From Armatimonadota bacterium (GTDB lineage Bacteria; Armatimonadota; Armatimonadia; Armatimonadales; Armatimonadaceae): a stretch of 52,517 bases of DNA. The translations under genes and the position numbers were made by a program. How positions within the stretch are numbered: the stretch's first letter is position 1; each line of letters starts with the position of its first letter. The stretch spans positions 1 through 52,517 of the forward strand of contig JAPLCP010000144.1 in assembly GCA_026392155.1 (NCBI GenBank), written 5' to 3'. Below, in pieces: positions 1 to 52,517 of this stretch. The notes beneath the pieces were generated by a model. The model was not told the DNA's origin and ran no database searches. It saw only the letters and a program-made list of their open reading frames with translations.

Positions 1-391
1 TAACATGCTGCAGTAACTTCTGTGCTGGTGATACTACTGGAATCTGCTATAGTAACTGCGTACATCATGCTCGCGAATGTTATCAGACCCCTGAAACTCC
101 TAACTAAATTTTTTGAGTACAGGATATTTTTTGAAATCACTATATTGATGATATTTATTGGTACTTGATGACGAAATTAATTCCGTCTTTTATTGACAGT
201 AAGTATCGGCATCGTGAAGGTTTGAATCTTTGTCCTGTACTCAGTAATTTTTATTCTAATTTAATAGAACTTATTGAAACTAAATAGCTCCTCGGCCCCG
301 CGTTCTCCGAAGGGCTGCTCTTTAAAGTCGCCCACGCCTACCAACAAGCCACGGACTGGCATACTCGTCGGCCTAGTCTTTAAAAGGCGAT
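1..391. other. AT-rich intergenic island, no convincing gene
   Basis: This stretch is much richer in A and T than its surroundings. It holds an 11-bp perfect inverted repeat (TGAGTACAGGA at 114-124 and its complement at 233-243). A 39-codon ATG reading frame runs on the plus strand at 168-287, and another frame is open from the left edge to a TAA at 105-107. None resembles a family I recognise. It may be a relic of transferred DNA or simply a promoter region for the next gene. Confidence 0.4.
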
Positions 392-880
392 ATGACAATG
401 CCTATCTCCGTTCGACTCGCCACCCGTGCTGATGCTTCAGAGTTTCTGGCTCTGATCCAAGCCCTCGCCGACTATGAAGAACTCTCTGGCCCTACCGAAG
501 ATGCCCAAAAGCGCTTAGTTGCCGATGCCTTTGACTGCCAGCCGCCGCGCTTTTTTGTGCACCTTGCCTTTGAGGAAAATAACCCGGAGCCACTGGGCTA
601 CACGATTACTTTCTTCACTTACTCCACTTTTTTGGCCAAGCCGACGCTCTTTCTCGAAGACTTTTTCGTGCGTCCGGCGGCACGCTCTAAAGGGGCAGGC
701 AGCGCACTCTTTGACTTTCAGGTGCACGAGGCCAAGCGCCTGGGCTGTGGGCGTATGGAGTGGACGTGTCTCGACTGGAACGAGCTGGCGCAGGGCTTCT
801 ACAACAAGCGTGGCGCGACGCACTTGGCGGACTGGTGGATGTATCGCTTGACCGAGGAGGACTTTACCCGATGGAACTAG
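392..880 (+). CDS. GNAT-family N-acetyltransferase (diamine acetyltransferase-like)
   Basis: A cytosolic 162-residue acetyl-CoA-dependent acetyltransferase. The central stretch LFLEDFFVRPAARSKGAGSA (about residues 86-105) is the beta4-alpha3 acetyl-CoA pyrophosphate loop (R-x-x-G-x-G/A type). The following CGRMEWTCLDWN...FYNKRGA (about 119-140) closely resembles spermidine/spermine acetyltransferase (SAT1)-like proteins. The length is normal for that subfamily. An AAAAGG lies about 5 nt before the ATG; a second ATG two codons later is possible. The stop overlaps the next gene by 10 nt, so the two are probably co-transcribed. The substrate (polyamine or other amine) is inferred from family resemblance only. 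Confidence 0.85.
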   Translation: MTMPISVRLATRADASEFLALIQALADYEELSGPTEDAQKRLVADAFDCQPPRFFVHLAFEENNPEPLGYTITFFTYSTFLAKPTLFLEDFFVRPAARSKGAGSALFDFQVHEAKRLGCGRMEWTCLDWNELAQGFYNKRGATHLADWWMYRLTEEDFTRWN

Positions 881-1476
881 CTGACCCGGAGCTTGCCGTC
901 CTTTGGCATCTCTATGACTCCGGCCCACGTGAGCCGATTGTCTTGCTGGACGATGCCCGCAACGCTCCTCCGCCCCCGCTCTTGCGCGGCCAGCTCTCGG
1001 AGGAGCATGTCACGCAGGCTCTAGCAAGCCTTGTCGAGCGTGGCCTGGTGCGGCTCTGGAGCGAGTCCGAGCTGGAAGCGGAGCAGGCAAAGTGGGAGAG
1101 CGAGAAGCTCCCCCGAGGCTTTGGCGTGGACTTAGACGATCTCGATGTTGGCTGGGCAGATCTGACACGTGAGGGCTGGCGGATTGCGCTCAACCGCTGG
1201 GGAATGGACCGGCGCTTCACCAGCTACGACGATAGCACACCGGGGGTCTTGGTGATCTACAGCGAGTCGCCTGCCGGGTGCATGACCGAGCGCGACCGGC
1301 TGACCTACAAGATTGACAACGGCCAGTTCTACACCTACGGCCTCATCCCCCAGCCCGGCCCCGTGACCCGTGTGGGGGAGATTGAGAACCTTAAAGGCTG
1401 GTGGTACAACCGCTTCCACCTCATCCGCCCCGGCTACAGCGCTAAAATTGAGTACGTTCCCTCTCCCGCCGATTGA
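871..1476 (+). CDS. Hypothetical protein, overlapping the acetyltransferase gene
   Basis: A 201-residue protein I do not recognise. I start it at the ATG at 871, which overlaps the acetyltransferase stop by 10 nt and is preceded by GAGGAGGA about 10 nt upstream. An earlier in-frame start would lie deep inside the acetyltransferase gene. The N-terminal 70 residues (LAVLWHLYD ... EEHVTQALASLVERGLVRLW) look like a small winged-helix-type fold. The C-terminal half is rich in Trp and Tyr (DVGWADLT, GWWYNRFHLIRPGY). There is no signal peptide or membrane segment. Translational coupling to the acetyltransferase suggests a shared role, which I cannot name. Confidence 0.7.
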   Translation: MELADPELAVLWHLYDSGPREPIVLLDDARNAPPPPLLRGQLSEEHVTQALASLVERGLVRLWSESELEAEQAKWESEKLPRGFGVDLDDLDVGWADLTREGWRIALNRWGMDRRFTSYDDSTPGVLVIYSESPAGCMTERDRLTYKIDNGQFYTYGLIPQPGPVTRVGEIENLKGWWYNRFHLIRPGYSAKIEYVPSPAD

Positions 1477-1523
1477 AAGCGGCGTCTGGAGGCGCAAGCG
1501 CCAAAAAGTCGCTCCGCGACTAC
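1466..1523 (-). repeat. Three-hairpin modular repeat, copy R1
   Basis: Three consecutive palindromes span this interval: CCGC/GCGG (1466-1482), GGCGCAAGCGCC (1491-1502) and AGTCGCtccGCGACT (1507-1521). The linker GTCTGGA separates the first two. The order matches copies R2, R4 and R8 and is inverted relative to R3, R7 and R9. It overlaps the 3' ends of two convergent genes and may serve them as a bidirectional terminator. Confidence 0.6.
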
Positions 1524-1879
1524 GGGCGTGGTCGAAACTCTCCGATCACTTCGATCTCTCCGATCAGCGCAGTGTTGAAGTCGTCCAGCTCCTCGGCGGG
1601 AATCCAGTACTCGTCGTGGCTACCGATTGCACCGACGGTTTTGAGTTCGTAGCGGCTGAGAAACTCCGTCGAAACGCTGAAGCGTGTGACATAGCCGACG
1701 AAGCCCGAGGCGGCGTCTTTCGTGTTCCAGTCGCGTGCGATTTGGATGGCGTAGCTCTCGCTGGTGACGGGGTAGAAGATGGGCTGTTGGGGCAGGCGTG
1801 GCGGAAAGGCCCGAAAGCCACTTGTAGCGATCAGGTCAAGCTCTGCCTGTCCCACAGGCCGGTAAAGCGTTGTCGTCAT
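1520..1879 (-). CDS. Small protein of the 'ADP-ribosylation/crystallin J1' type
   Basis: A 119-residue cytosolic protein. The pattern YRPVGQAELDLI near the start, FRAFPPRLPQQPIFYPV (about 22-38), YAIQIARDWN and SGFVGYVTRFSV, and the ending EYWIPAEELDDFN matches small bacterial proteins that databases often label 'ADP-ribosylation/crystallin J1'. That label is from memory and their biochemistry is not settled. Two co-oriented neighbours upstream (a broken NADAR gene and a Nudix-NrtR protein) also belong to ADP-ribose/NAD families, which weakly supports the theme. Hairpin repeats sit on both sides of the gene. Confidence 0.7.
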   Translation of the reverse strand: MTTTLYRPVGQAELDLIATSGFRAFPPRLPQQPIFYPVTSESYAIQIARDWNTKDAASGFVGYVTRFSVSTEFLSRYELKTVGAIGSHDEYWIPAEELDDFNTALIGEIEVIGEFRPRP

Positions 1880-1897
1880 CTATCTCTCTCCTTCGCC

Positions 1898-1957
1898 GCC
1901 GGTTGGAAACCGGCGTCTGCAATGGCACTGCGTGCCGCGAAGCCCGTTCCGGGCTAG
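1898..1957 (-). repeat. Three-hairpin modular repeat, copy R2
   Basis: The stems are GCCGGTTggaAACCGGC, GGCACtgcGTGCC and AGCCCGttcCGGGCT, in that order, with GTCTGCA between the first two. The middle stem differs in sequence from every other copy but remains fully paired. It forms an inverted pair with R3, about 72 nt away. Confidence 0.75.
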
Positions 1958-2029
1958 CCTCCCCCTGGCTCGTTCCTCGCCATCCGGGTGCCCTCAGGGC
2001 GCGGCTTCGCGAAGAGGGAGTAATTTTGT

Positions 2030-2087
2030 AGCCCGGCACGGGCTTTGCGGCGGAACGCCACTGTTGACGCCTCATTCCATGGGGCGG
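2030..2087 (+). repeat. Three-hairpin modular repeat, copy R3
   Basis: The modules are AGCCCGGCACGGGCT (2030-2044), GGCGgaaCGCC (2049-2059), a linker, and the GCC...GGGGCGG element (2069-2087). It directly abuts the truncated 3' end of the NADAR pseudogene. The opposite orientation to R2 makes the 1.9-2.1 kb region a large imperfect inverted repeat. Confidence 0.75.
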
Positions 2088-2358
2088 CTACTCCGTCTGG
2101 TAGCCCTCGCCGGTTGCCAGCAGAAGCTCGGTCAGCTCGGGGTGGGCGGTGGCGCTCACGGCCTTTCTCAGCGGCTTCCATCGGCGTAGCAGCGAGCCGG
2201 ATCTCGTCTTGGTGCTCAGAGAATCCCACAAACTTCTGCGCCTGGAAGTAGTGCTTACTAGTCGGCCAGAGCTTTCCGTCAAGCGTGAAGGGGTGCGCCG
2301 AAAAGTTGGAGAAGACCCCGTAGGGCACCTCGTTGGTGCGGTAAAAGTAGATTGCCAT
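2088..2358 (-). pseudogene. Broken NADAR (YbiA/RibX-like) N-glycosidase gene
   Basis: The first 66 codons encode a good NADAR N-terminus (FYRTNEVPYGVFSNFSAHPF, then LDGKLWPTSKHYFQAQKF, ending PMEAAEKG). NADAR proteins remove ADP-ribose from modified bases or act on riboflavin intermediates. Near 2161 the homology jumps to another frame (AHPELTELLLATGEGYQTE) with roughly 15-20 family residues missing, so there is a deletion with a frameshift. The protein then ends where repeat R3 begins, without the usual C-terminal helix pair. A continuous frame to 1954 exists but runs through repeat sequence and is not NADAR-like. I regard the gene as inactive. Confidence 0.8.
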
Positions 2359-2403
2359 AATTTACTTGTCGTTTATACACGAAGTTTTGCTAAATAACAA
2401 ATT

Positions 2404-2448
2404 CCTCCTCCTCCCAGGATTGGGAGGAGGGGGCTAGGGGGAGGAGGG
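2404..2448. repeat. C/G-rich palindromic repeat, copy P1
   Basis: The core CCTCCCAGGATTGGGAGG is a 7-bp hairpin, followed by GGGGGCTAGGGGGAGGAGGG. It ends one nucleotide before the stop codon of the Nudix-NrtR gene, so it probably lies in that mRNA's 3' end. Near-identical copies occur at 7.1 kb and, twice, at 21.5 kb. Confidence 0.8.
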
Positions 2449-2449
2449 T

Positions 2450-3142
2450 TTAATCCAGAAAAACAGGTTCGCGCTTGGTGAAGCTAAAGAGCTGCGCGGG
2501 GCGGTGGGCACCACCACGGCGCTGCTTCTCCAGACCCTCAAGCAGCTCGGTGGAGAGCATCTTCTTGCGGAAGTTGCGCTTGTCTAGCTCGCGGCCCAGG
2601 ATAATCTCGTAGACTGTCTGAAGCTCGGTAAGCGTGAACTCGGGGGCGAGCAAGGCGTAGGCGACACTGGTGTAGCCCAGCTTGGCACGCAGGCGGCTCA
2701 GTGCTGTCTTCACGATCTCCGCGTGGTCAAAGGCTAGCGGAGGCAGCGCATCGGCGGGCCACCACTGCGCCTCGGCGGCGTCGGTACCCGCACGGGGCGA
2801 GATGCTGGGCTCGGGGAGAAGTGCGTAGTAGGCCACGGAGATCACACGGGTGCGGGGATCACGGTTCACATTGCCGAACGTGTAGAGCTGCTCTAGAAAC
2901 TCCGCACCCGCAACACCCGTTTCCTCCGTCAGCTCACGATGGGCAGCCGCATCGAGTCCCTCGGACATCTGAACAAAGCCACCAGGCAGAGCCCAGTGAC
3001 CCTCGAAGGGCCAGACACCGCGCTTGATGAGCAGCACATGGAGCTTGCGCTCGCGGGCAGTAAAGGCGACAACATCAACGGTGACAGAGGGGCGCTCGAA
3101 AGCATTCGGGTCGTATGGAGTGGGAGAGTCTGTTGTACTCAC
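2450..3142 (-). CDS. Nudix hydrolase with NrtR-type winged-helix domain
   Basis: A 230-residue protein. Residues about 20-140 form a Nudix domain with a complete Nudix box (GGFVQMSE...RELTEETGV). The C-terminal part (about 150-225, including FTLTELQTVYEIILGRELD and NFRKKML) is the winged-helix domain of NrtR-like NAD-metabolism regulators. In regulators the Nudix box is often degenerate; here all catalytic residues are present, so an ADP-ribose or nucleotide-sugar pyrophosphatase activity is plausible. The start is GTG with an AGGA 6 nt upstream. A short imperfect symmetry (AATCT/AGATT at 3162-3179) lies upstream and could be an operator, but this is weak. It heads the ADP-ribose-themed group. 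Confidence 0.85.
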   Translation of the reverse strand: MSTTDSPTPYDPNAFERPSVTVDVVAFTARERKLHVLLIKRGVWPFEGHWALPGGFVQMSEGLDAAAHRELTEETGVAGAEFLEQLYTFGNVNRDPRTRVISVAYYALLPEPSISPRAGTDAAEAQWWPADALPPLAFDHAEIVKTALSRLRAKLGYTSVAYALLAPEFTLTELQTVYEIILGRELDKRNFRKKMLSTELLEGLEKQRRGGAHRPAQLFSFTKREPVFLD

Positions 3143-3222
3143 TTTTATCCTGTAGTTATTTAATCTCGATTTTAAGATTGATACCTAAAACCGTCACTGT
3201 AAAGTCTACCCGCTACATAGCG

Positions 3223-3248
3223 AAAAAGCCGTATTCTCCGCTTTTTTT
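3223..3248. terminator. Bidirectional hairpin terminator
   Basis: AAAAAGC and GCTTTTT form a stem around a 10-nt loop, giving T-runs on both strands. For the minus strand it lies just after the gene ending at 3263. Confidence 0.55.
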
Positions 3249-3262
3249 ATGAATTTTTAGGC

Positions 3263-3730
3263 TCAGGCGGCTATTGAGGTAGAGTAGGAGCGCGTTTGAG
3301 AAGCGGCGGGGGCACGTGGTGTGAGAACCTGAAGTAAGTACGGGAGGTCTTCACGGTCGGGCACCATGAGCACAATGCCGTGTTTAGGGAAACGCACCGC
3401 TCCACGAAGCCGTAGGCCCGTGATGATCTCTCCCACTTCCACAGGCTGCTGGGCGAGTGTGCCGAGGACAAGCGTGGTGTTTTCCAGGTGCAGAGTAGCC
3501 TCCCCGGAGGCATTTAGGGCAAAACGAGCCGGTCGATTGTGGAGACCCGCTCCACTAACACGCAGATCCATGCCCTCGGGTAGGTGTACGTGTGAGCTGC
3601 CGTAGGACGGAACCTGGGTCTCCCCGGAGCGAACAAAGAAGCCGAGATTCTGTTGGGCAGCAAGCGCGGCCCAGAGCCGCTTGACGGGGGCTTGGATTGT
3701 CCGGAGCAGTGCGTTCATGACAAAGATCAT
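3263..3730 (-). CDS. Hypothetical protein
   Basis: A 155-residue protein I do not recognise. It has an N-terminal helix (ALLRTIQAPVKRLWAALAA) followed by beta-rich sequence (VHLPEGMDLRVSGAGL, then GEATLHLENTTLVLGTL) and a segment IITGLRLRGAVRFPKHGIVL. There is no clear signal peptide or catalytic motif. No Shine-Dalgarno sequence precedes either of the two candidate ATGs (3730 or 3718); a TATATT box lies about 14 nt before the first. It is divergently arranged from tatA. Confidence 0.55.
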   Translation of the reverse strand: MIFVMNALLRTIQAPVKRLWAALAAQQNLGFFVRSGETQVPSYGSSHVHLPEGMDLRVSGAGLHNRPARFALNASGEATLHLENTTLVLGTLAQQPVEVGEIITGLRLRGAVRFPKHGIVLMVPDREDLPYLLQVLTPRAPAASQTRSYSTSIAA

Positions 3731-3823
3731 TGGCGGAGAAAGAATATAGCCTTAGTAGCTTTAGTTGAAAATTTTCAAGCACTATAGAACTCGCGATAAA
3801 ATAGGAGACTAGAGGAAATCAAG

Positions 3824-3991
3824 ATGCTATCGTTTGCGTATTGGACATCTCCCAGCATGTGGCTGGTGATCGTTTTGGTTGTCGTATTGTTCTTTGGAGC
3901 CCCGAAGCTCCCTCAGCTTTTTAAGGGCTTGGGGCAGGCAACGCGCGAGTTTAAAGAAGGAATCGACGAGCCCGAGGCCCGGAAAGAGTAG
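3824..3991 (+). CDS. tatA: Sec-independent translocase subunit TatA/TatE family
   Basis: A 55-residue protein with the TatA layout: an N-terminal membrane helix (WLVIVLVVVLFF, about 13-24), the hinge FGAPKLPQL, and an amphipathic helix LFKGLGQATREFKEG, ending in a short acidic/basic tail. TatA oligomers form the pore for folded proteins with twin-arginine signals. AGAGG lies 6-8 nt before the ATG. The gene is 14 nt upstream of htrA and probably co-transcribed with it. No tatB or tatC is in the window. At least two proteins here carry twin-arginine-like leaders (the VIT/vWA protein and the BMP lipoprotein). Confidence 0.9.
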   Translation: MLSFAYWTSPSMWLVIVLVVVLFFGAPKLPQLFKGLGQATREFKEGIDEPEARKE

Positions 3992-4005
3992 CTAGGCCAG
4001 CTGCG

Positions 4006-5214
4006 ATGAAAACGGCGCTTGCCTATGGGGCGACGTTTGTGACGGGGTTTGCGGCCTGTGCGCTGATTCTCTATCTGGCGCAAGGTCGACCAAGCGTCGG
4101 GCGTGAGGCAACCCTGCCGCCCGGACGTCAGGCACTCTCGCAGGCCTTGGCAAAAAGTCCCTCAGGTAGTGGTGGGCACGCTCTCTCCGGGTTGCCGTCG
4201 GTTGCCGATGCGGCAGCCCGTGTTGCTCCTGCAGTGGTTAGTATTGAGGTCGAGGGACATGAGAGCGTCCCCGGGCGTGGGTTCTTCGGGCAGTTTCGCA
4301 CAGAAGATCGGCGCTTTGAAGGCTCGGGGTCGGGCATTATTCTCTCGGCAGAGGGCTATGTCCTGACGAACTATCATGTCATCTCCCCGCTGATTAGCCA
4401 GCCGACGGCCAAGTGTCAGGTGACGCTCGCCGATGGTCGCCGCTTCTCGGTGACTGTGATCGGGGGGGATCAGGCCAGTGACCTCGCCGTGATCAAGCTA
4501 CTAGGGGCAAAGACCCTCACTCCGGCGCTACTGGGCGACTCGGACACGCTTCGGGTAGGTGACTGGGCAATCGCGGTGGGCAGCCCGCTGGGCTTTAACT
4601 CCACGGTCACGCTGGGGATTATCTCCGCCCTGAACCGCCAGTACCCGCACCAAGATAGCACTGCCGTCGAGCGCGTCATCCAGACCGATGCCTCCATCAA
4701 CCCTGGCAACTCAGGAGGAGCCCTCGCCAATGGTGAAGGCCGCGTGATCGGGATCAACACTGCCATTGCCACCACAAGTGGAGCTGCCGCTGGAATTGGG
4801 TTTGCCATTCCGATCAACACCGCCCGCAAGATCGCCGCACAGCTCATCGAGAACGGCAAGATGCTCCGGCCCTATCTCGGCGTGGTCTACACCCCGCTCT
4901 CCGAAGTCGAGCGAAGCGCCCTACCAGGGAGTCTAACCCTACCTCCCGACAATCAAGGCGTGCTGGTGCATGCCAACAACGGAGCCGCGGTGGTGCAGGG
5001 CTCACCCGCCCAAAAGAGCGGCATTCTGGAGTGGGATATTCTGCGCACCGCCGACGGAAAGCCACTCGACGATAGTGAGGGGCTCCGCAAGATCATTGCC
5101 AGCCATGCGGTCGGAGAGGTGCTCAAGCTCACCCTCTGGCGCAATGGCACCGAGCAAGAGCTAGCCATTCCCCTCGAAGAGATGCCCGAGGGCTTCAGCC
5201 AGCCGAATCGGTAG
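4006..5214 (+). CDS. htrA: HtrA/DegP-like serine protease with PDZ domain
   Basis: A 402-residue membrane-anchored envelope protease (MEROPS S1C). An N-terminal hydrophobic anchor (about 5-26) is followed by the trypsin-like domain with catalytic His124 (TNYHV), Asp159 (ASDLAVIKL) and Ser236 (NPGNSGGAL). One PDZ domain lies at the C-terminus (about 285-395, ENGKMLRPYLGVVY ... GSPAQKSGI). HtrA proteases degrade or refold misfolded exported proteins. No clear Shine-Dalgarno sequence is visible, so translation may be coupled to tatA. The last 20 bp overlap the convergent MFS gene. Confidence 0.93.
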   Translation: MKTALAYGATFVTGFAACALILYLAQGRPSVGREATLPPGRQALSQALAKSPSGSGGHALSGLPSVADAAARVAPAVVSIEVEGHESVPGRGFFGQFRTEDRRFEGSGSGIILSAEGYVLTNYHVISPLISQPTAKCQVTLADGRRFSVTVIGGDQASDLAVIKLLGAKTLTPALLGDSDTLRVGDWAIAVGSPLGFNSTVTLGIISALNRQYPHQDSTAVERVIQTDASINPGNSGGALANGEGRVIGINTAIATTSGAAAGIGFAIPINTARKIAAQLIENGKMLRPYLGVVYTPLSEVERSALPGSLTLPPDNQGVLVHANNGAAVVQGSPAQKSGILEWDILRTADGKPLDDSEGLRKIIASHAVGEVLKLTLWRNGTEQELAIPLEEMPEGFSQPNR

Positions 5215-6463
5215 CAAGCGGTACAAGAGTCTGCTTGGCGCGGCGTAGGCCGGGGGAGAGAATCACGGCGAGCAAGGCACTGGCTGCGGCAAGACTTGCT
5301 CCAAGCGCCATGGCATGGGCCGCATTCGTGTGCGACGCCACCACTCCCGCCCACGCGCTCCCAAAGGGCGTGAGCCCCATCATCAGAAACGCATGAACCC
5401 CCATCACCCGCCCTCGGAGTGCATCGGGTACCGAGGCTTGGATCAGGCTATTGCTCGTCGCAAAGACACAGATCATGCAAAACGACGAGAGCGGGGCAAA
5501 GAGAAACGCCAGCTCTAGCCGATGGCAGAGCGCGGTTCCCAGCGAGAGAAGAGGGTAGAGGACTGCACCAATCGTGACAATCCGGCCCTTGAGCGGCGAC
5601 GACGAGAGCAGGGTGCAGAGAATCGCCCCGAGTAGCGCTCCAACACCACGGGCACTCATGAGCTGGCTGTAGTGGGTGGCATCTGCTCCTAGAGTAAACT
5701 TGGCCAGAGCGGGCAAGAGAATCCAGTCGCCGGTCATGAAGATCGAAAAGCTCGCCAGAATCGCCATCATCGCCACAATCGGGGGGTGCTGCTTGAGATA
5801 GCCAAAGGCGATATTGACCCCCTTGAGCGGCGACTCTTTCCCCGTGGCACGCGGCGCAAAGTCGCCGCGCATCAGGCAGAGCCCCACAATCACGGCGATA
5901 TACGAGAGGCCATTTGCCAGAAAACACGGAGCCATCGCGCGCTGCTTATCCGCAATCAGAAAGCCCGCCAGCGCAGGCCCGAGCACCCGAGCGGCATTGA
6001 AGAGTGAGGAGTTGAGCCCTATGGCATTGTGAAGATCGTCTTTGCCCACGAGCTCGACAATAAACGACTGACGCGCCGGGATATCAAAGACATTGGTGAT
6101 CCCCAGCAAGACCGCAAAGATCGCCACGTGCCAGAGGCGCACCTGATCGGCATAGACCAGCGCCGCCATGATCAGGGCCAGCGACCCCTGAGCGACCTGT
6201 GCCCACAAGACAATCTTATGCTTGGAGAAGCGATCCGCCAGCCAGCCGCCATAGAACGCTCCGAGGAGCATTGGCAGCGACCCAAGCGTCATCACCCAGC
6301 CTTGGGCGGCACTCGCCTCTTTCTCACTGCCCGCCAGCAGCGCCACCAGCCACCCTTGCGCCGTCATCTGCATCCACGAGCCGATCAGCGAGATCGCCTG
6401 TCCCGAGAAGAAAAGCTGGTAGTTGCGATGGCGGAGGGCAGAGAAAGCAGCAGGTGTTGGCAC
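5195..6463 (-). CDS. MFS transporter, MFS_3 (enterobactin-exporter-like) family
   Basis: A 422-residue integral membrane protein with about 12 hydrophobic segments. The N-terminus FSALRHRNYQLFFSGQAISL and the loop FYGGWLADRFSKHKIV (MFS motif A variant) are typical of MFS_3 transporters that export small molecules. FDIPARQSFIVELVGKDDLH is also characteristic of this family. The start is GTG at 6463, with TAGCAT 6 nt before it. The substrate cannot be told. Its 3' end overlaps htrA convergently. Confidence 0.88.
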   Translation of the reverse strand: MPTPAAFSALRHRNYQLFFSGQAISLIGSWMQMTAQGWLVALLAGSEKEASAAQGWVMTLGSLPMLLGAFYGGWLADRFSKHKIVLWAQVAQGSLALIMAALVYADQVRLWHVAIFAVLLGITNVFDIPARQSFIVELVGKDDLHNAIGLNSSLFNAARVLGPALAGFLIADKQRAMAPCFLANGLSYIAVIVGLCLMRGDFAPRATGKESPLKGVNIAFGYLKQHPPIVAMMAILASFSIFMTGDWILLPALAKFTLGADATHYSQLMSARGVGALLGAILCTLLSSSPLKGRIVTIGAVLYPLLSLGTALCHRLELAFLFAPLSSFCMICVFATSNSLIQASVPDALRGRVMGVHAFLMMGLTPFGSAWAGVVASHTNAAHAMALGASLAAASALLAVILSPGLRRAKQTLVPLATDSAG

Positions 6464-6469
6464 GCTTCT

Positions 6470-6475
6470 ATGCTA
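6470..6475 (-). promoter_or_regulatory. -10 box TAGCAT, leaderless start of MFS gene
   Basis: TAGCAT stands 6 nt before the GTG at 6463 and no Shine-Dalgarno sequence is present. Transcription would start at or next to the start codon. Confidence 0.45.
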
Positions 6476-6491
6476 TCACGGGAGGCACATT

Positions 6492-6558
6492 GTCCCGCCG
6501 GTTGGAGCGGCAGGACTAACGAGCGCTTCGCGCTACAAAGGCCGCAAGCGGCCGTCTG
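6492..6558 (-). repeat. Three-hairpin modular repeat, variant copy R4
   Basis: The stems are GTCC..CCGC / GCGG..GGAC (6492-6516), AGCGCttcGCGCT (6522-6534) and GGCCGCaaGCGGCC (6540-6553), then GTCTG. It lies between two divergent genes. The loops and linker echo the other copies, but the stem sequences are unrelated to them. Confidence 0.5.
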
Positions 6559-6571
6559 AAAACTAGCGCGG

Positions 6572-6577
6572 TACACT
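6572..6577 (+). promoter_or_regulatory. -10 box TACACT, leaderless start
   Basis: TACACT lies 6 nt before the ATG at 6584 (3 nt before the ATG at 6581). No Shine-Dalgarno sequence is visible. Confidence 0.5.
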
Positions 6578-6583
6578 TTAATG

Positions 6584-7075
6584 ATGCCAGAACGTAGCCC
6601 GAAGATCGAAGAAATACTCCAACGGCATCGCGAGAGACAGCAAGATTGGCGTGGGAAAGCACAGCGTTCTTTCCCTGAGTTTCAGGCGGAAGCCACCGCC
6701 GCTGTGAATGTATTGGACTGGCTGACGTTTCTCTACCAAAAGATCGAAGAGAGCTATGTGACGTCCCCACCCGATGATCATTTTCTAAAGCGTGCGGTTT
6801 GGTATGCCTATGATTGTTCGGAAGTTCCCAGAGTGACAGACATTGGAGAATGTGATCCGTCAACAAGCGCCAATATTGGCTTCTGGGCACGGCTCGCTAC
6901 TAATCCCACAGTTCGGGCTGATCTAGGGCGCTGGTGGGAATATTGGATTCTTGAAGCCCACAAAGAGTGGGTTTGTTACTGGCTGACAGAAGCGGAGTGG
7001 GAAGAGCTTCTGAATGGCTACCGAGCGCAACGGCTAGAGCGCTACCGAGCAAAAGCACGAAAACGAAGGACATAA
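6584..7075 (+). CDS. Hypothetical protein
   Basis: A 163-residue cytosolic protein of unknown function. Two ATGs stand in tandem (6581, 6584); the second is 6 nt from a TACACT box, so I prefer it. The protein is rich in Trp (LGRWWEYWILEAHKEWVCYWL, split by one charged stretch) and has a basic tail (RLERYRAKARKRRT). The middle segment DDHFLKRAVWYAYDCSEV vaguely recalls small immunity or SMI1-like proteins, but I cannot assign it. It converges on the sugar ABC importer across repeat P2. Confidence 0.65.
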   Translation: MPERSPKIEEILQRHRERQQDWRGKAQRSFPEFQAEATAAVNVLDWLTFLYQKIEESYVTSPPDDHFLKRAVWYAYDCSEVPRVTDIGECDPSTSANIGFWARLATNPTVRADLGRWWEYWILEAHKEWVCYWLTEAEWEELLNGYRAQRLERYRAKARKRRT

Positions 7076-7084
7076 CACTAATCT

Positions 7085-7134
7085 CCCCTCTCCCCTTCCT
7101 CCCAGGATTGGGAGGAGGGGCCGGGGGAGGAGGG
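7085..7134. repeat. C/G-rich palindromic repeat, copy P2
   Basis: It has the same core as P1 (CCTCCCAGGATTGGGAGG, then GAGGGG...GGGGGAGGAGGG). It lies between convergent stop codons at 7075 and 7143, where the hairpin could end transcription from both sides. Confidence 0.8.
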
Positions 7135-7142
7135 TATTCGGT

Positions 7143-8624
7143 CTACTCCACGGCGAGGTGCAGGACGTCTTCTTGGGTGGCCTTGGTGGCGTCTTCGATC
7201 TCGCCGGTGATCTTGCCGCCGCGCATCACCAGAATCCGATCGCTCATGCCGAGCACTTCGGGGAGCTCGGAGGAGATCATCAGGATGGCTTTTCCCTCGG
7301 TGGCGAGCTTGCGCATGAGCACGTAGATCTCGTACTTGGCCCCGACATCCACGCCGCGTGTGGGCTCGTCGAAGATCAGAATCTCGGAGTTGGCTTGGAG
7401 CCACTTAGCCAGCACGACTTTCTGCTGGTTGCCGCCGGAGAGATTTCGTGCGAGCTGCTCTTGGTGCGGGGTTTTAATCAGCAGGCTCTCGACATAGCCC
7501 CCAAACGCCTCGCGCTCTTTATTGCCGTCTATAAACCCGAGCTTGCCAAGCTTCTCTAGGTTGGGCAGGCCGAAGTTGTTGCGGAGCGCCAGATCCAGCA
7601 CCAAGCCTTGGCGCTTTCTATCCTCGGTGAGAAGGCAGATTCCCGCTTTTACGGCTTCTTGTGGCGAGCGCAGGGGGAGTGTCTTGCCATCGAGAACCAC
7701 CTCGCCGCCGTCTTTTGAGTCGGCCCCGAAGAGCAGGCGGGCGACTTCGGTCCGGCCCGCCCCCACGAGGCCTGAGAGGCCCAGAATCTCGCCGCGCCGA
7801 AGCTCAAACGAGACGCCTTGCACCGCTCTTCCCCGGCGCAGGTTCTTCACCACCAGCCGCGCCTCGCCGATGACTTGCTTCGGGTCGCGTGGGGGGAACT
7901 CGGCGGAGAGGGCACGCCCCACCATAGACTCGATGAGCTTGGGACGTGTCCACTCCGAGACAGGCTTGGTGGCGATCCACTGGCCATCGCGCATGATGGT
8001 GGCGGTGTCGCAGAGCTGGAAGATCTCATCTAAGCGGTGTGAGACATAGACAATCCCGATTCCCTGGGCTTTTAAATCTCTTACAATGGCAAAGAGCGCG
8101 TCCACTTCCCGGCCCGAGAGCGCCGCTGTGGGCTCGTCCATGACCAAGATTTTTGCGTTCTGGGAGAGCGCTTTTGCGATCTCAACCAGCTGCTGCTCGG
8201 CTACCGTCAGCTCCCCGACGGGCGTCGTGGCATCAAACGGCGCAGCGAGGCTCTGGAGAATCCCTTGGGCCGCCGCGTTTTCGTCGGCGCGGGTGATAAA
8301 GCCGCCCTTGGTCTTCTCCCGGCCCAGAAACAAGTTCTCCGCCACCGAGAGCTGCGGAATAAGATTGAACTCCTGGTAGATCACCGCGATGCCGCGCTCC
8401 GTGGCATCGCGCGGCCCGGCAAGGGTGACCTGCTCGCCGTTTAAGTGAATCGTCCCCGCATCGGGCTGGTGCGCTCCCGAGAGCACTTTGAGCAGCGTGG
8501 ACTTGCCCGCCCCGTTCTCCCCGAGCAGCGCATGGATCTCGCCCGCTTCTAGCTCCAGCCGCCCCTCACGAATCGCCAAGACGCCGGGGAAGGACTTCTG
8601 GATTCCCTCCATCTTGAGGAGCAT
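7143..8624 (-). CDS. Sugar ABC importer ATP-binding protein (RbsA/MglA-like)
   Basis: A 493-residue cytosolic protein with two tandem ABC cassettes. The first has Walker A GENGAGKST (35-43) and signature LTVAEQQ. The second has a degenerate Walker A (GLVGAGRTE) and signature LSGGNQQKV, as in RbsA, XylG and MglA. I start at the ATG at 8624, which shares one base with the permease stop (TAATG). An upstream start would add 20 residues without family homology. Together with the next two genes it forms a complete carbohydrate importer of the CUT2 class. The substrate is not determinable from sequence alone. Confidence 0.95.
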   Translation of the reverse strand: MLLKMEGIQKSFPGVLAIREGRLELEAGEIHALLGENGAGKSTLLKVLSGAHQPDAGTIHLNGEQVTLAGPRDATERGIAVIYQEFNLIPQLSVAENLFLGREKTKGGFITRADENAAAQGILQSLAAPFDATTPVGELTVAEQQLVEIAKALSQNAKILVMDEPTAALSGREVDALFAIVRDLKAQGIGIVYVSHRLDEIFQLCDTATIMRDGQWIATKPVSEWTRPKLIESMVGRALSAEFPPRDPKQVIGEARLVVKNLRRGRAVQGVSFELRRGEILGLSGLVGAGRTEVARLLFGADSKDGGEVVLDGKTLPLRSPQEAVKAGICLLTEDRKRQGLVLDLALRNNFGLPNLEKLGKLGFIDGNKEREAFGGYVESLLIKTPHQEQLARNLSGGNQQKVVLAKWLQANSEILIFDEPTRGVDVGAKYEIYVLMRKLATEGKAILMISSELPEVLGMSDRILVMRGGKITGEIEDATKATQEDVLHLAVE

Positions 8625-9622
8625 TATTCGTGGCCACCTTTTTGTTGGAGTGCGGTGACAAGAACCGCGAAGAGGAGCACGCAACCGACCACAGTCCCGC
8701 GCCAGATGTCCGGGTTGGAGAAGGTGAAGTTGATCGCAGAGAGAATCGTGATCACTAAAGTAGCGCCTAAGATCGTCCCCGGCACCGAGCCACGTCCGCC
8801 CGTTAGGCTCGCGCCGCCGACCACAGCCGCCGCAACGGCGTCTAGCTCGTAGCCTTGACCGAGCTGCGGGTTGCCCTGCCGTCCGTAGCCCGCCCAGAGG
8901 ATTCCCGCCAGGCCGCCCAGAAGCGCACTGACTCCGTAGGCGAAGAGCTTGATCTTAAAGATATTCACCCCGGAGAGGCGGGTTGCCTGTTCGTTGCCGC
9001 CCAGTGCGTAGAGATAGCGCCCGATCCGGGTTCGAGTAAGGAGAATATGCGCCACGACGGCCACCATGACGAGCATCGTCCAGAGCGGCCAGCCCTTGGA
9101 GAGATCGGTGATCAGCGGGTAGTCATTGAGGGAGATCGGGAGCTGCTTGTTGACGATCAGCGACTGGCTGCGGAGCACCAAGAGCGCGGCAAGGGTCACC
9201 ACAAAGGGCGGCAGCTTGAGCTTGTGGATCAGAGTCGCGTGGAGCAGCCCGATAGCTAGCGCGCAGAGGAGCGTGAGGACAATGGCGAGTAGCGCGGCGG
9301 GGCCCGCGATAAGCCCCACCGAGAACTTCGTGACAAAGAGCGCCACCAGCATCCCTGCAAAGGCGATGATCGAGCCGAGAGACAGATCAATGCCGCTAGT
9401 AATGATCACAATGGTCTCGCCGATGGCAAAGAGCGACAGAAGGGCCACTTGCTGCAAGATATTGGTCATGTTGAGTGGCCCAAAGAAGTTGGCACGTTGC
9501 TCCGTGAATGCCATTCCGAGGCAGAGCAGGGCAAGCACTGCCACCACGCTCAGCTCCCGCGACTTGAGCAGCCGAGCCACGATGCCCGATCCTGCCTGTT
9601 TTCCCATATCCTTAACCGCCAC
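8624..9622 (-). CDS. Sugar ABC importer permease (RbsC-like)
   Basis: A 332-residue inner-membrane permease with about 8-10 hydrophobic segments. Hallmarks of the CUT2/RbsC family are ETIVIITSGIDLSLGSI (about 67-83), GNEQATRLSGVNI and the EAA-like loop YELDAVAAAVVGGASLTGG (about 254-272). The start is GTG with AGGA about 10 nt upstream. It is translationally coupled to the ATPase gene by a 1-nt overlap, and follows the binding-protein gene after a 120-nt gap containing a hairpin. Confidence 0.93.
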   Translation of the reverse strand: MAVKDMGKQAGSGIVARLLKSRELSVVAVLALLCLGMAFTEQRANFFGPLNMTNILQQVALLSLFAIGETIVIITSGIDLSLGSIIAFAGMLVALFVTKFSVGLIAGPAALLAIVLTLLCALAIGLLHATLIHKLKLPPFVVTLAALLVLRSQSLIVNKQLPISLNDYPLITDLSKGWPLWTMLVMVAVVAHILLTRTRIGRYLYALGGNEQATRLSGVNIFKIKLFAYGVSALLGGLAGILWAGYGRQGNPQLGQGYELDAVAAAVVGGASLTGGRGSVPGTILGATLVITILSAINFTFSNPDIWRGTVVGCVLLFAVLVTALQQKGGHE

Positions 9623-9678
9623 TCTTATTCGTTCCTATCTGACGCAAAAATCAATACATAATACACTTTAGAAAATCA

Positions 9679-9710
9679 AAAGGCCATGCGTCAGATGGCG
9701 CACAGCCTTT
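9679..9710 (-). terminator. Intercistronic hairpin between binding protein and permease
   Basis: AAAGGC...GCCTTT pair with an inner TGCG/CGCA stem. A short T-rich stretch follows on the minus strand. Such hairpins after a binding-protein gene usually protect its mRNA or partly terminate transcription, giving more binding protein than permease. That role is inferred here. Confidence 0.5.
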
Positions 9711-9742
9711 GTGAAATAACCTCCTTCTGTGGGAGATTGTGC

Positions 9743-10864
9743 TTATGTGGACTTGAGGCCGAGTTTTTTCATGTTCTCGACAAACGGAGCGACATTCTCG
9801 GGGGTGACCGTGGTCACGCCGGTGTCGATCTTGTTGCCGTCCACTTTCATTCCAGCCTTCTCCAGCTCGGGCTTCAGCTCCTCAATCGCGGCCTTGAGGC
9901 CCTTGCGGTTGATGAGGTAGAGCAGCTTGGCCGAGAGGCGACCAAACTCGTAGGGCTTCTGAATAACAGCGGCATCCACTTTCTTGGCTTCCAGGCCCGC
10001 GAGGGTCTCAGGAGCGCCGTCAAAGGTGATGATCTTGACCTTGCCGAGCAGCTTGGCACTCTCGACGGCATTCAGGATCGCCGGGCCATCGTAGGCCCAG
10101 ATTCCTAGGAAGCCGTTGATCTTGTCGCCGTACTTGGTGATGGCGTCCTGGACATTGCGCTGCGCCTTGAGCGGGTCGGCCTGGTCCTGGAACGGCTCCT
10201 GGAGCATCTCGATCTTGCCCTTGGTGGCGTCCTGGAAGCCCTTGTAGCGGTCAATGGCGTTCTGTGCGGACATATTGCCCACGAAGGCCACGAACTTCCC
10301 GCCTTCGGGCAGGAGCTTGAGGGCGGCCTCACCGGCGGCCTTGCCTGCTTCGTAGTTATTGGTGCCCAGATACGCCAGGCGCTTGCTGCTCTCACTGTCG
10401 GAGTCGAAGCAGATCACGGGGATTTTCTTGTCAATGGCTTCGTCAATGACAGACGCGAACTCTTTGCCATCAATGGGGGTTACGGCGATCCCATCGGGGT
10501 TCTTGGCGACGGCATCCTCGAAGGTTTTCTTCTGATCCGCGTGGGTGGGCGATGCGCCTGCGGGTGTCATGCGGCTGGTGTCGCAGTCGGTCAGCTCGGT
10601 CTTGGCGGCTTCGAGACCTTTCTCGGCAGCGGTCCAGAAGTCGGCGCTGTTGTTGGTGATGAGCGTGACGGCGAGCTTGCCATCTGCCTTGCGCGGTGCA
10701 TCGAAGGCGCTACTGCCGCCTTCAGGAGCCTTTGCCGCAGGGGCAGGGGCGTCGCCTCCGCCCGGCGCAGGCGTCGCCGCCTGATCTTTACACGATGCCA
10801 GGGAAAACAGCGAGACCAATGCGGTCAGCGCGAGGCCCTGGCGAAAAAGCTGGGATCGCTTCAT
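9743..10864 (-). CDS. Sugar-binding lipoprotein of ABC importer (RbsB-like)
   Basis: A 373-residue periplasmic/extracytoplasmic binding lipoprotein. The signal peptide ends in lipobox SLASC with Cys25. A low-complexity Ala/Pro/Gly linker precedes a peripla_BP_4 domain with LAVTLITNNSADFWTAAEKG, NPDGIAVTPIDG, VICFDSDSESSKRLAYLGTN and ITFDGAPETL. I choose the ATG at 10864, with GGAGG about 11 nt upstream; the 30 residues further upstream are not signal-like. It is the first gene of the importer operon; a TATACT-like box lies within the 52-nt gap after the DUF2723 gene. Confidence 0.94.
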   Translation of the reverse strand: MKRSQLFRQGLALTALVSLFSLASCKDQAATPAPGGGDAPAPAAKAPEGGSSAFDAPRKADGKLAVTLITNNSADFWTAAEKGLEAAKTELTDCDTSRMTPAGASPTHADQKKTFEDAVAKNPDGIAVTPIDGKEFASVIDEAIDKKIPVICFDSDSESSKRLAYLGTNNYEAGKAAGEAALKLLPEGGKFVAFVGNMSAQNAIDRYKGFQDATKGKIEMLQEPFQDQADPLKAQRNVQDAITKYGDKINGFLGIWAYDGPAILNAVESAKLLGKVKIITFDGAPETLAGLEAKKVDAAVIQKPYEFGRLSAKLLYLINRKGLKAAIEELKPELEKAGMKVDGNKIDTGVTTVTPENVAPFVENMKKLGLKST

Positions 10865-10916
10865 TCTTTGGGTTATCCTCCGCCGCCAGTATAACATATG
10901 GAGCGATCCGTGTGGG

Positions 10917-12674
10917 TTACTGCTCCGCGAGGCGCTTCTGGAGAGCATCCCCAAGCTCCGGATGGCCCGCCTCCTTGGCGAGCGTATCTACCGCCTGGAA
11001 CGCCTCGACATAGCGCAGGAAGACATGCCGCTGGAGGGGGTCACGCTCACCCCAGCCAGTGAGCAGGCCGCGGGTCTGGAAGCTCTCCCAGAGAGGTAGA
11101 TTGCCATCGAGTAGGGCTTGAGAGTCGGGGCGTGTGCCCGGGAGATAGAGGCGCTCCGTAACTCCCCACGGAGCATTTTCGAACTCCGCAGCGACTTCAT
11201 GGAGGCTCGTGTTGAGAACCTTACGGCGAGCAAAGCGTGTGTCGCGAACTAAGAGCATGGCTCGTCCCTCGGTGAGCGCCTGACGGAAAAATGCCCGCTG
11301 AAAAGTGCCGTCTGCAAACTGCGCGGTGGTAAGACTTGCACCGGGCAAGACACTGTCAAGGGTGGGGTACTGTGCGAGGAGATGGCGGTAGTACCAGCCG
11401 TCGTAGAGCAAGGCACTTCCCAGGGTGTTCCAGTCCACAATCACCACATCGGGGCGCTGGTGCTTGACCCATTTCTGGTACCAGAGGCTAAAGGTGACAT
11501 TGGAGTCGGTGACGATTACGGCGTTGGGTGGGGCGGAGAGGAGGATGTTTTGTGAAAAATCCGCTTCGATAACGTTGCCACTCTTGTCCGCTGCGCCCCA
11601 GTGGGTTCCCAGCGCAATCAGTGGCAGTCCGATGGCGGTGAGTGCGGCGATCTGTGGCTTTAGTGCAACCCGCTGCGCCAGTGTCCACGCTCCAACAGCC
11701 ATCCAGGCGGTAGTCATCATAAACGATGGTAAGTAATAAACATAGATATCTAAAATATGGTAGTTTAGTGCGTAGAAAAGGCTCACACTCGCAATCCAGA
11801 GCGTTAGGAGAAGCATCGCCCGCTGCATTTTCCATAGTGTCATCACGCCCACCGGAGCCAGCCAGAGTGTCCAAATCCCAAACTCAGCCACCAGTGCTTT
11901 TCCATAGCGCAGGGTGTTCTCCCCGACCACACTCAGCGACTGTGAGAACATGAGCTGGCGGTAGAGATCCCCGGACAGATGCTTATAGAATAGCTCCGGT
12001 GTTGTCGGGCTTCCCCAGAGCACAGGAGACTTACTGAGTTTGGCGGACAGTGGCACGTAGGCGTAGAGGAGTAAGGGGAGCAGAAAAAGGGGCACCAAAG
12101 GCAGGAGCTTCTGAATGCCTACCCTACGACAGGCAAGTGTCAGAAAGCCTGGAAGAAAGAGCACCATCGTGAGATTGTTGGTCAGTGCAAGGCCATAGAG
12201 AAACACCAGGGGAGCCAGCACTTTTTCTCCCCGCTCGAGGCGCACACTCAGCCAGAGCACCGTGCACAGAAACAAAGCCGTGAGGGTGTAGACCTCACAA
12301 GAGAGAGATTGCTGCCAGAGAGTCGGGGCAAAAGCAAGCAAGAGCGCCGCGCTTGCCGAGACGGTGCGTGAGGGCACGACACTGGCGACAAAGCGGTAGA
12401 ACATCGCGACAGCTCCTGCCCCGAAGAGAGCCGTCATCAGATTGACACGCATCGCAGGCTCATCTATCACGGGCGCGAGTCCAAAGAGAAACGCCCGGCC
12501 TAGCAGGGTAAAGAGCGGGTAGCCTGTCGGGTGACATACCCCAAGCGTCGCCATTGCGGTCTCGAAGTCGCCATCATCACCTGTGTAGATCGTCCGACAC
12601 ATGGTCGTGGCATAAATAACGGCGGCGAGGGTAAAGACGAGCCAAGCGATTTTCTTATCGGAGAGTGCGTTCAC
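10917..12674 (-). CDS. DUF2723-family membrane protein (protein O-mannosyltransferase-like)
   Basis: A 585-residue polytopic membrane protein. The N-terminal signature TMCRTIYTGDDGDFETAMAT followed by LGVCHPTGYPLFTLLGRAF (about 25-63) is diagnostic for DUF2723, a GT-C-like family related to TMEM260. About ten hydrophobic segments follow to residue 350. The soluble C-terminal half (PPNAVIVTDSNVTFSLWYQK ...) is typical of these large glycosyltransferase-like proteins. The start is GTG with AGGAGA immediately before it. It may share a transcript with the sugar importer downstream. Confidence 0.85.
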   Translation of the reverse strand: MNALSDKKIAWLVFTLAAVIYATTMCRTIYTGDDGDFETAMATLGVCHPTGYPLFTLLGRAFLFGLAPVIDEPAMRVNLMTALFGAGAVAMFYRFVASVVPSRTVSASAALLLAFAPTLWQQSLSCEVYTLTALFLCTVLWLSVRLERGEKVLAPLVFLYGLALTNNLTMVLFLPGFLTLACRRVGIQKLLPLVPLFLLPLLLYAYVPLSAKLSKSPVLWGSPTTPELFYKHLSGDLYRQLMFSQSLSVVGENTLRYGKALVAEFGIWTLWLAPVGVMTLWKMQRAMLLLTLWIASVSLFYALNYHILDIYVYYLPSFMMTTAWMAVGAWTLAQRVALKPQIAALTAIGLPLIALGTHWGAADKSGNVIEADFSQNILLSAPPNAVIVTDSNVTFSLWYQKWVKHQRPDVVIVDWNTLGSALLYDGWYYRHLLAQYPTLDSVLPGASLTTAQFADGTFQRAFFRQALTEGRAMLLVRDTRFARRKVLNTSLHEVAAEFENAPWGVTERLYLPGTRPDSQALLDGNLPLWESFQTRGLLTGWGERDPLQRHVFLRYVEAFQAVDTLAKEAGHPELGDALQKRLAEQ

Positions 12675-12705
12675 TCTCCTGATTGTCGGAGAAACCCCGT
12701 GATTT

Positions 12706-13089
12706 TTACAGCAGTGGTGTGCCGCGCTTGCAGAGCTGGAGCGCTAGGCCCCAAGGGTCGCGGAGCATGGTGAGCTGAGAGCCGTCGGGAAGGCGGACTT
12801 CGGAGGCATAGGTCGCACCCGCGGCTTCAAGACGTGCCCGATCCGTGTCCGGATTTTCGGAGACAAGGGCAATGTGGACAATGAGCGGGTCAAGGCTCGC
12901 ATAGTCGGGCACTTGGTCGGGGGGATTGCAGTAGATCTCCAGAACGCTCTGACCGCTCTCATCGGCGAGAAAGTGTGTCTGGGTGGTGTTGTCCACATGT
13001 CGGACAACTCGGAAGCCGAGGTGCTCCACGTACCACGCGGCCATGGCGACAGGCTCGGCGACATTGAGAGCAAAGTGTTCGATGCGCAT
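12706..13089 (-). CDS. VOC (glyoxalase/bleomycin resistance) superfamily protein
   Basis: A 127-residue protein with the two beta-alpha-beta-beta-beta repeats of the vicinal oxygen chelate fold. Candidate metal ligands are His5 (MRIEHFALNV), Glu51 (VLEIYCN) and His72 (IVHIALVS). The fourth position, usually Glu, is Gln118 (LALQLCK), so activity may differ from glyoxalase I. It is cytosolic and the substrate is unknown. The start codon stands 6 nt after a TAGAAT box. Confidence 0.85.
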   Translation of the reverse strand: MRIEHFALNVAEPVAMAAWYVEHLGFRVVRHVDNTTQTHFLADESGQSVLEIYCNPPDQVPDYASLDPLIVHIALVSENPDTDRARLEAAGATYASEVRLPDGSQLTMLRDPWGLALQLCKRGTPLL

Positions 13090-13095
13090 GGCTCT

Positions 13096-13101
13096 ATTCT
13101 A
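13096..13101 (-). promoter_or_regulatory. -10 box TAGAAT, leaderless start of VOC gene
   Basis: TAGAAT-N6-ATG on the minus strand, with no Shine-Dalgarno sequence between them. Confidence 0.6.
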
Positions 13102-13308
13102 CAGCCCAAGGACAAATTCGGTATATTTCCCCAAGTTTGTGTGGGCTTTTACGAGACGAATTTGAGACAGTGAAATCTTATAAAAAGATATATAGTCAGT
13201 ATGAATTGCTTTAAAGTGAGGGTTTTATTGGGTTTTAATTGGTTTTTATATGTTCAGGAATTTATAGGGGCTCTGATTTTTAATGGGCGTGGAGAGGGCA
13301 TTTTGGGA

Positions 13309-13314
13309 TATACT
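13309..13314 (+). promoter_or_regulatory. -10 box TATACT of RNA copy 1
   Basis: TATACT is embedded in TTTTGGGATATACTATA, shared with copy 2. The palindrome ACTAT-N4-ATAGT overlaps the -10 box and the expected start site in both copies and could be an operator or a 5' hairpin. No TTGACA-like -35 is evident; TGG(G)CG occurs near that position in both. Confidence 0.5.
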
Positions 13315-13320
13315 ATATTC

Positions 13321-13394
13321 ATAGTGACCTGGAAAACCCAGGAAACGAATCCTGGCGATCCCTTCAAAGCGAAGTGTGATCGTCATTTTTGTTT
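13321..13394 (+). ncRNA. Putative small structured RNA, copy 1
   Basis: The predicted transcript is about 70 nt. Hairpin 1 is CCTGG-aaaac-CCAGG (13328-13342). Hairpin 2 is TGGCGATC ... GATCGTCA (13353-13360 with 13378-13385), with an inner CTTC/GAAG stem, followed by TTTTT as in an intrinsic terminator. Against copy 2, the two stem differences preserve pairing: U-A for C-G and G-U for A-U. It lies 10-14 nt before the Nudix start codon, so it could act as a leader or attenuator for that gene. I recognise no known RNA family. Confidence 0.65.
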
Positions 13395-13403
13395 GTGCCT
13401 CCT

Positions 13404-13841
13404 ATGCAAACGCCCCTTCCTTTGCAAACGCCCCTTCTTTTCCCCCGTGTTGGTGTTGCCGTCTTGCTCCTGCGCGAGGGGAAGCTTCTGCTTGGCCCGC
13501 GTGTCGGAACTCATGGGACAGGAACCTGGGCACCGCCGGGTGGCTACTTGGAGTTTGGTGAGTCTCCCGAAGCCTGTGCCCGCCGCGAGGTGCTGGAAGA
13601 GACCGGCCTGAGTCTGGAAAACCTACGTCATGGCCCGTACACCAACACGGTCTTCGAGGCCGAAGGCAAGCACTCCGTCACGCTCTTTCTCCTCGCCGAC
13701 TGCCCCGAGTCGCTGGGTCCACCGGAGCGCCGCGAGCCCGACAAATGCCTCGGTTGGAGCTGGCACGCTTGGGACAACCTCCCCGAACCGCTCTTCGCCA
13801 CGCTGGCTCAGCTCAAGAACAGTGGCTTTCGTCCGAAATAG
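13404..13841 (+). CDS. Nudix hydrolase, NUDT15/MutT-like
   Basis: A 145-residue nucleotide (probably oxidised or modified NTP) pyrophosphatase. The Nudix box GGYLEFGESPEACARREVLE-ETGL (about residues 46-69) is complete. The surrounding VGVAVLLLREGKLLLGPRVG and GTWAPPGGYLEFGE resemble eukaryotic NUDT15 and bacterial MutT-like proteins. I choose the ATG at 13404; a TTG 15 nt earlier overlaps the RNA terminator. There is no Shine-Dalgarno sequence. The first codons contain a 15-bp direct repeat (TGCAAACGCCCCTTC at 13405 and 13423). It sits immediately after RNA copy 1. Confidence 0.85.
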   Translation: MQTPLPLQTPLLFPRVGVAVLLLREGKLLLGPRVGTHGTGTWAPPGGYLEFGESPEACARREVLEETGLSLENLRHGPYTNTVFEAEGKHSVTLFLLADCPESLGPPERREPDKCLGWSWHAWDNLPEPLFATLAQLKNSGFRPK

Positions 13842-14010
13842 TGGGCTTGAAATAAGAGACAATTTCGAGACAGTGAGTTGTTCATTTTTGGTAAGATTGA
13901 TTTGGAGTTATAGATTATTCTAGATTTTTAAATGAATTTTCATTGATATATTGCTATTTTGAATTTTTCCATCTTAGATTTCTGAGTGGCGCAGGTAGGC
14001 CATTTTGGGA

Positions 14011-14016
14011 TATACT
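14011..14016 (+). promoter_or_regulatory. -10 box TATACT of RNA copy 2
   Basis: Same context as copy 1 (TTTTGGGATATACTATAT) with ACTAT-atgc-ATAGT symmetry. The single T/G difference from copy 1 falls in the 4-nt loop. Confidence 0.5.
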
Positions 14017-14022
14017 ATATGC

Positions 14023-14097
14023 ATAGTGACCTGGAAAACCCAGGAAACGAAATCCCGACGATCCCTTCAAAGCGAAGTGTGATCGTCGTTTTTGTTT
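14023..14097 (+). ncRNA. Putative small structured RNA, copy 2
   Basis: Hairpin 1 (CCTGG/CCAGG, 14030-14044) is identical to copy 1. Hairpin 2 is CGACGATC ... GATCGTCG (14056-14063 with 14081-14088), ending in TTTTT. Its T-run reaches the stop codon of the convergent gene ending at 14099, so this copy cannot be a leader for a downstream gene. That favours a stand-alone small RNA. One extra A lies between the hairpins. Confidence 0.65.
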
Positions 14098-14098
14098 G

Positions 14099-14713
14099 TT
14101 ACCCCCCTTCTTCTTCCACCCAAAAACTCTCCGCGATTAGCACATTGTTTCCCAATAACAAAACCCCCAGTGGCACTGTCACGGTCGGGGCGTCATCGGC
14201 TAAGAGAGCGCTCTGCATTCCGTGACGGTTCAAAATCTCTTGGGCGGGTGCGGCCAGTGAGAGCGGCCCCCGTAGGAAAAGCCCGGAAGGGAACCGAAAG
14301 AGATGCTCCAGAATTCTAGAGATCCCCCCGATAGGAAAGCCCTTTCGGGAGTCGGTGCCGTAGTGGTTTAGGTACTGCCAGAGAGGTCGCCAGCCGCCAA
14401 ATACTTCCTGGGTGACTTGTTCAAGCTCCTGTACCAACGAGGGAATATCTGTAGGGATCGCGTTGAAGTAGAGGCTCGCTTGCGGATCGGTATAGTTGAG
14501 GAGCAAGGGATGCTCGGTGTGAAAGGACGCGCCAGCAAACCGCTTGTGCGGCCAGTGAAACGCGCGCTTGCTGCGAAAAGTCACGCGGAAGTGATACTCG
14601 CCTGCTTTCACGCACAGGAAGGTGGACTGGCGTTTTGTGAGCTGCGCCTCGGCGGCTCCGGAGATGATCGCGACAAACTCCTCCAGAGGGATACTCTCTT
14701 TCTCGTGGGCCAT
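14099..14713 (-). CDS. Hypothetical protein
   Basis: A 204-residue cytosolic protein I do not recognise. It has no signal peptide or membrane segment. Recognisable stretches are YHFRVTFRSKRAFHWPHKRF, LYFNAIPTDIPSLVQELEQV and QEVFGGWRPLWQYLNHY. A Gly/Pro-rich segment and a Val/Leu-rich C-terminus (VTVPLGVLLLGNNVLIAE) follow. The ATG stands 5 nt after a TAAAAT box. Its 3' end meets the terminator of RNA copy 2. Confidence 0.65.
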   Translation of the reverse strand: MAHEKESIPLEEFVAIISGAAEAQLTKRQSTFLCVKAGEYHFRVTFRSKRAFHWPHKRFAGASFHTEHPLLLNYTDPQASLYFNAIPTDIPSLVQELEQVTQEVFGGWRPLWQYLNHYGTDSRKGFPIGGISRILEHLFRFPSGLFLRGPLSLAAPAQEILNRHGMQSALLADDAPTVTVPLGVLLLGNNVLIAESFWVEEEGG

Positions 14714-14718
14714 GGCGC

Positions 14719-14724
14719 ATTTTA
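14719..14724 (-). promoter_or_regulatory. -10 box TAAAAT, leaderless start
   Basis: TAAAAT-N5-ATG for the gene starting at 14713. It is divergent from the promoter at 14751, with only 26 nt between the two boxes. Confidence 0.55.
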
Positions 14725-14750
14725 CCGTCTAGGGGTGTTTTGACGTGCCG

Positions 14751-14756
14751 TACAAT
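14751..14756 (+). promoter_or_regulatory. -10 box TACAAT, leaderless start of SDR gene
   Basis: TACAAT-N6-ATG (14763). A GTG at 14745 lies upstream of the box and would be excluded from such a transcript. Confidence 0.6.
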
Positions 14757-14762
14757 AGACCG

Positions 14763-16244
14763 ATGTTGACAAGTGAGAACCCGGAAGAGCTGACGCAGCA
14801 AGTGCGAGCGGCGATGGAGACGTTAGAGGCGATTGTGGAGGATCGGGCACTTTTGGCCCATCTGAACAAGGACGATCTGGCGCGTTTGCTAAAGGCTGCG
14901 GGGCAAGTGGCAACTCCCGACGATGCGAGCCACCGCTACTTAATGAAAGCCACCAAGCGCCTGCGAAAGGCCGACAAGCGCGAGAAAATCGAGAGCGTTC
15001 TCCAAGAGGCGGGGATTCGTAAGCTGCGCCGTGAGGCGGTCTTTGTGACCCCGAACTACGCGCCACCCAGCGATGATAGCCAGCAAGAGATAGATGACCC
15101 GGACTTTCGAGAGGCAATTGAGCCACAGTATTGCTATATCTGTAAGCGCCACTACACCCAGCTCCATCACTTCTACGACCAGCTCTGCCCCAGCTGCGCC
15201 GCGTTCAACTACGCCAAGCGCACCGAGCTGGCGGATCTGCGAGGCCGTGTGGCGCTACTGACCGGCGGGCGCGTCAAGATCGGCTACCAGGCGGGGATCA
15301 AGCTGCTCCGCTGCGGGGCGCATTTAATCGTGGTGACGCGGTTTCCTCACGACTCGGCGGCGCGGTATGCGCTAGAGCCGGACTTTGAGCAGTGGGCGGA
15401 TCGCTTAGAGATCTTTGGGCTGGACCTGCGCCACACGCCCAGTGTCGAGGCGTTCTGCTCGCACCTGCTCAATACCCGCGAAAGGCTTGATTTTATGATC
15501 AACAACGCCTGCCAGACCGTGCGCCGTCCGCCGGAGTTCTATGCCCACATGATGGAGGGCGAGCAAGCCCCGCTCTCGATGCTCCCCGAGGCGACCCGCA
15601 AGCTGCTCGGGGGCTACGAGGGGCTGCGCGGCTATGAGCTCCTCCCCTCGGCCAAGCTCTCGCAGATGGCACTTCTCCCCGGTGAGGGCGCGGGCCAGCA
15701 AGATCTCTTCCCGGAAGGGCGGCTGGATCAAGACCTGCAACAGATTGATCTGCGCGACCGCAACTCTTGGCGCTTGCAGATGGATGAAGTCTCCGCCGTG
15801 GAGCTTCTGGAGGTCCAGCTCGTCAATGCCGTCGCGCCGTATATCCTCAATGCACGCCTCAAGCCGCTGATGCTACGCACCCCCGAGCGCGACAAGCACA
15901 TTGTCAATGTCTCAGCGGTCGAGGGGCAGTTCTACCGCAAGTTCAAGACAACCCGCCACCCGCACACGAATATGGCAAAGGCCGCACTGAACATGATGAC
16001 CCGCACGTCGGCAGCGGACTACCAGGCCAGCGGAATCCACATGAACGCGGTGGACACCGGCTGGGTCACCGATGAAGACCCGGTGCAGATCGCGGAGCGC
16101 AAAGTGGCCCAGCACGGGTTTCATCCGCCGCTGGATATTGTCGATGGCGCGGCGCGGATTGTCGATCCGATTATCGCGGGGATCAACTCTGGCGAGCACG
16201 TCTGGGGCAAGTTCCTCAAAGACTACCTGCCCACGGATTGGTAG
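14763..16244 (+). CDS. SDR-family oxidoreductase with N-terminal extension and zinc-ribbon
   Basis: A 493-residue protein in three parts: a helical N-terminal region (1-110), a four-cysteine zinc-ribbon-like motif (Cys124, Cys127, Cys142, Cys145: CYIC and CPSC), and a Rossmann-fold short-chain dehydrogenase domain from about 160. The nucleotide-binding loop is TGGRVKIG (167-174). In the usual Tyr-x3-Lys active site the Lys is present (Lys406, HTNMAKAALNMM) but Thr402 stands in the Tyr position. MINNACQTVRRPPEF corresponds to the NNA motif. The substrate is unknown. The start follows TACAAT by 6 nt. It converges on the L,D-transpeptidase-fold gene with 1 nt between stops. Confidence 0.82.
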   Translation: MLTSENPEELTQQVRAAMETLEAIVEDRALLAHLNKDDLARLLKAAGQVATPDDASHRYLMKATKRLRKADKREKIESVLQEAGIRKLRREAVFVTPNYAPPSDDSQQEIDDPDFREAIEPQYCYICKRHYTQLHHFYDQLCPSCAAFNYAKRTELADLRGRVALLTGGRVKIGYQAGIKLLRCGAHLIVVTRFPHDSAARYALEPDFEQWADRLEIFGLDLRHTPSVEAFCSHLLNTRERLDFMINNACQTVRRPPEFYAHMMEGEQAPLSMLPEATRKLLGGYEGLRGYELLPSAKLSQMALLPGEGAGQQDLFPEGRLDQDLQQIDLRDRNSWRLQMDEVSAVELLEVQLVNAVAPYILNARLKPLMLRTPERDKHIVNVSAVEGQFYRKFKTTRHPHTNMAKAALNMMTRTSAADYQASGIHMNAVDTGWVTDEDPVQIAERKVAQHGFHPPLDIVDGAARIVDPIIAGINSGEHVWGKFLKDYLPTDW

Positions 16245-16245
16245 C

Positions 16246-16914
16246 TCACCCCTGCCAGCGTCCCTGGATGCGAATGGGGGTTCCCCGGTCAACCCACTCG
16301 TAGAACCAGCGAGCAGGGTTACCATTGCTTAGGGGGACTCGGATGCAGCCGTGCGATGCGGGGAACGGTGGCACGCTGGTGAACCCGTGGATGAAGACAT
16401 TGCCGTTTACCTGGACGCTGTAGGGCATGGGGGCTCCGTTGTAGAGGCTAGAGTAGTGCATCCGTTCCTTGACCGGCCCCGCCATGAAATCGCCTTTCGG
16501 GGTTCGGTGGCCTAGCCGCCCCGTACTCACGGGTGTCTCCAGCACGAGAGTGTCTCCCTGCCAGGCACGGAGCCGCTGGGTGGCGCAGTCTACCTCGACA
16601 CGCTTCTCGCCACGGACAATCTGGACCGTGCGCTCCCCGCTCTTGACCGTCACCATGCCGCTTGACGGCTCCCACGAGACAGCACCGTCCAGGGAGCGTA
16701 GCGCACCTACCACGAGGAGCGCGGTGCCATCCAGGAGTCGTCGCACGCTGCTGGGGGAGGTCACGGCTTGGTTGTTGATCGAGAGGCGCTGAGTGCTCTG
16801 TTCCCAGAGGATCGTCCAGCCAAGGGCATCGGCGACCTTTCGTGCATCGACATAGAGAGTCTCGGGTCTGTCGGCAAAGCTGATGCCGCTCAGGGGGGGG
16901 GCTTGTGTTCGCAT
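16246..16914 (-). CDS. L,D-transpeptidase (YkuD)-fold protein with stalk domain
   Basis: A 222-residue protein. Residues about 15-92 resemble the copper amine oxidase N-terminal-type stalk repeat (YVDARKVADALGWTILW ... VSWEPSSGMVTVKSG). Residues about 103-222 form a YkuD domain with the catalytic pattern His176-x10-Ser-His-Gly-Cys190-Ile-Arg (SHGCIRV). These enzymes cross-link peptidoglycan or attach proteins to it, outside the membrane. However, no signal peptide is visible: an in-frame TAA lies 9 nt before the ATG, and TAAAAT lies 6 nt before it. Export by another route or a cytosolic role would be unusual. Confidence 0.85.
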   Translation of the reverse strand: MRTQAPPLSGISFADRPETLYVDARKVADALGWTILWEQSTQRLSINNQAVTSPSSVRRLLDGTALLVVGALRSLDGAVSWEPSSGMVTVKSGERTVQIVRGEKRVEVDCATQRLRAWQGDTLVLETPVSTGRLGHRTPKGDFMAGPVKERMHYSSLYNGAPMPYSVQVNGNVFIHGFTSVPPFPASHGCIRVPLSNGNPARWFYEWVDRGTPIRIQGRWQG

Positions 16915-16920
16915 GGGCGC

Positions 16921-16926
16921 ATTTTA
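16921..16926 (-). promoter_or_regulatory. -10 box TAAAAT, leaderless start
   Basis: TAAAAT-N6-ATG for the L,D-transpeptidase-fold gene; no Shine-Dalgarno sequence. Confidence 0.55.
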
Positions 16927-16956
16927 CTGGAAAAAGTGCGTGTTTAGGGCTTCAGG

Positions 16957-17000
16957 GGCAGTGTCCTGCCGAGGGAACCGATCCCTCGGGGCGCATGCGC
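16957..17000. repeat. Cluster of three small palindromes (R5)
   Basis: GGCAG/CTGCC (16957-16970), CCGAGGG/CCCTCGG (16969-16989) and GCGCATGCGC (16991-17000) follow one another. The arrangement recalls the modular repeat but without the shared GTCTGC linker. It lies between divergent genes. Confidence 0.4.
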
Positions 17001-17082
17001 GGAGGTCGCGCCAGACGATGCTGGTAACTAAATCGCGCGGTGCTTAGGAGGAAAAACGTCTCGCCTGCCGAACGAGATATGT

Positions 17083-17808
17083 ATGGAAAATGACGCTGTG
17101 GTCGCCGCAAATCTTGCGGTGCTTGAAGAGAAGGGCTGGGTGGTTCTGCCGGGGGCGCTCTCGCCGGAGGAGACGGAGAGCTGTCGGGTGGCACTGAACC
17201 AGGCCCGTGCCAATGGCTGGGAAGAGGGCCTCAACCGTGTGGGCAATATGTGGTTCGACTGCTTGCTTGCCAAGATGCCCGAGGTCTTTGCGCCCCTGGT
17301 GATGCACCCGAGTGTCAAGCCGTACTTGGACGCGCTCTACGGCCCCCAGGCGCTGCTCCGCTCGCTACGTGGGCACATCAACCCCGGCCCCTATGACCAG
17401 GAGTGGCACCTGGATTTCTACGGCTACTGGCAGCAAAACGACAAGGCGCCCTATGCCAGCCGTGCCACAGGGATCAACACGACCTTCTATTTTCAGGACA
17501 ATGGCCCCGGTATCGCCAAGCTAACGTATGTGAAGGGAGGGCACCGGATTCCTCCCCCGGAGGAGCTGACGCATCGGGGTGGCTGGGCCGTTTCGGAAGC
17601 GGCGTTCAACGCACACTACGATGCCCAAGAGCACGAGATTGTCTATCCCAAGGCCGGCGACTGCGTCCTCTTTTTTAGCCACATCCCACACAAGGGCTCC
17701 AAAGACGATGCCACCGTGGAGCGCTCCAATGTTGTCTGTCACTACCAGAATATGCCGTTTTATGAGGGGATTCCCCATGTCAGCCGCTTCCAAGCGGTGC
17801 GCCCTTAA
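17083..17808 (+). CDS. Phytanoyl-CoA dioxygenase (PhyH) family protein
   Basis: A 241-residue Fe(II)/2-oxoglutarate-dependent oxygenase of the PhyH type. The iron triad is visible as His109-x-Asp111 (EWHLDFY) and a distal His in FSHIPHKGS. The substrate is unknown; PhyH relatives hydroxylate small molecules, lipids or secondary metabolites. The N-terminal part (LEEKGWVVLPGALSPEETES) is typical of the family. The start has neither a good Shine-Dalgarno sequence nor a -10 box at leaderless distance, so its exact position is uncertain. There is no obvious operon partner. Confidence 0.85.
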   Translation: MENDAVVAANLAVLEEKGWVVLPGALSPEETESCRVALNQARANGWEEGLNRVGNMWFDCLLAKMPEVFAPLVMHPSVKPYLDALYGPQALLRSLRGHINPGPYDQEWHLDFYGYWQQNDKAPYASRATGINTTFYFQDNGPGIAKLTYVKGGHRIPPPEELTHRGGWAVSEAAFNAHYDAQEHEIVYPKAGDCVLFFSHIPHKGSKDDATVERSNVVCHYQNMPFYEGIPHVSRFQAVRP

Positions 17809-17882
17809 GTGATGGTTGTGAGTGGGCTCTCCCTCGTCGGCTGCGGCGGTGGGGGTGGGAGCAATCCCCATTGAGACGATCT

Positions 17883-18497
17883 CTACTTCTTGCGACGTGC
17901 TACGATACCGAGGGCCGTGCCCAGCGCGAGGAGGGCGAGCGTGCCGGGTTCGGGTGCGGCGGAGGAAGAAGAGCCGAGAGTGCTAATTTTATCTCCGCTG
18001 CCATTCACGATAACCGTGTCAAACGCCCCGTTTGCTGGGGCAGCAGCAGCGATGTTAGTGATGGTCGTTATTGTGCCAGCAGTCAGAAAGACTGTGTCCC
18101 CAGTAGTCACACCAGGAAACGAACCAAAAATATAGACATCATTCGTAGCCAAGCTTCCTCCTGTATAACCGCTGTTGATGCCATTGATGGTCTGCGCCGC
18201 GCCCCCATTGATGCTAAACGTCATCGTGGCGGTCACCGATGGTAAGGTATCCAAGAAAGGATTCCCCACTCCCTGAAAGGCGAAAATGGGCGCAACGGGG
18301 CTAGTGGTTGTGATGGTGTAGGTAATGGGAGCGGCAATGGTCATGGTCAGCGGGGTGCCACTGCCCCCGCTAAAGGTCAGGTTCGCCTGCGCTCCCGCTT
18401 TTTGCGGAAGTACGGTGAGGGTAGCGATACCTAGGCAGGTAGCGATAGCCAACTTAGAGGGGCGAGGGAGGAGAGAGGAGAGCTTCACGGGTTTCAT
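17883..18497 (-). CDS. PEP-CTERM sorting-domain protein
   Basis: A 204-residue exported protein. The signal peptide (about 1-36, ending in QKAGAQA) precedes a Thr/Gly/Ala-rich beta-type domain. The C-terminus is a canonical PEP-CTERM signal: PEPGTL, a hydrophobic helix ALLALGTALGIVA, then RRKK. Such proteins are processed by exosortase and anchored at the surface or in exopolysaccharide. No exosortase is in the window. A TATAAT-like box lies within the 5' region (about 18570), leaving a long leader of about 80 nt. Confidence 0.88.
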   Translation of the reverse strand: MKPVKLSSLLPRPSKLAIATCLGIATLTVLPQKAGAQANLTFSGGSGTPLTMTIAAPITYTITTTSPVAPIFAFQGVGNPFLDTLPSVTATMTFSINGGAAQTINGINSGYTGGSLATNDVYIFGSFPGVTTGDTVFLTAGTITTITNIAAAAPANGAFDTVIVNGSGDKISTLGSSSSAAPEPGTLALLALGTALGIVARRKK

Positions 18498-18662
18498 TCC
18501 ATTTCTATTGCCTACTGAAAGCTCGTCTGCGTCGGCAGCGAGCCAAAAGGCTACTATAAACTGGCAATATTATATACCGGCACTGGTAAAAGTACAAGGT
18601 TGTGAATCTAGGGGGCAAGACCAAAAAGTGGTGAGGCGAATACGCGCCAGGAGCTGAAAATT

Positions 18663-18703
18663 CCTCGCTGAACGCCTTCGGCGCAACGTCCTGCTGGACG
18701 AGG
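18663..18703. repeat. Nested palindrome (R6) after the GH43 gene
   Basis: Outer arms CCTCG/CGAGG enclose CGCCttcGGCG (18673-18683) and GTCCtgctGGAC (18688-18699). Placed after the stop of the GH43 gene, it may terminate or stabilise the peptidase-GH43 transcript. Confidence 0.5.
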
Positions 18704-18735
18704 AGGCGTGGACTTTCCCACCCGTAATGTTTGCT

Positions 18736-19704
18736 CTACTGCTGGAGCGCCAGCTTTCCCTCTCCGTCACAGACCAGCTCTTTGACCTTGACGCAGCGCA
18801 GGTGATTCACCCCGCCCGAGAGGCTGGCGTCGTGGTGGAAGAGATACCACTTGTCTTGAAACTCGACGATGGAGTGGTGGGTTGTCCAGCCGAGAACGGG
18901 CTCTAGGATTCGTCCCTGGTAGGTAAACGGCCCCAGCGGGTTGTCCGACGTAGCATAGACAAGATAGTGGGTGTCGCCGGTGGAGTAGGAGAGATAGTAC
19001 ACCCCGCCCAGCTTGTGCACCCACGCGCCCTCAAAGAAGCGCCGGTCGTGGTCGTCGGCCTGGAGCGGGTTGCCACTCTCATCTAAGATTGCGATCTCTA
19101 CGACGGGGCCCGCCAGCGCGTGCATGTCGTCGGAGAGCTTGGCGACGCGTGGTCCGAGCGCGGGGACGGCTCCGGTGGGCTCGACGGGTGCGTTTTTGTT
19201 GAAAGCGTCGCCTTGCCAGCACTGGAGCTGCCCGCCCCAGATTCCGCCAAAGTAGAGATAGGCCGCGCCACCGCTCGCCGCATCGTCCACGAAGCTACAC
19301 GGATCAATGGAGAACGTCCCCGCAATCGGCTCGGGATCGGCGGTAAAAGGCCCGGTGGGGGAGTCCGAGACCGCCACTCCAATCCGAAAAATGCCGTCTT
19401 TGTCGCGTGCGGGGAAGTAGAGATAGTAGCGCCTGTTTTTCGTCGCCGCATCGGGAGCCCAGAGCTGGGCACTCGCCCAGGGAATGTCTTCGAGCGCCAG
19501 CGCCACCCCGTGATCTGTCACCGGCCCGCTGGCACTCTCCATCGAGAAGACATGGTAGTCGCGCATCGCGTACTGATCACCGTTGTCGTTGGACTCTAGG
19601 CCAGAATCAATATCGTGCGACGGGTAGAGATAGAGCTTGTCCTCAAAAACATGCGCCGATGGATCTGCGGTGTAGATATGGGAAATTATCGGCTGGTCAG
19701 ACAT
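18736..19704 (-). CDS. Glycoside hydrolase family 43 protein
   Basis: A 322-residue five-bladed beta-propeller hydrolase acting on arabinose- or xylose-containing polysaccharides (exact substrate not determinable). Candidate catalytic residues are Asp in YTADPSAHVF (residue 14), the pKa-modulating Asp in SIDPCSF and the acid Glu in FFEGAWVHK. No signal peptide is seen, so it probably acts on imported oligosaccharides in the cytosol. It starts 3 nt after the M32 peptidase stop, so the two form an operon. The nearby sugar importer and GH2 relic point to plant- or algal-sugar use. Confidence 0.88.
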   Translation of the reverse strand: MSDQPIISHIYTADPSAHVFEDKLYLYPSHDIDSGLESNDNGDQYAMRDYHVFSMESASGPVTDHGVALALEDIPWASAQLWAPDAATKNRRYYLYFPARDKDGIFRIGVAVSDSPTGPFTADPEPIAGTFSIDPCSFVDDAASGGAAYLYFGGIWGGQLQCWQGDAFNKNAPVEPTGAVPALGPRVAKLSDDMHALAGPVVEIAILDESGNPLQADDHDRRFFEGAWVHKLGGVYYLSYSTGDTHYLVYATSDNPLGPFTYQGRILEPVLGWTTHHSIVEFQDKWYLFHHDASLSGGVNHLRCVKVKELVCDGEGKLALQQ

Positions 19705-19707
19705 GGC

Positions 19708-21228
19708 TTACAGAATTCGCTTTCGGTCGCGGTGCTCGGCGACGTAGATCTCGCGGTACTTGCTGTGCAGGTAGCGAATGAGCGGCTTGGCGGAGAGCGG
19801 CTCGCCGCAGATGCGCTCGGTCAGCTCGCCGGGTAGGTAACGTCGTCCGGGCTGGTGGACATTCGTGCGGAGCCAGCCCAAGAGCGGAGCGTAGTCGCCA
19901 CGAACGAGCCCCGGCTCGATGGTGGAGTCGCTAGCCAGTGCCTTCTCAAAGAGCTGCGCGGAGAGCATCGTGCCCAGCGCATAGGTTGGGAAGTAGCCAA
20001 ACATCGCGCCGGACCAGTGGACATCTTGCAGGCAGCCGAGCGCATCGCTGGGGGGCGTGATGCCCAGATACTGCTCCATCTTGGCGCTCCAGGCTTCGGG
20101 GATGTCTTTTACCGCGAGAGTCCCCGCAACCAGCTCTTGCTCCAGCTCAAAGCGCAGGAAGATATGCAGGCAGTAGGTCACTTCATCGGCCTCAACCCGA
20201 ACCAGTGAGGGCTCGACATGGTTGATTGCGCGGTAGAACTGGTGGACATCCACATCGGCCAGCACACCGGGGAAGTGATGCTGGAGGCCGGGGTAGAACA
20301 CGTTCCAGAAGGTCCGTGAGCGCCCGATAATGTTCTCCCACAGCCGCGACTGCGACTCGTGAAACGCCAGGCTTGCGGCTCCCGAGAGCGGCGTGTCGTC
20401 GTCCTTGGGATCGAAGCCCTGCTCGTACATGCCGTGGCCCGCCTCATGGATCGTCCCCATGAGGGCACCGGGTAGCCAGTGGGTCTCGACACGCGTCGTG
20501 ATGCGCACATCAGTGCGGTGTAGTCCCTGGCAGAACGGATGAACCGCCATGTCTTGCCGCCCCCGCTCAAAGTCAAAGCCCAGCTTCTTGGCGATGTACT
20601 CCGCGAACTGGAGCTGTGTCTTATCATCAAAGCCTCGCTTGAGGCAGGAGTTGTCCACGGGCTCGCCCTCGCGGATGATCTCCATCAAGGGCAGTAGGCC
20701 ATCGCGCACCTCGGCAAAAACCGTCGCCACTTGCGCTGTGGTCATGCCGGGCTCGTACTGATCCAGCAGTGCATCGTAGCGGCAGCCACCGTGCCCCAGA
20801 TGATCGGCCACGTCGCGGGAGAGCCCCAGGAGCTTTTCCAGAGTGGGGGCGAACTGGGCGAAACTATTTTCCTGTCGCGCCTTCACCCAGATCTCATGGG
20901 CCAGGGCTGTCTCTCGGGCAAGGCTCGAAACCAGTGCCGTCGGTAGCTTTACCGACTTGTCGTAGTCGCGGCGCACGGCTCGGAGTGTCAGGGCTTGATC
21001 CGAGCCCTCCTCGGCCCCCTCCGCCTCGGCATTGCTCAGCAAGCGCCCCGTTTCATCATCGGTGAAGCGCTCGTGAAGCAGCTTGCCCATCGCGCCCATG
21101 GCATTCGCACGTGCCAGCGCCCCGCCGTGCGGCATGTAGCACTGCTGATCCCAGCCCAGCAGGGCAGCGGCGTGGCCCAAGTGACCTAGCTCCGCCAAGC
21201 GGGCCAGTAAGCTCTCGTAGTCAGACAT
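19708..21228 (-). CDS. M32-family metallocarboxypeptidase (carboxypeptidase Taq)
   Basis: A 506-residue cytosolic zinc carboxypeptidase. The HEXXH motif is at 261-265 (TIHEAGHGMYEQG), with the downstream Glu ligand in AFHESQSRLWENIIGRS. The length and the C-terminal sequence around EPLSAKPLIRYLHSKYREIY are normal for M32. I start at the ATG at 21228, 7 nt after TACAAT; an in-frame ATG at 21237 lies inside the box. It is the first gene of a two-gene operon with GH43. Confidence 0.93.
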   Translation of the reverse strand: MSDYESLLARLAELGHLGHAAALLGWDQQCYMPHGGALARANAMGAMGKLLHERFTDDETGRLLSNAEAEGAEEGSDQALTLRAVRRDYDKSVKLPTALVSSLARETALAHEIWVKARQENSFAQFAPTLEKLLGLSRDVADHLGHGGCRYDALLDQYEPGMTTAQVATVFAEVRDGLLPLMEIIREGEPVDNSCLKRGFDDKTQLQFAEYIAKKLGFDFERGRQDMAVHPFCQGLHRTDVRITTRVETHWLPGALMGTIHEAGHGMYEQGFDPKDDDTPLSGAASLAFHESQSRLWENIIGRSRTFWNVFYPGLQHHFPGVLADVDVHQFYRAINHVEPSLVRVEADEVTYCLHIFLRFELEQELVAGTLAVKDIPEAWSAKMEQYLGITPPSDALGCLQDVHWSGAMFGYFPTYALGTMLSAQLFEKALASDSTIEPGLVRGDYAPLLGWLRTNVHQPGRRYLPGELTERICGEPLSAKPLIRYLHSKYREIYVAEHRDRKRIL

Positions 21229-21235
21229 AGGCGGC

Positions 21236-21241
21236 ATTGTA
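21236..21241 (-). promoter_or_regulatory. -10 box TACAAT, leaderless start of M32 gene
   Basis: TACAAT-N7-ATG on the minus strand; no Shine-Dalgarno sequence. Confidence 0.55.
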
Positions 21242-21296
21242 CCCGATGGGTTGCAAATTGGGTAAATCTGCGATAGAGTATCTCTCGCCTAGCCGC

Positions 21297-21367
21297 TCCC
21301 GGATCGTTCAACGGCAGGACGACAGGTTCTGGCCCTGTTAATCGAGGTTCGAATCCTTGTCCGGGAA
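21297..21367 (+). tRNA. tRNA-Gln (anticodon CUG)
   Basis: Acceptor TCCCGGA/TCCGGGA is fully paired. The D arm is GTTC...GGAC, the anticodon stem ACAGG/CCTGT with loop TTCTGGC (anticodon CTG), and the T arm CGAGG-TTCGAAT-CCTTG. Discriminator A is at 21367. The CCA end is not encoded directly after it (TCCA follows). Confidence 0.95.
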
Positions 21368-21373
21368 TCCAAA

Positions 21374-21401
21374 CCCCGCTACAATCGTAGTGGGGTTTTT
21401 T
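21374..21401 (+). terminator. Intrinsic terminator of tRNA-Gln
   Basis: CCCC-g-CTAC-aatc-GTAG-t-GGGG followed by six T, starting 7 nt after the tRNA. Confidence 0.85.
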
Positions 21402-21430
21402 GTTCTACAATCGTAGTGGGGTTTTTTGTT
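21379..21430 (+). repeat. 26-bp perfect tandem duplication of the terminator's 3' part
   Basis: The 26 nt from 21379 to 21404 (loop-side arm, GTAGTGGGG and the T-run) are repeated exactly at 21405-21430. The second copy keeps CTAC/GTAG but lacks its own CCCC arm, so it is a spare half-terminator. Confidence 0.85.
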
Positions 21431-21431
21431 G

Positions 21432-21566
21432 CCCTCCTCCCCCAGCCCCTCCTCCCAATCCTGGGAGGAGAGGGAGAGAGGGAAGTTTGAGGGGGCGAGG
21501 TTTTTTTCCTGGCTCCCCTCCTTGCCCAACCTCCCAGGATTGGGAGGAGGGGCTGGGGGAGGAGGG
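21432..21566. repeat. 37-bp perfect inverted repeat made of P-type copies P3 and P4
   Basis: Arms 21432-21468 and 21530-21566 are exact reverse complements; each is one copy of the C/G-rich repeat seen at 2.4 and 7.1 kb. The 61-nt spacer is G- then T/C-rich. The right arm ends in GGGGGAGGAGGG, 5 nt before the ATG at 21572, so it supplies that gene's Shine-Dalgarno sequence. In RNA the arms would pair and could hide it. Confidence 0.85.
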
Positions 21567-21571
21567 TATCT

Positions 21572-22732
21572 ATGACCGAGAGCTATCGCGCCGCCTATAA
21601 TGCGGCCTTCACACCGGCACGCTACGAGGCATTCCAGCGCCTGCTGACGGAGCGCTGCGGTGTGCCGATTGCGTTTCGTTGCGCGGAGACACCGTGCTTC
21701 GAGGCGGCCACTCTTGAGGCGATGATCACCGCAGGTCGTGAGCTGATCGTGCCGCTTTTAGAAGATGCGGACTATCTTGCTCGCGCCGCGGAGGCCATCC
21801 CCGAGGCGTTTCGCGTCCCCGGCACCGACTCCGCCCCGCTCTTTGTCCAGGCAGATTTTGGTTTGGATGCGAACTTGCAGCCCAAGCTGGTCGAGATCCA
21901 GGGCTTCCCCTCGCTCTACGCCTTCCAGCCCACTCTGGCGGAAGCCTATCGGGATGCCTTTGCGCTGGATGCAACACTGGGGGCCTATCTGGAGGGCGGC
22001 ACCGCGCAGAGCAACGATGCGGCGCTGATGCAAGCCTTCTGCAATGGCCACGATCCCCACGAAGTGTTCCTGCTGGAGCTCGACCCGCAGAGCCAGAAAA
22101 CCCTCCCCGATTTTGTCCTCACCCAGAAGCGCTACGGCGTGCGGATGCTGGATGCTCGTGAGGTGGTCAAGCGCGGCACGAAGCTCTACACGCCCGAGGG
22201 GACACAGATCAAGCGGGTCTATAATCGGGTGATCGTGGACGAAGTGATCCGCAAAAATATCACGCTCCCCTTTGATTTCCGCGATGAGCTGGATTTAGAG
22301 TGGGCCGGGCACCCGAACTGGTACTTTCTGCTCAGCAAGTTCTCCCTGCCGTTTCTGACGCATCCGAGTGTCCCCAAAACCAGCTTTCTCTCGGAGGTGA
22401 CGGCGCTCCCGGAGAACCTGGAGGACTTTGTGCTCAAGCCACTCTTCTCGTTTGCGGGCCTAGGCGTGAAAGTCGGGCCGACAAAGGCCGATATTGCTGA
22501 GGTAGTTGACCCGACCCAGTGGATTCTGCAGGAGCGCGTGAACTTTATCCCGACCATCCAGACCCCCGAAGGCCCGACCAAGGTGGAGGTGCGGATCATG
22601 TTTGTTCGGGTCGGGGAGCACTACCGGGCACTCACGACGCTCCTGCGGCTCGGACGCGGCAAGATGCTGGGCGTGGATCATAACCGCGATGCCACCTGGA
22701 TCGGAGCCAGCGCCGCCTTTACGGTGCCTTAG
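21572..22732 (+). CDS. ATP-grasp-like protein of unknown function
   Basis: A 386-residue cytosolic protein. Segments APLFVQADFGLD, QPKLVEIQGFPSLYAFQPTL, EDFVLKPLFSFAGLGVKVG (ATP-grasp-type Lys/Gly-rich loop), WILQERV and TKVEVRIMFV resemble a circularly permuted ATP-grasp fold. Such enzymes ligate a carboxylate to an amine or thiol. I cannot name a substrate. The Shine-Dalgarno sequence GGAGG comes from repeat P4. It converges on the small ORF at 22737 with 4 nt between stops. Confidence 0.65.
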   Translation: MTESYRAAYNAAFTPARYEAFQRLLTERCGVPIAFRCAETPCFEAATLEAMITAGRELIVPLLEDADYLARAAEAIPEAFRVPGTDSAPLFVQADFGLDANLQPKLVEIQGFPSLYAFQPTLAEAYRDAFALDATLGAYLEGGTAQSNDAALMQAFCNGHDPHEVFLLELDPQSQKTLPDFVLTQKRYGVRMLDAREVVKRGTKLYTPEGTQIKRVYNRVIVDEVIRKNITLPFDFRDELDLEWAGHPNWYFLLSKFSLPFLTHPSVPKTSFLSEVTALPENLEDFVLKPLFSFAGLGVKVGPTKADIAEVVDPTQWILQERVNFIPTIQTPEGPTKVEVRIMFVRVGEHYRALTTLLRLGRGKMLGVDHNRDATWIGASAAFTVP

Positions 22733-22736
22733 TCTG

Positions 22737-22901
22737 TTAGCGGGTCAAGAAACTGGCCTCTCTCAAGTGGTAGACGAAGTCGTAGGCAGTGCCCGGCACC
22801 ACCCAGGCGATGAAGTGGCCGGCGGGGCCGGGCGTGGGCTTTGCGCTGCGCCGCGAGGTCGAAAAAAGCAGCGCTTGTTCGGAGCTATTTTTACAGAGCA
22901 A
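22737..22901 (-). CDS. Small ORF (54 aa) overlapping the ABC ATPase gene
   Basis: A TTG start at 22901 overlaps the ATPase stop by 11 nt. The protein ends GPAGHFIAWVVPGTAYDFVY followed by HLREASFLTR. Codons in the last 35 positions nearly all end in G or C, like the real genes here, so this frame is or was coding. The region has no other gene. It may be a short translationally coupled protein or the tail of a longer gene lost by frameshift. Function unknown. Confidence 0.45.
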   Translation of the reverse strand: MLCKNSSEQALLFSTSRRSAKPTPGPAGHFIAWVVPGTAYDFVYHLREASFLTR

Positions 22902-23517
22902 TAATCCGTTGGGCGAGAACTACTTCGCGGCTGTCGTTGGTGGCGATAAGCGTGAGCCCACCGCGTTTTTGCTGCTCCGCGACGAGCTCGGCGACCAGTG
23001 CGACGCCTTTATCATCGAGAGCGAGCCCGGCTTCGTCGAGGAGCAGCACCGGCGGCTCGAACAACACCGCTAGGGCGAGCTTCACGCGCTGGCGCAAGCC
23101 CGACGAGTACTGCCCAATGGGATCGTCTTCGCGCCCCGAGAGCCCGACGCGCTCTAGAGTCGAGGCGATATTTTCGGGTGAAGCGCCGCGCACGTCGCAG
23201 AAGAACTGAAGGTTCTCACGAGCCGTTAGCTCTGTGTAGAGTGTCAGGTCGGGCGAGACATAGCCACAGAGCCGCCGCCGCCGCGCGGGATCACTCTCAT
23301 CGGCAGTGCCCACGGTCAGTGCAATCTGGCCTTTGCTTGCCCGCAAGAGCCCCGCCACCAGCTTGACCACCGTGCTCTTGCCGCTCCCGTTGGCCCCCGT
23401 GATCGCGACCACCTCGCCGCCCTCGGCCAGAAACGAGAAGTCTCGCAAGACGCGCCGCATCCCGTAGCGCTTCTCGATTCCCGTCAGCTTAAGTTGGATA
23501 CTTTGCAGATCGTTCAC
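22891..23517 (-). CDS. ABC transporter ATP-binding protein (CcmA-like), orphan
   Basis: A 208-residue ATPase. Walker A is GANGSGKST (about 41-49); the signature is the variant QYSSGLRQRVKLALAVL; Walker B is VLLLDEAGLALDD. Size and sequence resemble CcmA and other small export ATPases. No membrane partner is adjacent, which is unusual. The GTG start shares one base with the stop of a 40-codon upstream ORF (TAGTG), so translation is probably coupled. Confidence 0.85.
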   Translation of the reverse strand: MNDLQSIQLKLTGIEKRYGMRRVLRDFSFLAEGGEVVAITGANGSGKSTVVKLVAGLLRASKGQIALTVGTADESDPARRRRLCGYVSPDLTLYTELTARENLQFFCDVRGASPENIASTLERVGLSGREDDPIGQYSSGLRQRVKLALAVLFEPPVLLLDEAGLALDDKGVALVAELVAEQQKRGGLTLIATNDSREVVLAQRIIAL

Positions 23518-23639
23518 TAGGAGACCAGCTCTAACAAGATACCTAGAATCTTCTCTAGTGCTTCAAGCGGCGTGTCACGCTCGATAGTCAGCCCGAACTG
23601 TGCTTCGACCTCCGGGAGAGTGAAACGATTATAGGCCAT
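23517..23639 (-). CDS. Small leaderless ORF (40 aa) coupled to the ABC ATPase
   Basis: It begins MAYNRFTLPEVEAQFGLTIE and ends in a Leu-rich helix (ILGILLELVS). The start resembles the first residues of PD-(D/E)XK-type proteins common in cyanobacteria, but the rest is missing, so it may be a truncated relic now serving as a coupling leader peptide. TAGAAT lies 6 nt before the ATG. Its TAG overlaps the ATPase GTG. Confidence 0.5.
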   Translation of the reverse strand: MAYNRFTLPEVEAQFGLTIERDTPLEALEKILGILLELVS

Positions 23640-23645
23640 GTTCCC

Positions 23646-23651
23646 ATTCTA
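23646..23651 (-). promoter_or_regulatory. -10 box TAGAAT of the small-ORF/ABC operon
   Basis: TAGAAT-N6-ATG for the 40-aa ORF; no Shine-Dalgarno sequence. Confidence 0.55.
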
Positions 23652-23730
23652 CCGCTTCATGCCCGTGTTCGTGATTGCCCGATGGAGAGCATGTCGCGTT
23701 TTACACCGTTTTACACACCTAGACTCTAGT

Positions 23731-23754
23731 GAACAATTTTTAAGGACATTCGTC
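23731..23754 (+). promoter_or_regulatory. Candidate ECF-type promoter of the sigma factor operon
   Basis: GAAC at 23731-23734 and CGTC at 23751-23754 are separated by 16 nt. This is the -35/-10 pattern recognised by many ECF sigma factors, and suggests that the sigma factor encoded at 23786 activates its own operon. A TACACT box at 23761-23766 could be an additional housekeeping promoter. Confidence 0.5.
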
Positions 23755-23785
23755 CGAGAATACACTATAGAATGAAGGGGACGAG

Positions 23786-24409
23786 ATGGCATTGGCAACT
23801 TTCTGGAATCGGGGCGCAACACCCATGACGACCGACACGGCTCTTATTGCGCGTTGTCAAAAAGCGGATATCGCGGCCTTCAATGAGATCGTCGGGCGTT
23901 ATAAAGGCAAGATCTACAACTATCTCTATCGGATGACGGGCAATGCCGAAGACGCCGAGGATCTGACCCAGGAAGTTTTTGTGCGGATGTACTCCCATAT
24001 CCACACATTTCGGGCGGAGGCGAGTCTCTCGACCTGGCTGTTTCGGATCGCGGGCAATCTCTGCGTGGATGCGTTCCGTCGCAAGAAAAAAGAGCGCGGC
24101 GTGGTCAGCTCGCTGGATGCGCCACTGTACAACGATGAGGAAGACGGCGGAGCGACGCGTGATGTGCCCGATATGAAGGCTGCGCCGGAGGTACTTTTCT
24201 CTCGTAAGGAACTAGGGGGGCAGATTGAAGAGGCACTAGCCAAGCTCCCCACCAAGCTACGCTCCGCTGTGGTTCTCCATGATATCGAGGGGCTCTCCTA
24301 CGAAGAGATCGCGGAGGTAGAGAAAATACCCCTGGGAACCGTGAAATCGCGCATCTATAATGCCCGTGTGGCACTGCGAAGCTCTCTTCGTCCGTACTTA
24401 GAATCATGA
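23786..24409 (+). CDS. ECF (sigma-70 family) RNA polymerase sigma factor, RpoE-like
   Basis: A 207-residue sigma factor. Region 2 (about 25-95) includes NYLYRMTGNAEDAEDLTQEVF and STWLFRIAGNLCVDAFRRKK; region 4 (about 145-205) includes VVLHDIEGLSYEEIAEVEKI and PLGTVKSRIYNARVALR. There is no extra C-terminal domain. I start at 23786 because AAGGGGACGAG precedes it; an ATG 13 codons later is possible. It is followed 12 nt later by its anti-sigma factor and then an RseB-like protein, so it probably controls an envelope stress response. Confidence 0.93.
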   Translation: MALATFWNRGATPMTTDTALIARCQKADIAAFNEIVGRYKGKIYNYLYRMTGNAEDAEDLTQEVFVRMYSHIHTFRAEASLSTWLFRIAGNLCVDAFRRKKKERGVVSSLDAPLYNDEEDGGATRDVPDMKAAPEVLFSRKELGGQIEEALAKLPTKLRSAVVLHDIEGLSYEEIAEVEKIPLGTVKSRIYNARVALRSSLRPYLES

Positions 24410-24421
24410 GTCAAAAATAAA

Positions 24422-24955
24422 ATGGCAAGCATGTTAGATTGTAAAAAAATTCAAGAAGGGCTCTCGGAGTACATCGATGGTGTACAGACGGTGGAGCAGA
24501 GTGAGGCGACGCAGGCACACCTGCGGTCTTGTGCGGTCTGCACCAAAATCGCTGAGGAGCTTACTCAGACCAGTCGCTTGCTGGCGTTTCTGCCACGCCC
24601 CGAGCTTTCAGAGAGCTTTGAGCTGAAGCTAACCACGCGGCTTGCGGGGCAGGCTCTCCGGCCCAAACCGATCACGCTTACGGAGAAGCTTGCCGCCTGG
24701 TGGGTACGCCCAGGAGTTCGCCCTGCCTTGGCCTCTGGACTTGCGGTGGCCACCCTCGTGCCCGTGGTGGTCTTCTTCCCGCGTGCTGTACGCCCGACGG
24801 TTGTCGCGACACCGGCAGTCGAGGCCGTGGCCGAGAACGCGGAGGTAGAACAGGCCATGCAGGAGCACCTCTCCGCCAAGGCGGGCGAGGTCTTTGGTGA
24901 TTCCTCAGGCCTCTTACTTGCATCGACCCCGGCGGGGCGCGAGACAGGGTCATAG
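24422..24955 (+). CDS. Zinc-finger anti-sigma factor (ZAS), membrane-bound
   Basis: A 177-residue protein. The N-terminal anti-sigma domain carries His33-x3-Cys37-x2-Cys40 (AHLRSCAVC), plus Cys7. One membrane helix lies at about 101-119 (PALASGLAVATLVPVVVFF); an extracytoplasmic tail follows. It should hold the sigma factor at the membrane until released by a stress signal. No Shine-Dalgarno sequence is seen. A TAAAAT box 7 nt before a second ATG (24431, Met4) could give an internal leaderless transcript. Confidence 0.88.
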   Translation: MASMLDCKKIQEGLSEYIDGVQTVEQSEATQAHLRSCAVCTKIAEELTQTSRLLAFLPRPELSESFELKLTTRLAGQALRPKPITLTEKLAAWWVRPGVRPALASGLAVATLVPVVVFFPRAVRPTVVATPAVEAVAENAEVEQAMQEHLSAKAGEVFGDSSGLLLASTPAGRETGS

Positions 24956-24963
24956 GTAGAGGG

Positions 24964-25995
24964 ATGTCTCGTATTGCTCTAGGGGTGGGGCTGGCGCTGG
25001 TGGCGCTCTCGGCGCAGGCACAGCCTCCCCCGCTGCCAAAGGAACTTCAGAGGAATCAAGAGGTGCTCGCCAAGGCAAGAGCAGGGCTGGCTCACGTGAT
25101 CCTGCGCCGCATGGTTCAGGCCGAGGCTGCGCTGGCGTTCCAGGCACGCGAGGTCACCGTGGGCTCCGAGGGGCGCACCACGGAGCAGTGGGTCAAGCGC
25201 GATCCCAAGCAAGGGATTCGGCGCGAGTCGATCAAGCCGGAGGGAATTCTCCTGATCGACAACCAGCACCGTCAGTTTCTGATCCACCAGCGGGAGAAGC
25301 GCTACCAGGAGGGCAAGTCCCAGCTCGCGGAGGTGAAGAAACACCTCCAGGAGGCGCTATCGGCGGGTAAGGGAGCGCTACAGATCGAGCTGCAAGGCAC
25401 CGACACCATCGCAGGGCGTCCGGTGGATGTGGTCTTTGTCCATCCCGGCGATGGCCTCTTGGGACCATCACGGCGCTTCTGGGTAGACCGCGAGACGGGG
25501 CTACGGCTCCGCACGGAGGAGCGGGCCCCCGATGGCCGCATCCTCTCCAATACCTACTACCTCTCTTTGGAGCTCAACCCCAGCTTCAAGCCCGATGACT
25601 TCCAGCCCCCGCCGCTCCCACAGGGGTTCAAGCGGGTCTTGGATAACCAGAAGCGCTATAAGTCCCTGGAGGAGGCAAGCAAAGACGGCGTGATCATTCG
25701 GCAACCCGGCTGGCTTCCTCCTGGCTTTAGCCTGCGCACGATCACGGTGACAAAAGCGGCCCGCCCACGAACGACTCTCCTCTGGGGTAACGGGCTGACG
25801 ACACTCTCGCTGGTGAGTATTGCCAGCCCCATGCCCTCCCTGCTGGTTCGGCTTTTGAAGGGTGCGGAGAGCGGGATTGTCCAGCCTCCCAAGGGCGAGC
25901 GCTCCTACACCTGGAAGACCAGCGAGGGGTACTGCCTGCTGATCGGCAACCTCCCCGATGACCAGCTCAAACATATCGCCGACTCGGTGAAGTAG
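24964..25995 (+). CDS. RseB/MucB-like sigma-factor regulatory protein
   Basis: A 343-residue exported protein. The signal peptide (about 1-20, ending SAQAQ) is followed by an outer-membrane lipoprotein carrier-like N-terminal domain (about 35-220, including VWVKRDPKQG-type and PVDVVFVHPGDG segments). A smaller C-terminal domain follows (about 230-343, PGWLPPGFSLRTI ... SEGYCLLIGNLPDDQLKHIA). RseB relatives bind the anti-sigma factor outside the membrane and sense lipid or misfolded protein. An AGAGGG lies just before the ATG. The gene closes the sigma operon and meets moxR tail-to-tail, 4 nt apart. Confidence 0.85.
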   Translation: MSRIALGVGLALVALSAQAQPPPLPKELQRNQEVLAKARAGLAHVILRRMVQAEAALAFQAREVTVGSEGRTTEQWVKRDPKQGIRRESIKPEGILLIDNQHRQFLIHQREKRYQEGKSQLAEVKKHLQEALSAGKGALQIELQGTDTIAGRPVDVVFVHPGDGLLGPSRRFWVDRETGLRLRTEERAPDGRILSNTYYLSLELNPSFKPDDFQPPPLPQGFKRVLDNQKRYKSLEEASKDGVIIRQPGWLPPGFSLRTITVTKAARPRTTLLWGNGLTTLSLVSIASPMPSLLVRLLKGAESGIVQPPKGERSYTWKTSEGYCLLIGNLPDDQLKHIADSVK

Positions 25996-25999
25996 GGGC

Positions 26000-26950
26000 T
26001 CAAACTGTCGGGACGGGAACTTGGGTGAGGATTTTCTGGATGATGGTGACATCCTCCATCCCGTGTGCCCGTGCCTCCGCGGAGAGGATCAGGCGGTGGG
26101 CTAGCACAAACGGAGCGAGGCGCTTGACATCGTCTGGGTTGGCGTACTTGCGGCCTGCCATCGCGGCATGGGCCTGTGCGGCGTGCATCAGTGCCAGCGA
26201 GCCACGAGGGCTCGCCCCAATCTCCACCTGATCGCTCTTACGGGTAGCTGCCACGACCTCTGTGATGTACTTTTGCAGCAGCGGGGCAACAACAACGTGG
26301 CGAACCTGATCCTGGAGGTCTACCAGGGTCGGGGCATCCAGAACGGGCTTGACATTGACTAGTGGGTGGCTCTGGACTTGGGAGTTCAGAATCCCAACTT
26401 CTTGCTCCAGGCTCGGGTAGCCTAGGCGGACACGCATCGTGAAGCGGTCCATCTGTGCCTCAGGGAGCTGGTAGGTTCCCGCGTGCTCGATATTGTTCTG
26501 GGTGGCGATCACAAAAAACGGACGTGGCAGCGGGTGCGTGATCCCGCCCTCCGAGACTTGTAGCTCCTCCATACACTCCAGAAGCGCCGCCTGGGTTTTG
26601 GGCGTGGCGCGGTTGATCTCATCGGCGAGCACCACTTGCGCGAAGATCGGGCCGGGCATGAAGCTAAACTCTTGGGTCTTCTGGTTGTAGATCGAGGTGC
26701 CTGTAATATCAGCGGGGAGCAAGTCTGGGGTGAACTGGATACGCTTAAAGGCACAGCCAAGCGACTGCGCCAGGGTCTTGGCTAGGGTGGTCTTGCCGAC
26801 ACCGGGGATGTCTTCGATGAGAAGATGCCCGCCCACTAGCAACGTCACCAGCGCCATCTCGACGGTCTCGTGCTTGCCAATGATGACCGTCTCCACCTGC
26901 TCTTGAACCCGTCGCATGGCCACTGCGACATCGGTTTGTAGTTCACTCAT
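26000..26950 (-). CDS. MoxR-family AAA+ ATPase
   Basis: A 316-residue cytosolic AAA_3 ATPase. Walker A is GVGKTT (50-55, within IEDIPGVGKTTLAK); Walker B is VVLADEINRATPKTQAALLE; sensor region is FFVIATQNNIEHAGTYQLPE. MoxR proteins act as chaperones, often with a vWA-domain partner encoded next door; here no vWA gene is adjacent, although a VIT/vWA protein lies 8 kb away. TATAAT lies 6 nt before the ATG and overlaps the old stop codon of the GH2 relic. Confidence 0.92.
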   Translation of the reverse strand: MSELQTDVAVAMRRVQEQVETVIIGKHETVEMALVTLLVGGHLLIEDIPGVGKTTLAKTLAQSLGCAFKRIQFTPDLLPADITGTSIYNQKTQEFSFMPGPIFAQVVLADEINRATPKTQAALLECMEELQVSEGGITHPLPRPFFVIATQNNIEHAGTYQLPEAQMDRFTMRVRLGYPSLEQEVGILNSQVQSHPLVNVKPVLDAPTLVDLQDQVRHVVVAPLLQKYITEVVAATRKSDQVEIGASPRGSLALMHAAQAHAAMAGRKYANPDDVKRLAPFVLAHRLILSAEARAHGMEDVTIIQKILTQVPVPTV

Positions 26951-26956
26951 GGCAGG

Positions 26957-26962
26957 ATTATA
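26957..26962 (-). promoter_or_regulatory. -10 box TATAAT, leaderless start of moxR
   Basis: Perfect TATAAT-N6-ATG; no Shine-Dalgarno sequence. Confidence 0.65.
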
Positions 26963-27481
26963 CCGATTTTACTTTCATAGTGGCTGCCTTGAGACCTGCC
27001 GTCTCCACTTTTAAGAGCACTTCGCCTTTGCCTCATCCTTGGCGCGGATGATGGCGAGTGCGAGGCCGTGAAACGCGGGGTACTCGGTGCCTTGGAAGCT
27101 GCGCGGGTTGGTGGCATCGCCATTGCCCACTGCGGTGAGCTCAGCGGCATTTCCAGTGATCGTGAAGCGCAGGAGATAATCTGCAGACATCACTTGCTGG
27201 CCTTTTGCATCGACAATCGTCACGGTCACAAAGCTCAAATCATGGCCTCCCGTGAGCTTGGTCCGATCCGCAGTGAGCTTGATCTGCGTGGCGGGGTCGG
27301 TGGTACGCTGGAGTGCCTCAGCCCAGGGCTTGCCGTTTTGGTAGGCGATAGCTTTCAGCTCTCCGGGGGCGTAGAGATGCACCGGGTTCTCCAGCTCCTC
27401 AGGCTCAGACCACGAGTCCCCGTCGGACATCAGCCCAAAACGCGCAAACTTCCCGCTCCGGTCACCGGGCTGGAGACTTGG
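26958..27481 (-). pseudogene. GH2 (beta-galactosidase-like) C-terminal fragment
   Basis: The frame encodes the C-terminal domains of a glycoside hydrolase family 2 enzyme: ENPVHLYAPGELKAIAYQNG, then GGHDLSFVTVTIVDAKGQQV, then AAELTAVGNGDATNPRSFQG and EYPAFHGLALAIIRAKDEA. The catalytic N-terminal part is gone; the upstream end stops at repeat R7. Near 27028 the homology continues in another frame (GEVLLKVETAGLKAATMKV) to a TAA at 26958. The gene is therefore truncated and frameshifted. A 169-codon frame with an ATG inside the repeat exists, but it is not a functional start. Confidence 0.85.
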
Positions 27482-27546
27482 GAGCCCGGCACGGGCTTTG
27501 CGGCTGAGGAACGAAGCCACTGCAGACGCCTCCTTTCATGGGGCGT
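27482..27546 (+). repeat. Three-hairpin modular repeat, copy R7
   Basis: The modules are GCCCGgcaCGGGC, GGCTgaggaacgaAGCC (longer loop than other copies), linker ACTGCAGAC, and GACGCC...GGCGTC. It begins where the GH2 fragment breaks off and ends at the stop codon of the serine hydrolase gene. Confidence 0.8.
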
Positions 27547-29577
27547 CTACTTGGGCATCGTGAAGACCTTGTTATCCACAGGCACATCCCAGTGGGTACT
27601 TTTGATGACCGTGACAATATTACCCATACTAGGGGTCTGCTGGATGCTCTTGTGTGGCACGATCACGCCGCCGCTCTTGCGGAAGTCTGAGTAGATTTCT
27701 GGGGCATCCGCGTCGCGGCGGAGCACAAAAAAGCTCTTGGTGGAGACATACTCGGTCATGCGCTCGCCGGATTTCGTGGTTTTAAGGAGCACATAGCACT
27801 CCTCGCCGTCGATTTTTTCGGTGCCCGTGATGGCGATTTTTTCAAAGAGCTTGCGCGGCTCCAGCAAGCCCATCGCCAGATCGACCTCCGCGCGGGCACG
27901 CTCGCTGTTTTGCATGGGCTGGGGCGGCAGGAAGCTAAAGCTAACCCAGATGGCTTTCCCATCATAGCCAGTGGCCATCCAGCCAATCTTCTTGCCAATG
28001 GTGGTGATACTGAGCCTCTGCGACTGTTTCCCCTGGCTCTGGTAGGTCTCGCCAGTGGCGAGCATGCCCTGGTTTTCAAAGTCCACCGTAATGGTATCCA
28101 CGCGACTCTTGTGCTTGCTCCAGGCGGCGCGTCCCCCTGCCGCCTCCAGCATCTTGGCCAGGAGCGCGTCCACGGCGAGCGGGGCAACATAGGCTACGGC
28201 TTTGTCTTTCACCAGCGTTAGTTTAGTTCCCGGCTGCTCCCAGGTCATGCCTTTCTCGTCGAAAGTGGCTTTCATCCCGGCAGGAACCGGCGGTGCGAGC
28301 TGGTAGACACGACCTCCGAGGTGCTGCATGGCGTAGGGCGGCTGGCCCGGAACCGTCAGCACGAGATGGTCTTTCTCAAAGCTAACTTTCATCGTCGCGG
28401 GGGGGGTCGTGCTCACGTAGCTCCCAGCTTCGTCTTTGGTGGGCACGGGAGATGGGGCTGGCTTGGGAGTATTGGAAGTTGTTGGATTTTTGTCTTCGGG
28501 CTTTTCACCGCTTAAGTTGCGCCAGACAATCTCCTGAATCTCGCTTGCCAGCGGACTGTCGCTGACATTGCTGAGCATCACCAATCCCCATTTCTTCTCG
28601 GGGATAAAGGCCACTTCGGCGTTGAAGCCATCAATATTGCCCCCATGCTCCACGACTTGGATGCCCTTCCACTTGGGCAGGAACCAGCCGTAGCCGTAGC
28701 CGATACTCGGCGTCATGGTCATCTGCTTGGTGGTCATCGCGGTGTAGCTCTGGGCGCTCAGTAGGGGCTTTGCCTCTTGCAGCATTGCCTCGACCCACTT
28801 TGCCATGTCTACCACCGAGGAGTTAATGGCTCCGGCGGGTGCCGTTGTGGCAATATCGCGCCAAACAAGAGGTTTCTGGGTTGCAGGATCGTAGCCGGTG
28901 GCGTGGTCTTTATCGGCGAGAGCTTTTTTTACGGAGAGCGTGCTGCGGGTCATGCCCAGCGGCGCGAAGATCTTCTGCTCGATCACTTGCTCATAGGGCA
29001 TCCCAAAGGCGTTGGCCGCGATCTCCCCGGCAGCGGCAAAGAGAATATTCTGGTACTGAAACGCGGCTCCCAGCTTGGCGGTGGGCTTGGCGGTGCCCAC
29101 TGCCTGGATCAGCTCTTTTCGGCTCAGCGTGCCCTCAGAAGCGAGCATTAAAAAATCCGTGCGGGGCAGGCCCGAGCGATGGCAGAGGAGATCTGAGACG
29201 GTAATTTTTGCGCTGGCCTCGGGGTCACGGAGCTGGAAGTAGGGCAGGTAGGTCACGGGGCGCTCTGTGAGCTTGACTTTCCCCGCGTCCACGGCCATCA
29301 GGACGGAAGCGGCAGTAAAAGCCTTGGTCGAGGAACCAATAGAGTAGAGCGTCTCCGGCGTGGCAGGGAGCTTCTTGGCCACATCGCGCAGGCCAAAGCC
29401 GTGTGTGTAGGCCAGCTTGCCGTCTTTGAGGACGGCGAGCGAGAGGCCCGGGATTTTGTACTTGATCCGCGCCGCCTCGACTTCTTTTTCCAGAGCCGAG
29501 AACTCAGCAGGAGCCTGAGCCGAGGCGAGCGCGGGGAGCGTGAGCGCAAAAAGCGAGACAAGAAAAGAGCGTTTCAT
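27547..29577 (-). CDS. Serine hydrolase, class C beta-lactamase/penicillin-binding family, long form
   Basis: A 676-residue exported protein. The signal peptide (about 1-21, ending ALASAQA) is followed by a beta-lactamase-like domain with catalytic Ser82 in SSTK (82-85), Tyr175 in YQN and the HGG motif at 311-313. A Pro/Thr linker (about 363-380) leads to a DUF3471-like segment. The final domain of about 200 residues (MLEAAGGRAAWSKHKSRVDT ... MTEYVSTKSFFVLRRDADAP) resembles lipoprotein-sorting/LolA-type folds. Activity could be peptidase or esterase rather than beta-lactamase. No clear promoter was identified. Confidence 0.85.
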   Translation of the reverse strand: MKRSFLVSLFALTLPALASAQAPAEFSALEKEVEAARIKYKIPGLSLAVLKDGKLAYTHGFGLRDVAKKLPATPETLYSIGSSTKAFTAASVLMAVDAGKVKLTERPVTYLPYFQLRDPEASAKITVSDLLCHRSGLPRTDFLMLASEGTLSRKELIQAVGTAKPTAKLGAAFQYQNILFAAAGEIAANAFGMPYEQVIEQKIFAPLGMTRSTLSVKKALADKDHATGYDPATQKPLVWRDIATTAPAGAINSSVVDMAKWVEAMLQEAKPLLSAQSYTAMTTKQMTMTPSIGYGYGWFLPKWKGIQVVEHGGNIDGFNAEVAFIPEKKWGLVMLSNVSDSPLASEIQEIVWRNLSGEKPEDKNPTTSNTPKPAPSPVPTKDEAGSYVSTTPPATMKVSFEKDHLVLTVPGQPPYAMQHLGGRVYQLAPPVPAGMKATFDEKGMTWEQPGTKLTLVKDKAVAYVAPLAVDALLAKMLEAAGGRAAWSKHKSRVDTITVDFENQGMLATGETYQSQGKQSQRLSITTIGKKIGWMATGYDGKAIWVSFSFLPPQPMQNSERARAEVDLAMGLLEPRKLFEKIAITGTEKIDGEECYVLLKTTKSGERMTEYVSTKSFFVLRRDADAPEIYSDFRKSGGVIVPHKSIQQTPSMGNIVTVIKSTHWDVPVDNKVFTMPK

Positions 29578-29630
29578 CGCCTTTAAGATCGCACTCTGGG
29601 AGCAATTGTTACAAGCGACCGCTTTGCCAA

Positions 29631-30530
29631 TTAGCGAGGACGTAGAAGTAACACCGAGTAGGGAGAGCTGAGAGCGTAGCGAAACGAGACGCTACCCACG
29701 ATCAACCTCTCTGTGAAGCTATGACCGTGGGCTCCTAGGATCAGCAAGTCCGCGTGGGTTTCGGTCATGGTCTCGGCAATGGCATCGTCAAGGGGCTTGT
29801 CCAAGATGCGTGACTGCATCACGGGGGCCGAGTCGCCAAAGGCTGCGTCTAGGCGTGCAATTGTGTCGGCATTGCGCACGCGCAGGCTATGTTCGACTTG
29901 GTCGCCTGCCCCGACCCCACTCTCGCCTTTGGCCAGAAGCTGCTCGCGCATCGCAGCAATTGGGAAGGCGGTGAGTACGGTTAGCTCCGCAATGCCTAAG
30001 GGCAAGAGCTCCCCCAGAAGTGCCGCACACTGATCGGCGTAGGGCGAGTGATCCGTGGCGAAGACAGCATGTAGGGGGCGATCTGGAAGCTCTGTGGCGC
30101 GGGCTAGCAAGACACTCTCTTTGGCGTCCAGCACAGCGGCGCGGGCGACACTTCCCACAAAGGCAGTCTTCCAAGCGGGATCGTGCGACGCATTCAGGGC
30201 CAAGAGATGCGCCCCCGCAGACTCCGCTGTTGCCAGGAGCATGGTTGCTGGGTTTCCCGTGATGACAGTCTCTGTGAGGGGATAGGTAGAGCCCAGTGCC
30301 TCCGCGACATGGGTGACAGCCTCGCTAGAGTCTGGCCACTCTTGCCCTTCGTAGAACTGTGCCGCAACTCCAGAGAGTACGGGCATCAGCTCTCCTCCCG
30401 GGAAGACGGGCGGCGGAACCACATGGACGACTTCAATCTCGCCTCCCACAAACGCGATTTTTTTCAGAAGCGACACAACAGGCACATTGGCCTCCGGTGT
30501 CCGACTATCCACACCCAGTACGATTTTCAT
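29631..30530 (-). CDS. Tandem universal stress protein (UspA family)
   Basis: A 299-residue cytosolic protein with two Usp domains (about 1-140 and 150-299). The second ends in the ATP-binding pattern G-x2-G-x9-G-S (LGAHGHSFTERLIVGSVS). The first domain has the opening MKIVLGVDSRTPEA but a degenerate nucleotide loop (NASHDPAWKTAFVGSVAR). TAGGAT lies 6 nt before the ATG. It is divergent from the OsmC gene, as two stress-related genes sharing a short intergenic region. Confidence 0.88.
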   Translation of the reverse strand: MKIVLGVDSRTPEANVPVVSLLKKIAFVGGEIEVVHVVPPPVFPGGELMPVLSGVAAQFYEGQEWPDSSEAVTHVAEALGSTYPLTETVITGNPATMLLATAESAGAHLLALNASHDPAWKTAFVGSVARAAVLDAKESVLLARATELPDRPLHAVFATDHSPYADQCAALLGELLPLGIAELTVLTAFPIAAMREQLLAKGESGVGAGDQVEHSLRVRNADTIARLDAAFGDSAPVMQSRILDKPLDDAIAETMTETHADLLILGAHGHSFTERLIVGSVSFRYALSSPYSVLLLRPR

Positions 30531-30536
30531 AGGCTT

Positions 30537-30542
30537 ATCCTA
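30537..30542 (-). promoter_or_regulatory. -10 box TAGGAT, leaderless start of Usp gene
   Basis: TAGGAT-N6-ATG on the minus strand; no Shine-Dalgarno sequence. Confidence 0.45.
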
Positions 30543-30599
30543 GGGGCCTTTTGCCTCCATTGAATCGGCGCTTCGGCGGATTTGAGGTACAACAATGCC

Positions 30600-31004
30600 A
30601 TGGTACAGATCGTGGTTCGCTACGAGGGAAATAAGAAATGTCAGCTTACCCATCCGGAAGGCATGACACTCACGACGGATGTCCCTAAAGACCTAGGCGG
30701 AGAGGCCACCGCGTTCTCCCCGACAGACTTGATCGCCTCTGGGTTGGTAACCTGCATTCTGACCACAATTGCGCTCTGGGGGGAGCGGCACCAGCTTGAT
30801 TTAACAGGCATGAGCGCCACGGTGGAGAAAGAGATGAGCACAACCACAAACCGGATCGGGCGGCTTGCCGTGACTGTGAGCATCCCTACGGCGGCAGTTT
30901 CTGAGGAGCTACGGCCACGCTTGGAAGCGATGGGGCACCGTTGCCCGGTACACGCAAGCCTGCACCCCGAGATCGAGGCTCCGATTCTTTACCGCTATGT
31001 CTGA
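30600..31004 (+). CDS. OsmC-family peroxiredoxin
   Basis: A 134-residue protein of the OsmC/Ohr superfamily, which reduces organic hydroperoxides with two cysteines. These are Cys52 (SGLVTCILTTIALWGER) and Cys115 (MGHRCPVHASL). I start at the ATG at 30600; a TTG 18 nt upstream is possible. TACAAC, a near-match to the leaderless -10 pattern, lies 6 nt before the ATG. There is no obvious operon partner. Confidence 0.9.
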   Translation: MVQIVVRYEGNKKCQLTHPEGMTLTTDVPKDLGGEATAFSPTDLIASGLVTCILTTIALWGERHQLDLTGMSATVEKEMSTTTNRIGRLAVTVSIPTAAVSEELRPRLEAMGHRCPVHASLHPEIEAPILYRYV

Positions 31005-31078
31005 TCTTTTGATCTTTTTCTGCAAAGCCGTAACCATCTGGGCCATAATAACGTTTAGCTAGGAGAAGGACTTTTGCC

Positions 31079-31885
31079 ATGTCTGTCTTTACCGAAAATC
31101 CCGTTCTCTACAAAGAGATCACCACTCGCTTTCAGCTACGTCGCCAATCTAAGGCCAACCGTATTGTCATCTACTCTATCGTAGGGCTGATCATTCCCCT
31201 GTTCTACTGGTTCAGCATGCTGGCCATACTCCGTGACTCCAATGCGGCGCGTGACTCCTACGGGATCTTTCTCTGCGCTCTGGAAGTGAGCCTGGTGGTG
31301 TTCCTGACCCCAGCCATGCTGGCCTCGGCGATCACGCTGGAGCGGGAGAAGCAGACCTGGAACGCGCTTCTGCTCTCGCGGCTCACCCATAGCGAGATTG
31401 TGGCGGGCAAGTTTATCGGTGGGCTGATTCCCACCCTGATCGCGCTGGCGGTCTTTTTCCCGCTCAATATTATCGCGGCACTAGGGGCGGGCATAGGACT
31501 GGGGCAGTTTCTTCTCTCGCATGTCTTGCTGATGGCAACGATGCTCTTTTACGGGGCGGTAGGGCTCTTCTGCTCCTGGGTCTGCCGCCGCACCCAAGTG
31601 GCAACGGCGACGGCCGCGGGAACCGTGGCATTCTTCACCCTAGGCTCCCCGCTGGCGCTCTCACTCTGGCAGTCCGTGTCAGGCTACAGTGGCAGCTCCC
31701 GAGCCAGCGACTTTCTCCCCCTCTGGAGCAACCCATACTACGCCATGGCCGAGCTGACCATGGAGCGCAGCGGTAACCCCGAAATCGCGATCTTACTGAC
31801 GATAGGCTCGCTGATCGGCACCGTGCTGCTCTTGGTGCTTGTCACTCGCAGACTGGCCCAAGGCCCGAAAGAAATGAGCGCGTAG
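31079..31885 (+). CDS. ABC-2 type transporter permease
   Basis: A 268-residue inner-membrane protein with six hydrophobic segments (about 25-50, 63-85, 115-140, 145-170, 175-200 and 235-258). The motif TLEREKQTWNALLLSRLTHS between segments 2 and 3 is typical of ABC-2 permeases. AGGAGAAGG lies 9-10 nt before the ATG. It is the first gene of a three-gene export operon with an ATPase and a second permease. The general layout recalls gliding-motility or NosDFY-type exporters; the cargo is unknown. Confidence 0.88.
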   Translation: MSVFTENPVLYKEITTRFQLRRQSKANRIVIYSIVGLIIPLFYWFSMLAILRDSNAARDSYGIFLCALEVSLVVFLTPAMLASAITLEREKQTWNALLLSRLTHSEIVAGKFIGGLIPTLIALAVFFPLNIIAALGAGIGLGQFLLSHVLLMATMLFYGAVGLFCSWVCRRTQVATATAAGTVAFFTLGSPLALSLWQSVSGYSGSSRASDFLPLWSNPYYAMAELTMERSGNPEIAILLTIGSLIGTVLLLVLVTRRLAQGPKEMSA

Positions 31886-31893
31886 GCATCACC

Positions 31894-32829
31894 ATGGCAC
31901 TTGTTGAGATCAGTCATCTTCGTAAAGAGTACGGCGACTTAGTGGCGGTCAAGAACCTCTCGCTAACCTTGAACGAGGGAGAGATCTTTGGTTTTATTGG
32001 CCCCAATGGCGCGGGTAAGACCACGACCATCAAGATCCTGGCGACACTTTTAGATCCCTCAGCGGGGAGCGCGAAGGTGGATGGCATTGATGTCTCCCTT
32101 GACCCTGAGGCGGTTCGCTCCAAGATCGGCTACATGCCCGATGCCTTTGGGGTCTACGATGACTTTAAAGTATGGGAGTACTTAGACTTCTTCGCTGCTT
32201 CCTATCGAGTTCCCAAGGGCGACCGGCCCGGCCTCATTGACCTCGTTCTAGATCTGACCAACCTCTCCGTCAAGAAAGATGCCTATGTTGAGTCGCTCTC
32301 ACGCGGCATGAAGCAGCGGCTCTGCCTGGCACGCACACTGGTACATAACCCGAAAGTATTGCTTTTAGACGAGCCTGCCTCGGGGCTAGATCCGCGTGCC
32401 CGCATCGAGATCAAGGAGCTGCTCAAAGAACTGCGTAACATGGGCAAGACGATCATTGTTAGCTCGCATATTCTCCCCGAGCTGGCGGACTTTTGCACGT
32501 CGGTGGGCATTATCGAGCGTGGCGAGATGATCGTCGCCGGCCCGATTGAGAAGATCATGAAAGAGGTGCTCGGCGGGCGCGTGCTGGAGCTACGCGTCCC
32601 TGAGGCGGATCGAACACAAGCGATGGCGATCTTGCGCTCCGTAGAGCACGTCCGTGATGTCGTGCTGGTGAGCGAGACAATCCGCGTGGACTACAATGGC
32701 ACGCTCGACGATCAATCTAATGTTCTGCTGGCACTGATCCAAAACGGCGTCCGTGTGCAGACCTTCGCCGAGCAAGATACCGACTTGGAAGATATTTTCC
32801 TACGCGTAACAAAGGGCCTGGTGGCATAA
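31894..32829 (+). CDS. ABC transporter ATP-binding protein (ABC-2 exporter)
   Basis: A 311-residue ATPase. Walker A is GPNGAGKTT (about 37-45), signature LSRGMKQRL, Walker B VLLLDEPASGLD, and the switch His in IVSSHILPEL. The C-terminal extension (about 225-311) is usual for DrrA/CcmA-type exporters. It starts 8 nt after the first permease and ends 1 nt before the second. Confidence 0.95.
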   Translation: MALVEISHLRKEYGDLVAVKNLSLTLNEGEIFGFIGPNGAGKTTTIKILATLLDPSAGSAKVDGIDVSLDPEAVRSKIGYMPDAFGVYDDFKVWEYLDFFAASYRVPKGDRPGLIDLVLDLTNLSVKKDAYVESLSRGMKQRLCLARTLVHNPKVLLLDEPASGLDPRARIEIKELLKELRNMGKTIIVSSHILPELADFCTSVGIIERGEMIVAGPIEKIMKEVLGGRVLELRVPEADRTQAMAILRSVEHVRDVVLVSETIRVDYNGTLDDQSNVLLALIQNGVRVQTFAEQDTDLEDIFLRVTKGLVA

Positions 32830-32830
32830 A

Positions 32831-34411
32831 ATGGCATTTTCCCTCTCCTTTGAAAACCCGATCCTGACCAAAGAGCTGCGCACGCGAATGCGTGGCGCGA
32901 AGGCGTTCTGGATTCTATTGCTCTACCTGGGGCTGCTCTCCGTGATTCTTGGGGGGACGTACTTAAGCTGGCTGACCAGCCAAGAGCGCCAAGGAGCCTA
33001 CGCCACCCAGACCTACGACATGGGCCGGATGTTCTACGGCGTCATCTTCGCGGTTCAGGCGGCACTCGTAGGGCTTATCACGCCCGCTCTCACCGCGGGA
33101 GCCCTCTCTATCGAGCGGGAGCAGCGCACCTTTGAGGCCCTCGCCGTGAGTCCGCTCTCACGCCGGAGCATTGTGCTGGGCAAGCTGACCTCGTCAGTGG
33201 GCTTTGTCGGGCTGCTCTTGCTCTCATCGCTGCCGCTGGTGGCACTGTGCTTCCTGCTGGGGGGCGTCTCGCCCCAAGAGGTGTGCGCGGCCTATGTCCT
33301 GCTCATGGCCTCGGCGTTTCTCTATGGCGCAACCGGCATGGCCTACTCGTCGTTTGCCAAGAACACCACGACATCCACCGTGCTAACCTACGGTACGATT
33401 CTACTCTTCTTCGTGGGCACCCTCCCGCTGGTGAGCAGTATAAACTTCGCCTCTGCGAGCCTGAATAACTACGCTAAGCCGTTTTTGCTCTCGGTGAACC
33501 CGGTGGGCGCGATGCTGGCGGGCAACCTCACGGAGAGCTACTTTGGCCTCGCTATCCCCAGCTGGTTGGTCGGCCTGACGATTAACGGCCTGCTAGGCAC
33601 GATTCTCACCCTTGTCGCCCTGCACCGAATCGAGTACCCCCGCACCGACCGCTCGCCACTTTTGCGTGGCCTCACCGCGCTCTTTATCGGGCTCATCTCC
33701 CTGGCGATCTACGGCAACGACCATTGTCACTACATCTACAGCTGGCTTCCTGCCCTCCTGATGCCCATCCTGACCGTGCTCCTTATCCCGATCTTCGTCT
33801 CCGGTGAGGGCTTGCCCAAGGGCTCGCTCAAGCAAGCATTCCGTCGGATTAAAGATGGCAACCCCGTTTCGGGCTTGTTCTACGGAGCCAGCATCATTGG
33901 GATACTTACTCTTGTTCTGTTAGGGCGAGGTGAGTATGATTTCCAGTCTCAGGTGCTGAGTAACGTTCATGTTTTAAGCAACCCTGAGTTCTCTGCTTGG
34001 AAGACGCGTGCCACCGACTGGTTCATTGTTGGAAAAGAGCTGGCAATCACGCTGAGTGCGCTCTTTGGCTTTGGCTCGCTCACGCTCCTCCTCTCGCAGA
34101 AGCTCAAGAATCGCTGGGGCGCGATGGCGCTCTCGTTTGTGGTCTTGGCCGTGGTGAACTTCCTGCCCTTTGCCGCCGAGGTGAATACCTACAACGAGAA
34201 GCATACGATCTTTATCAATGCCCTCTATCTCTCGCCCATCGCAAGTGTGGCTGGAAATACGGGCTATGGAAACAGTGGAATGCTCAGTAGCGATGGGGAT
34301 GCACTGGTTTGGGGAACGTCGGCGATGCCTTGGATCAATATCGCTTTTACTAGCCTGCTCGGGCTGATCTCCCTGCGGCTCCTGAAGCGAGCCCGTAAGA
34401 TCGCGGCGTAA
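32831..34411 (+). CDS. ABC-2 type transporter permease, large subunit
   Basis: A 526-residue membrane protein with about 12 hydrophobic segments, roughly twice the size of its partner. SIEREQRTFEALAVSPLSRR repeats the ABC-2 signature seen in the first permease. The second half (from about 270) is an additional membrane region. ATG is 1 nt after the ATPase stop. It is followed by the inverted repeat pair R8/R9, a likely transcription end. Confidence 0.88.
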   Translation: MAFSLSFENPILTKELRTRMRGAKAFWILLLYLGLLSVILGGTYLSWLTSQERQGAYATQTYDMGRMFYGVIFAVQAALVGLITPALTAGALSIEREQRTFEALAVSPLSRRSIVLGKLTSSVGFVGLLLLSSLPLVALCFLLGGVSPQEVCAAYVLLMASAFLYGATGMAYSSFAKNTTTSTVLTYGTILLFFVGTLPLVSSINFASASLNNYAKPFLLSVNPVGAMLAGNLTESYFGLAIPSWLVGLTINGLLGTILTLVALHRIEYPRTDRSPLLRGLTALFIGLISLAIYGNDHCHYIYSWLPALLMPILTVLLIPIFVSGEGLPKGSLKQAFRRIKDGNPVSGLFYGASIIGILTLVLLGRGEYDFQSQVLSNVHVLSNPEFSAWKTRATDWFIVGKELAITLSALFGFGSLTLLLSQKLKNRWGAMALSFVVLAVVNFLPFAAEVNTYNEKHTIFINALYLSPIASVAGNTGYGNSGMLSSDGDALVWGTSAMPWINIAFTSLLGLISLRLLKRARKIAA

Positions 34412-34430
34412 CGAACGCGAATCACCAATC

Positions 34431-34563
34431 CGCCTCATGAAATGAGGCGTCTGGGTAGCCTTCGGCTGCAAAGCCCGTGCCGGGCTACCGAGTCGGTTCC
34501 CCAGCCCGGCACGGGCTTTACGGCGCTTGCGCCACTGCAGACGCCTCATTTCATGGGGCGGCG
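34431..34563. repeat. Inverted pair of modular repeats R8 and R9
   Basis: R8 (34431-34487): GCCTCA/TGAGGC hairpin, AGCCttcGGCT, and AGCCCGtgcCGGGCT. R9 (34503-34563): AGCCCGGCACGGGCT, GGCGCttGCGCC, linker ACTGCAGAC, GCCTCATTTCATGGGGCGGC. The two lie head to head 15 nt apart between convergent genes and together make a large cruciform or bidirectional terminator. The middle stems differ yet both remain paired. Confidence 0.8.
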
Positions 34564-34570
34564 GACGATT

Positions 34571-36925
34571 TTATTTTTTCAGCAGTGTGTCGAGCTCTTT
34601 ATCGGTGAGCTTCTCTTTGCCGTCTTCGCTGAACTGAATGGCCTTCTTGGCGCTGGCAACCACGACCACGTTCTCCCCGACGGCGGCCCACTTGGCCCAG
34701 TCACCGCTGCGCCGCACGAGCGCGAAGTAGGCGTCGGAGTAGAGCTTGATCTTGACTAACTCCGTCTGCTTCTTAGGATCGTAGGTGCCGTCTTCCCAGT
34801 TTGTGCCGCGCTGGTAGAACGCCCGATTGCCCGCGTACTGAATCTGCCGCGCCTGCGCCTCCGCGAGCTTCTTATCCGCGCCGCTCTGGGACGTGATCGC
34901 CGCCAAATTGCCCGCTTGGTTCTGCGCCCGACCACCGCGTGCACTCTGACTCAGATTCACCGCACTCTCACCGCTGCGCATATCCGCCTTGGCCGCAAAG
35001 CCGCCTGCACCACCAAAGCCACCAGAGCTAGAGGGCGCTCCGGGGGCACCCAACTGCAGACGTCTTATGGGCTGATCGGCGGTGCCGGGCTCGGGGACGA
35101 ACATCGCGGTGTAGGGGGTGAGAACGCCGAACTCCTTGGAGAGCCCGATGATCTGCTCCTCGATCTCTTTGCGCCGCGCCGGGTCTTTCTCATCGCGGAT
35201 TTCATCGAGCAGATACCCGATCTTGCGGCTGGCCCAGAGGCGTGGCAAGAAGCTGGCCTCGGTGGAGACGGCGGCGAGCTTGGTGTCGAGCACGAAGCTC
35301 TGGGGCTTGCCCAGAACATCGCCCGTGAGGGTCACAGACATGCCCGAGCCCACCCCGTAGCGCCCGACTAAGACAAGCTGGCTGCCCTCGAAGAGATCGG
35401 GAAGCTCATCAGGCTTGGGGTAGATCTCGCCCGCACCCGCACCTGTCACTTTAAGCTTGAGGTTCTCCAGCACCGCCGTGCTGGTCTTGGCCACAAACTG
35501 GCTGGTCTTAATCTCGATGTCTTCATCGGGGCGCACGTAGTCCGCATCGCCGCTGAGCTTGCTGCCGACGCGGTCCAGAAACGGGACATCCACATCGTAG
35601 CCGACTCCAAAGACAAAGCACCGAGTGCGTTTCTGCGCAGCGCTCACGGCATTGCTCAGAATGGTCGCATGATCGCGCGTCCCCACGGTCGGCAGGCCAT
35701 CGGTGAAGAACAGCAAGCGATTTCCGCTACTTTTCTCCGGGAACTGCTTGAGGCCATCGGTGAGGGCATCGTTGATATTGGTGCCCCCATCCGCGACAAT
35801 CTCATCCACAAAGGCAGCGGCACGCTTGAGGTTATCGGGCGTCGCCCGAGTCGGCTCCGGCGAGAACTTGGTGACGGCATCGGAGAACGTGAGAATATTG
35901 AAGCTGTCTTGGGGGCGCAGCTTTCCCACGGCGAATTTTAAGGCGCTGCGTGCCTGCTCGATCTTCTTGCCCTGCATCGAGCCAGAGCGGTCCATCACCA
36001 GCACGACGCGGCGTGGCGGAAGATCCTTGAGCGCTGTTTTAGGGATATTGGGGCTGGCGATCACCATAAAGTAGCCGCTCTGGTGCAGGCCGCCGCCGAT
36101 ATGGGCGACTTGAGGCAGCGCCGTGTTGTAGCTGAGTAGCGAGAGCGCGACGGCACTGGTGTCTCTTGCTCCCACATAGAGCGCCAGCTCGGGGTGCTCC
36201 GCTAGCGCCCCTTCGTTCTTAGTGGACGACCACTCTGCGGAGACGCGGCCCGTGCCGTCCTCAAGCCGCTTAATGGTCACATCGTGCGTGGGCGAGTAGA
36301 GGCTCCCGGCGTTGCTGGCGACTATGCGCACGCTCACAAACGCGGGCTGCACTCCTCCGGGCAGGTGCGGCCCCGCCAGCGCCCAGACAAACTTCTTCGC
36401 ATCGCCCTCGCGCGGGAGAACCGAGACAAGCCGCATCGTCACGCGCCGCTCGCCGCCCGCTGGAATCGGAAATACCCGTGCTCGCAGCAGCCCCTGCCCG
36501 ACATAGCTCAGTAGCGCCGGGTCGCGCCGCTGCCGGACAATTTCTTCGTAGATTTTTGTGGCCTCGTCTTTATTGAGCACACGCGCCTCGAACTTCTGCT
36601 CGCCATCGTACATCGCGAAGTCTCGCACGGTCGCGCCACTTGGGATGGGGAAGACAAAGTCTGCCTCACCCTGCACCGTGCCTGCGTTCTTAAAGACATG
36701 CGAGACCTCAACCGTGGCGATCCCGTCTTTAATGTCCGCGTTGAGCGTGACCGACGAAACGGTGATCCTCTGCGTGGGACGCGGTGGAAGTGGAAACGGG
36801 CGCGGCGGCACGGGCCGAGTCGGCGGCTGTCCACTGGGCAGCTGTGCCCAAGTCACTCCAAGGTTCGTAAGAAGACCCGCTCCCAAAACTTGGAGGGCAC
36901 GACGACGGTTAAATGCATTTTCCAT
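34571..36925 (-). CDS. VIT and vWA domain protein (inter-alpha-trypsin inhibitor heavy chain-like), Tat-type leader
   Basis: A 784-residue exported protein. The leader NRRRALQVLGAGLLTNLGVT carries a twin-arginine-like motif. A Pro-rich linker precedes a VIT domain (about 53-185) and a von Willebrand factor A domain (about 303-480) with an intact MIDAS: Asp312-x-Ser314-x-Ser316 (VMDRSGSMQGKK). A Gly/Ala-rich segment (about 610-680) and a C-terminal domain (about 690-784) follow. Relatives are surface or periplasmic proteins probably involved in adhesion or protein-protein contact; the exact role is unknown. It converges on the ABC operon across R8/R9. Confidence 0.88.
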   Translation of the reverse strand: MENAFNRRRALQVLGAGLLTNLGVTWAQLPSGQPPTRPVPPRPFPLPPRPTQRITVSSVTLNADIKDGIATVEVSHVFKNAGTVQGEADFVFPIPSGATVRDFAMYDGEQKFEARVLNKDEATKIYEEIVRQRRDPALLSYVGQGLLRARVFPIPAGGERRVTMRLVSVLPREGDAKKFVWALAGPHLPGGVQPAFVSVRIVASNAGSLYSPTHDVTIKRLEDGTGRVSAEWSSTKNEGALAEHPELALYVGARDTSAVALSLLSYNTALPQVAHIGGGLHQSGYFMVIASPNIPKTALKDLPPRRVVLVMDRSGSMQGKKIEQARSALKFAVGKLRPQDSFNILTFSDAVTKFSPEPTRATPDNLKRAAAFVDEIVADGGTNINDALTDGLKQFPEKSSGNRLLFFTDGLPTVGTRDHATILSNAVSAAQKRTRCFVFGVGYDVDVPFLDRVGSKLSGDADYVRPDEDIEIKTSQFVAKTSTAVLENLKLKVTGAGAGEIYPKPDELPDLFEGSQLVLVGRYGVGSGMSVTLTGDVLGKPQSFVLDTKLAAVSTEASFLPRLWASRKIGYLLDEIRDEKDPARRKEIEEQIIGLSKEFGVLTPYTAMFVPEPGTADQPIRRLQLGAPGAPSSSGGFGGAGGFAAKADMRSGESAVNLSQSARGGRAQNQAGNLAAITSQSGADKKLAEAQARQIQYAGNRAFYQRGTNWEDGTYDPKKQTELVKIKLYSDAYFALVRRSGDWAKWAAVGENVVVVASAKKAIQFSEDGKEKLTDKELDTLLKK

Positions 36926-36978
36926 AGTACTCTCTTAGTACCATCGTGAAACAAAAAGGTTCAATGTCGCTCTGCGGA

Positions 36979-36984
36979 TATACT
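36979..36984 (+). promoter_or_regulatory. -10 box TATACT, leaderless start of Nudix operon
   Basis: TATACT-N6-ATG; no Shine-Dalgarno sequence. The box excludes the in-frame ATGs at 36946 and 36964. Confidence 0.65.
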
Positions 36985-36990
36985 AGCTCT

Positions 36991-37473
36991 ATGGCTGTGA
37001 TTGATGAGAGCTGGTACACGCGTCCAGAGAGTGGTATCCGGGATCGGTTAGCGGCAGGTGGTATTATCGTGCGTAAAGACGAGAGCGGCAAGCTCTGGAT
37101 CGCACTGACTACCGGCGAAGATATCAAAGTCACCACCGCGTATATTCTTCCGAAAGGTGGTGTGGATAAAGGCGAGGAGATCGAGACAGCAGCGCGGCGT
37201 GAGATCGAGGAAGAGGCGGGCTTCTCCCAGCTCCAGCTCGTCGAGAAGCTTGGCATCCGCGAGCGCCTGAGCTTTGATAAGACCCGCTGGACCACAACCC
37301 ACTACTTTCTCTACACGACGAATGAGACCGAGCCACAGCCCACCGAAGTGGGGCGTGGCTATGTCACCCACTGGTTTGATTTCTCCAAGCCCCTGCCACC
37401 CCTGTTCTGGCCCGAGCAAGCCGCCCTCGTCGAGACGCATCGGGAACGGATTTTAGCGCTTGCTGTATCATAG
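36991..37473 (+). CDS. Nudix hydrolase
   Basis: A 160-residue pyrophosphatase with a complete Nudix box, GGVDKGEEIETAARRE followed by IEEEAGF (about residues 52-74). The rest (SYTRPE-like start, THYFLYTTNETEPQP, VTHWFDFSKPLPPLFWPEQ) resembles DIPP- or MutT-like Nudix proteins. The substrate is unknown. The start follows TATACT by 6 nt. It is first in an operon with an FMN reductase-like protein (2 nt gap) and a DinB-like protein. Confidence 0.87.
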   Translation: MAVIDESWYTRPESGIRDRLAAGGIIVRKDESGKLWIALTTGEDIKVTTAYILPKGGVDKGEEIETAARREIEEEAGFSQLQLVEKLGIRERLSFDKTRWTTTHYFLYTTNETEPQPTEVGRGYVTHWFDFSKPLPPLFWPEQAALVETHRERILALAVS

Positions 37474-37475
37474 TC

Positions 37476-37937
37476 ATGGTTCATGTCACCCTGGTTGCGA
37501 CCAGCTTAGATAGTAGCTCCAAGTCCCAGCACCTGGCACGCCACGCCGCGGGGCTTTTCGCGGAGCGCGGCATCCCGCACACGCTACTAGACTTGCGTGA
37601 CTCACCAGAGCTTGCCAGGCCGCTGGAGCTGGCCACCCATATTATCTTCGCGGTTCCCATCTACAATTTCGATGTGAACGCTGCCGCCAAGCAGGTGATC
37701 GAGGATCATGGCGGGGCGCTGGAGGGAAAGACGGTGGGTTTTCTCTGTCAGGCAGGCGGCCAGCGTAGCTACATGAGCGTGATGAGCTTTGCCAACGCCC
37801 TCATGCTCGATTTTCGCTGCTGGATCGTCCCGCGCTTCGTCTACGCTACCGGCAACGACTTTGACGAAGGCCAGCTTGGGGAGACGGTTCGTGGACGGAT
37901 TGAAGAGCTGGTAGAAACACTCTTGAAAGGAAACTAA
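37476..37937 (+). CDS. NAD(P)H-dependent FMN reductase-like flavoprotein
   Basis: A 153-residue flavodoxin-like protein. The phosphate loop is VATSLDSSSKSQHLAR (about 7-22), and AVPIYNFDVNAAAKQVIEDH (about 59-78) is the second flavin-contact region, as in the SsuE/ArsH/YhdA family. It probably reduces FMN or quinones in the cytosol. It starts 2 nt after the Nudix stop and its TAA shares one base with the next ATG. Confidence 0.88.
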   Translation: MVHVTLVATSLDSSSKSQHLARHAAGLFAERGIPHTLLDLRDSPELARPLELATHIIFAVPIYNFDVNAAAKQVIEDHGGALEGKTVGFLCQAGGQRSYMSVMSFANALMLDFRCWIVPRFVYATGNDFDEGQLGETVRGRIEELVETLLKGN

Positions 37938-38401
37938 TGAATCCCTATATTCAGCGCTATATTTTAAGCGGTCTCCGTGCGACGCCGCAGGTCTATATCA
38001 AGCTCCTTGAGGGCATCACCGACGAAGAGGCGGACCGACGCCCCGATGCGGACCGCTTCACGATCCGCGAGGCCCTCGCGCACATGGCGGACTGGGACGA
38101 GATTTTCCGCACGCGTGGCGAGCGCATTCGCGACGAAGAAATCCCCCTGCTGCCCGGCTACGATGAAGGCCAGCTTGCCATCGAGCGAAACTACGCCACC
38201 ATGCCTATTGCGGAGTCGCTTGCACGTTTTGTAACCAGTCGAGCCGCACTGCTGGCGTTTTTTGAGAGCCTCACCCCCGAGCAATGGAAGCGCCAGGGAA
38301 ACCGTGATGAGATTGGGATGATTGATCTGAGTGATCTGTCTGTGATGATTCTAGGTCACGACGGCTACCACGCCGAGCAGTTTATTCAGTACCGCGACTG
38401 A
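37937..38401 (+). CDS. DinB-family protein (DUF1572/DfsB-like)
   Basis: A 154-residue four-helix-bundle protein of the DinB/YfiT superfamily. Candidate metal ligands are the His in REALAHMADWDEI (about 48) and the two in LGHDGYHAEQF (about 140-144). These proteins are often thiol transferases or stress proteins; the specific reaction is unknown. Start overlaps the preceding stop (TAATG). The last 16 bp overlap the convergent GT4 gene. Confidence 0.85.
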   Translation: MNPYIQRYILSGLRATPQVYIKLLEGITDEEADRRPDADRFTIREALAHMADWDEIFRTRGERIRDEEIPLLPGYDEGQLAIERNYATMPIAESLARFVTSRAALLAFFESLTPEQWKRQGNRDEIGMIDLSDLSVMILGHDGYHAEQFIQYRD

Positions 38402-39516
38402 GAGAAGACCGTGTGGAGCTGGCGAGCAACGGCCTCAAAGGTATAGCGGTCATGAACCGCCTCGTAGCCAGTGCTGGCGAGCTCCCTGCGGCGCTCGGGG
38501 GATGCGACAAGCTCTCCCAGACATTTCGCAAGTGCATCGGCATCCCCCTCAGGGAAGACAAGCCCTCCCCCCGTGGCTTGGATGACATTGGGAATCTCGC
38601 CGCTGTCGGAGCCCACCACAGGGATCTTGCAAGCCAGCGCCTCGATGAGAACACGCCCAAACTGCTCTTTCCAGTTTGACGCCGTGCGCGAGGGAAGCAC
38701 TAGGATATCCAAGCAGCGCATGTAGCGATCCGCTTGGTTATGAGCCACGGAGCCCGTAAAGACAACGCGTTCGGCCACGCCACGCTCTGCCGCCTCAGCC
38801 CGTAGCCGTGCCTCCTCCACGCCTGAGCCCACGAGCAGTAGCTTTACCGTGTCAGGGAGCTTGGCGAGGGCTTGAATAATCAGCTCAACACCTTTTTCGG
38901 GGACGAAGCGGCCCATGTACCCAATCACCACAGCACCGGCAAGGCCCAGCTCCTGGCGAAGCGGCTCCTCACGTCCTGGCTGAAACTGCTCGATACTCGT
39001 GGCGTAGGGAATAACCAGCGAAGGACGCTTCAGGCCTTTCTTTATCATCACCTGCCGCGCTTCCTCTGAGTACGAGAGCGCTGTCCCTGCAGCTCTGTAG
39101 GAAAGCTGCTCAAACCAGCGAAACGGCGGGGGATAGTTTTTAAAGAGATTCTGATTGGTGTGAAAGAAAAAAGGAATCTTGAGCTGCTTGGCGAGAAGCA
39201 AAAACTGCAAGTTGCTTAAGCTCCAGGGCTCTTGCGTGGAGTAGATGACATCGGGAGCAAAGCGACGGATCGCCGCCATAGGAAGGCGTGGATAACAATG
39301 AAAGGTGATATGGCCTGGTTTCACGACAGGCACATGGTGAATCGGAAAGGTCGCCTCAGGATGGTGTGCTGAGAGAAAGCGCTTCCCATCGTACTCGCTG
39401 ACCCACTCATACGGAACCACAAGCTCCACTCGTGTATCGGGGAGGCGATTGAGCTCGATAAAAAGGCGCTGATTCACATCCACGATACATGAGTGGCTGA
39501 CAGCAAGAATCTTCAC
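38386..39516 (-). CDS. Glycosyltransferase family 4 (GT-B fold)
   Basis: A 376-residue enzyme transferring a sugar from a nucleotide-sugar to a glycan or lipid at the membrane. The C-terminal nucleotide-sugar domain has GYMGRFVPEKGVELIIQAL (about 195-213) and the E-x7-E motif EQFGRVLIEALA. The N-terminal acceptor domain is typical (MKILAVSHSCIVDVNQRLF). The start is GTG at 39516, 6 nt after TACAAT; no Shine-Dalgarno sequence. It lies 15 nt downstream of the MFS gene but appears to have its own promoter. Confidence 0.92.
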   Translation of the reverse strand: MKILAVSHSCIVDVNQRLFIELNRLPDTRVELVVPYEWVSEYDGKRFLSAHHPEATFPIHHVPVVKPGHITFHCYPRLPMAAIRRFAPDVIYSTQEPWSLSNLQFLLLAKQLKIPFFFHTNQNLFKNYPPPFRWFEQLSYRAAGTALSYSEEARQVMIKKGLKRPSLVIPYATSIEQFQPGREEPLRQELGLAGAVVIGYMGRFVPEKGVELIIQALAKLPDTVKLLLVGSGVEEARLRAEAAERGVAERVVFTGSVAHNQADRYMRCLDILVLPSRTASNWKEQFGRVLIEALACKIPVVGSDSGEIPNVIQATGGGLVFPEGDADALAKCLGELVASPERRRELASTGYEAVHDRYTFEAVARQLHTVFSQSRY

Positions 39517-39522
39517 GTGGCC

Positions 39523-39528
39523 ATTGTA
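39523..39528 (-). promoter_or_regulatory. -10 box TACAAT, leaderless GTG start of GT4 gene
   Basis: TACAAT-N6-GTG on the minus strand. The box sits 4-9 nt upstream of the MFS stop codon (39532), in the short gap. Confidence 0.55.
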
Positions 39529-39531
39529 CCC

Positions 39532-40788
39532 TCACCGAGATGCCTGAACTTTCTGTACGAGCAGACAGCCCGTCAGAAACGCCGCGGACGAGATCAAGAA
39601 AGCGAAGGTATAGCCTAGGCCGCTGGAGGACTTGTTGCCTGCATCCACTAATAAGCCCACCGTGCCGGTGAGCACTTGCGGCGTGGAGACGCTCGCCTGC
39701 CAGATTCCCATGTCTTTTGCCGCATCCTCTGGGTTGGGCAGGACATCGGCGGCGAGGGCGTAGGAGGCGGATAAATAGACACCGTAGGCCAGCCCAAAGA
39801 CCAGCGCGACGCAAAAAATCACCGTGAAGTTGGGGATCAGAGCAAAGGGAATCAGTGCGGCGGCCATTATCCAGCCACAAAGACGGATACTTTTCTTGCG
39901 CCCGATATTATCTACTAACTTTGCCGCAATCCCGGAGCCAATCGCCCCGGAGAGAGAGATCACCAGCGCCGCTGCCAGCGCCCCGTTCTTGGGCTGGCCG
40001 AGATCCAGCCCAAAGAGGGTGAGCTGACGAACCCGATCTGAGAGATAGTTGCTGACATAGAGTAGGATTAAGTAGAAGCCAAAAGCCACTAAAAACCGCG
40101 CCAGCCAGACCCAGCGAAAGTCCGAGGAGCGAAACGGCTCCGTCCAGGACCTTAAAGAGAGCTTGGGTAGCAGTGGAAGCGGCTCATTCTCGTGGCGCTC
40201 GGGGGCGGCGGGCTCATGCCAGATGGCGAGGGTGATCACGGCGCAGACAATATTGATCACCGCCACGGCGAGATAGATCAGCCCAATCTTTCCCAGCCCC
40301 AGCCCAATTCCCACGGCGACGATCTGCGCGATCAGCTGGAGCATGCTCAGAATACCGCTGGCCTTGCCCCGGTGGTTCTCTGGCACCTGGTCGTAGATCA
40401 GGGCGGCGTACGGGCCGGTCGCCACATCGTCGGAGATCTGCAGGAACAGATAGGCAATCGCCATGAAAACAAGCGAGTTTGCCTGACCGAGCAAGAGAAG
40501 CGCGACACTGGTGAGTGCCGCGCCTATCGCCAGAAACGGGCGGCGACGGCCAAGGCGCGTTCGTGTGCGATCGGAGAGCCAGCCCATCACCGCTGGGCCG
40601 ATCATCGCCTCAAACGCCCCGATGGCGACAATCATCCCCCACGCCCCGTTCTTCTCGCCACCTGGCACCACTTCGGCTACTTGGAGAGGCTGGAGCAGAA
40701 AGAGCACGAACCACTTCAGGCTGGTGACAAACCAGTAGGCACCCGTTCCCAGGTACCAAAACGGCTTGTCCTGAAACGTTGGTCTCAC
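39532..40788 (-). CDS. MFS transporter (sugar/drug-type, GPH-like)
   Basis: A 418-residue membrane protein with 12 hydrophobic segments. GWLSDRTRTRLGRRRPFLAIG (motif A; about 70-89) and QISDDVATGPYAALIYDQVPE resemble GPH or sucrose-like MFS carriers. The cytosolic loop between helices 6 and 7 is about 40 residues. The GTG start is preceded by GGGGGGAAGT from the inverted repeat at 40793-40870, which acts as Shine-Dalgarno sequence. The substrate is unknown. It lies downstream of the acyl-CoA synthetase gene. Confidence 0.88.
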   Translation of the reverse strand: MRPTFQDKPFWYLGTGAYWFVTSLKWFVLFLLQPLQVAEVVPGGEKNGAWGMIVAIGAFEAMIGPAVMGWLSDRTRTRLGRRRPFLAIGAALTSVALLLLGQANSLVFMAIAYLFLQISDDVATGPYAALIYDQVPENHRGKASGILSMLQLIAQIVAVGIGLGLGKIGLIYLAVAVINIVCAVITLAIWHEPAAPERHENEPLPLLPKLSLRSWTEPFRSSDFRWVWLARFLVAFGFYLILLYVSNYLSDRVRQLTLFGLDLGQPKNGALAAALVISLSGAIGSGIAAKLVDNIGRKKSIRLCGWIMAAALIPFALIPNFTVIFCVALVFGLAYGVYLSASYALAADVLPNPEDAAKDMGIWQASVSTPQVLTGTVGLLVDAGNKSSSGLGYTFAFLISSAAFLTGCLLVQKVQASR

Positions 40789-40792
40789 ACTT

Positions 40793-40870
40793 CCCCCCTA
40801 ACCCCCGCTGGGCGGGGGGACAAGTCGGAAGTTTCCTTATTTTTCCCCCGTTGCACGGGGGTTAGGGGGG
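40793..40870. repeat. 15-bp perfect inverted repeat, C/G-rich
   Basis: CCCCCCTAACCCCCG (40793-40807) and its exact complement (40856-40870) enclose 48 nt. It lies between the acyl-CoA synthetase stop and the MFS start on the same transcript. The style recalls the P repeats but the sequence is different. Confidence 0.8.
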
Positions 40871-40875
40871 AGAGC

Positions 40876-42633
40876 TTACTCATCGCCACGCAGCTCGGCG
40901 ACTTCTTTTGCCCACTTCTTGAGAACTGCTTTTCGCTTCACTTTCAGTGTCGGGGTTAGCTCGCCACTGTCAATGGAGAAGACGGCGTTGATCAGTGTGA
41001 ACTTCTTGACCTTCTCAAAGTCCGCCAGCGTGGTGGAGTTTGCATCAATCTCGGACTTGATCTTTTTCTTGTGATCTGCCTCCGCAATACCCGCCTCACG
41101 CAGCTTGTCTAAGTTCGGGACGACGAGTGCTGTGATGGAGTTCTGCTTGTCGCCGATGAGCACCACTTCGGTGATAAATGGGGAGTTCTTAAGCTTGGTC
41201 TCAATGGGCACGGGCGAGACATTCTTGCCGTTGGCCAGCACGATAATGTCTTTCTTGCGATCGGTGATCTTGAGGTAGCCATCGGCGCTGAGCTCACCGA
41301 TATCGCCGGTGTGGAGCCAGCCCTCATCGTCGATCATATCCCGCGTGGCTTGCTCGTTGTTCCAGTAGCCCTTCATCACATTGGGGCCACGGTAGCAGAT
41401 CTCGCCATCAGGAGCGATCTTGACCTCGCCCTCGTTGATGACCTGCCCCACGGTCCCCAAACGAACTGCATGGCCAGGGTTGATCGAGATCACGGGTGAG
41501 GTCTCGGTGAGGCCATAGCCCTCCAGTAAGTTCATGCCAAGCGCCCGCCAGAAGAGCGCCGTCTCCGGGTTGAGTGCTGCGCCGCCGGAGACCATCAGCC
41601 GGAACTTGCCACCAAACTCCTCACGAATCTTGTGGAAGACAAGTTTTTCGCCCGTGGCCCGCTGTAGGCTCTGCGCCATTCCGGGGCTCTTGCCTGCTTG
41701 CTCCGCGCGGATGCACTCTTTTGCGGCCTCCAGCGACTTGGTAAAGATCGCAAAGCGCACCTCACCCGCCTTCGCCGCCGCGCTCATAACCCGCTCCTGC
41801 ATCATCTCCCAGAGGCGTGGGACGCAGAGCATGATGGTCGGCTGAAGGGTTTTCATCTCCTCGGCGAGGGTCTTGACACCTTCCGAGTAGGCGGTTGCAG
41901 CACCCGTGCCCAGCGAGAGATAGCAGCCAATGCGCTCAAACGAGTGCGAGAGCGGCAAGAACGAGAGGAAGACATCATGGGAGTCTACCGTCACGCCGCC
42001 TCGGGAGAAGAGCGCCAGCGCATTGATGACATTGCTGGTGAAGTTGTTGTGGGTGAGCATCGCGCCCTTCGGATCGCCGGTTGTCCCCGACGTGTAGATC
42101 AGGGCTGCCGTGTCGTGGGGCTGAACTGCCTGGCACGTCGCTGCGTACTCACCGGGGCCGAAGGGGTTCGCTTGTCCACGCTCCAGAAGCTGGGTAAACG
42201 ACATCGCGTCACTGCCGGCCTCGCCCATCACCACGAGCTGGGTCAGGCTGGAGCACTCTGCCTGTGCAACTCTTGCATTGGCTAGCAGCTTGGCATTGCC
42301 CGCAATGAGAATCTTGGCGCCACTGTCATTGACAATAAAAGCCACTTGTGCCGGCGGAAGCGTCGGGTAGATAGACGTGTTGATCGCACCGAGCGCCTGG
42401 CACGCCAGATCGGTTATCACCCACTCCGGCTGGTTCTCGGCGTAGATCGCCACCCGGTCACCGTGCACGATCCCCAAGCTCCGCAGGCCTGCCGCTACCC
42501 TCTCCACTTTGGCGGCGAGCTCGGTGTAGGTAATGTCGTGCCACTCGCGCTCTTTTCGATAGCGCATCGCCACAGCGCTCCCGTGCGCGGCGACGGTCTT
42601 TTGAAAAAACTGTGTCAGTGTCTGCTCTGTCAT
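40876..42633 (-). CDS. Long-chain acyl-CoA synthetase (AMP-forming)
   Basis: A 585-residue fatty acid-CoA ligase of the ANL superfamily, peripheral membrane or cytosolic. The P-loop-like motif YTSGTTGDPKGAMLTH (about 177-192), LLEGYGLTETSPV (adenylate-binding), GWLHTGDIGEL and DRKKDIIVLANGKNVSP are all present, with a C-terminal catalytic Lys in PTLKVKRKAVLKK. I begin at the ATG at 42633 (MTEQTLTQFF), with AGAGGA about 9 nt upstream; 22 further upstream residues have no family support. It follows a 35-aa membrane ORF by 26 nt. Confidence 0.94.
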   Translation of the reverse strand: MTEQTLTQFFQKTVAAHGSAVAMRYRKEREWHDITYTELAAKVERVAAGLRSLGIVHGDRVAIYAENQPEWVITDLACQALGAINTSIYPTLPPAQVAFIVNDSGAKILIAGNAKLLANARVAQAECSSLTQLVVMGEAGSDAMSFTQLLERGQANPFGPGEYAATCQAVQPHDTAALIYTSGTTGDPKGAMLTHNNFTSNVINALALFSRGGVTVDSHDVFLSFLPLSHSFERIGCYLSLGTGAATAYSEGVKTLAEEMKTLQPTIMLCVPRLWEMMQERVMSAAAKAGEVRFAIFTKSLEAAKECIRAEQAGKSPGMAQSLQRATGEKLVFHKIREEFGGKFRLMVSGGAALNPETALFWRALGMNLLEGYGLTETSPVISINPGHAVRLGTVGQVINEGEVKIAPDGEICYRGPNVMKGYWNNEQATRDMIDDEGWLHTGDIGELSADGYLKITDRKKDIIVLANGKNVSPVPIETKLKNSPFITEVVLIGDKQNSITALVVPNLDKLREAGIAEADHKKKIKSEIDANSTTLADFEKVKKFTLINAVFSIDSGELTPTLKVKRKAVLKKWAKEVAELRGDE

Positions 42634-42659
42634 TGTCTTGTGTCCTCTTGGCTTCCCAT

Positions 42660-42767
42660 TTAGCCATCGTGGCGGCAAAAACCTGCCGCACAGAGCCACG
42701 CGAGAGTTAGGAGCACAGCGCTTCCCAGAGCCCAGTGCAGCATTGCGATTGTGATGACGTTTTCCAT
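42660..42767 (-). CDS. Possible 35-aa single-pass membrane protein
   Basis: This short frame encodes MENVITIAMLHWALGSAVLL and a continuing hydrophobic run to a CRHDG tail, so one membrane helix spans almost the whole peptide. TAAAAT stands 7 nt before the ATG, as at other leaderless genes here. It lies 26 nt before the acyl-CoA synthetase start and probably shares its transcript. I do not recognise a family; it could be a small membrane partner or a leader peptide. Confidence 0.5.
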   Translation of the reverse strand: MENVITIAMLHWALGSAVLLTLAWLCAAGFCRHDG

Positions 42768-42774
42768 GCCTTGC

Positions 42775-42780
42775 ATTTTA
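42775..42780 (-). promoter_or_regulatory. -10 box TAAAAT upstream of the 35-aa ORF
   Basis: TAAAAT-N7-ATG; probably drives the small ORF, the acyl-CoA synthetase and perhaps the MFS gene. Confidence 0.5.
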
Positions 42781-42785
42781 GGCCA

Positions 42786-42840
42786 AGGACTCCCCACCCC
42801 GCGCAGGGCATTGGGCCCAATTTGCGCGGGGGAGAGTCCT
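42786..42840 (-). terminator. Large hairpin after the pseudopilin-like gene
   Basis: AGGACTC...CCCCGCGCA pairs with TGCGCGGGG...GAGTCCT, enclosing GGGCATTGGGCCC. It lies 20 nt after the stop at 42861. No T-run follows, so it may be a 3' stability element rather than a classical terminator. Confidence 0.5.
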
Positions 42841-42860
42841 AGAAAACGTGAGCACTCTCC

Positions 42861-43388
42861 CTATTTTCTCGTGAGAAGCGCATCACTCCGCTCGTGCAGC
42901 TTCTGTTGGTACGCGCCATAACCATACTTTACCCGTCCATCCACAAAGGCGATATTGGGCGCTCCATGACGCGTCTTAGTAAGCGGCGGGCGCGGCTTTT
43001 GGTCAGGCGCGTCGGTTTCGTAGAGCAAGATCGTCTCCGAGGGATTTTCCAGCGTATCCAGATCAGTCTTAGAGAGACGCGGCTCCATCGCATAGCCATC
43101 GCCTGATTTTACTTCGGGACAACCTAAATTGTCTCCAGGTTTCAGATAGGGGCGCAGCTCCTCGCGCCAGTGGGCCGCATCTGGCAGATGGTTCTTATGC
43201 TCCTCTGCGTAGATAAGCAAAGCAAACGAGAGCTTTTTCAGATTCGCTTCACAAGTCATGCTTCGCGCCTTCATGCGTGCCGACGACGTGACATGGGCAA
43301 ACTCTGAAATGAAGACGGCACCAAGCAGACCCGCAACGGCGATGCAGCCGAGTTTGTGCCCTGTACTTTTCTCACGCCAACTGCCCAT
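42861..43388 (-). CDS. Pseudopilin-like protein with H-X-DG C-terminus (DUF1559-like)
   Basis: A 175-residue protein with one N-terminal membrane helix (about 13-35, LGCIAVAGLLGAVFISEF). The region CEANLKKLSFALLIYAEEHK (about 46-65) and the ending RHGAPNIAFVDGRVKYG (His-x8-Asp-Gly) match the prepilin-processing-associated H-X9-DG proteins abundant in Planctomycetes and Armatimonadota. A classical prepilin cleavage motif (GFTLIE type) is not seen. It starts 20 nt after the YbjQ-type gene, as third gene of the operon. Confidence 0.75.
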   Translation of the reverse strand: MGSWREKSTGHKLGCIAVAGLLGAVFISEFAHVTSSARMKARSMTCEANLKKLSFALLIYAEEHKNHLPDAAHWREELRPYLKPGDNLGCPEVKSGDGYAMEPRLSKTDLDTLENPSETILLYETDAPDQKPRPPLTKTRHGAPNIAFVDGRVKYGYGAYQQKLHERSDALLTRK

Positions 43389-43408
43389 TTCTGGCTTTTC
43401 CAGTGAGG

Positions 43409-44545
43409 CTACCGCGGGCCCACGTTCAAGCTTGCGCCCAAGATCTTCTCCGCGTTATTAAAGAACGTATCTTTGTCCTTGATCACCGCCTGAGGCGGGA
43501 GCGCGGGGCTCAGGGTTTTCGTGCCGGGGATTTTCTTGACGGCAGTGCCGATGGCCATGAACTCGATCAGACCGCTGCCTAAGTTGTAGACATAGGTCTT
43601 GATCCCCATCACATCGTCGGCCCCGACCAGCTCGGCGTCGGCTTTGATGCGCGTGATGGCGTTCGCACGTGCCTCGTAGATCAGTGAGCTCAGCTCCGCG
43701 ATCTCGCCACGCACCAAAGACTTAAACGCGGCGGTGAAGCTGCCGACAAAGCCGAGGGAGTAGACGGAGACGCCTAAGACAAGCTGGATCGGCTGGTAGC
43801 CCATGTGCCAGATATTCCAGAGCTCCTCGTTGGTTAAATCACTGGTGATCGGGGCCTCGAAGTGGCGTGGATCGAGCTCGGCGTGGCGTGATGCCGTGCC
43901 GACCATGACCATCTCCTGCATCCCATTGAGCGGCAAGATCGTCGTCTGGATTCCGAGTACGGCGTTGGCTCCCACGGAGCGCGCCTCCTCCGTGATGCGC
44001 GTGAGCGCCCGGTGCCGTGTTGCGTTGAAGACATCGGAGAACTCTTTTACCTCGCCGCGTGCCAGGGAGCGCAGACCGCCCATCACCCCTCCACCGATCC
44101 CAATCGAGTAGGCCACATTGCCAAAAGCGAACTTGATCGGCATGAAGCCACAGTCGAGCTGGCAGTAGAGCTCTTGACCATCCGCCGACGTCGAGAACGC
44201 CAGCTTCTCGGACTTATTGCCCTCGTGGTGGATGCACGAGCCAATCGAGAGAAACTCGACATTGCCGGACTGCCAGATCAGCTCACTGGAAACGCCCGTG
44301 ATCCCGATCCCGCCATGATGCTCGGCCTCTTTGATCATCCGATCCAGCGCACTCTGTCGTCCCTCGTGGACAATCTGCGTCACCTGCTCGATCTCGCCGC
44401 CCATCATGGTCTTGAAGCCCGCCCCCACCGAGCCCACAAAGCCCATGGAGTAGACACTGTTGCCAATCACCAGCTCGCCCGGTGCAAAGCCCTTCAGGTG
44501 CAAGCAGAACATCTCGTTGCCGGAAAGCCCTGTCATAATCGCCAC
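43409..44545 (-). CDS. Three tandem YbjQ/UPF0145 (heavy-metal-binding-like) domains
   Basis: A 378-residue cytosolic protein with three copies of the YbjQ domain, at about 15-107, 130-222 and 246-345. Each repeats the pattern VYSMGFVGS / AYSIGIGGG / VYSLGFVGS, then a GE(I/V) segment, an Arg-rich helix (ALDRMIKEAE, ALTRITEEAR, AITRIKADAE) and a closing strand with EFL/EMV/EFM. Single-domain YbjQ proteins form pentamers; function is unknown. GTG start, AAGGA about 9 nt upstream. Follows ybaN by 20 nt. Confidence 0.85.
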   Translation of the reverse strand: MAIMTGLSGNEMFCLHLKGFAPGELVIGNSVYSMGFVGSVGAGFKTMMGGEIEQVTQIVHEGRQSALDRMIKEAEHHGGIGITGVSSELIWQSGNVEFLSIGSCIHHEGNKSEKLAFSTSADGQELYCQLDCGFMPIKFAFGNVAYSIGIGGGVMGGLRSLARGEVKEFSDVFNATRHRALTRITEEARSVGANAVLGIQTTILPLNGMQEMVMVGTASRHAELDPRHFEAPITSDLTNEELWNIWHMGYQPIQLVLGVSVYSLGFVGSFTAAFKSLVRGEIAELSSLIYEARANAITRIKADAELVGADDVMGIKTYVYNLGSGLIEFMAIGTAVKKIPGTKTLSPALPPQAVIKDKDTFFNNAEKILGASLNVGPR

Positions 44546-44565
44546 TTTGTTTTGTCCTTATCACC

Positions 44566-44961
44566 CTATTCTACGCGAGATTCCTGCTTCGCGAGAACTT
44601 TCTCGCGGAGTGGGACGCGGGTCCAGATGTACCAGAGGCCGATGAGCCCTAGTGCGATGCAGCCGATCTTGCCCCAGAGCAGGCGGATGGCAAAAAGTGA
44701 GCTGATACTCACCGCGAGCGAGAGGCTGATGGAGGCGAACCACTTGGCTTTGAGGGGCATTCCGAGCCCTGCACGGTAGTCCTGAAGGAGCGGTCCGACG
44801 AGGGGCAGGTTCAGGAGCCAGAAGAGAAATTTCTCGCTGCTCCGGGAGAAGCACCAGGCCGCCGCGACAAAGAAGCCCGTCGCAGGCAAGCCTGGCACCA
44901 CAATTCCCACAAACCCCAGCCCGACACACAGAAAGCCCAGAGTCAGCCAGAGGTAGCGCAT
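44566..44961 (-). CDS. YbaN-family inner membrane protein (DUF454)
   Basis: A 131-residue membrane protein with four hydrophobic segments. The N-terminus LGFLCVGLGFVGIVVPGLPA and TGFFVAAAWCFSRSSEKF are diagnostic for DUF454/YbaN. Function unknown. A TATACT box lies 9 nt before the ATG, inside the DnaQ relic. It is the first gene of a three-gene operon with the YbjQ-type and pseudopilin-like proteins. Confidence 0.9.
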   Translation of the reverse strand: MRYLWLTLGFLCVGLGFVGIVVPGLPATGFFVAAAWCFSRSSEKFLFWLLNLPLVGPLLQDYRAGLGMPLKAKWFASISLSLAVSISSLFAIRLLWGKIGCIALGLIGLWYIWTRVPLREKVLAKQESRVE

Positions 44962-44964
44962 ATA

Positions 44965-45287
44965 CTAGCGAGTATACCGCGGACTCTGGGCAAGAGTGGG
45001 GAGCAAGAGGCGGGCGATTCGGGCGATGCTTCTCGCGTCATCGGGGGCACTGTGGGGCCGTCCCGCGTGGGTAAGGTTCAGATGGCGCAGCGCAGGCCCG
45101 AGACCTGTGGGTCTGAGAGTACGGGGGTTCCTACGGGGCGCACCAGCATCCCAAACTCGCTAGAGACTGCCGCTGCCGTACGCGCCGACGAAAGCTCAAC
45201 GGCCCCGATCTCCAGAATCTCGGTTCTCTCTGGTGAGACCTGCTCCTCCCAGCTTGTCGCCTCAATGTCAAAAATCACGTATCGCAT
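44965..45287 (-). pseudogene. DnaQ-like 3'-5' exonuclease relic
   Basis: The first 62 codons encode the exonuclease start: MRYVIFDIEATSWEEQ (the Asp-x-Glu of Exo I), RTEILEIGAVELSS and FGMLVRPVGTPVLSD. The frame ends soon after. In another frame LTHAGRPHSAPDDARSIARI (the His-x4-Asp Exo III region) continues to a TAG at 44965. About 90 residues of the middle are missing, so an internal deletion and frameshift inactivated the gene. Its tail overlaps the ybaN promoter. Confidence 0.8.
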
Positions 45288-45389
45288 GGTAATGGTTGTA
45301 TCGTAAAAAAACTCTGGTTTGCTAAAATTTACTTCCAGTTGGAACTATTTTGACGGAGTGGGGTTTAATAAAGCAGGAGGATAATTGAG

Positions 45390-46094
45390 ATGATGACAAT
45401 ACGACGATCGAATGAGCGAGGACATGCCAACCGTGGCTGGCTGGATGCCTACCACTCGTTCTCTTTTAACACGTACCACGACCCGGACAACATGGGTTTT
45501 GGCCCACTACGCGTGATCAACGAGGACAAGTTTGGGCCGAGCCGAGGTTTTGGGATGCACCCGCACGAGAACATGGAGATTATCACGTATGTGCTCTCTG
45601 GCTCCTTGGCGCACGAGGATAACACGGGGGGCAAGGGGATTTTGAGGCCCGGCGACATCCAGCGCATGAGTGCCGGAACCGGGGTTTTTCACAGCGAGGC
45701 CAATGCTTCGGATACCGAATGGCTCCATCTGTTTCAGATCTGGATCGAGCCCAATATTCTAGGAGCCGCGCCGCGCTACGGCGAGAGCCATATCCCCGAG
45801 AGCGCAAAGCGGGGCAAGTGGGCCGTGGTGGCCTCAGGCACAGGCCGCGAGGGCGCGATGGAAATCTACCAGGATGCGGAGCTTCTGACAACGCTTTTAG
45901 AGCCGGGCGAGAGCCGGGAGCACACGCTGGCCACGGGCCGCCTGGGCTATGTGCATATTGTCGCGGGGGAAGTGACCGTCAATGGGCAGCTTCTGGCAAC
46001 CGGCGATGCGGCGAAGCTGGAGCAGGAGACTCTCGTGACGCTACAGGCCCATGCGGCAAGTGAAGTGCTCCTCTTCGACCTTCCCGGAGATTAG
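45390..46094 (+). CDS. Pirin family protein (quercetinase-like bicupin, YhhW type)
   Basis: A 234-residue cytosolic bicupin. The N-terminal metal site is visible as His-x-His (GFGMHPHENMEI, about 56-58) with FHSEAN (about 101-103) supplying His and Glu. The N-terminus RSNERGHANRGWLDAYHSFS is typical for YhhW-like pirins, some of which oxidise quercetin. AGGAGG lies 9 nt before the ATG. A MarR-type regulator follows 14 nt downstream with its own -10 box. Confidence 0.92.
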   Translation: MMTIRRSNERGHANRGWLDAYHSFSFNTYHDPDNMGFGPLRVINEDKFGPSRGFGMHPHENMEIITYVLSGSLAHEDNTGGKGILRPGDIQRMSAGTGVFHSEANASDTEWLHLFQIWIEPNILGAAPRYGESHIPESAKRGKWAVVASGTGREGAMEIYQDAELLTTLLEPGESREHTLATGRLGYVHIVAGEVTVNGQLLATGDAAKLEQETLVTLQAHAASEVLLFDLPGD

Positions 46095-46097
46095 GGC

Positions 46098-46103
46098 TAT
46101 AAT
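46098..46103 (+). promoter_or_regulatory. -10 box TATAAT, leaderless start of marR-type gene
   Basis: TATAAT-N5-ATG immediately after the pirin stop codon. Confidence 0.6.
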
Positions 46104-46108
46104 GCCCT

Positions 46109-46558
46109 ATGCCGACCCATTTCGTGGGGCCTGACTCGCAGAAGCAGGCGCTGGATACCTACATCAAGCTCATGCGCGCCGCCGAGTCTGTGGCACGGCG
46201 CGCTCTGAGCTGTCTCCAGGACTCCGGGCTGACCGAGGGCCAGTTCGGGGTTCTGGAGGCACTCTACCACCTAGGGCCACTCAAGCTCTCTGATCTGGCC
46301 CGTAAGCACCTGCGGAGTCCCAACAACCTAACTGTCATTGTAGACAACCTGGAGAAAAGTGGACTGGTGCGCCGCCAGCGCTGCGAGCACGACAGGCGCA
46401 TTGTCTTTGTTCACTTGACGGAGCCTGGGGAGCAGCTTATCACGAGCCTCTTTCCCAAGCACGTTGAGGCGGTGGCAAAGGAGATGTCTCTCTTAACGGA
46501 AGAGGAGCGTGAGCTACTCGATGGGCTCTTGCGACGACTGGGAAAAGGCGTCGGCTAG
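46109..46558 (+). CDS. MarR-family transcriptional regulator
   Basis: A 149-residue winged-helix DNA-binding protein, dimeric by family. The helix-turn-helix is around GPLKLSDLARKHLRSPNNLT (about 62-81); the wing contains RQRCEHDRRIVFVHLTEPG with the conserved Asp-x-Arg. It probably senses a small aromatic or oxidant signal and may control the pirin gene beside it. It starts 5 nt after a TATAAT box. Confidence 0.92.
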   Translation: MPTHFVGPDSQKQALDTYIKLMRAAESVARRALSCLQDSGLTEGQFGVLEALYHLGPLKLSDLARKHLRSPNNLTVIVDNLEKSGLVRRQRCEHDRRIVFVHLTEPGEQLITSLFPKHVEAVAKEMSLLTEEERELLDGLLRRLGKGVG

Positions 46559-46567
46559 CGTTGCGGG

Positions 46568-46573
46568 TATACT
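46568..46573 (+). promoter_or_regulatory. -10 box TATACT, leaderless start of BMP gene
   Basis: TATACT-N6-ATG between the MarR stop and the BMP start; no Shine-Dalgarno sequence. Confidence 0.65.
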
Positions 46574-46579
46574 GAGGCC

Positions 46580-47635
46580 ATGAATCGTCGTCATTTTCTC
46601 GCACTCTCTCTCTCGGGAGCACTTATCGCTACGGGGGGGAGCTGTGGCAAAAAGCAAGAGACTCCCGCGCCGCCTTCTGGCGAAGGAAAGAAGATCAAGG
46701 CAGGGCTGGTCACCGATACCGGCGGTGTGGGTGATAAGTCTTTTAATGCACAGGCTTGGGCGGGGCTCCAGAAAGCGGAAAAAGAGCTGGGAGCGCAGGT
46801 GAAGTATGTCGAGTCCAAACAAAATGCGGACTATGTCGCCAACCTCACTAAGTTTGCGGAAGCCAAGTACGATGTGGTCTTTGCCGTTGGTTTCTTGATG
46901 CAAGATGCCCTCAAGGAAGTTGCGTTTAAGTTCCCAAAAGTCAAGTTCGCGATTATTGATGGCGATGCGCCTTCGTCGTCTAACTGCGTAGCCTATAAGT
47001 TTCGCGAGGAAGAGGGCTCGTTCTTGGCGGGCGCACTGGCAGCCTCGGTGAGTAAGTCAGGCGTGCTGGGCTTTGTGGGGGGGATGGAGATGCCGCTCAT
47101 TAAGAAATTCGAGTACGGCTACCAAGCAGGGGCATTTACGATCAAGCCCGATATCCAGACCCGCGTGGCCTATGTCGGCGACTTCAACGACTCACAAAAA
47201 GGCATGGAGCTGGCGCTCTCTCAGATGGGAATGCGAGCGGATATTGTCTACCATGCGGCGGGCAAAGCGGGAATTGGCGTGATCAAGGCCGCCCAGACCA
47301 AGGGTGAGGGGTACTACGCCATCGGGGTGGACAAAGACCAGGACGATGAAGCGCCGGGGCGTGTGCTGACCTCTATGGTCAAGCGTGTAGATGTGGCGGT
47401 CTTTGATGTTTGTAAGCAGGTGAAAGAAGGCCACTTCAACAGTGGGACAGTAGAGCTGGGCCTGAAAGAGGACGGCATTGGGCTCTCGGTGATGAAGAAT
47501 ACTAAAGACAAGATCCCTGCCGATGTCCTCAAGAAGATTGAGGAGCTCAAGCAGGAGATTATTGAAGGAAAGCTCAAGCCCCCTGCCGATGCGCGCGGCT
47601 TTGATAACTTCACCAAGGCAAAAGTGGGTAACTAG
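46580..47635 (+). CDS. BMP-family (PnrA-like) substrate-binding lipoprotein
   Basis: A 351-residue binding protein anchored by lipid at Cys22 (lipobox TGGSC). The leader also has twin arginines (MNRRHFLALSLSG). The Bmp domain shows KAGLVTDTGGVGDKSFNAQA (about 35-54), VVFAVGFLMQDALKEVA, GFVGGMEMPLIKKFEYGYQA and the conserved YYAIGVDKDQDDEAPGRVLT. BMP proteins bind nucleosides for import. No ABC partner genes are nearby, so it may be an orphan binder. Last 4 nt overlap the convergent RNase HI gene. Confidence 0.92.
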   Translation: MNRRHFLALSLSGALIATGGSCGKKQETPAPPSGEGKKIKAGLVTDTGGVGDKSFNAQAWAGLQKAEKELGAQVKYVESKQNADYVANLTKFAEAKYDVVFAVGFLMQDALKEVAFKFPKVKFAIIDGDAPSSSNCVAYKFREEEGSFLAGALAASVSKSGVLGFVGGMEMPLIKKFEYGYQAGAFTIKPDIQTRVAYVGDFNDSQKGMELALSQMGMRADIVYHAAGKAGIGVIKAAQTKGEGYYAIGVDKDQDDEAPGRVLTSMVKRVDVAVFDVCKQVKEGHFNSGTVELGLKEDGIGLSVMKNTKDKIPADVLKKIEELKQEIIEGKLKPPADARGFDNFTKAKVGN

Positions 47636-48042
47636 ACGGGCAGTGGCAGCTTAACGCCCTGGTTGGCAAGCTTGTCCGCGAGGGCGTTTTGCTCGCGTCG
47701 GACATGGACGACTTTGGCTTTATCGAACTTGCTCAGCAGGCGCTTGGCCTCGGCAAAGAGTGGCTCTAGCTCCGGCGACTTGACTTTATAGAGCCCGGCG
47801 ATCTGCTTGGCCATCAGCTCGGAGTCCGTGCGAACTTCCACCTCGCTTGCGCCCTTGAGGAGTGCTTCCTGCAAGCCACGTAGCAGCGCCGTGTACTCAG
47901 CGGCATTGTTGGTTGTGTCGCGAAGGCGCTCCGCGAGGGTGTGAAACGGCTCCGCCTCGCCGTCGCGCCAGAACGCCACGCCAATCCCTGCGGTTCCAGG
48001 GTTGCCCTTGCTCGCCCCATCGGTGTGTAGGATCATCTTCAT
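47632..48042 (-). CDS. rnhA: Ribonuclease HI
   Basis: A 136-residue RNase H fold enzyme cleaving RNA in RNA-DNA hybrids. Catalytic residues: Asp8 (HTDGASKGNPG), Glu49 (NNAAEYTALLRGL), Asp73 (VRTDSELMAKQ) and Asp123 (NALADKLAN). The compact form lacks the basic protrusion of E. coli RNase HI, like many short bacterial versions. I start at the ATG at 48042, which overlaps the SGNH stop as ATGA; a TACAAT 7 nt upstream is also compatible with a leaderless start. An ATG 9 nt further upstream is possible. Confidence 0.92.
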   Translation of the reverse strand: MKMILHTDGASKGNPGTAGIGVAFWRDGEAEPFHTLAERLRDTTNNAAEYTALLRGLQEALLKGASEVEVRTDSELMAKQIAGLYKVKSPELEPLFAEAKRLLSKFDKAKVVHVRREQNALADKLANQGVKLPLPV

Positions 48043-49037
48043 GCGGGCCATTGTACCGCCTCGAAGGCTTGTGCGTAGAGCCAGTGGCCAAAGTCATTGG
48101 GATGGTTGATATTGTTTCCCAAGAGCGAGGGCTGGTCCTTGCGCCTTAGCACCTGCTCCCAGGTGGAAAATACATCGACATAGGCCACGCCCGCCTCGCT
48201 CGCTGCTTGCTTGGTCGCGGTGGCAAACTGCGCCATGCGGTGCGTCCCGTAGTGCCAGTCGTCGTTGGGGGGAAAGGCGGAGAATAAGATCACGCTTGCG
48301 TCTTTGCGCTCCCGAATCAGCTTGGTGAGCGCGACCAGGTTGTTCTTAAAGACCTCAGGTTCGACGCTGCCCCGGTTGTGATCGTTCATCCCAAAACCCA
48401 CCAGCACCAAGTCCGGCTTCTCGCACGTCCCCAGGGTCGTCACAGGCCGCAGCGACTCGGGCTTCTTGTCGAACCAGTCGATTCCCTGTCGCGACGTGTA
48501 CCCGGAGAGCGAGAGATCCTCTATCGTGATCGCCGCTTTGGGGAACTTCTTGCCAAGCGACACTGCCCAGCGCCACTGGAAGCGCAGCGCCTGCTCCGAA
48601 GCCTCACCGCCCGCTGTAATGCTATCGCCGTAGCTCACAATCTTAAACGGCCCACCCGCTTGTAGCTTCTTCTTCACCTCAGCCAAGGAGCGCGTCTGGT
48701 CGTTGCGCCGCGCCCAAGAGATTTTCTCGGGTGTCTTGTAGTCCGCCCAGACAAACCACGGATGGTTGGTGAAGCCGGGAAACTTAGTATGGTCGAAGTC
48801 TTTCTGGCCAAAGAGTGGGTTGGTAGCAAAGTCGGGGATGCGCGAGCCGGGAGTGCGTGCCAGAGTCCCTTTGGCATCGTCCACCACGTAGTCCCGTCCC
48901 TCGGTGTAGACAACGCTCCCGGGCCTATCGGGCAGAAACGTGCTGCGCACCGTCACGCTACCCTTTGTCACGCGCTCCACGCAAAACTTGCCGGGCTCGG
49001 TGCGGGTGAGCACAAAGCTCTCTCCAAAAATATCCAT
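48039..49037 (-). CDS. SGNH/GDSL hydrolase with N-terminal extension
   Basis: A 332-residue esterase/lipase-type protein. The SGNH core starts at about 130 with block I (KIVSYGDSITAGG, nucleophile Ser); block III GFGMNDHNRG and block V NHPNDFGHWL (Asp/His) are present. The N-terminal 120 residues (FVLTRTEPGKFCVERVTKGS ... KFPGFTNHPWFVWADYKTPE) form an accessory domain. No signal peptide is visible. Probably deacylates a carbohydrate or other ester, by analogy. Coupled to rnhA by a 4-nt overlap. Confidence 0.85.
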   Translation of the reverse strand: MDIFGESFVLTRTEPGKFCVERVTKGSVTVRSTFLPDRPGSVVYTEGRDYVVDDAKGTLARTPGSRIPDFATNPLFGQKDFDHTKFPGFTNHPWFVWADYKTPEKISWARRNDQTRSLAEVKKKLQAGGPFKIVSYGDSITAGGEASEQALRFQWRWAVSLGKKFPKAAITIEDLSLSGYTSRQGIDWFDKKPESLRPVTTLGTCEKPDLVLVGFGMNDHNRGSVEPEVFKNNLVALTKLIRERKDASVILFSAFPPNDDWHYGTHRMAQFATATKQAASEAGVAYVDVFSTWEQVLRRKDQPSLLGNNINHPNDFGHWLYAQAFEAVQWPA

Positions 49038-49060
49038 CTTAGAGCATGTTGTACCCGAGA

Positions 49061-49213
49061 TTAGTCTTTCGTGTCGCTTTCAGAGTGGCTCGCCAGCAGT
49101 TTGAGTAGCTCTTTTGCAGCAAGCTCCGACGACTATCGATGGCATAGGGCATTGTACCCAGGCCAGACGCGCTCAAACTCCGTCAAAAGCCCCACGCGAA
49201 GAGCATAGAAGTC
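49061..49213 (-). pseudogene. Relic of an unknown gene with in-frame TAG
   Basis: In one frame the minus strand reads DFYALRVGLLTEFERVWPGY and ALCHR, then a TAG at 49133-49135, then SSELAAKELLKLLASHSESD to a TAA at 49061. Codon endings are coding-like. No start is visible and the upstream end is lost at the DUF2157 promoter. I do not recognise the family. Confidence 0.35.
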
Positions 49214-49216
49214 GGT

Positions 49217-49222
49217 TACAGT
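49217..49222 (+). promoter_or_regulatory. -10 box TACAGT, leaderless start of DUF2157 gene
   Basis: TACAGT-N5-ATG; AGGA lies within the 5-nt gap, too close to serve as Shine-Dalgarno sequence. Confidence 0.5.
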
Positions 49223-49227
49223 AGGAC

Positions 49228-50394
49228 ATGAAAGAATCCGAGTTTGTTCGGCGGCTTCGGCAAGAAGTGGAACACTGGCACGACGAGGGCCTGGTGGACG
49301 CCGCTCTCGCTGAGCGCTTGCTGGTGCGCTACGATGGCCAAGATGGCCCAGCGCGGAGCAAGATCGCGGTGGTGCTCTCGTTTCTGGGGGCGCTTCTGAT
49401 CGGGATCGGGATGATTGTCTTTGTGGCCTCCAACTGGGCGGTGATCCCTGGCGCGGCAAAGCTGGGTGGCCTGCTGGTAGCGATGATGCTCGCGTACTGG
49501 GGGGGCTTTCGGCTACGCTATGTCGGGGAGAGCTACCACGGAACAGGCAATGCGCTGCTCTTTCTGGGCGTCTTGCTCTACGGCGCGAATCTCTTTCTGG
49601 TGGCGCAGGCCATGCACATCAACGCCGAGGCACCGTCGCTGCTGGTTCTCTGGGCCGTGGGCGTGCTGCCGCTGGGCTGGCTCTTGGAGTCACGGGCGAT
49701 GCTCAGGCTGGGGCTGATTCTGCTCACCATCGCACTGGGCGTGGAGTCCGCGTTCTGGTGCGACGGGCCGGGCGGGTTCTGCGCAGTCTTCCTGCTCTGG
49801 GGCACGCTCTTGGTAGCGCTGGGCCGCTTGGTTCCCCGCCTCACCGGGCTTGCCGAAGGGCTGGGCGTGTTTATGCTCTTGGCCACCTTGACTATTCTCG
49901 CCGATTTTGGACTCTCCCTCCATAACTATCCCGGCACCGAGTGGGCCTATCTTGCACCGGGCGGGAAGCTTCGGCTCGTGGGACTTGGAATCGGTACGCT
50001 GGCTACCACCTTGGTGCTGCTCTTTCGGAGAGGCCAAGAGCCGCTGGAGCGTGGCGAGGGGCTGGGATTACTGGCGCTGACACTGCTCGCGGGAGGCTTG
50101 CTTATCGGTGGGGGACTCGACGAAGCCCTGCTCCGGACGGGCTTTAACATTCTCCTGCTCTTGGTAATTATAGGCGTGCTCTGGATCGGCTACGAGCGCC
50201 GGGAGCCGGGCTGGGTGCAGCTGGCGCTGGCGTTCTTTGCGCTGGAGGTGCTGAGCCGCTATGTCGAGCTACTCTGGGAGCAACTCCCGATGGAGGTTTT
50301 CTTCCTGAGCGCAGGAATTGTCCTGCTGGGCGGCGGGCTGGCGCTGGAGCGGGTGCGGCGGACACTGCTCAAAAAACTGGCGGAGAGGGAGTAA
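49228..50394 (+). CDS. DUF2157 membrane protein
   Basis: A 388-residue inner-membrane protein. The soluble N-terminus (FVRRLRQEVEHWHDEGLVDA ... LLVRYDG, about 5-37) and following helices match DUF2157. About ten to twelve hydrophobic segments fill the rest. Function unknown. It is followed 4 nt later by a GDYXXLXY protein, the usual partner of this family, so the two likely act together. Confidence 0.88.
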   Translation: MKESEFVRRLRQEVEHWHDEGLVDAALAERLLVRYDGQDGPARSKIAVVLSFLGALLIGIGMIVFVASNWAVIPGAAKLGGLLVAMMLAYWGGFRLRYVGESYHGTGNALLFLGVLLYGANLFLVAQAMHINAEAPSLLVLWAVGVLPLGWLLESRAMLRLGLILLTIALGVESAFWCDGPGGFCAVFLLWGTLLVALGRLVPRLTGLAEGLGVFMLLATLTILADFGLSLHNYPGTEWAYLAPGGKLRLVGLGIGTLATTLVLLFRRGQEPLERGEGLGLLALTLLAGGLLIGGGLDEALLRTGFNILLLLVIIGVLWIGYERREPGWVQLALAFFALEVLSRYVELLWEQLPMEVFFLSAGIVLLGGGLALERVRRTLLKKLAERE

Positions 50395-50398
50395 GACA

Positions 50399-50932
50399 AT
50401 GCGACAGTTCCCAAGACATTTTGCACTGCTCGTGGCTATCCAAGTGGCACTGGTACTCGGGCTCCTGGGAGTGCGGCAGCTGACGCTCCGCACGGGGCAG
50501 TCGGTTCTGCTGCGTGTCGAGCCGATCGACCCCGTGGATTTCTTCCGCGGCGAGTATATCGTGCTCAGCTACAGTGTTTCGGAAGTGCAGAGTAGCTGGC
50601 TGGTGGGGCCACCTTTGCAGAAAGGAGAGACGGTCTACATGGCCCTCGCGCGGAGTGGGCGCTTTGTGGAGCGTGCGGAGGTCTCCCGCACGCCCCCGAC
50701 AGATGCCTTCGCGTTTCTAAAGGGCACGGTGACCAGCGCGGACAAGACCCACTGCCGCGTCGCCTACGGGATCGAGAGCTGGTTTGTTCCCCGCGGGAAA
50801 GGCCCGGAGCTGGAGCGCGAAGGACGGCGCAACGACCGTCAGCTCATCGCCGAGGTGCGGGTAGACTCGCAAGGGCATGCCGTCTTAAAAGCGGTCACGG
50901 TCGAGGCCAAGCGCCCTACTTCCACTCGGTAG
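50399..50932 (+). CDS. GDYXXLXY-family protein
   Basis: A 177-residue membrane-anchored protein. One N-terminal helix (about 8-27, FALLVAIQVALVLGLLGV) precedes the domain-defining motif, here RGEYIVLSY (about 50-58; Glu replaces Asp of GDY). The rest is beta-rich (GETVYMALARSG, FLKGTV). I start at the ATG at 50399, with AGAGGGAG about 9 nt upstream. Its role with DUF2157 is unknown. Confidence 0.85.
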   Translation: MRQFPRHFALLVAIQVALVLGLLGVRQLTLRTGQSVLLRVEPIDPVDFFRGEYIVLSYSVSEVQSSWLVGPPLQKGETVYMALARSGRFVERAEVSRTPPTDAFAFLKGTVTSADKTHCRVAYGIESWFVPRGKGPELEREGRRNDRQLIAEVRVDSQGHAVLKAVTVEAKRPTSTR

Positions 50933-51125
50933 TCATGCGCCTTTCTTCAGCTCGCCGACGATCAAGAGCGCGCCGGGATAGAACGCTTTGTCGTTAAAAC
51001 GAGCCGGATTGTCCATTTTTTCTTGGCGTTGCGCCAGAATCTTCACTTTGTCAGGCTGGTCGGGGTGAAGCTCTATCTTGACCGTATGGAGCGTATCCGG
51101 CAGATCCGCCGAGGCAGTGTCAGCG
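50933..51125 (-). pseudogene. C-terminal fragment of an SGNH/GDSL-type hydrolase
   Basis: On the minus strand the frame DLPDTLHTVKIELHPDQPDK, then ILAQRQEKMDNPARF, NDKAFYPGALLIVGELKKGA ends in TGA at 50933. This is the typical tail of SGNH hydrolases that bind carbohydrate. No start and no catalytic core are present; homology fades near 51110-51125, where the HNH relic begins on the other strand. Confidence 0.6.
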
Positions 51126-51289
51126 GTGCGGTTATGCGCTTTTCGTGGAAACTTGCCACCTGCGAGCGATTAAGGACTTTCCCGAGACAGCGCTTCTCTC
51201 CCAGATCAATGCCCCTGAGAACCTGCTCTATCTCTGTCCAAATTGCCACCATGAGCTCGACGCTGGGCTTTTGGTGTGGAAAGGTGAAA
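51082..51289 (+). pseudogene. HNH endonuclease fragment
   Basis: The frame CQRCGYALFVETCHLRAIKD (two Cys, then His), FPETALLSQINAPENLLYLC and PNCHHELDAGLLVWKGEI is an HNH nuclease core with zinc-binding CxxC pairs. The N-terminal part is cut by a TGA at 51079-51081. The 3' end runs without a stop into the tRNA-Met gene. Both ends are therefore lost. Confidence 0.7.
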
Positions 51290-51363
51290 TAGCGGCATCC
51301 GGACTTGAACCGGAGACCTATGGGTTATGAATCCATCGCTCTAACCAGCTGAGCTATGCCGCC
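51290..51363 (-). tRNA. tRNA-Met (anticodon CAU), elongator type
   Basis: Acceptor GGCGGCA/TGCCGCT (first pair G-U), D arm GCTC...GAGC, anticodon loop TTCATAA, T arm TCCGG-TTCAAGT-CCGGA, discriminator A. The anticodon stem ATGGA/CCCAT closes with an A31-C39 mismatch. The G1-U72 pair argues against initiator tRNA. tRNA-Ile2 with a modified CAU anticodon cannot be excluded. CCA is not encoded. Confidence 0.92.
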
Positions 51364-51381
51364 AAGATCGCGACGGTAATT

Positions 51382-52311
51382 CTATCGCGTTTCCTCTTTC
51401 TTTGCAACACGCCGAATTCGGTGGTTGAGGGTATCGCCAATGTAGAGCGCCCCATCAGGGCCAATCACGACGCCGTGGGGACGGTCTAGCCCTGCCTCGC
51501 TCGCGGGGCCACCGTCGCCGCCAGAGCCCTTGCGCCCGCCCGCCACCGTCGAGATCACGCCTGTTTTGGCATCAATGCGCCGGATCGCGTGGTTCTCAGT
51601 GTCCACGATAAACAGATTTCCGTTTTTGTCGCACGCCGCGCCTTTGGGGCCGTTGAAGGTCGCCTCTTTAGCCGGGCCACCATCGCCCGTGTAGCCTTTC
51701 TTACCCGTTCCCGCAATCGTGGTGATTACGCCCTTCTCATCCACTTTACGCACGCAGTTCCCCTCACGCTCGATGATATAGACGAGGTTTTTGTAGCAGC
51801 AGACCGCCCGTGCGCCGAAAATCTCGGCCTGGGTTGCCAAACCTCCATCGCCGGAGTGGGCACGCTTGCCCGTGCCTGCAAAGACCTGCGGCGAGGTTTG
51901 CGCTGCGCTGAGACGGTAGATCAGGCACGCTTTCACATCGGCGATATAGAGCCAGCGGCCATCGGGCGAGGCTGCGACATCGTGCGGCTCTTGAAATGCA
52001 AAGTCGTGTGGTTTGGCATCACGGTAGATTCTGTGGCTGAGCCGATGCGCCGTCCAGACCGCCTCGCCCAGTACGGCCACGGCAACGAGATCCTCCGGTT
52101 TCGCTCCGGGCGTCTCGTAGATCGTGGTGATCTTCGTTGTCTTTGCCTCGATGCGCCTCAGTGCGTTTACCCCGGCCTCAGCCACAAATAAGTTGCCTTT
52201 TTTATCAAAGGCCAGCGTGAACGGGTCTTGAATTCCCGCATCTTTTGCCATGCCGCCGTCGCCGCTGTGCTCAGGCTTCCCATTGCCTGCAAAGGTTGTG
52301 ATGATGTCCAT
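51382..52311 (-). CDS. NHL-repeat beta-propeller protein
   Basis: A 309-residue protein with about five NHL-type blades. The repeating motifs are ITTFAGNGKPEHSGDGG, QVFAGTGKRAHSGDGG, ITTIAGTGKKGYTGDGG and ISTVAGGRKGSGGDGG, each followed by a GNLFV(A/D) or GALYIGD strand. Such proteins are binding scaffolds, or lactonase-like. No signal peptide is visible with the start at 52311; an upstream start adds nine residues (MRNISIIFA) that precede the -10 position. TATAAT lies 7 nt before the ATG. Confidence 0.87.
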   Translation of the reverse strand: MDIITTFAGNGKPEHSGDGGMAKDAGIQDPFTLAFDKKGNLFVAEAGVNALRRIEAKTTKITTIYETPGAKPEDLVAVAVLGEAVWTAHRLSHRIYRDAKPHDFAFQEPHDVAASPDGRWLYIADVKACLIYRLSAAQTSPQVFAGTGKRAHSGDGGLATQAEIFGARAVCCYKNLVYIIEREGNCVRKVDEKGVITTIAGTGKKGYTGDGGPAKEATFNGPKGAACDKNGNLFIVDTENHAIRRIDAKTGVISTVAGGRKGSGGDGGPASEAGLDRPHGVVIGPDGALYIGDTLNHRIRRVAKKEETR

Positions 52312-52318
52312 GGCGAAG

Positions 52319-52324
52319 ATTATA
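52319..52324 (-). promoter_or_regulatory. -10 box TATAAT, leaderless start of NHL gene
   Basis: TATAAT-N7-ATG on the minus strand; no Shine-Dalgarno sequence. Confidence 0.6.
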
Positions 52325-52393
52325 CTTATGTTACGCACTCTTGGTATAATTCACGTTCAAAATTACATCTCTTTTCTAACCATTGGTGCTATT

Positions 52394-52517
52394 TCAAATC
52401 GGCACCCAAGCCGTACTGATGCTCTTTTTGTCGCCACCAAATAATGCTGTGGCCATATCCGTCACCAAATTCCAGGCAGCACAGGCAAAGGCAAGATGAC
52501 TCTCAATACCGGGCCAG
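52394..52517 (-). CDS. Partial ORF cut by the right edge (C-terminus only)
   Basis: The minus strand is open from the edge to a TGA at 52394, reading WPGIESHLAFACAAWNLVTD and then ATALFGGDKKSISTAWVPI. The start of this piece (IESHLAFACAAWNL) is reminiscent of transposase C-terminal helices, but the fragment is too short to assign. Confidence 0.35.
   Translation of the reverse strand, partial: WPGIESHLAFACAAWNLVTDMATALFGGDKKSISTAWVPI

Follow-up and report, generated by a model that had tools for sequence, protein, structure and literature searches.

The window analysed here is a stretch of 52,517 nucleotides of Armatimonadota DNA. An ABC-type ATPase gene lies on the minus strand at 22891-23517 and encodes 208 residues from a GTG that is the earliest ATG, GTG or TTG codon downstream of the preceding in-frame stop. 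It is enclosed by two small ORFs on the same strand. The upstream one, of 40 codons (23517-23639), runs from an ATG at 23639 to a TAG ending at 23517, and the G of this TAG is also the G of the ATPase GTG, the overlap forming the pentanucleotide TAGTG (23515-23519). Downstream, a 54-codon ORF extends from a TTG at 22901 to a stop at 22737; its first 11 nt overlap the end of the ATPase gene, stop included, and it has no start of its own outside that gene. On one side the neighbour is a divergent ECF sigma factor gene (23786-24409, plus strand), assigned by family matches and synteny. On the other is a conserved gene for a protein of 386 residues (21572-22732, plus strand), 76% identical in the same-genus genome G001, for which there was no NCBIfam match and only TTL, at E 0.15, in Pfam.

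The initial annotation of this locus was accurate in all coordinates of the ORFs and of both overlaps. The strong G/C third positions it remarked in the 54-codon ORF are real: by codon position the G+C fractions are 0.51/0.53/0.78, compared with 0.70/0.44/0.75 for the ATPase and 0.61/0.32/0.61 for the 40-codon ORF. Its description of the 40-codon ORF as leaderless agrees with a sequence motif, the -10-like TAGAAT at 23646-23651 (minus strand), which ends 6 nt before the ATG. The statement that no permease is nearby is true of the immediate neighbourhood: the closest ABC-2 type permease to match a family (31079-31885) is 7.6 kb away and adjoins an ATPase of its own (31894-32829).

Judged by its sequence, the solitary ATPase is CcmA, which powers the heme exporter of c-type cytochrome assembly. 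The best NCBIfam match is TIGR01189 (ccmA), with 137.4 bits against a cut-off of 131.6; another CcmA model, PRK13538, gives 125.7 bits, below its cut-off of 195. Walker A, signature and Walker B motifs are all present. Homologues were sought at E 1e-30 in 61 genomes, including that of the window, and 48 were positive. A search of the same 61 genomes for CcmB gave a match at E 0.001 in 51, above cut-off in 48, and a CcmB match is present in every one of the 48 genomes with an ATPase homologue. In 41 of these 48 Armatimonadota genomes the homologue precedes CcmB on the same strand at a distance of 16-325 nt. The other seven are the genome of the window, G001, G036, G060, G039, where the CcmB hit is weak, and G003 and G010, where a gene sits at a contig end and adjacency cannot be judged. 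Of the 91 relatives in a scan of contigs with the ATPase as query, the best 80 consist almost entirely of distant ABC ATPases; one is titled Armatimonadota (L130).

The switch-loop histidine is replaced by asparagine at residue 194 in all 30 aligned CcmA-like sequences of Armatimonadota, our own included; the alignment took 30 of the 48 homologues, those with loci (L011-L039). The asparagine is therefore a lineage trait. It leaves ATPase activity not assured, but it does not exclude membership of the CcmA family because relatives adjacent to ccmB carry it too. Nine other ATPases of the same genome were checked and have histidine at the switch position or one place off. Walker B reads LDEA instead of LDEP in two of the 30 aligned sequences which, judged by sequence, come from the two same-genus genomes with a split ccmA.

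The description of the gene as an orphan is apt as to its place and wrong as to its function, since the partners of CcmA are encoded elsewhere in the genome. Contig C35 carries ccmB, ccmC, ccmE and ccmF in a row (Pfam matches CcmB, Cytochrom_C_asm, CcmE and CcmF_C), while ccmA is on contig C195. Inspection of the ORFs of at least 130 residues listed in the first 16 kb of C35 revealed no ATPase. The arrangement is similar in G001, where ccmB, ccmC, ccmE and ccmF are together and ccmB is 1.09 Mb from ccmA on one contig. Outgroup loci are informative about the older order. Four of nine (L060, L012, L013 and L015), drawn from three genera within the same taxonomic family, have an ECF sigma gene, with 71-76% identity to that of the window, in divergent orientation to ccmA, and in these ccmB is the next gene after ccmA. 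The sigma gene was not seen beside ccmA in the other five (L056, L057, L058, L059 and L020, the last a locus of only 3.1 kb). Given the sigma-ccmA-ccmB order in these four loci, the most economical interpretation is that the site next to the sigma gene is probably the old one, at which ccmA stayed when ccmBCEF left. A separation of ccmA from ccmB is likewise seen in G036 and G060, which belong to one other genus, and perhaps in G039, so the split between ccmA and ccmB may have occurred more than once.

G001 was the only same-genus genome to appear and it matches the window on both sides: identity is 81.4% in ccmA, 78.3% in the left gene (21572-22732) and 81.5% from 23707 rightwards. The gaps flanking ccmA are very different. 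Between the left gene and ccmA there are 158 nt in the window and 2,919 nt in G001, where three genes, all on the minus strand, fill the space: an anti-sigma-like gene, an ECF sigma gene and a gene with a cyclase domain. "Anti-sigma-like" is our own label for a gene whose sole Pfam match is CarboxypepD_reg, below cut-off. Between ccmA and the divergent sigma gene the distances are 268 nt and 1,867 nt, the latter including an ankyrin-repeat gene. Neither small ORF is present beside ccmA in G001, and ccmA itself has no extension at either end there. This comparison of sequences suggests that both gaps flanking ccmA turned into sites where genes were gained and lost.

The 40-codon ORF is best explained as a gene that has lost its central part by an in-frame deletion; its two ends are observed in the sequence and the deletion event is deduced from them. 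Direct searches gave little. The peptide has no match at E 0.01 outside its own genome among 60 relatives, and none at E 1 in plasmids or phages. Across 291 genomes of the phylum there were matches at E 0.5 in 28, the two best non-self ones (E 0.005 and 0.02) being unrelated proteins. At E 0.07 or weaker, however, a family of proteins of about 200 residues could be recognised by the common start MAY..FT. One of these, L067, used as query, located the family in seven of 61 genomes, with 32 matches. When the ORF is aligned to the family the first 19 residues (23583-23639) correspond to the N-terminus and the last 17 (23517-23570, with the stop) to the C-terminus, and the stop falls at the same place as in family copies without a tail. 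About 155 codons of the parent family are missing between the two parts.

Position scores were derived from 17 copies, 20 of the 32 matches having been extracted and L109, L112 and L128 left out as partial. The N-terminal part scores 39.2 bits, within the range of the copies (34.8-47.3), and is the best of 2972 starts in the window, the next having 16.5. The C-terminal part scores 18.8 bits, less than the lowest of the 17 copies (range 21.6-42.2), and is the best of 1435 stops in the window, the next having 1.5. In 102 other loci, a set that leaves out 27 loci and the window and in which some loci overlap, scores as high were reached by one of 22,543 starts and one of 10,583 stops; these occur in L118 and L119, which are themselves family copies. 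The columns used for scoring were taken from an alignment in which the 40-codon ORF is itself a row, a bias in its favour though hardly one of this size. Because both ends match one protein family the similarity is clearly above chance, and the sequence comparisons strongly support the remnant reading. A family profile run against the same genome detected three longer copies elsewhere and the 40-codon ORF itself (E 4.6e-4, N-terminal part only).

What was the parent gene? The PADLOC model PD_DExK is matched by eight of nine aligned family rows and covers residues 54-197 of the first, which names the family as PD-(D/E)XK nuclease-like. Pfam gave nothing better than E 0.09 for the family, and a search of solved structures gave one hit at chance level (E 0.35). 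The ORF itself has no PADLOC match and the nuclease core is absent, so it is a remnant rather than a member of the family. No intact nuclease-like gene was observed at this site, and a search for a relic of it in the gap between ccmA and the sigma gene of the outgroup locus L060 found only noise. The ORF might also be the joint of two tandem family copies; as both fragments match one family, an internal deletion, in a single gene or across a tandem pair, is a simpler account than a fusion. Five of the 32 family matches contain a stop (L109, L112, L118, L125 and L129, the last two on one contig and perhaps a single copy), and judging from such sequences decay of this family seems to be frequent in the clade.

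The 54-codon ORF is a less certain case. It is probably what is left of the 3' end of an anti-sigma-like gene, which is present in longer form at the same place in G001, and this reading is moderately supported by the sequence data. Searches of the 291 genomes with the peptide gave matches at E 0.5 in 134, most of which are therefore noise. The best non-self match (E 7.7e-4 for one genome, 46% identity over 35 residues; next best 0.005) falls in the 2.9-kb gap of G001, on the same strand, in the anti-sigma-like gene that adjoins the left flank. The aligned stretch is 22753-22856. In a shorter alignment, at the DNA level, 63 of 92 nt are identical to G001, with E 1e-7 in a two-sequence search. 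The controls are mixed. For the protein, 33.9 bits compares with at most 27.7 in 1000 shuffles, yet one of 506 ORFs in the window, the 54-codon ORF being counted, reached 34.7, and that one is unrelated and lies out of frame inside the left gene. For the DNA, a score of 57 compares with at most 49 in 500 codon shuffles; among 688 other segments of the window one scored 62, the ECF sigma gene against the truly related sigma gene of G001, and the next scored 51. The argument from position is stronger than that from similarity, and it is by its place in the sister genome that the ORF is probably above chance. The flanking genes are only 158 nt apart here, compared with 2,919 nt in G001, and the full-length anti-sigma-like frame is not present. 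Beyond the match LERGQFLDPL and LRVDEGKFLDLG seem, by eye, alike in another frame, as in a decaying gene.

Start signals in the window point to a common pattern. A TAnnnT box occurs 4-9 nt before 13 of 42 hand-picked starts, the 40-codon ORF among them, and before 3.6% of 20,000 random positions, which suggests that leaderless starts may be common in this clade. The box precedes seven of 11 nuclease-like copies from the same taxonomic family and none of nine others. In G001 a -10-like box lies 7 nt before the GTG of ccmA. The window and G001 have TGAAGCGGTAGAAT in common, just before the start of the 40-codon ORF in one and of ccmA in the other, and in the genome of the window the remnant lies between TGAAGCGGTAGAAT with the -10-like box and ccmA. 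A second -10-like sequence, TATAAT at 23628-23633, falls in codons 3-4 of the 40-codon ORF and could be the putative start of a separate ccmA transcript.

Several explanations should be considered for the two small ORFs. Are they partners of the ATPase, leaders, products of error, or nothing at all? The initial annotation had proposed coupling leaders, unrecognised partners or remnants of larger genes. The match of both ends of one ORF to a single family, and the place of the other in G001, support the last. Functional partner peptides, for example a CcmD-like subunit, are suggested by the close packing and the overlaps, and the E. coli complex has CcmD as a small subunit according to the sections of PMC10457321 used here. 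This explanation is rejected, and we consider it extremely improbable, as the ORFs match no Pfam family at E 1, CcmD included, and no NCBIfam or PADLOC model; both are missing beside ccmA in G001, and the 40-codon ORF is explained by the two ends of one family. The initial annotation advised a search for the small ORFs beside homologous ATPases. Among the matches listed, in a comparison limited to genomes with a known place for the ATPase, only the longer G001 gene lies within 10 kb of one. The same annotation raised sequencing error that, once corrected, would restore longer frames, and a genome in 228 contigs leaves room for errors of sequencing or assembly. Nevertheless we reject error as the cause and give it hardly any credence, since the G001 ccmA is not extended at either end and a loss of about 155 codons is beyond any single base error.

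Two further alternatives deserve more attention. The 54-codon ORF might be a chance frame and the downstream gap simply non-coding. The similarity is modest, one of 506 ORFs scores higher, and there is no start outside ccmA. Against this, the top non-self hit from all 291 genomes lies within the one syntenic gap and on the right strand, and the DNA score exceeds those of all 500 codon shuffles; a chance frame is improbable. The 40-codon ORF, for its part, might be kept by selection as a leader that carries the promoter, with restart at the overlapping GTG setting the amount of CcmA. The TAGTG overlap, the -10-like box so near the ATG and the in-frame deletion are all compatible with this, and overlapping gene pairs are coupled in other prokaryotes according to the part of PMC6728339 consulted. 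However, the ORF is absent from G001, where the ccmA GTG has its own -10-like box, and one-third of deletions are in frame by chance. Selection for a leader is thus an unlikely explanation, though not a negligible one.

Taken as a whole, a split CcmA with gene remnants in the flanking gaps is, with high probability, the best explanation of the locus. Our confidence would be greater but for the fact that only four of nine outgroup loci keep the old order and that the controls on the 54-codon ORF are mixed. The ancestral ccmABCEF operon was probably divergent from the ECF sigma gene with ccmA first. In this genus ccmB, ccmC, ccmE and ccmF would have come to lie together at another site while ccmA stayed, and CcmA would act in trans, its ATP hydrolysis serving heme loading with the CcmB, CcmC and CcmE produced elsewhere. 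Upstream of ccmA, a nuclease-like gene would have lost about 155 middle codons in frame; what survived, namely its promoter and start, both termini and the stop, forms the 40-codon ORF. Downstream, the sigma/anti-sigma region of the sister genome has probably gone save for a 3' scrap, the 54-codon ORF. Transcription of ccmA may now begin at the promoter of the remnant, and translation may in part be by reinitiation at TAGTG; coupling of this kind is plausible. A bolder proposal is that the deletion scar has been reused, the 40-codon remnant contributing a leaderless promoter and TAGTG reinitiation balancing CcmA against the CcmBCE made elsewhere. We regard this as doubtful.

The locus illustrates how the splitting of a ccm operon can combine with gene decay to yield an apparent orphan ATPase with mystery peptides, and it cautions against annotating both small ORFs as genes. 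Should the scar couple translation of ccmA, it would offer a natural example in which a deletion-born ORF has turned regulatory, and the split would allow one to ask how CcmA dosage is balanced off the transcript of CcmB.

The split ccmA is an instance of known things, System I and deletion-born ORFs, and not a new kind. For System I the comparison is with E. coli CcmABCD as treated in the sections of PMC10457321 available to us. There CcmA is likewise an ABC ATPase of about 205 residues with Walker A, signature and Walker B motifs, and ATP hydrolysis at CcmA drives the complex. In both genomes the ATPase is accompanied by ccmB, ccmC, ccmE and ccmF. The switch motif is TTHQP in E. coli and ATND here. 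System I is mostly encoded in one operon and, unlike this norm, CcmA here is not beside ccmB; the name Armatimonadetes was not found among the ccmA/ccmB literature matches listed. The leaderless genes described in the parts of PMC3160421 and PMC12340547 consulted, from other phyla and other bacteria, have TAnnnT a few nucleotides before the start codon, as here; the term "armatimonad" does not occur in the portion of PMC3160421 obtained. Deletion-born ORFs are also known, the available text of PMC12803068 describing deletions that join fragments into a new in-frame ORF. Those are fusions, whereas here both fragments match one family, PADLOC PDLC01472, of which the 40-codon ORF has the first 19 and last 17 residues together with the stop, the core between them having gone.
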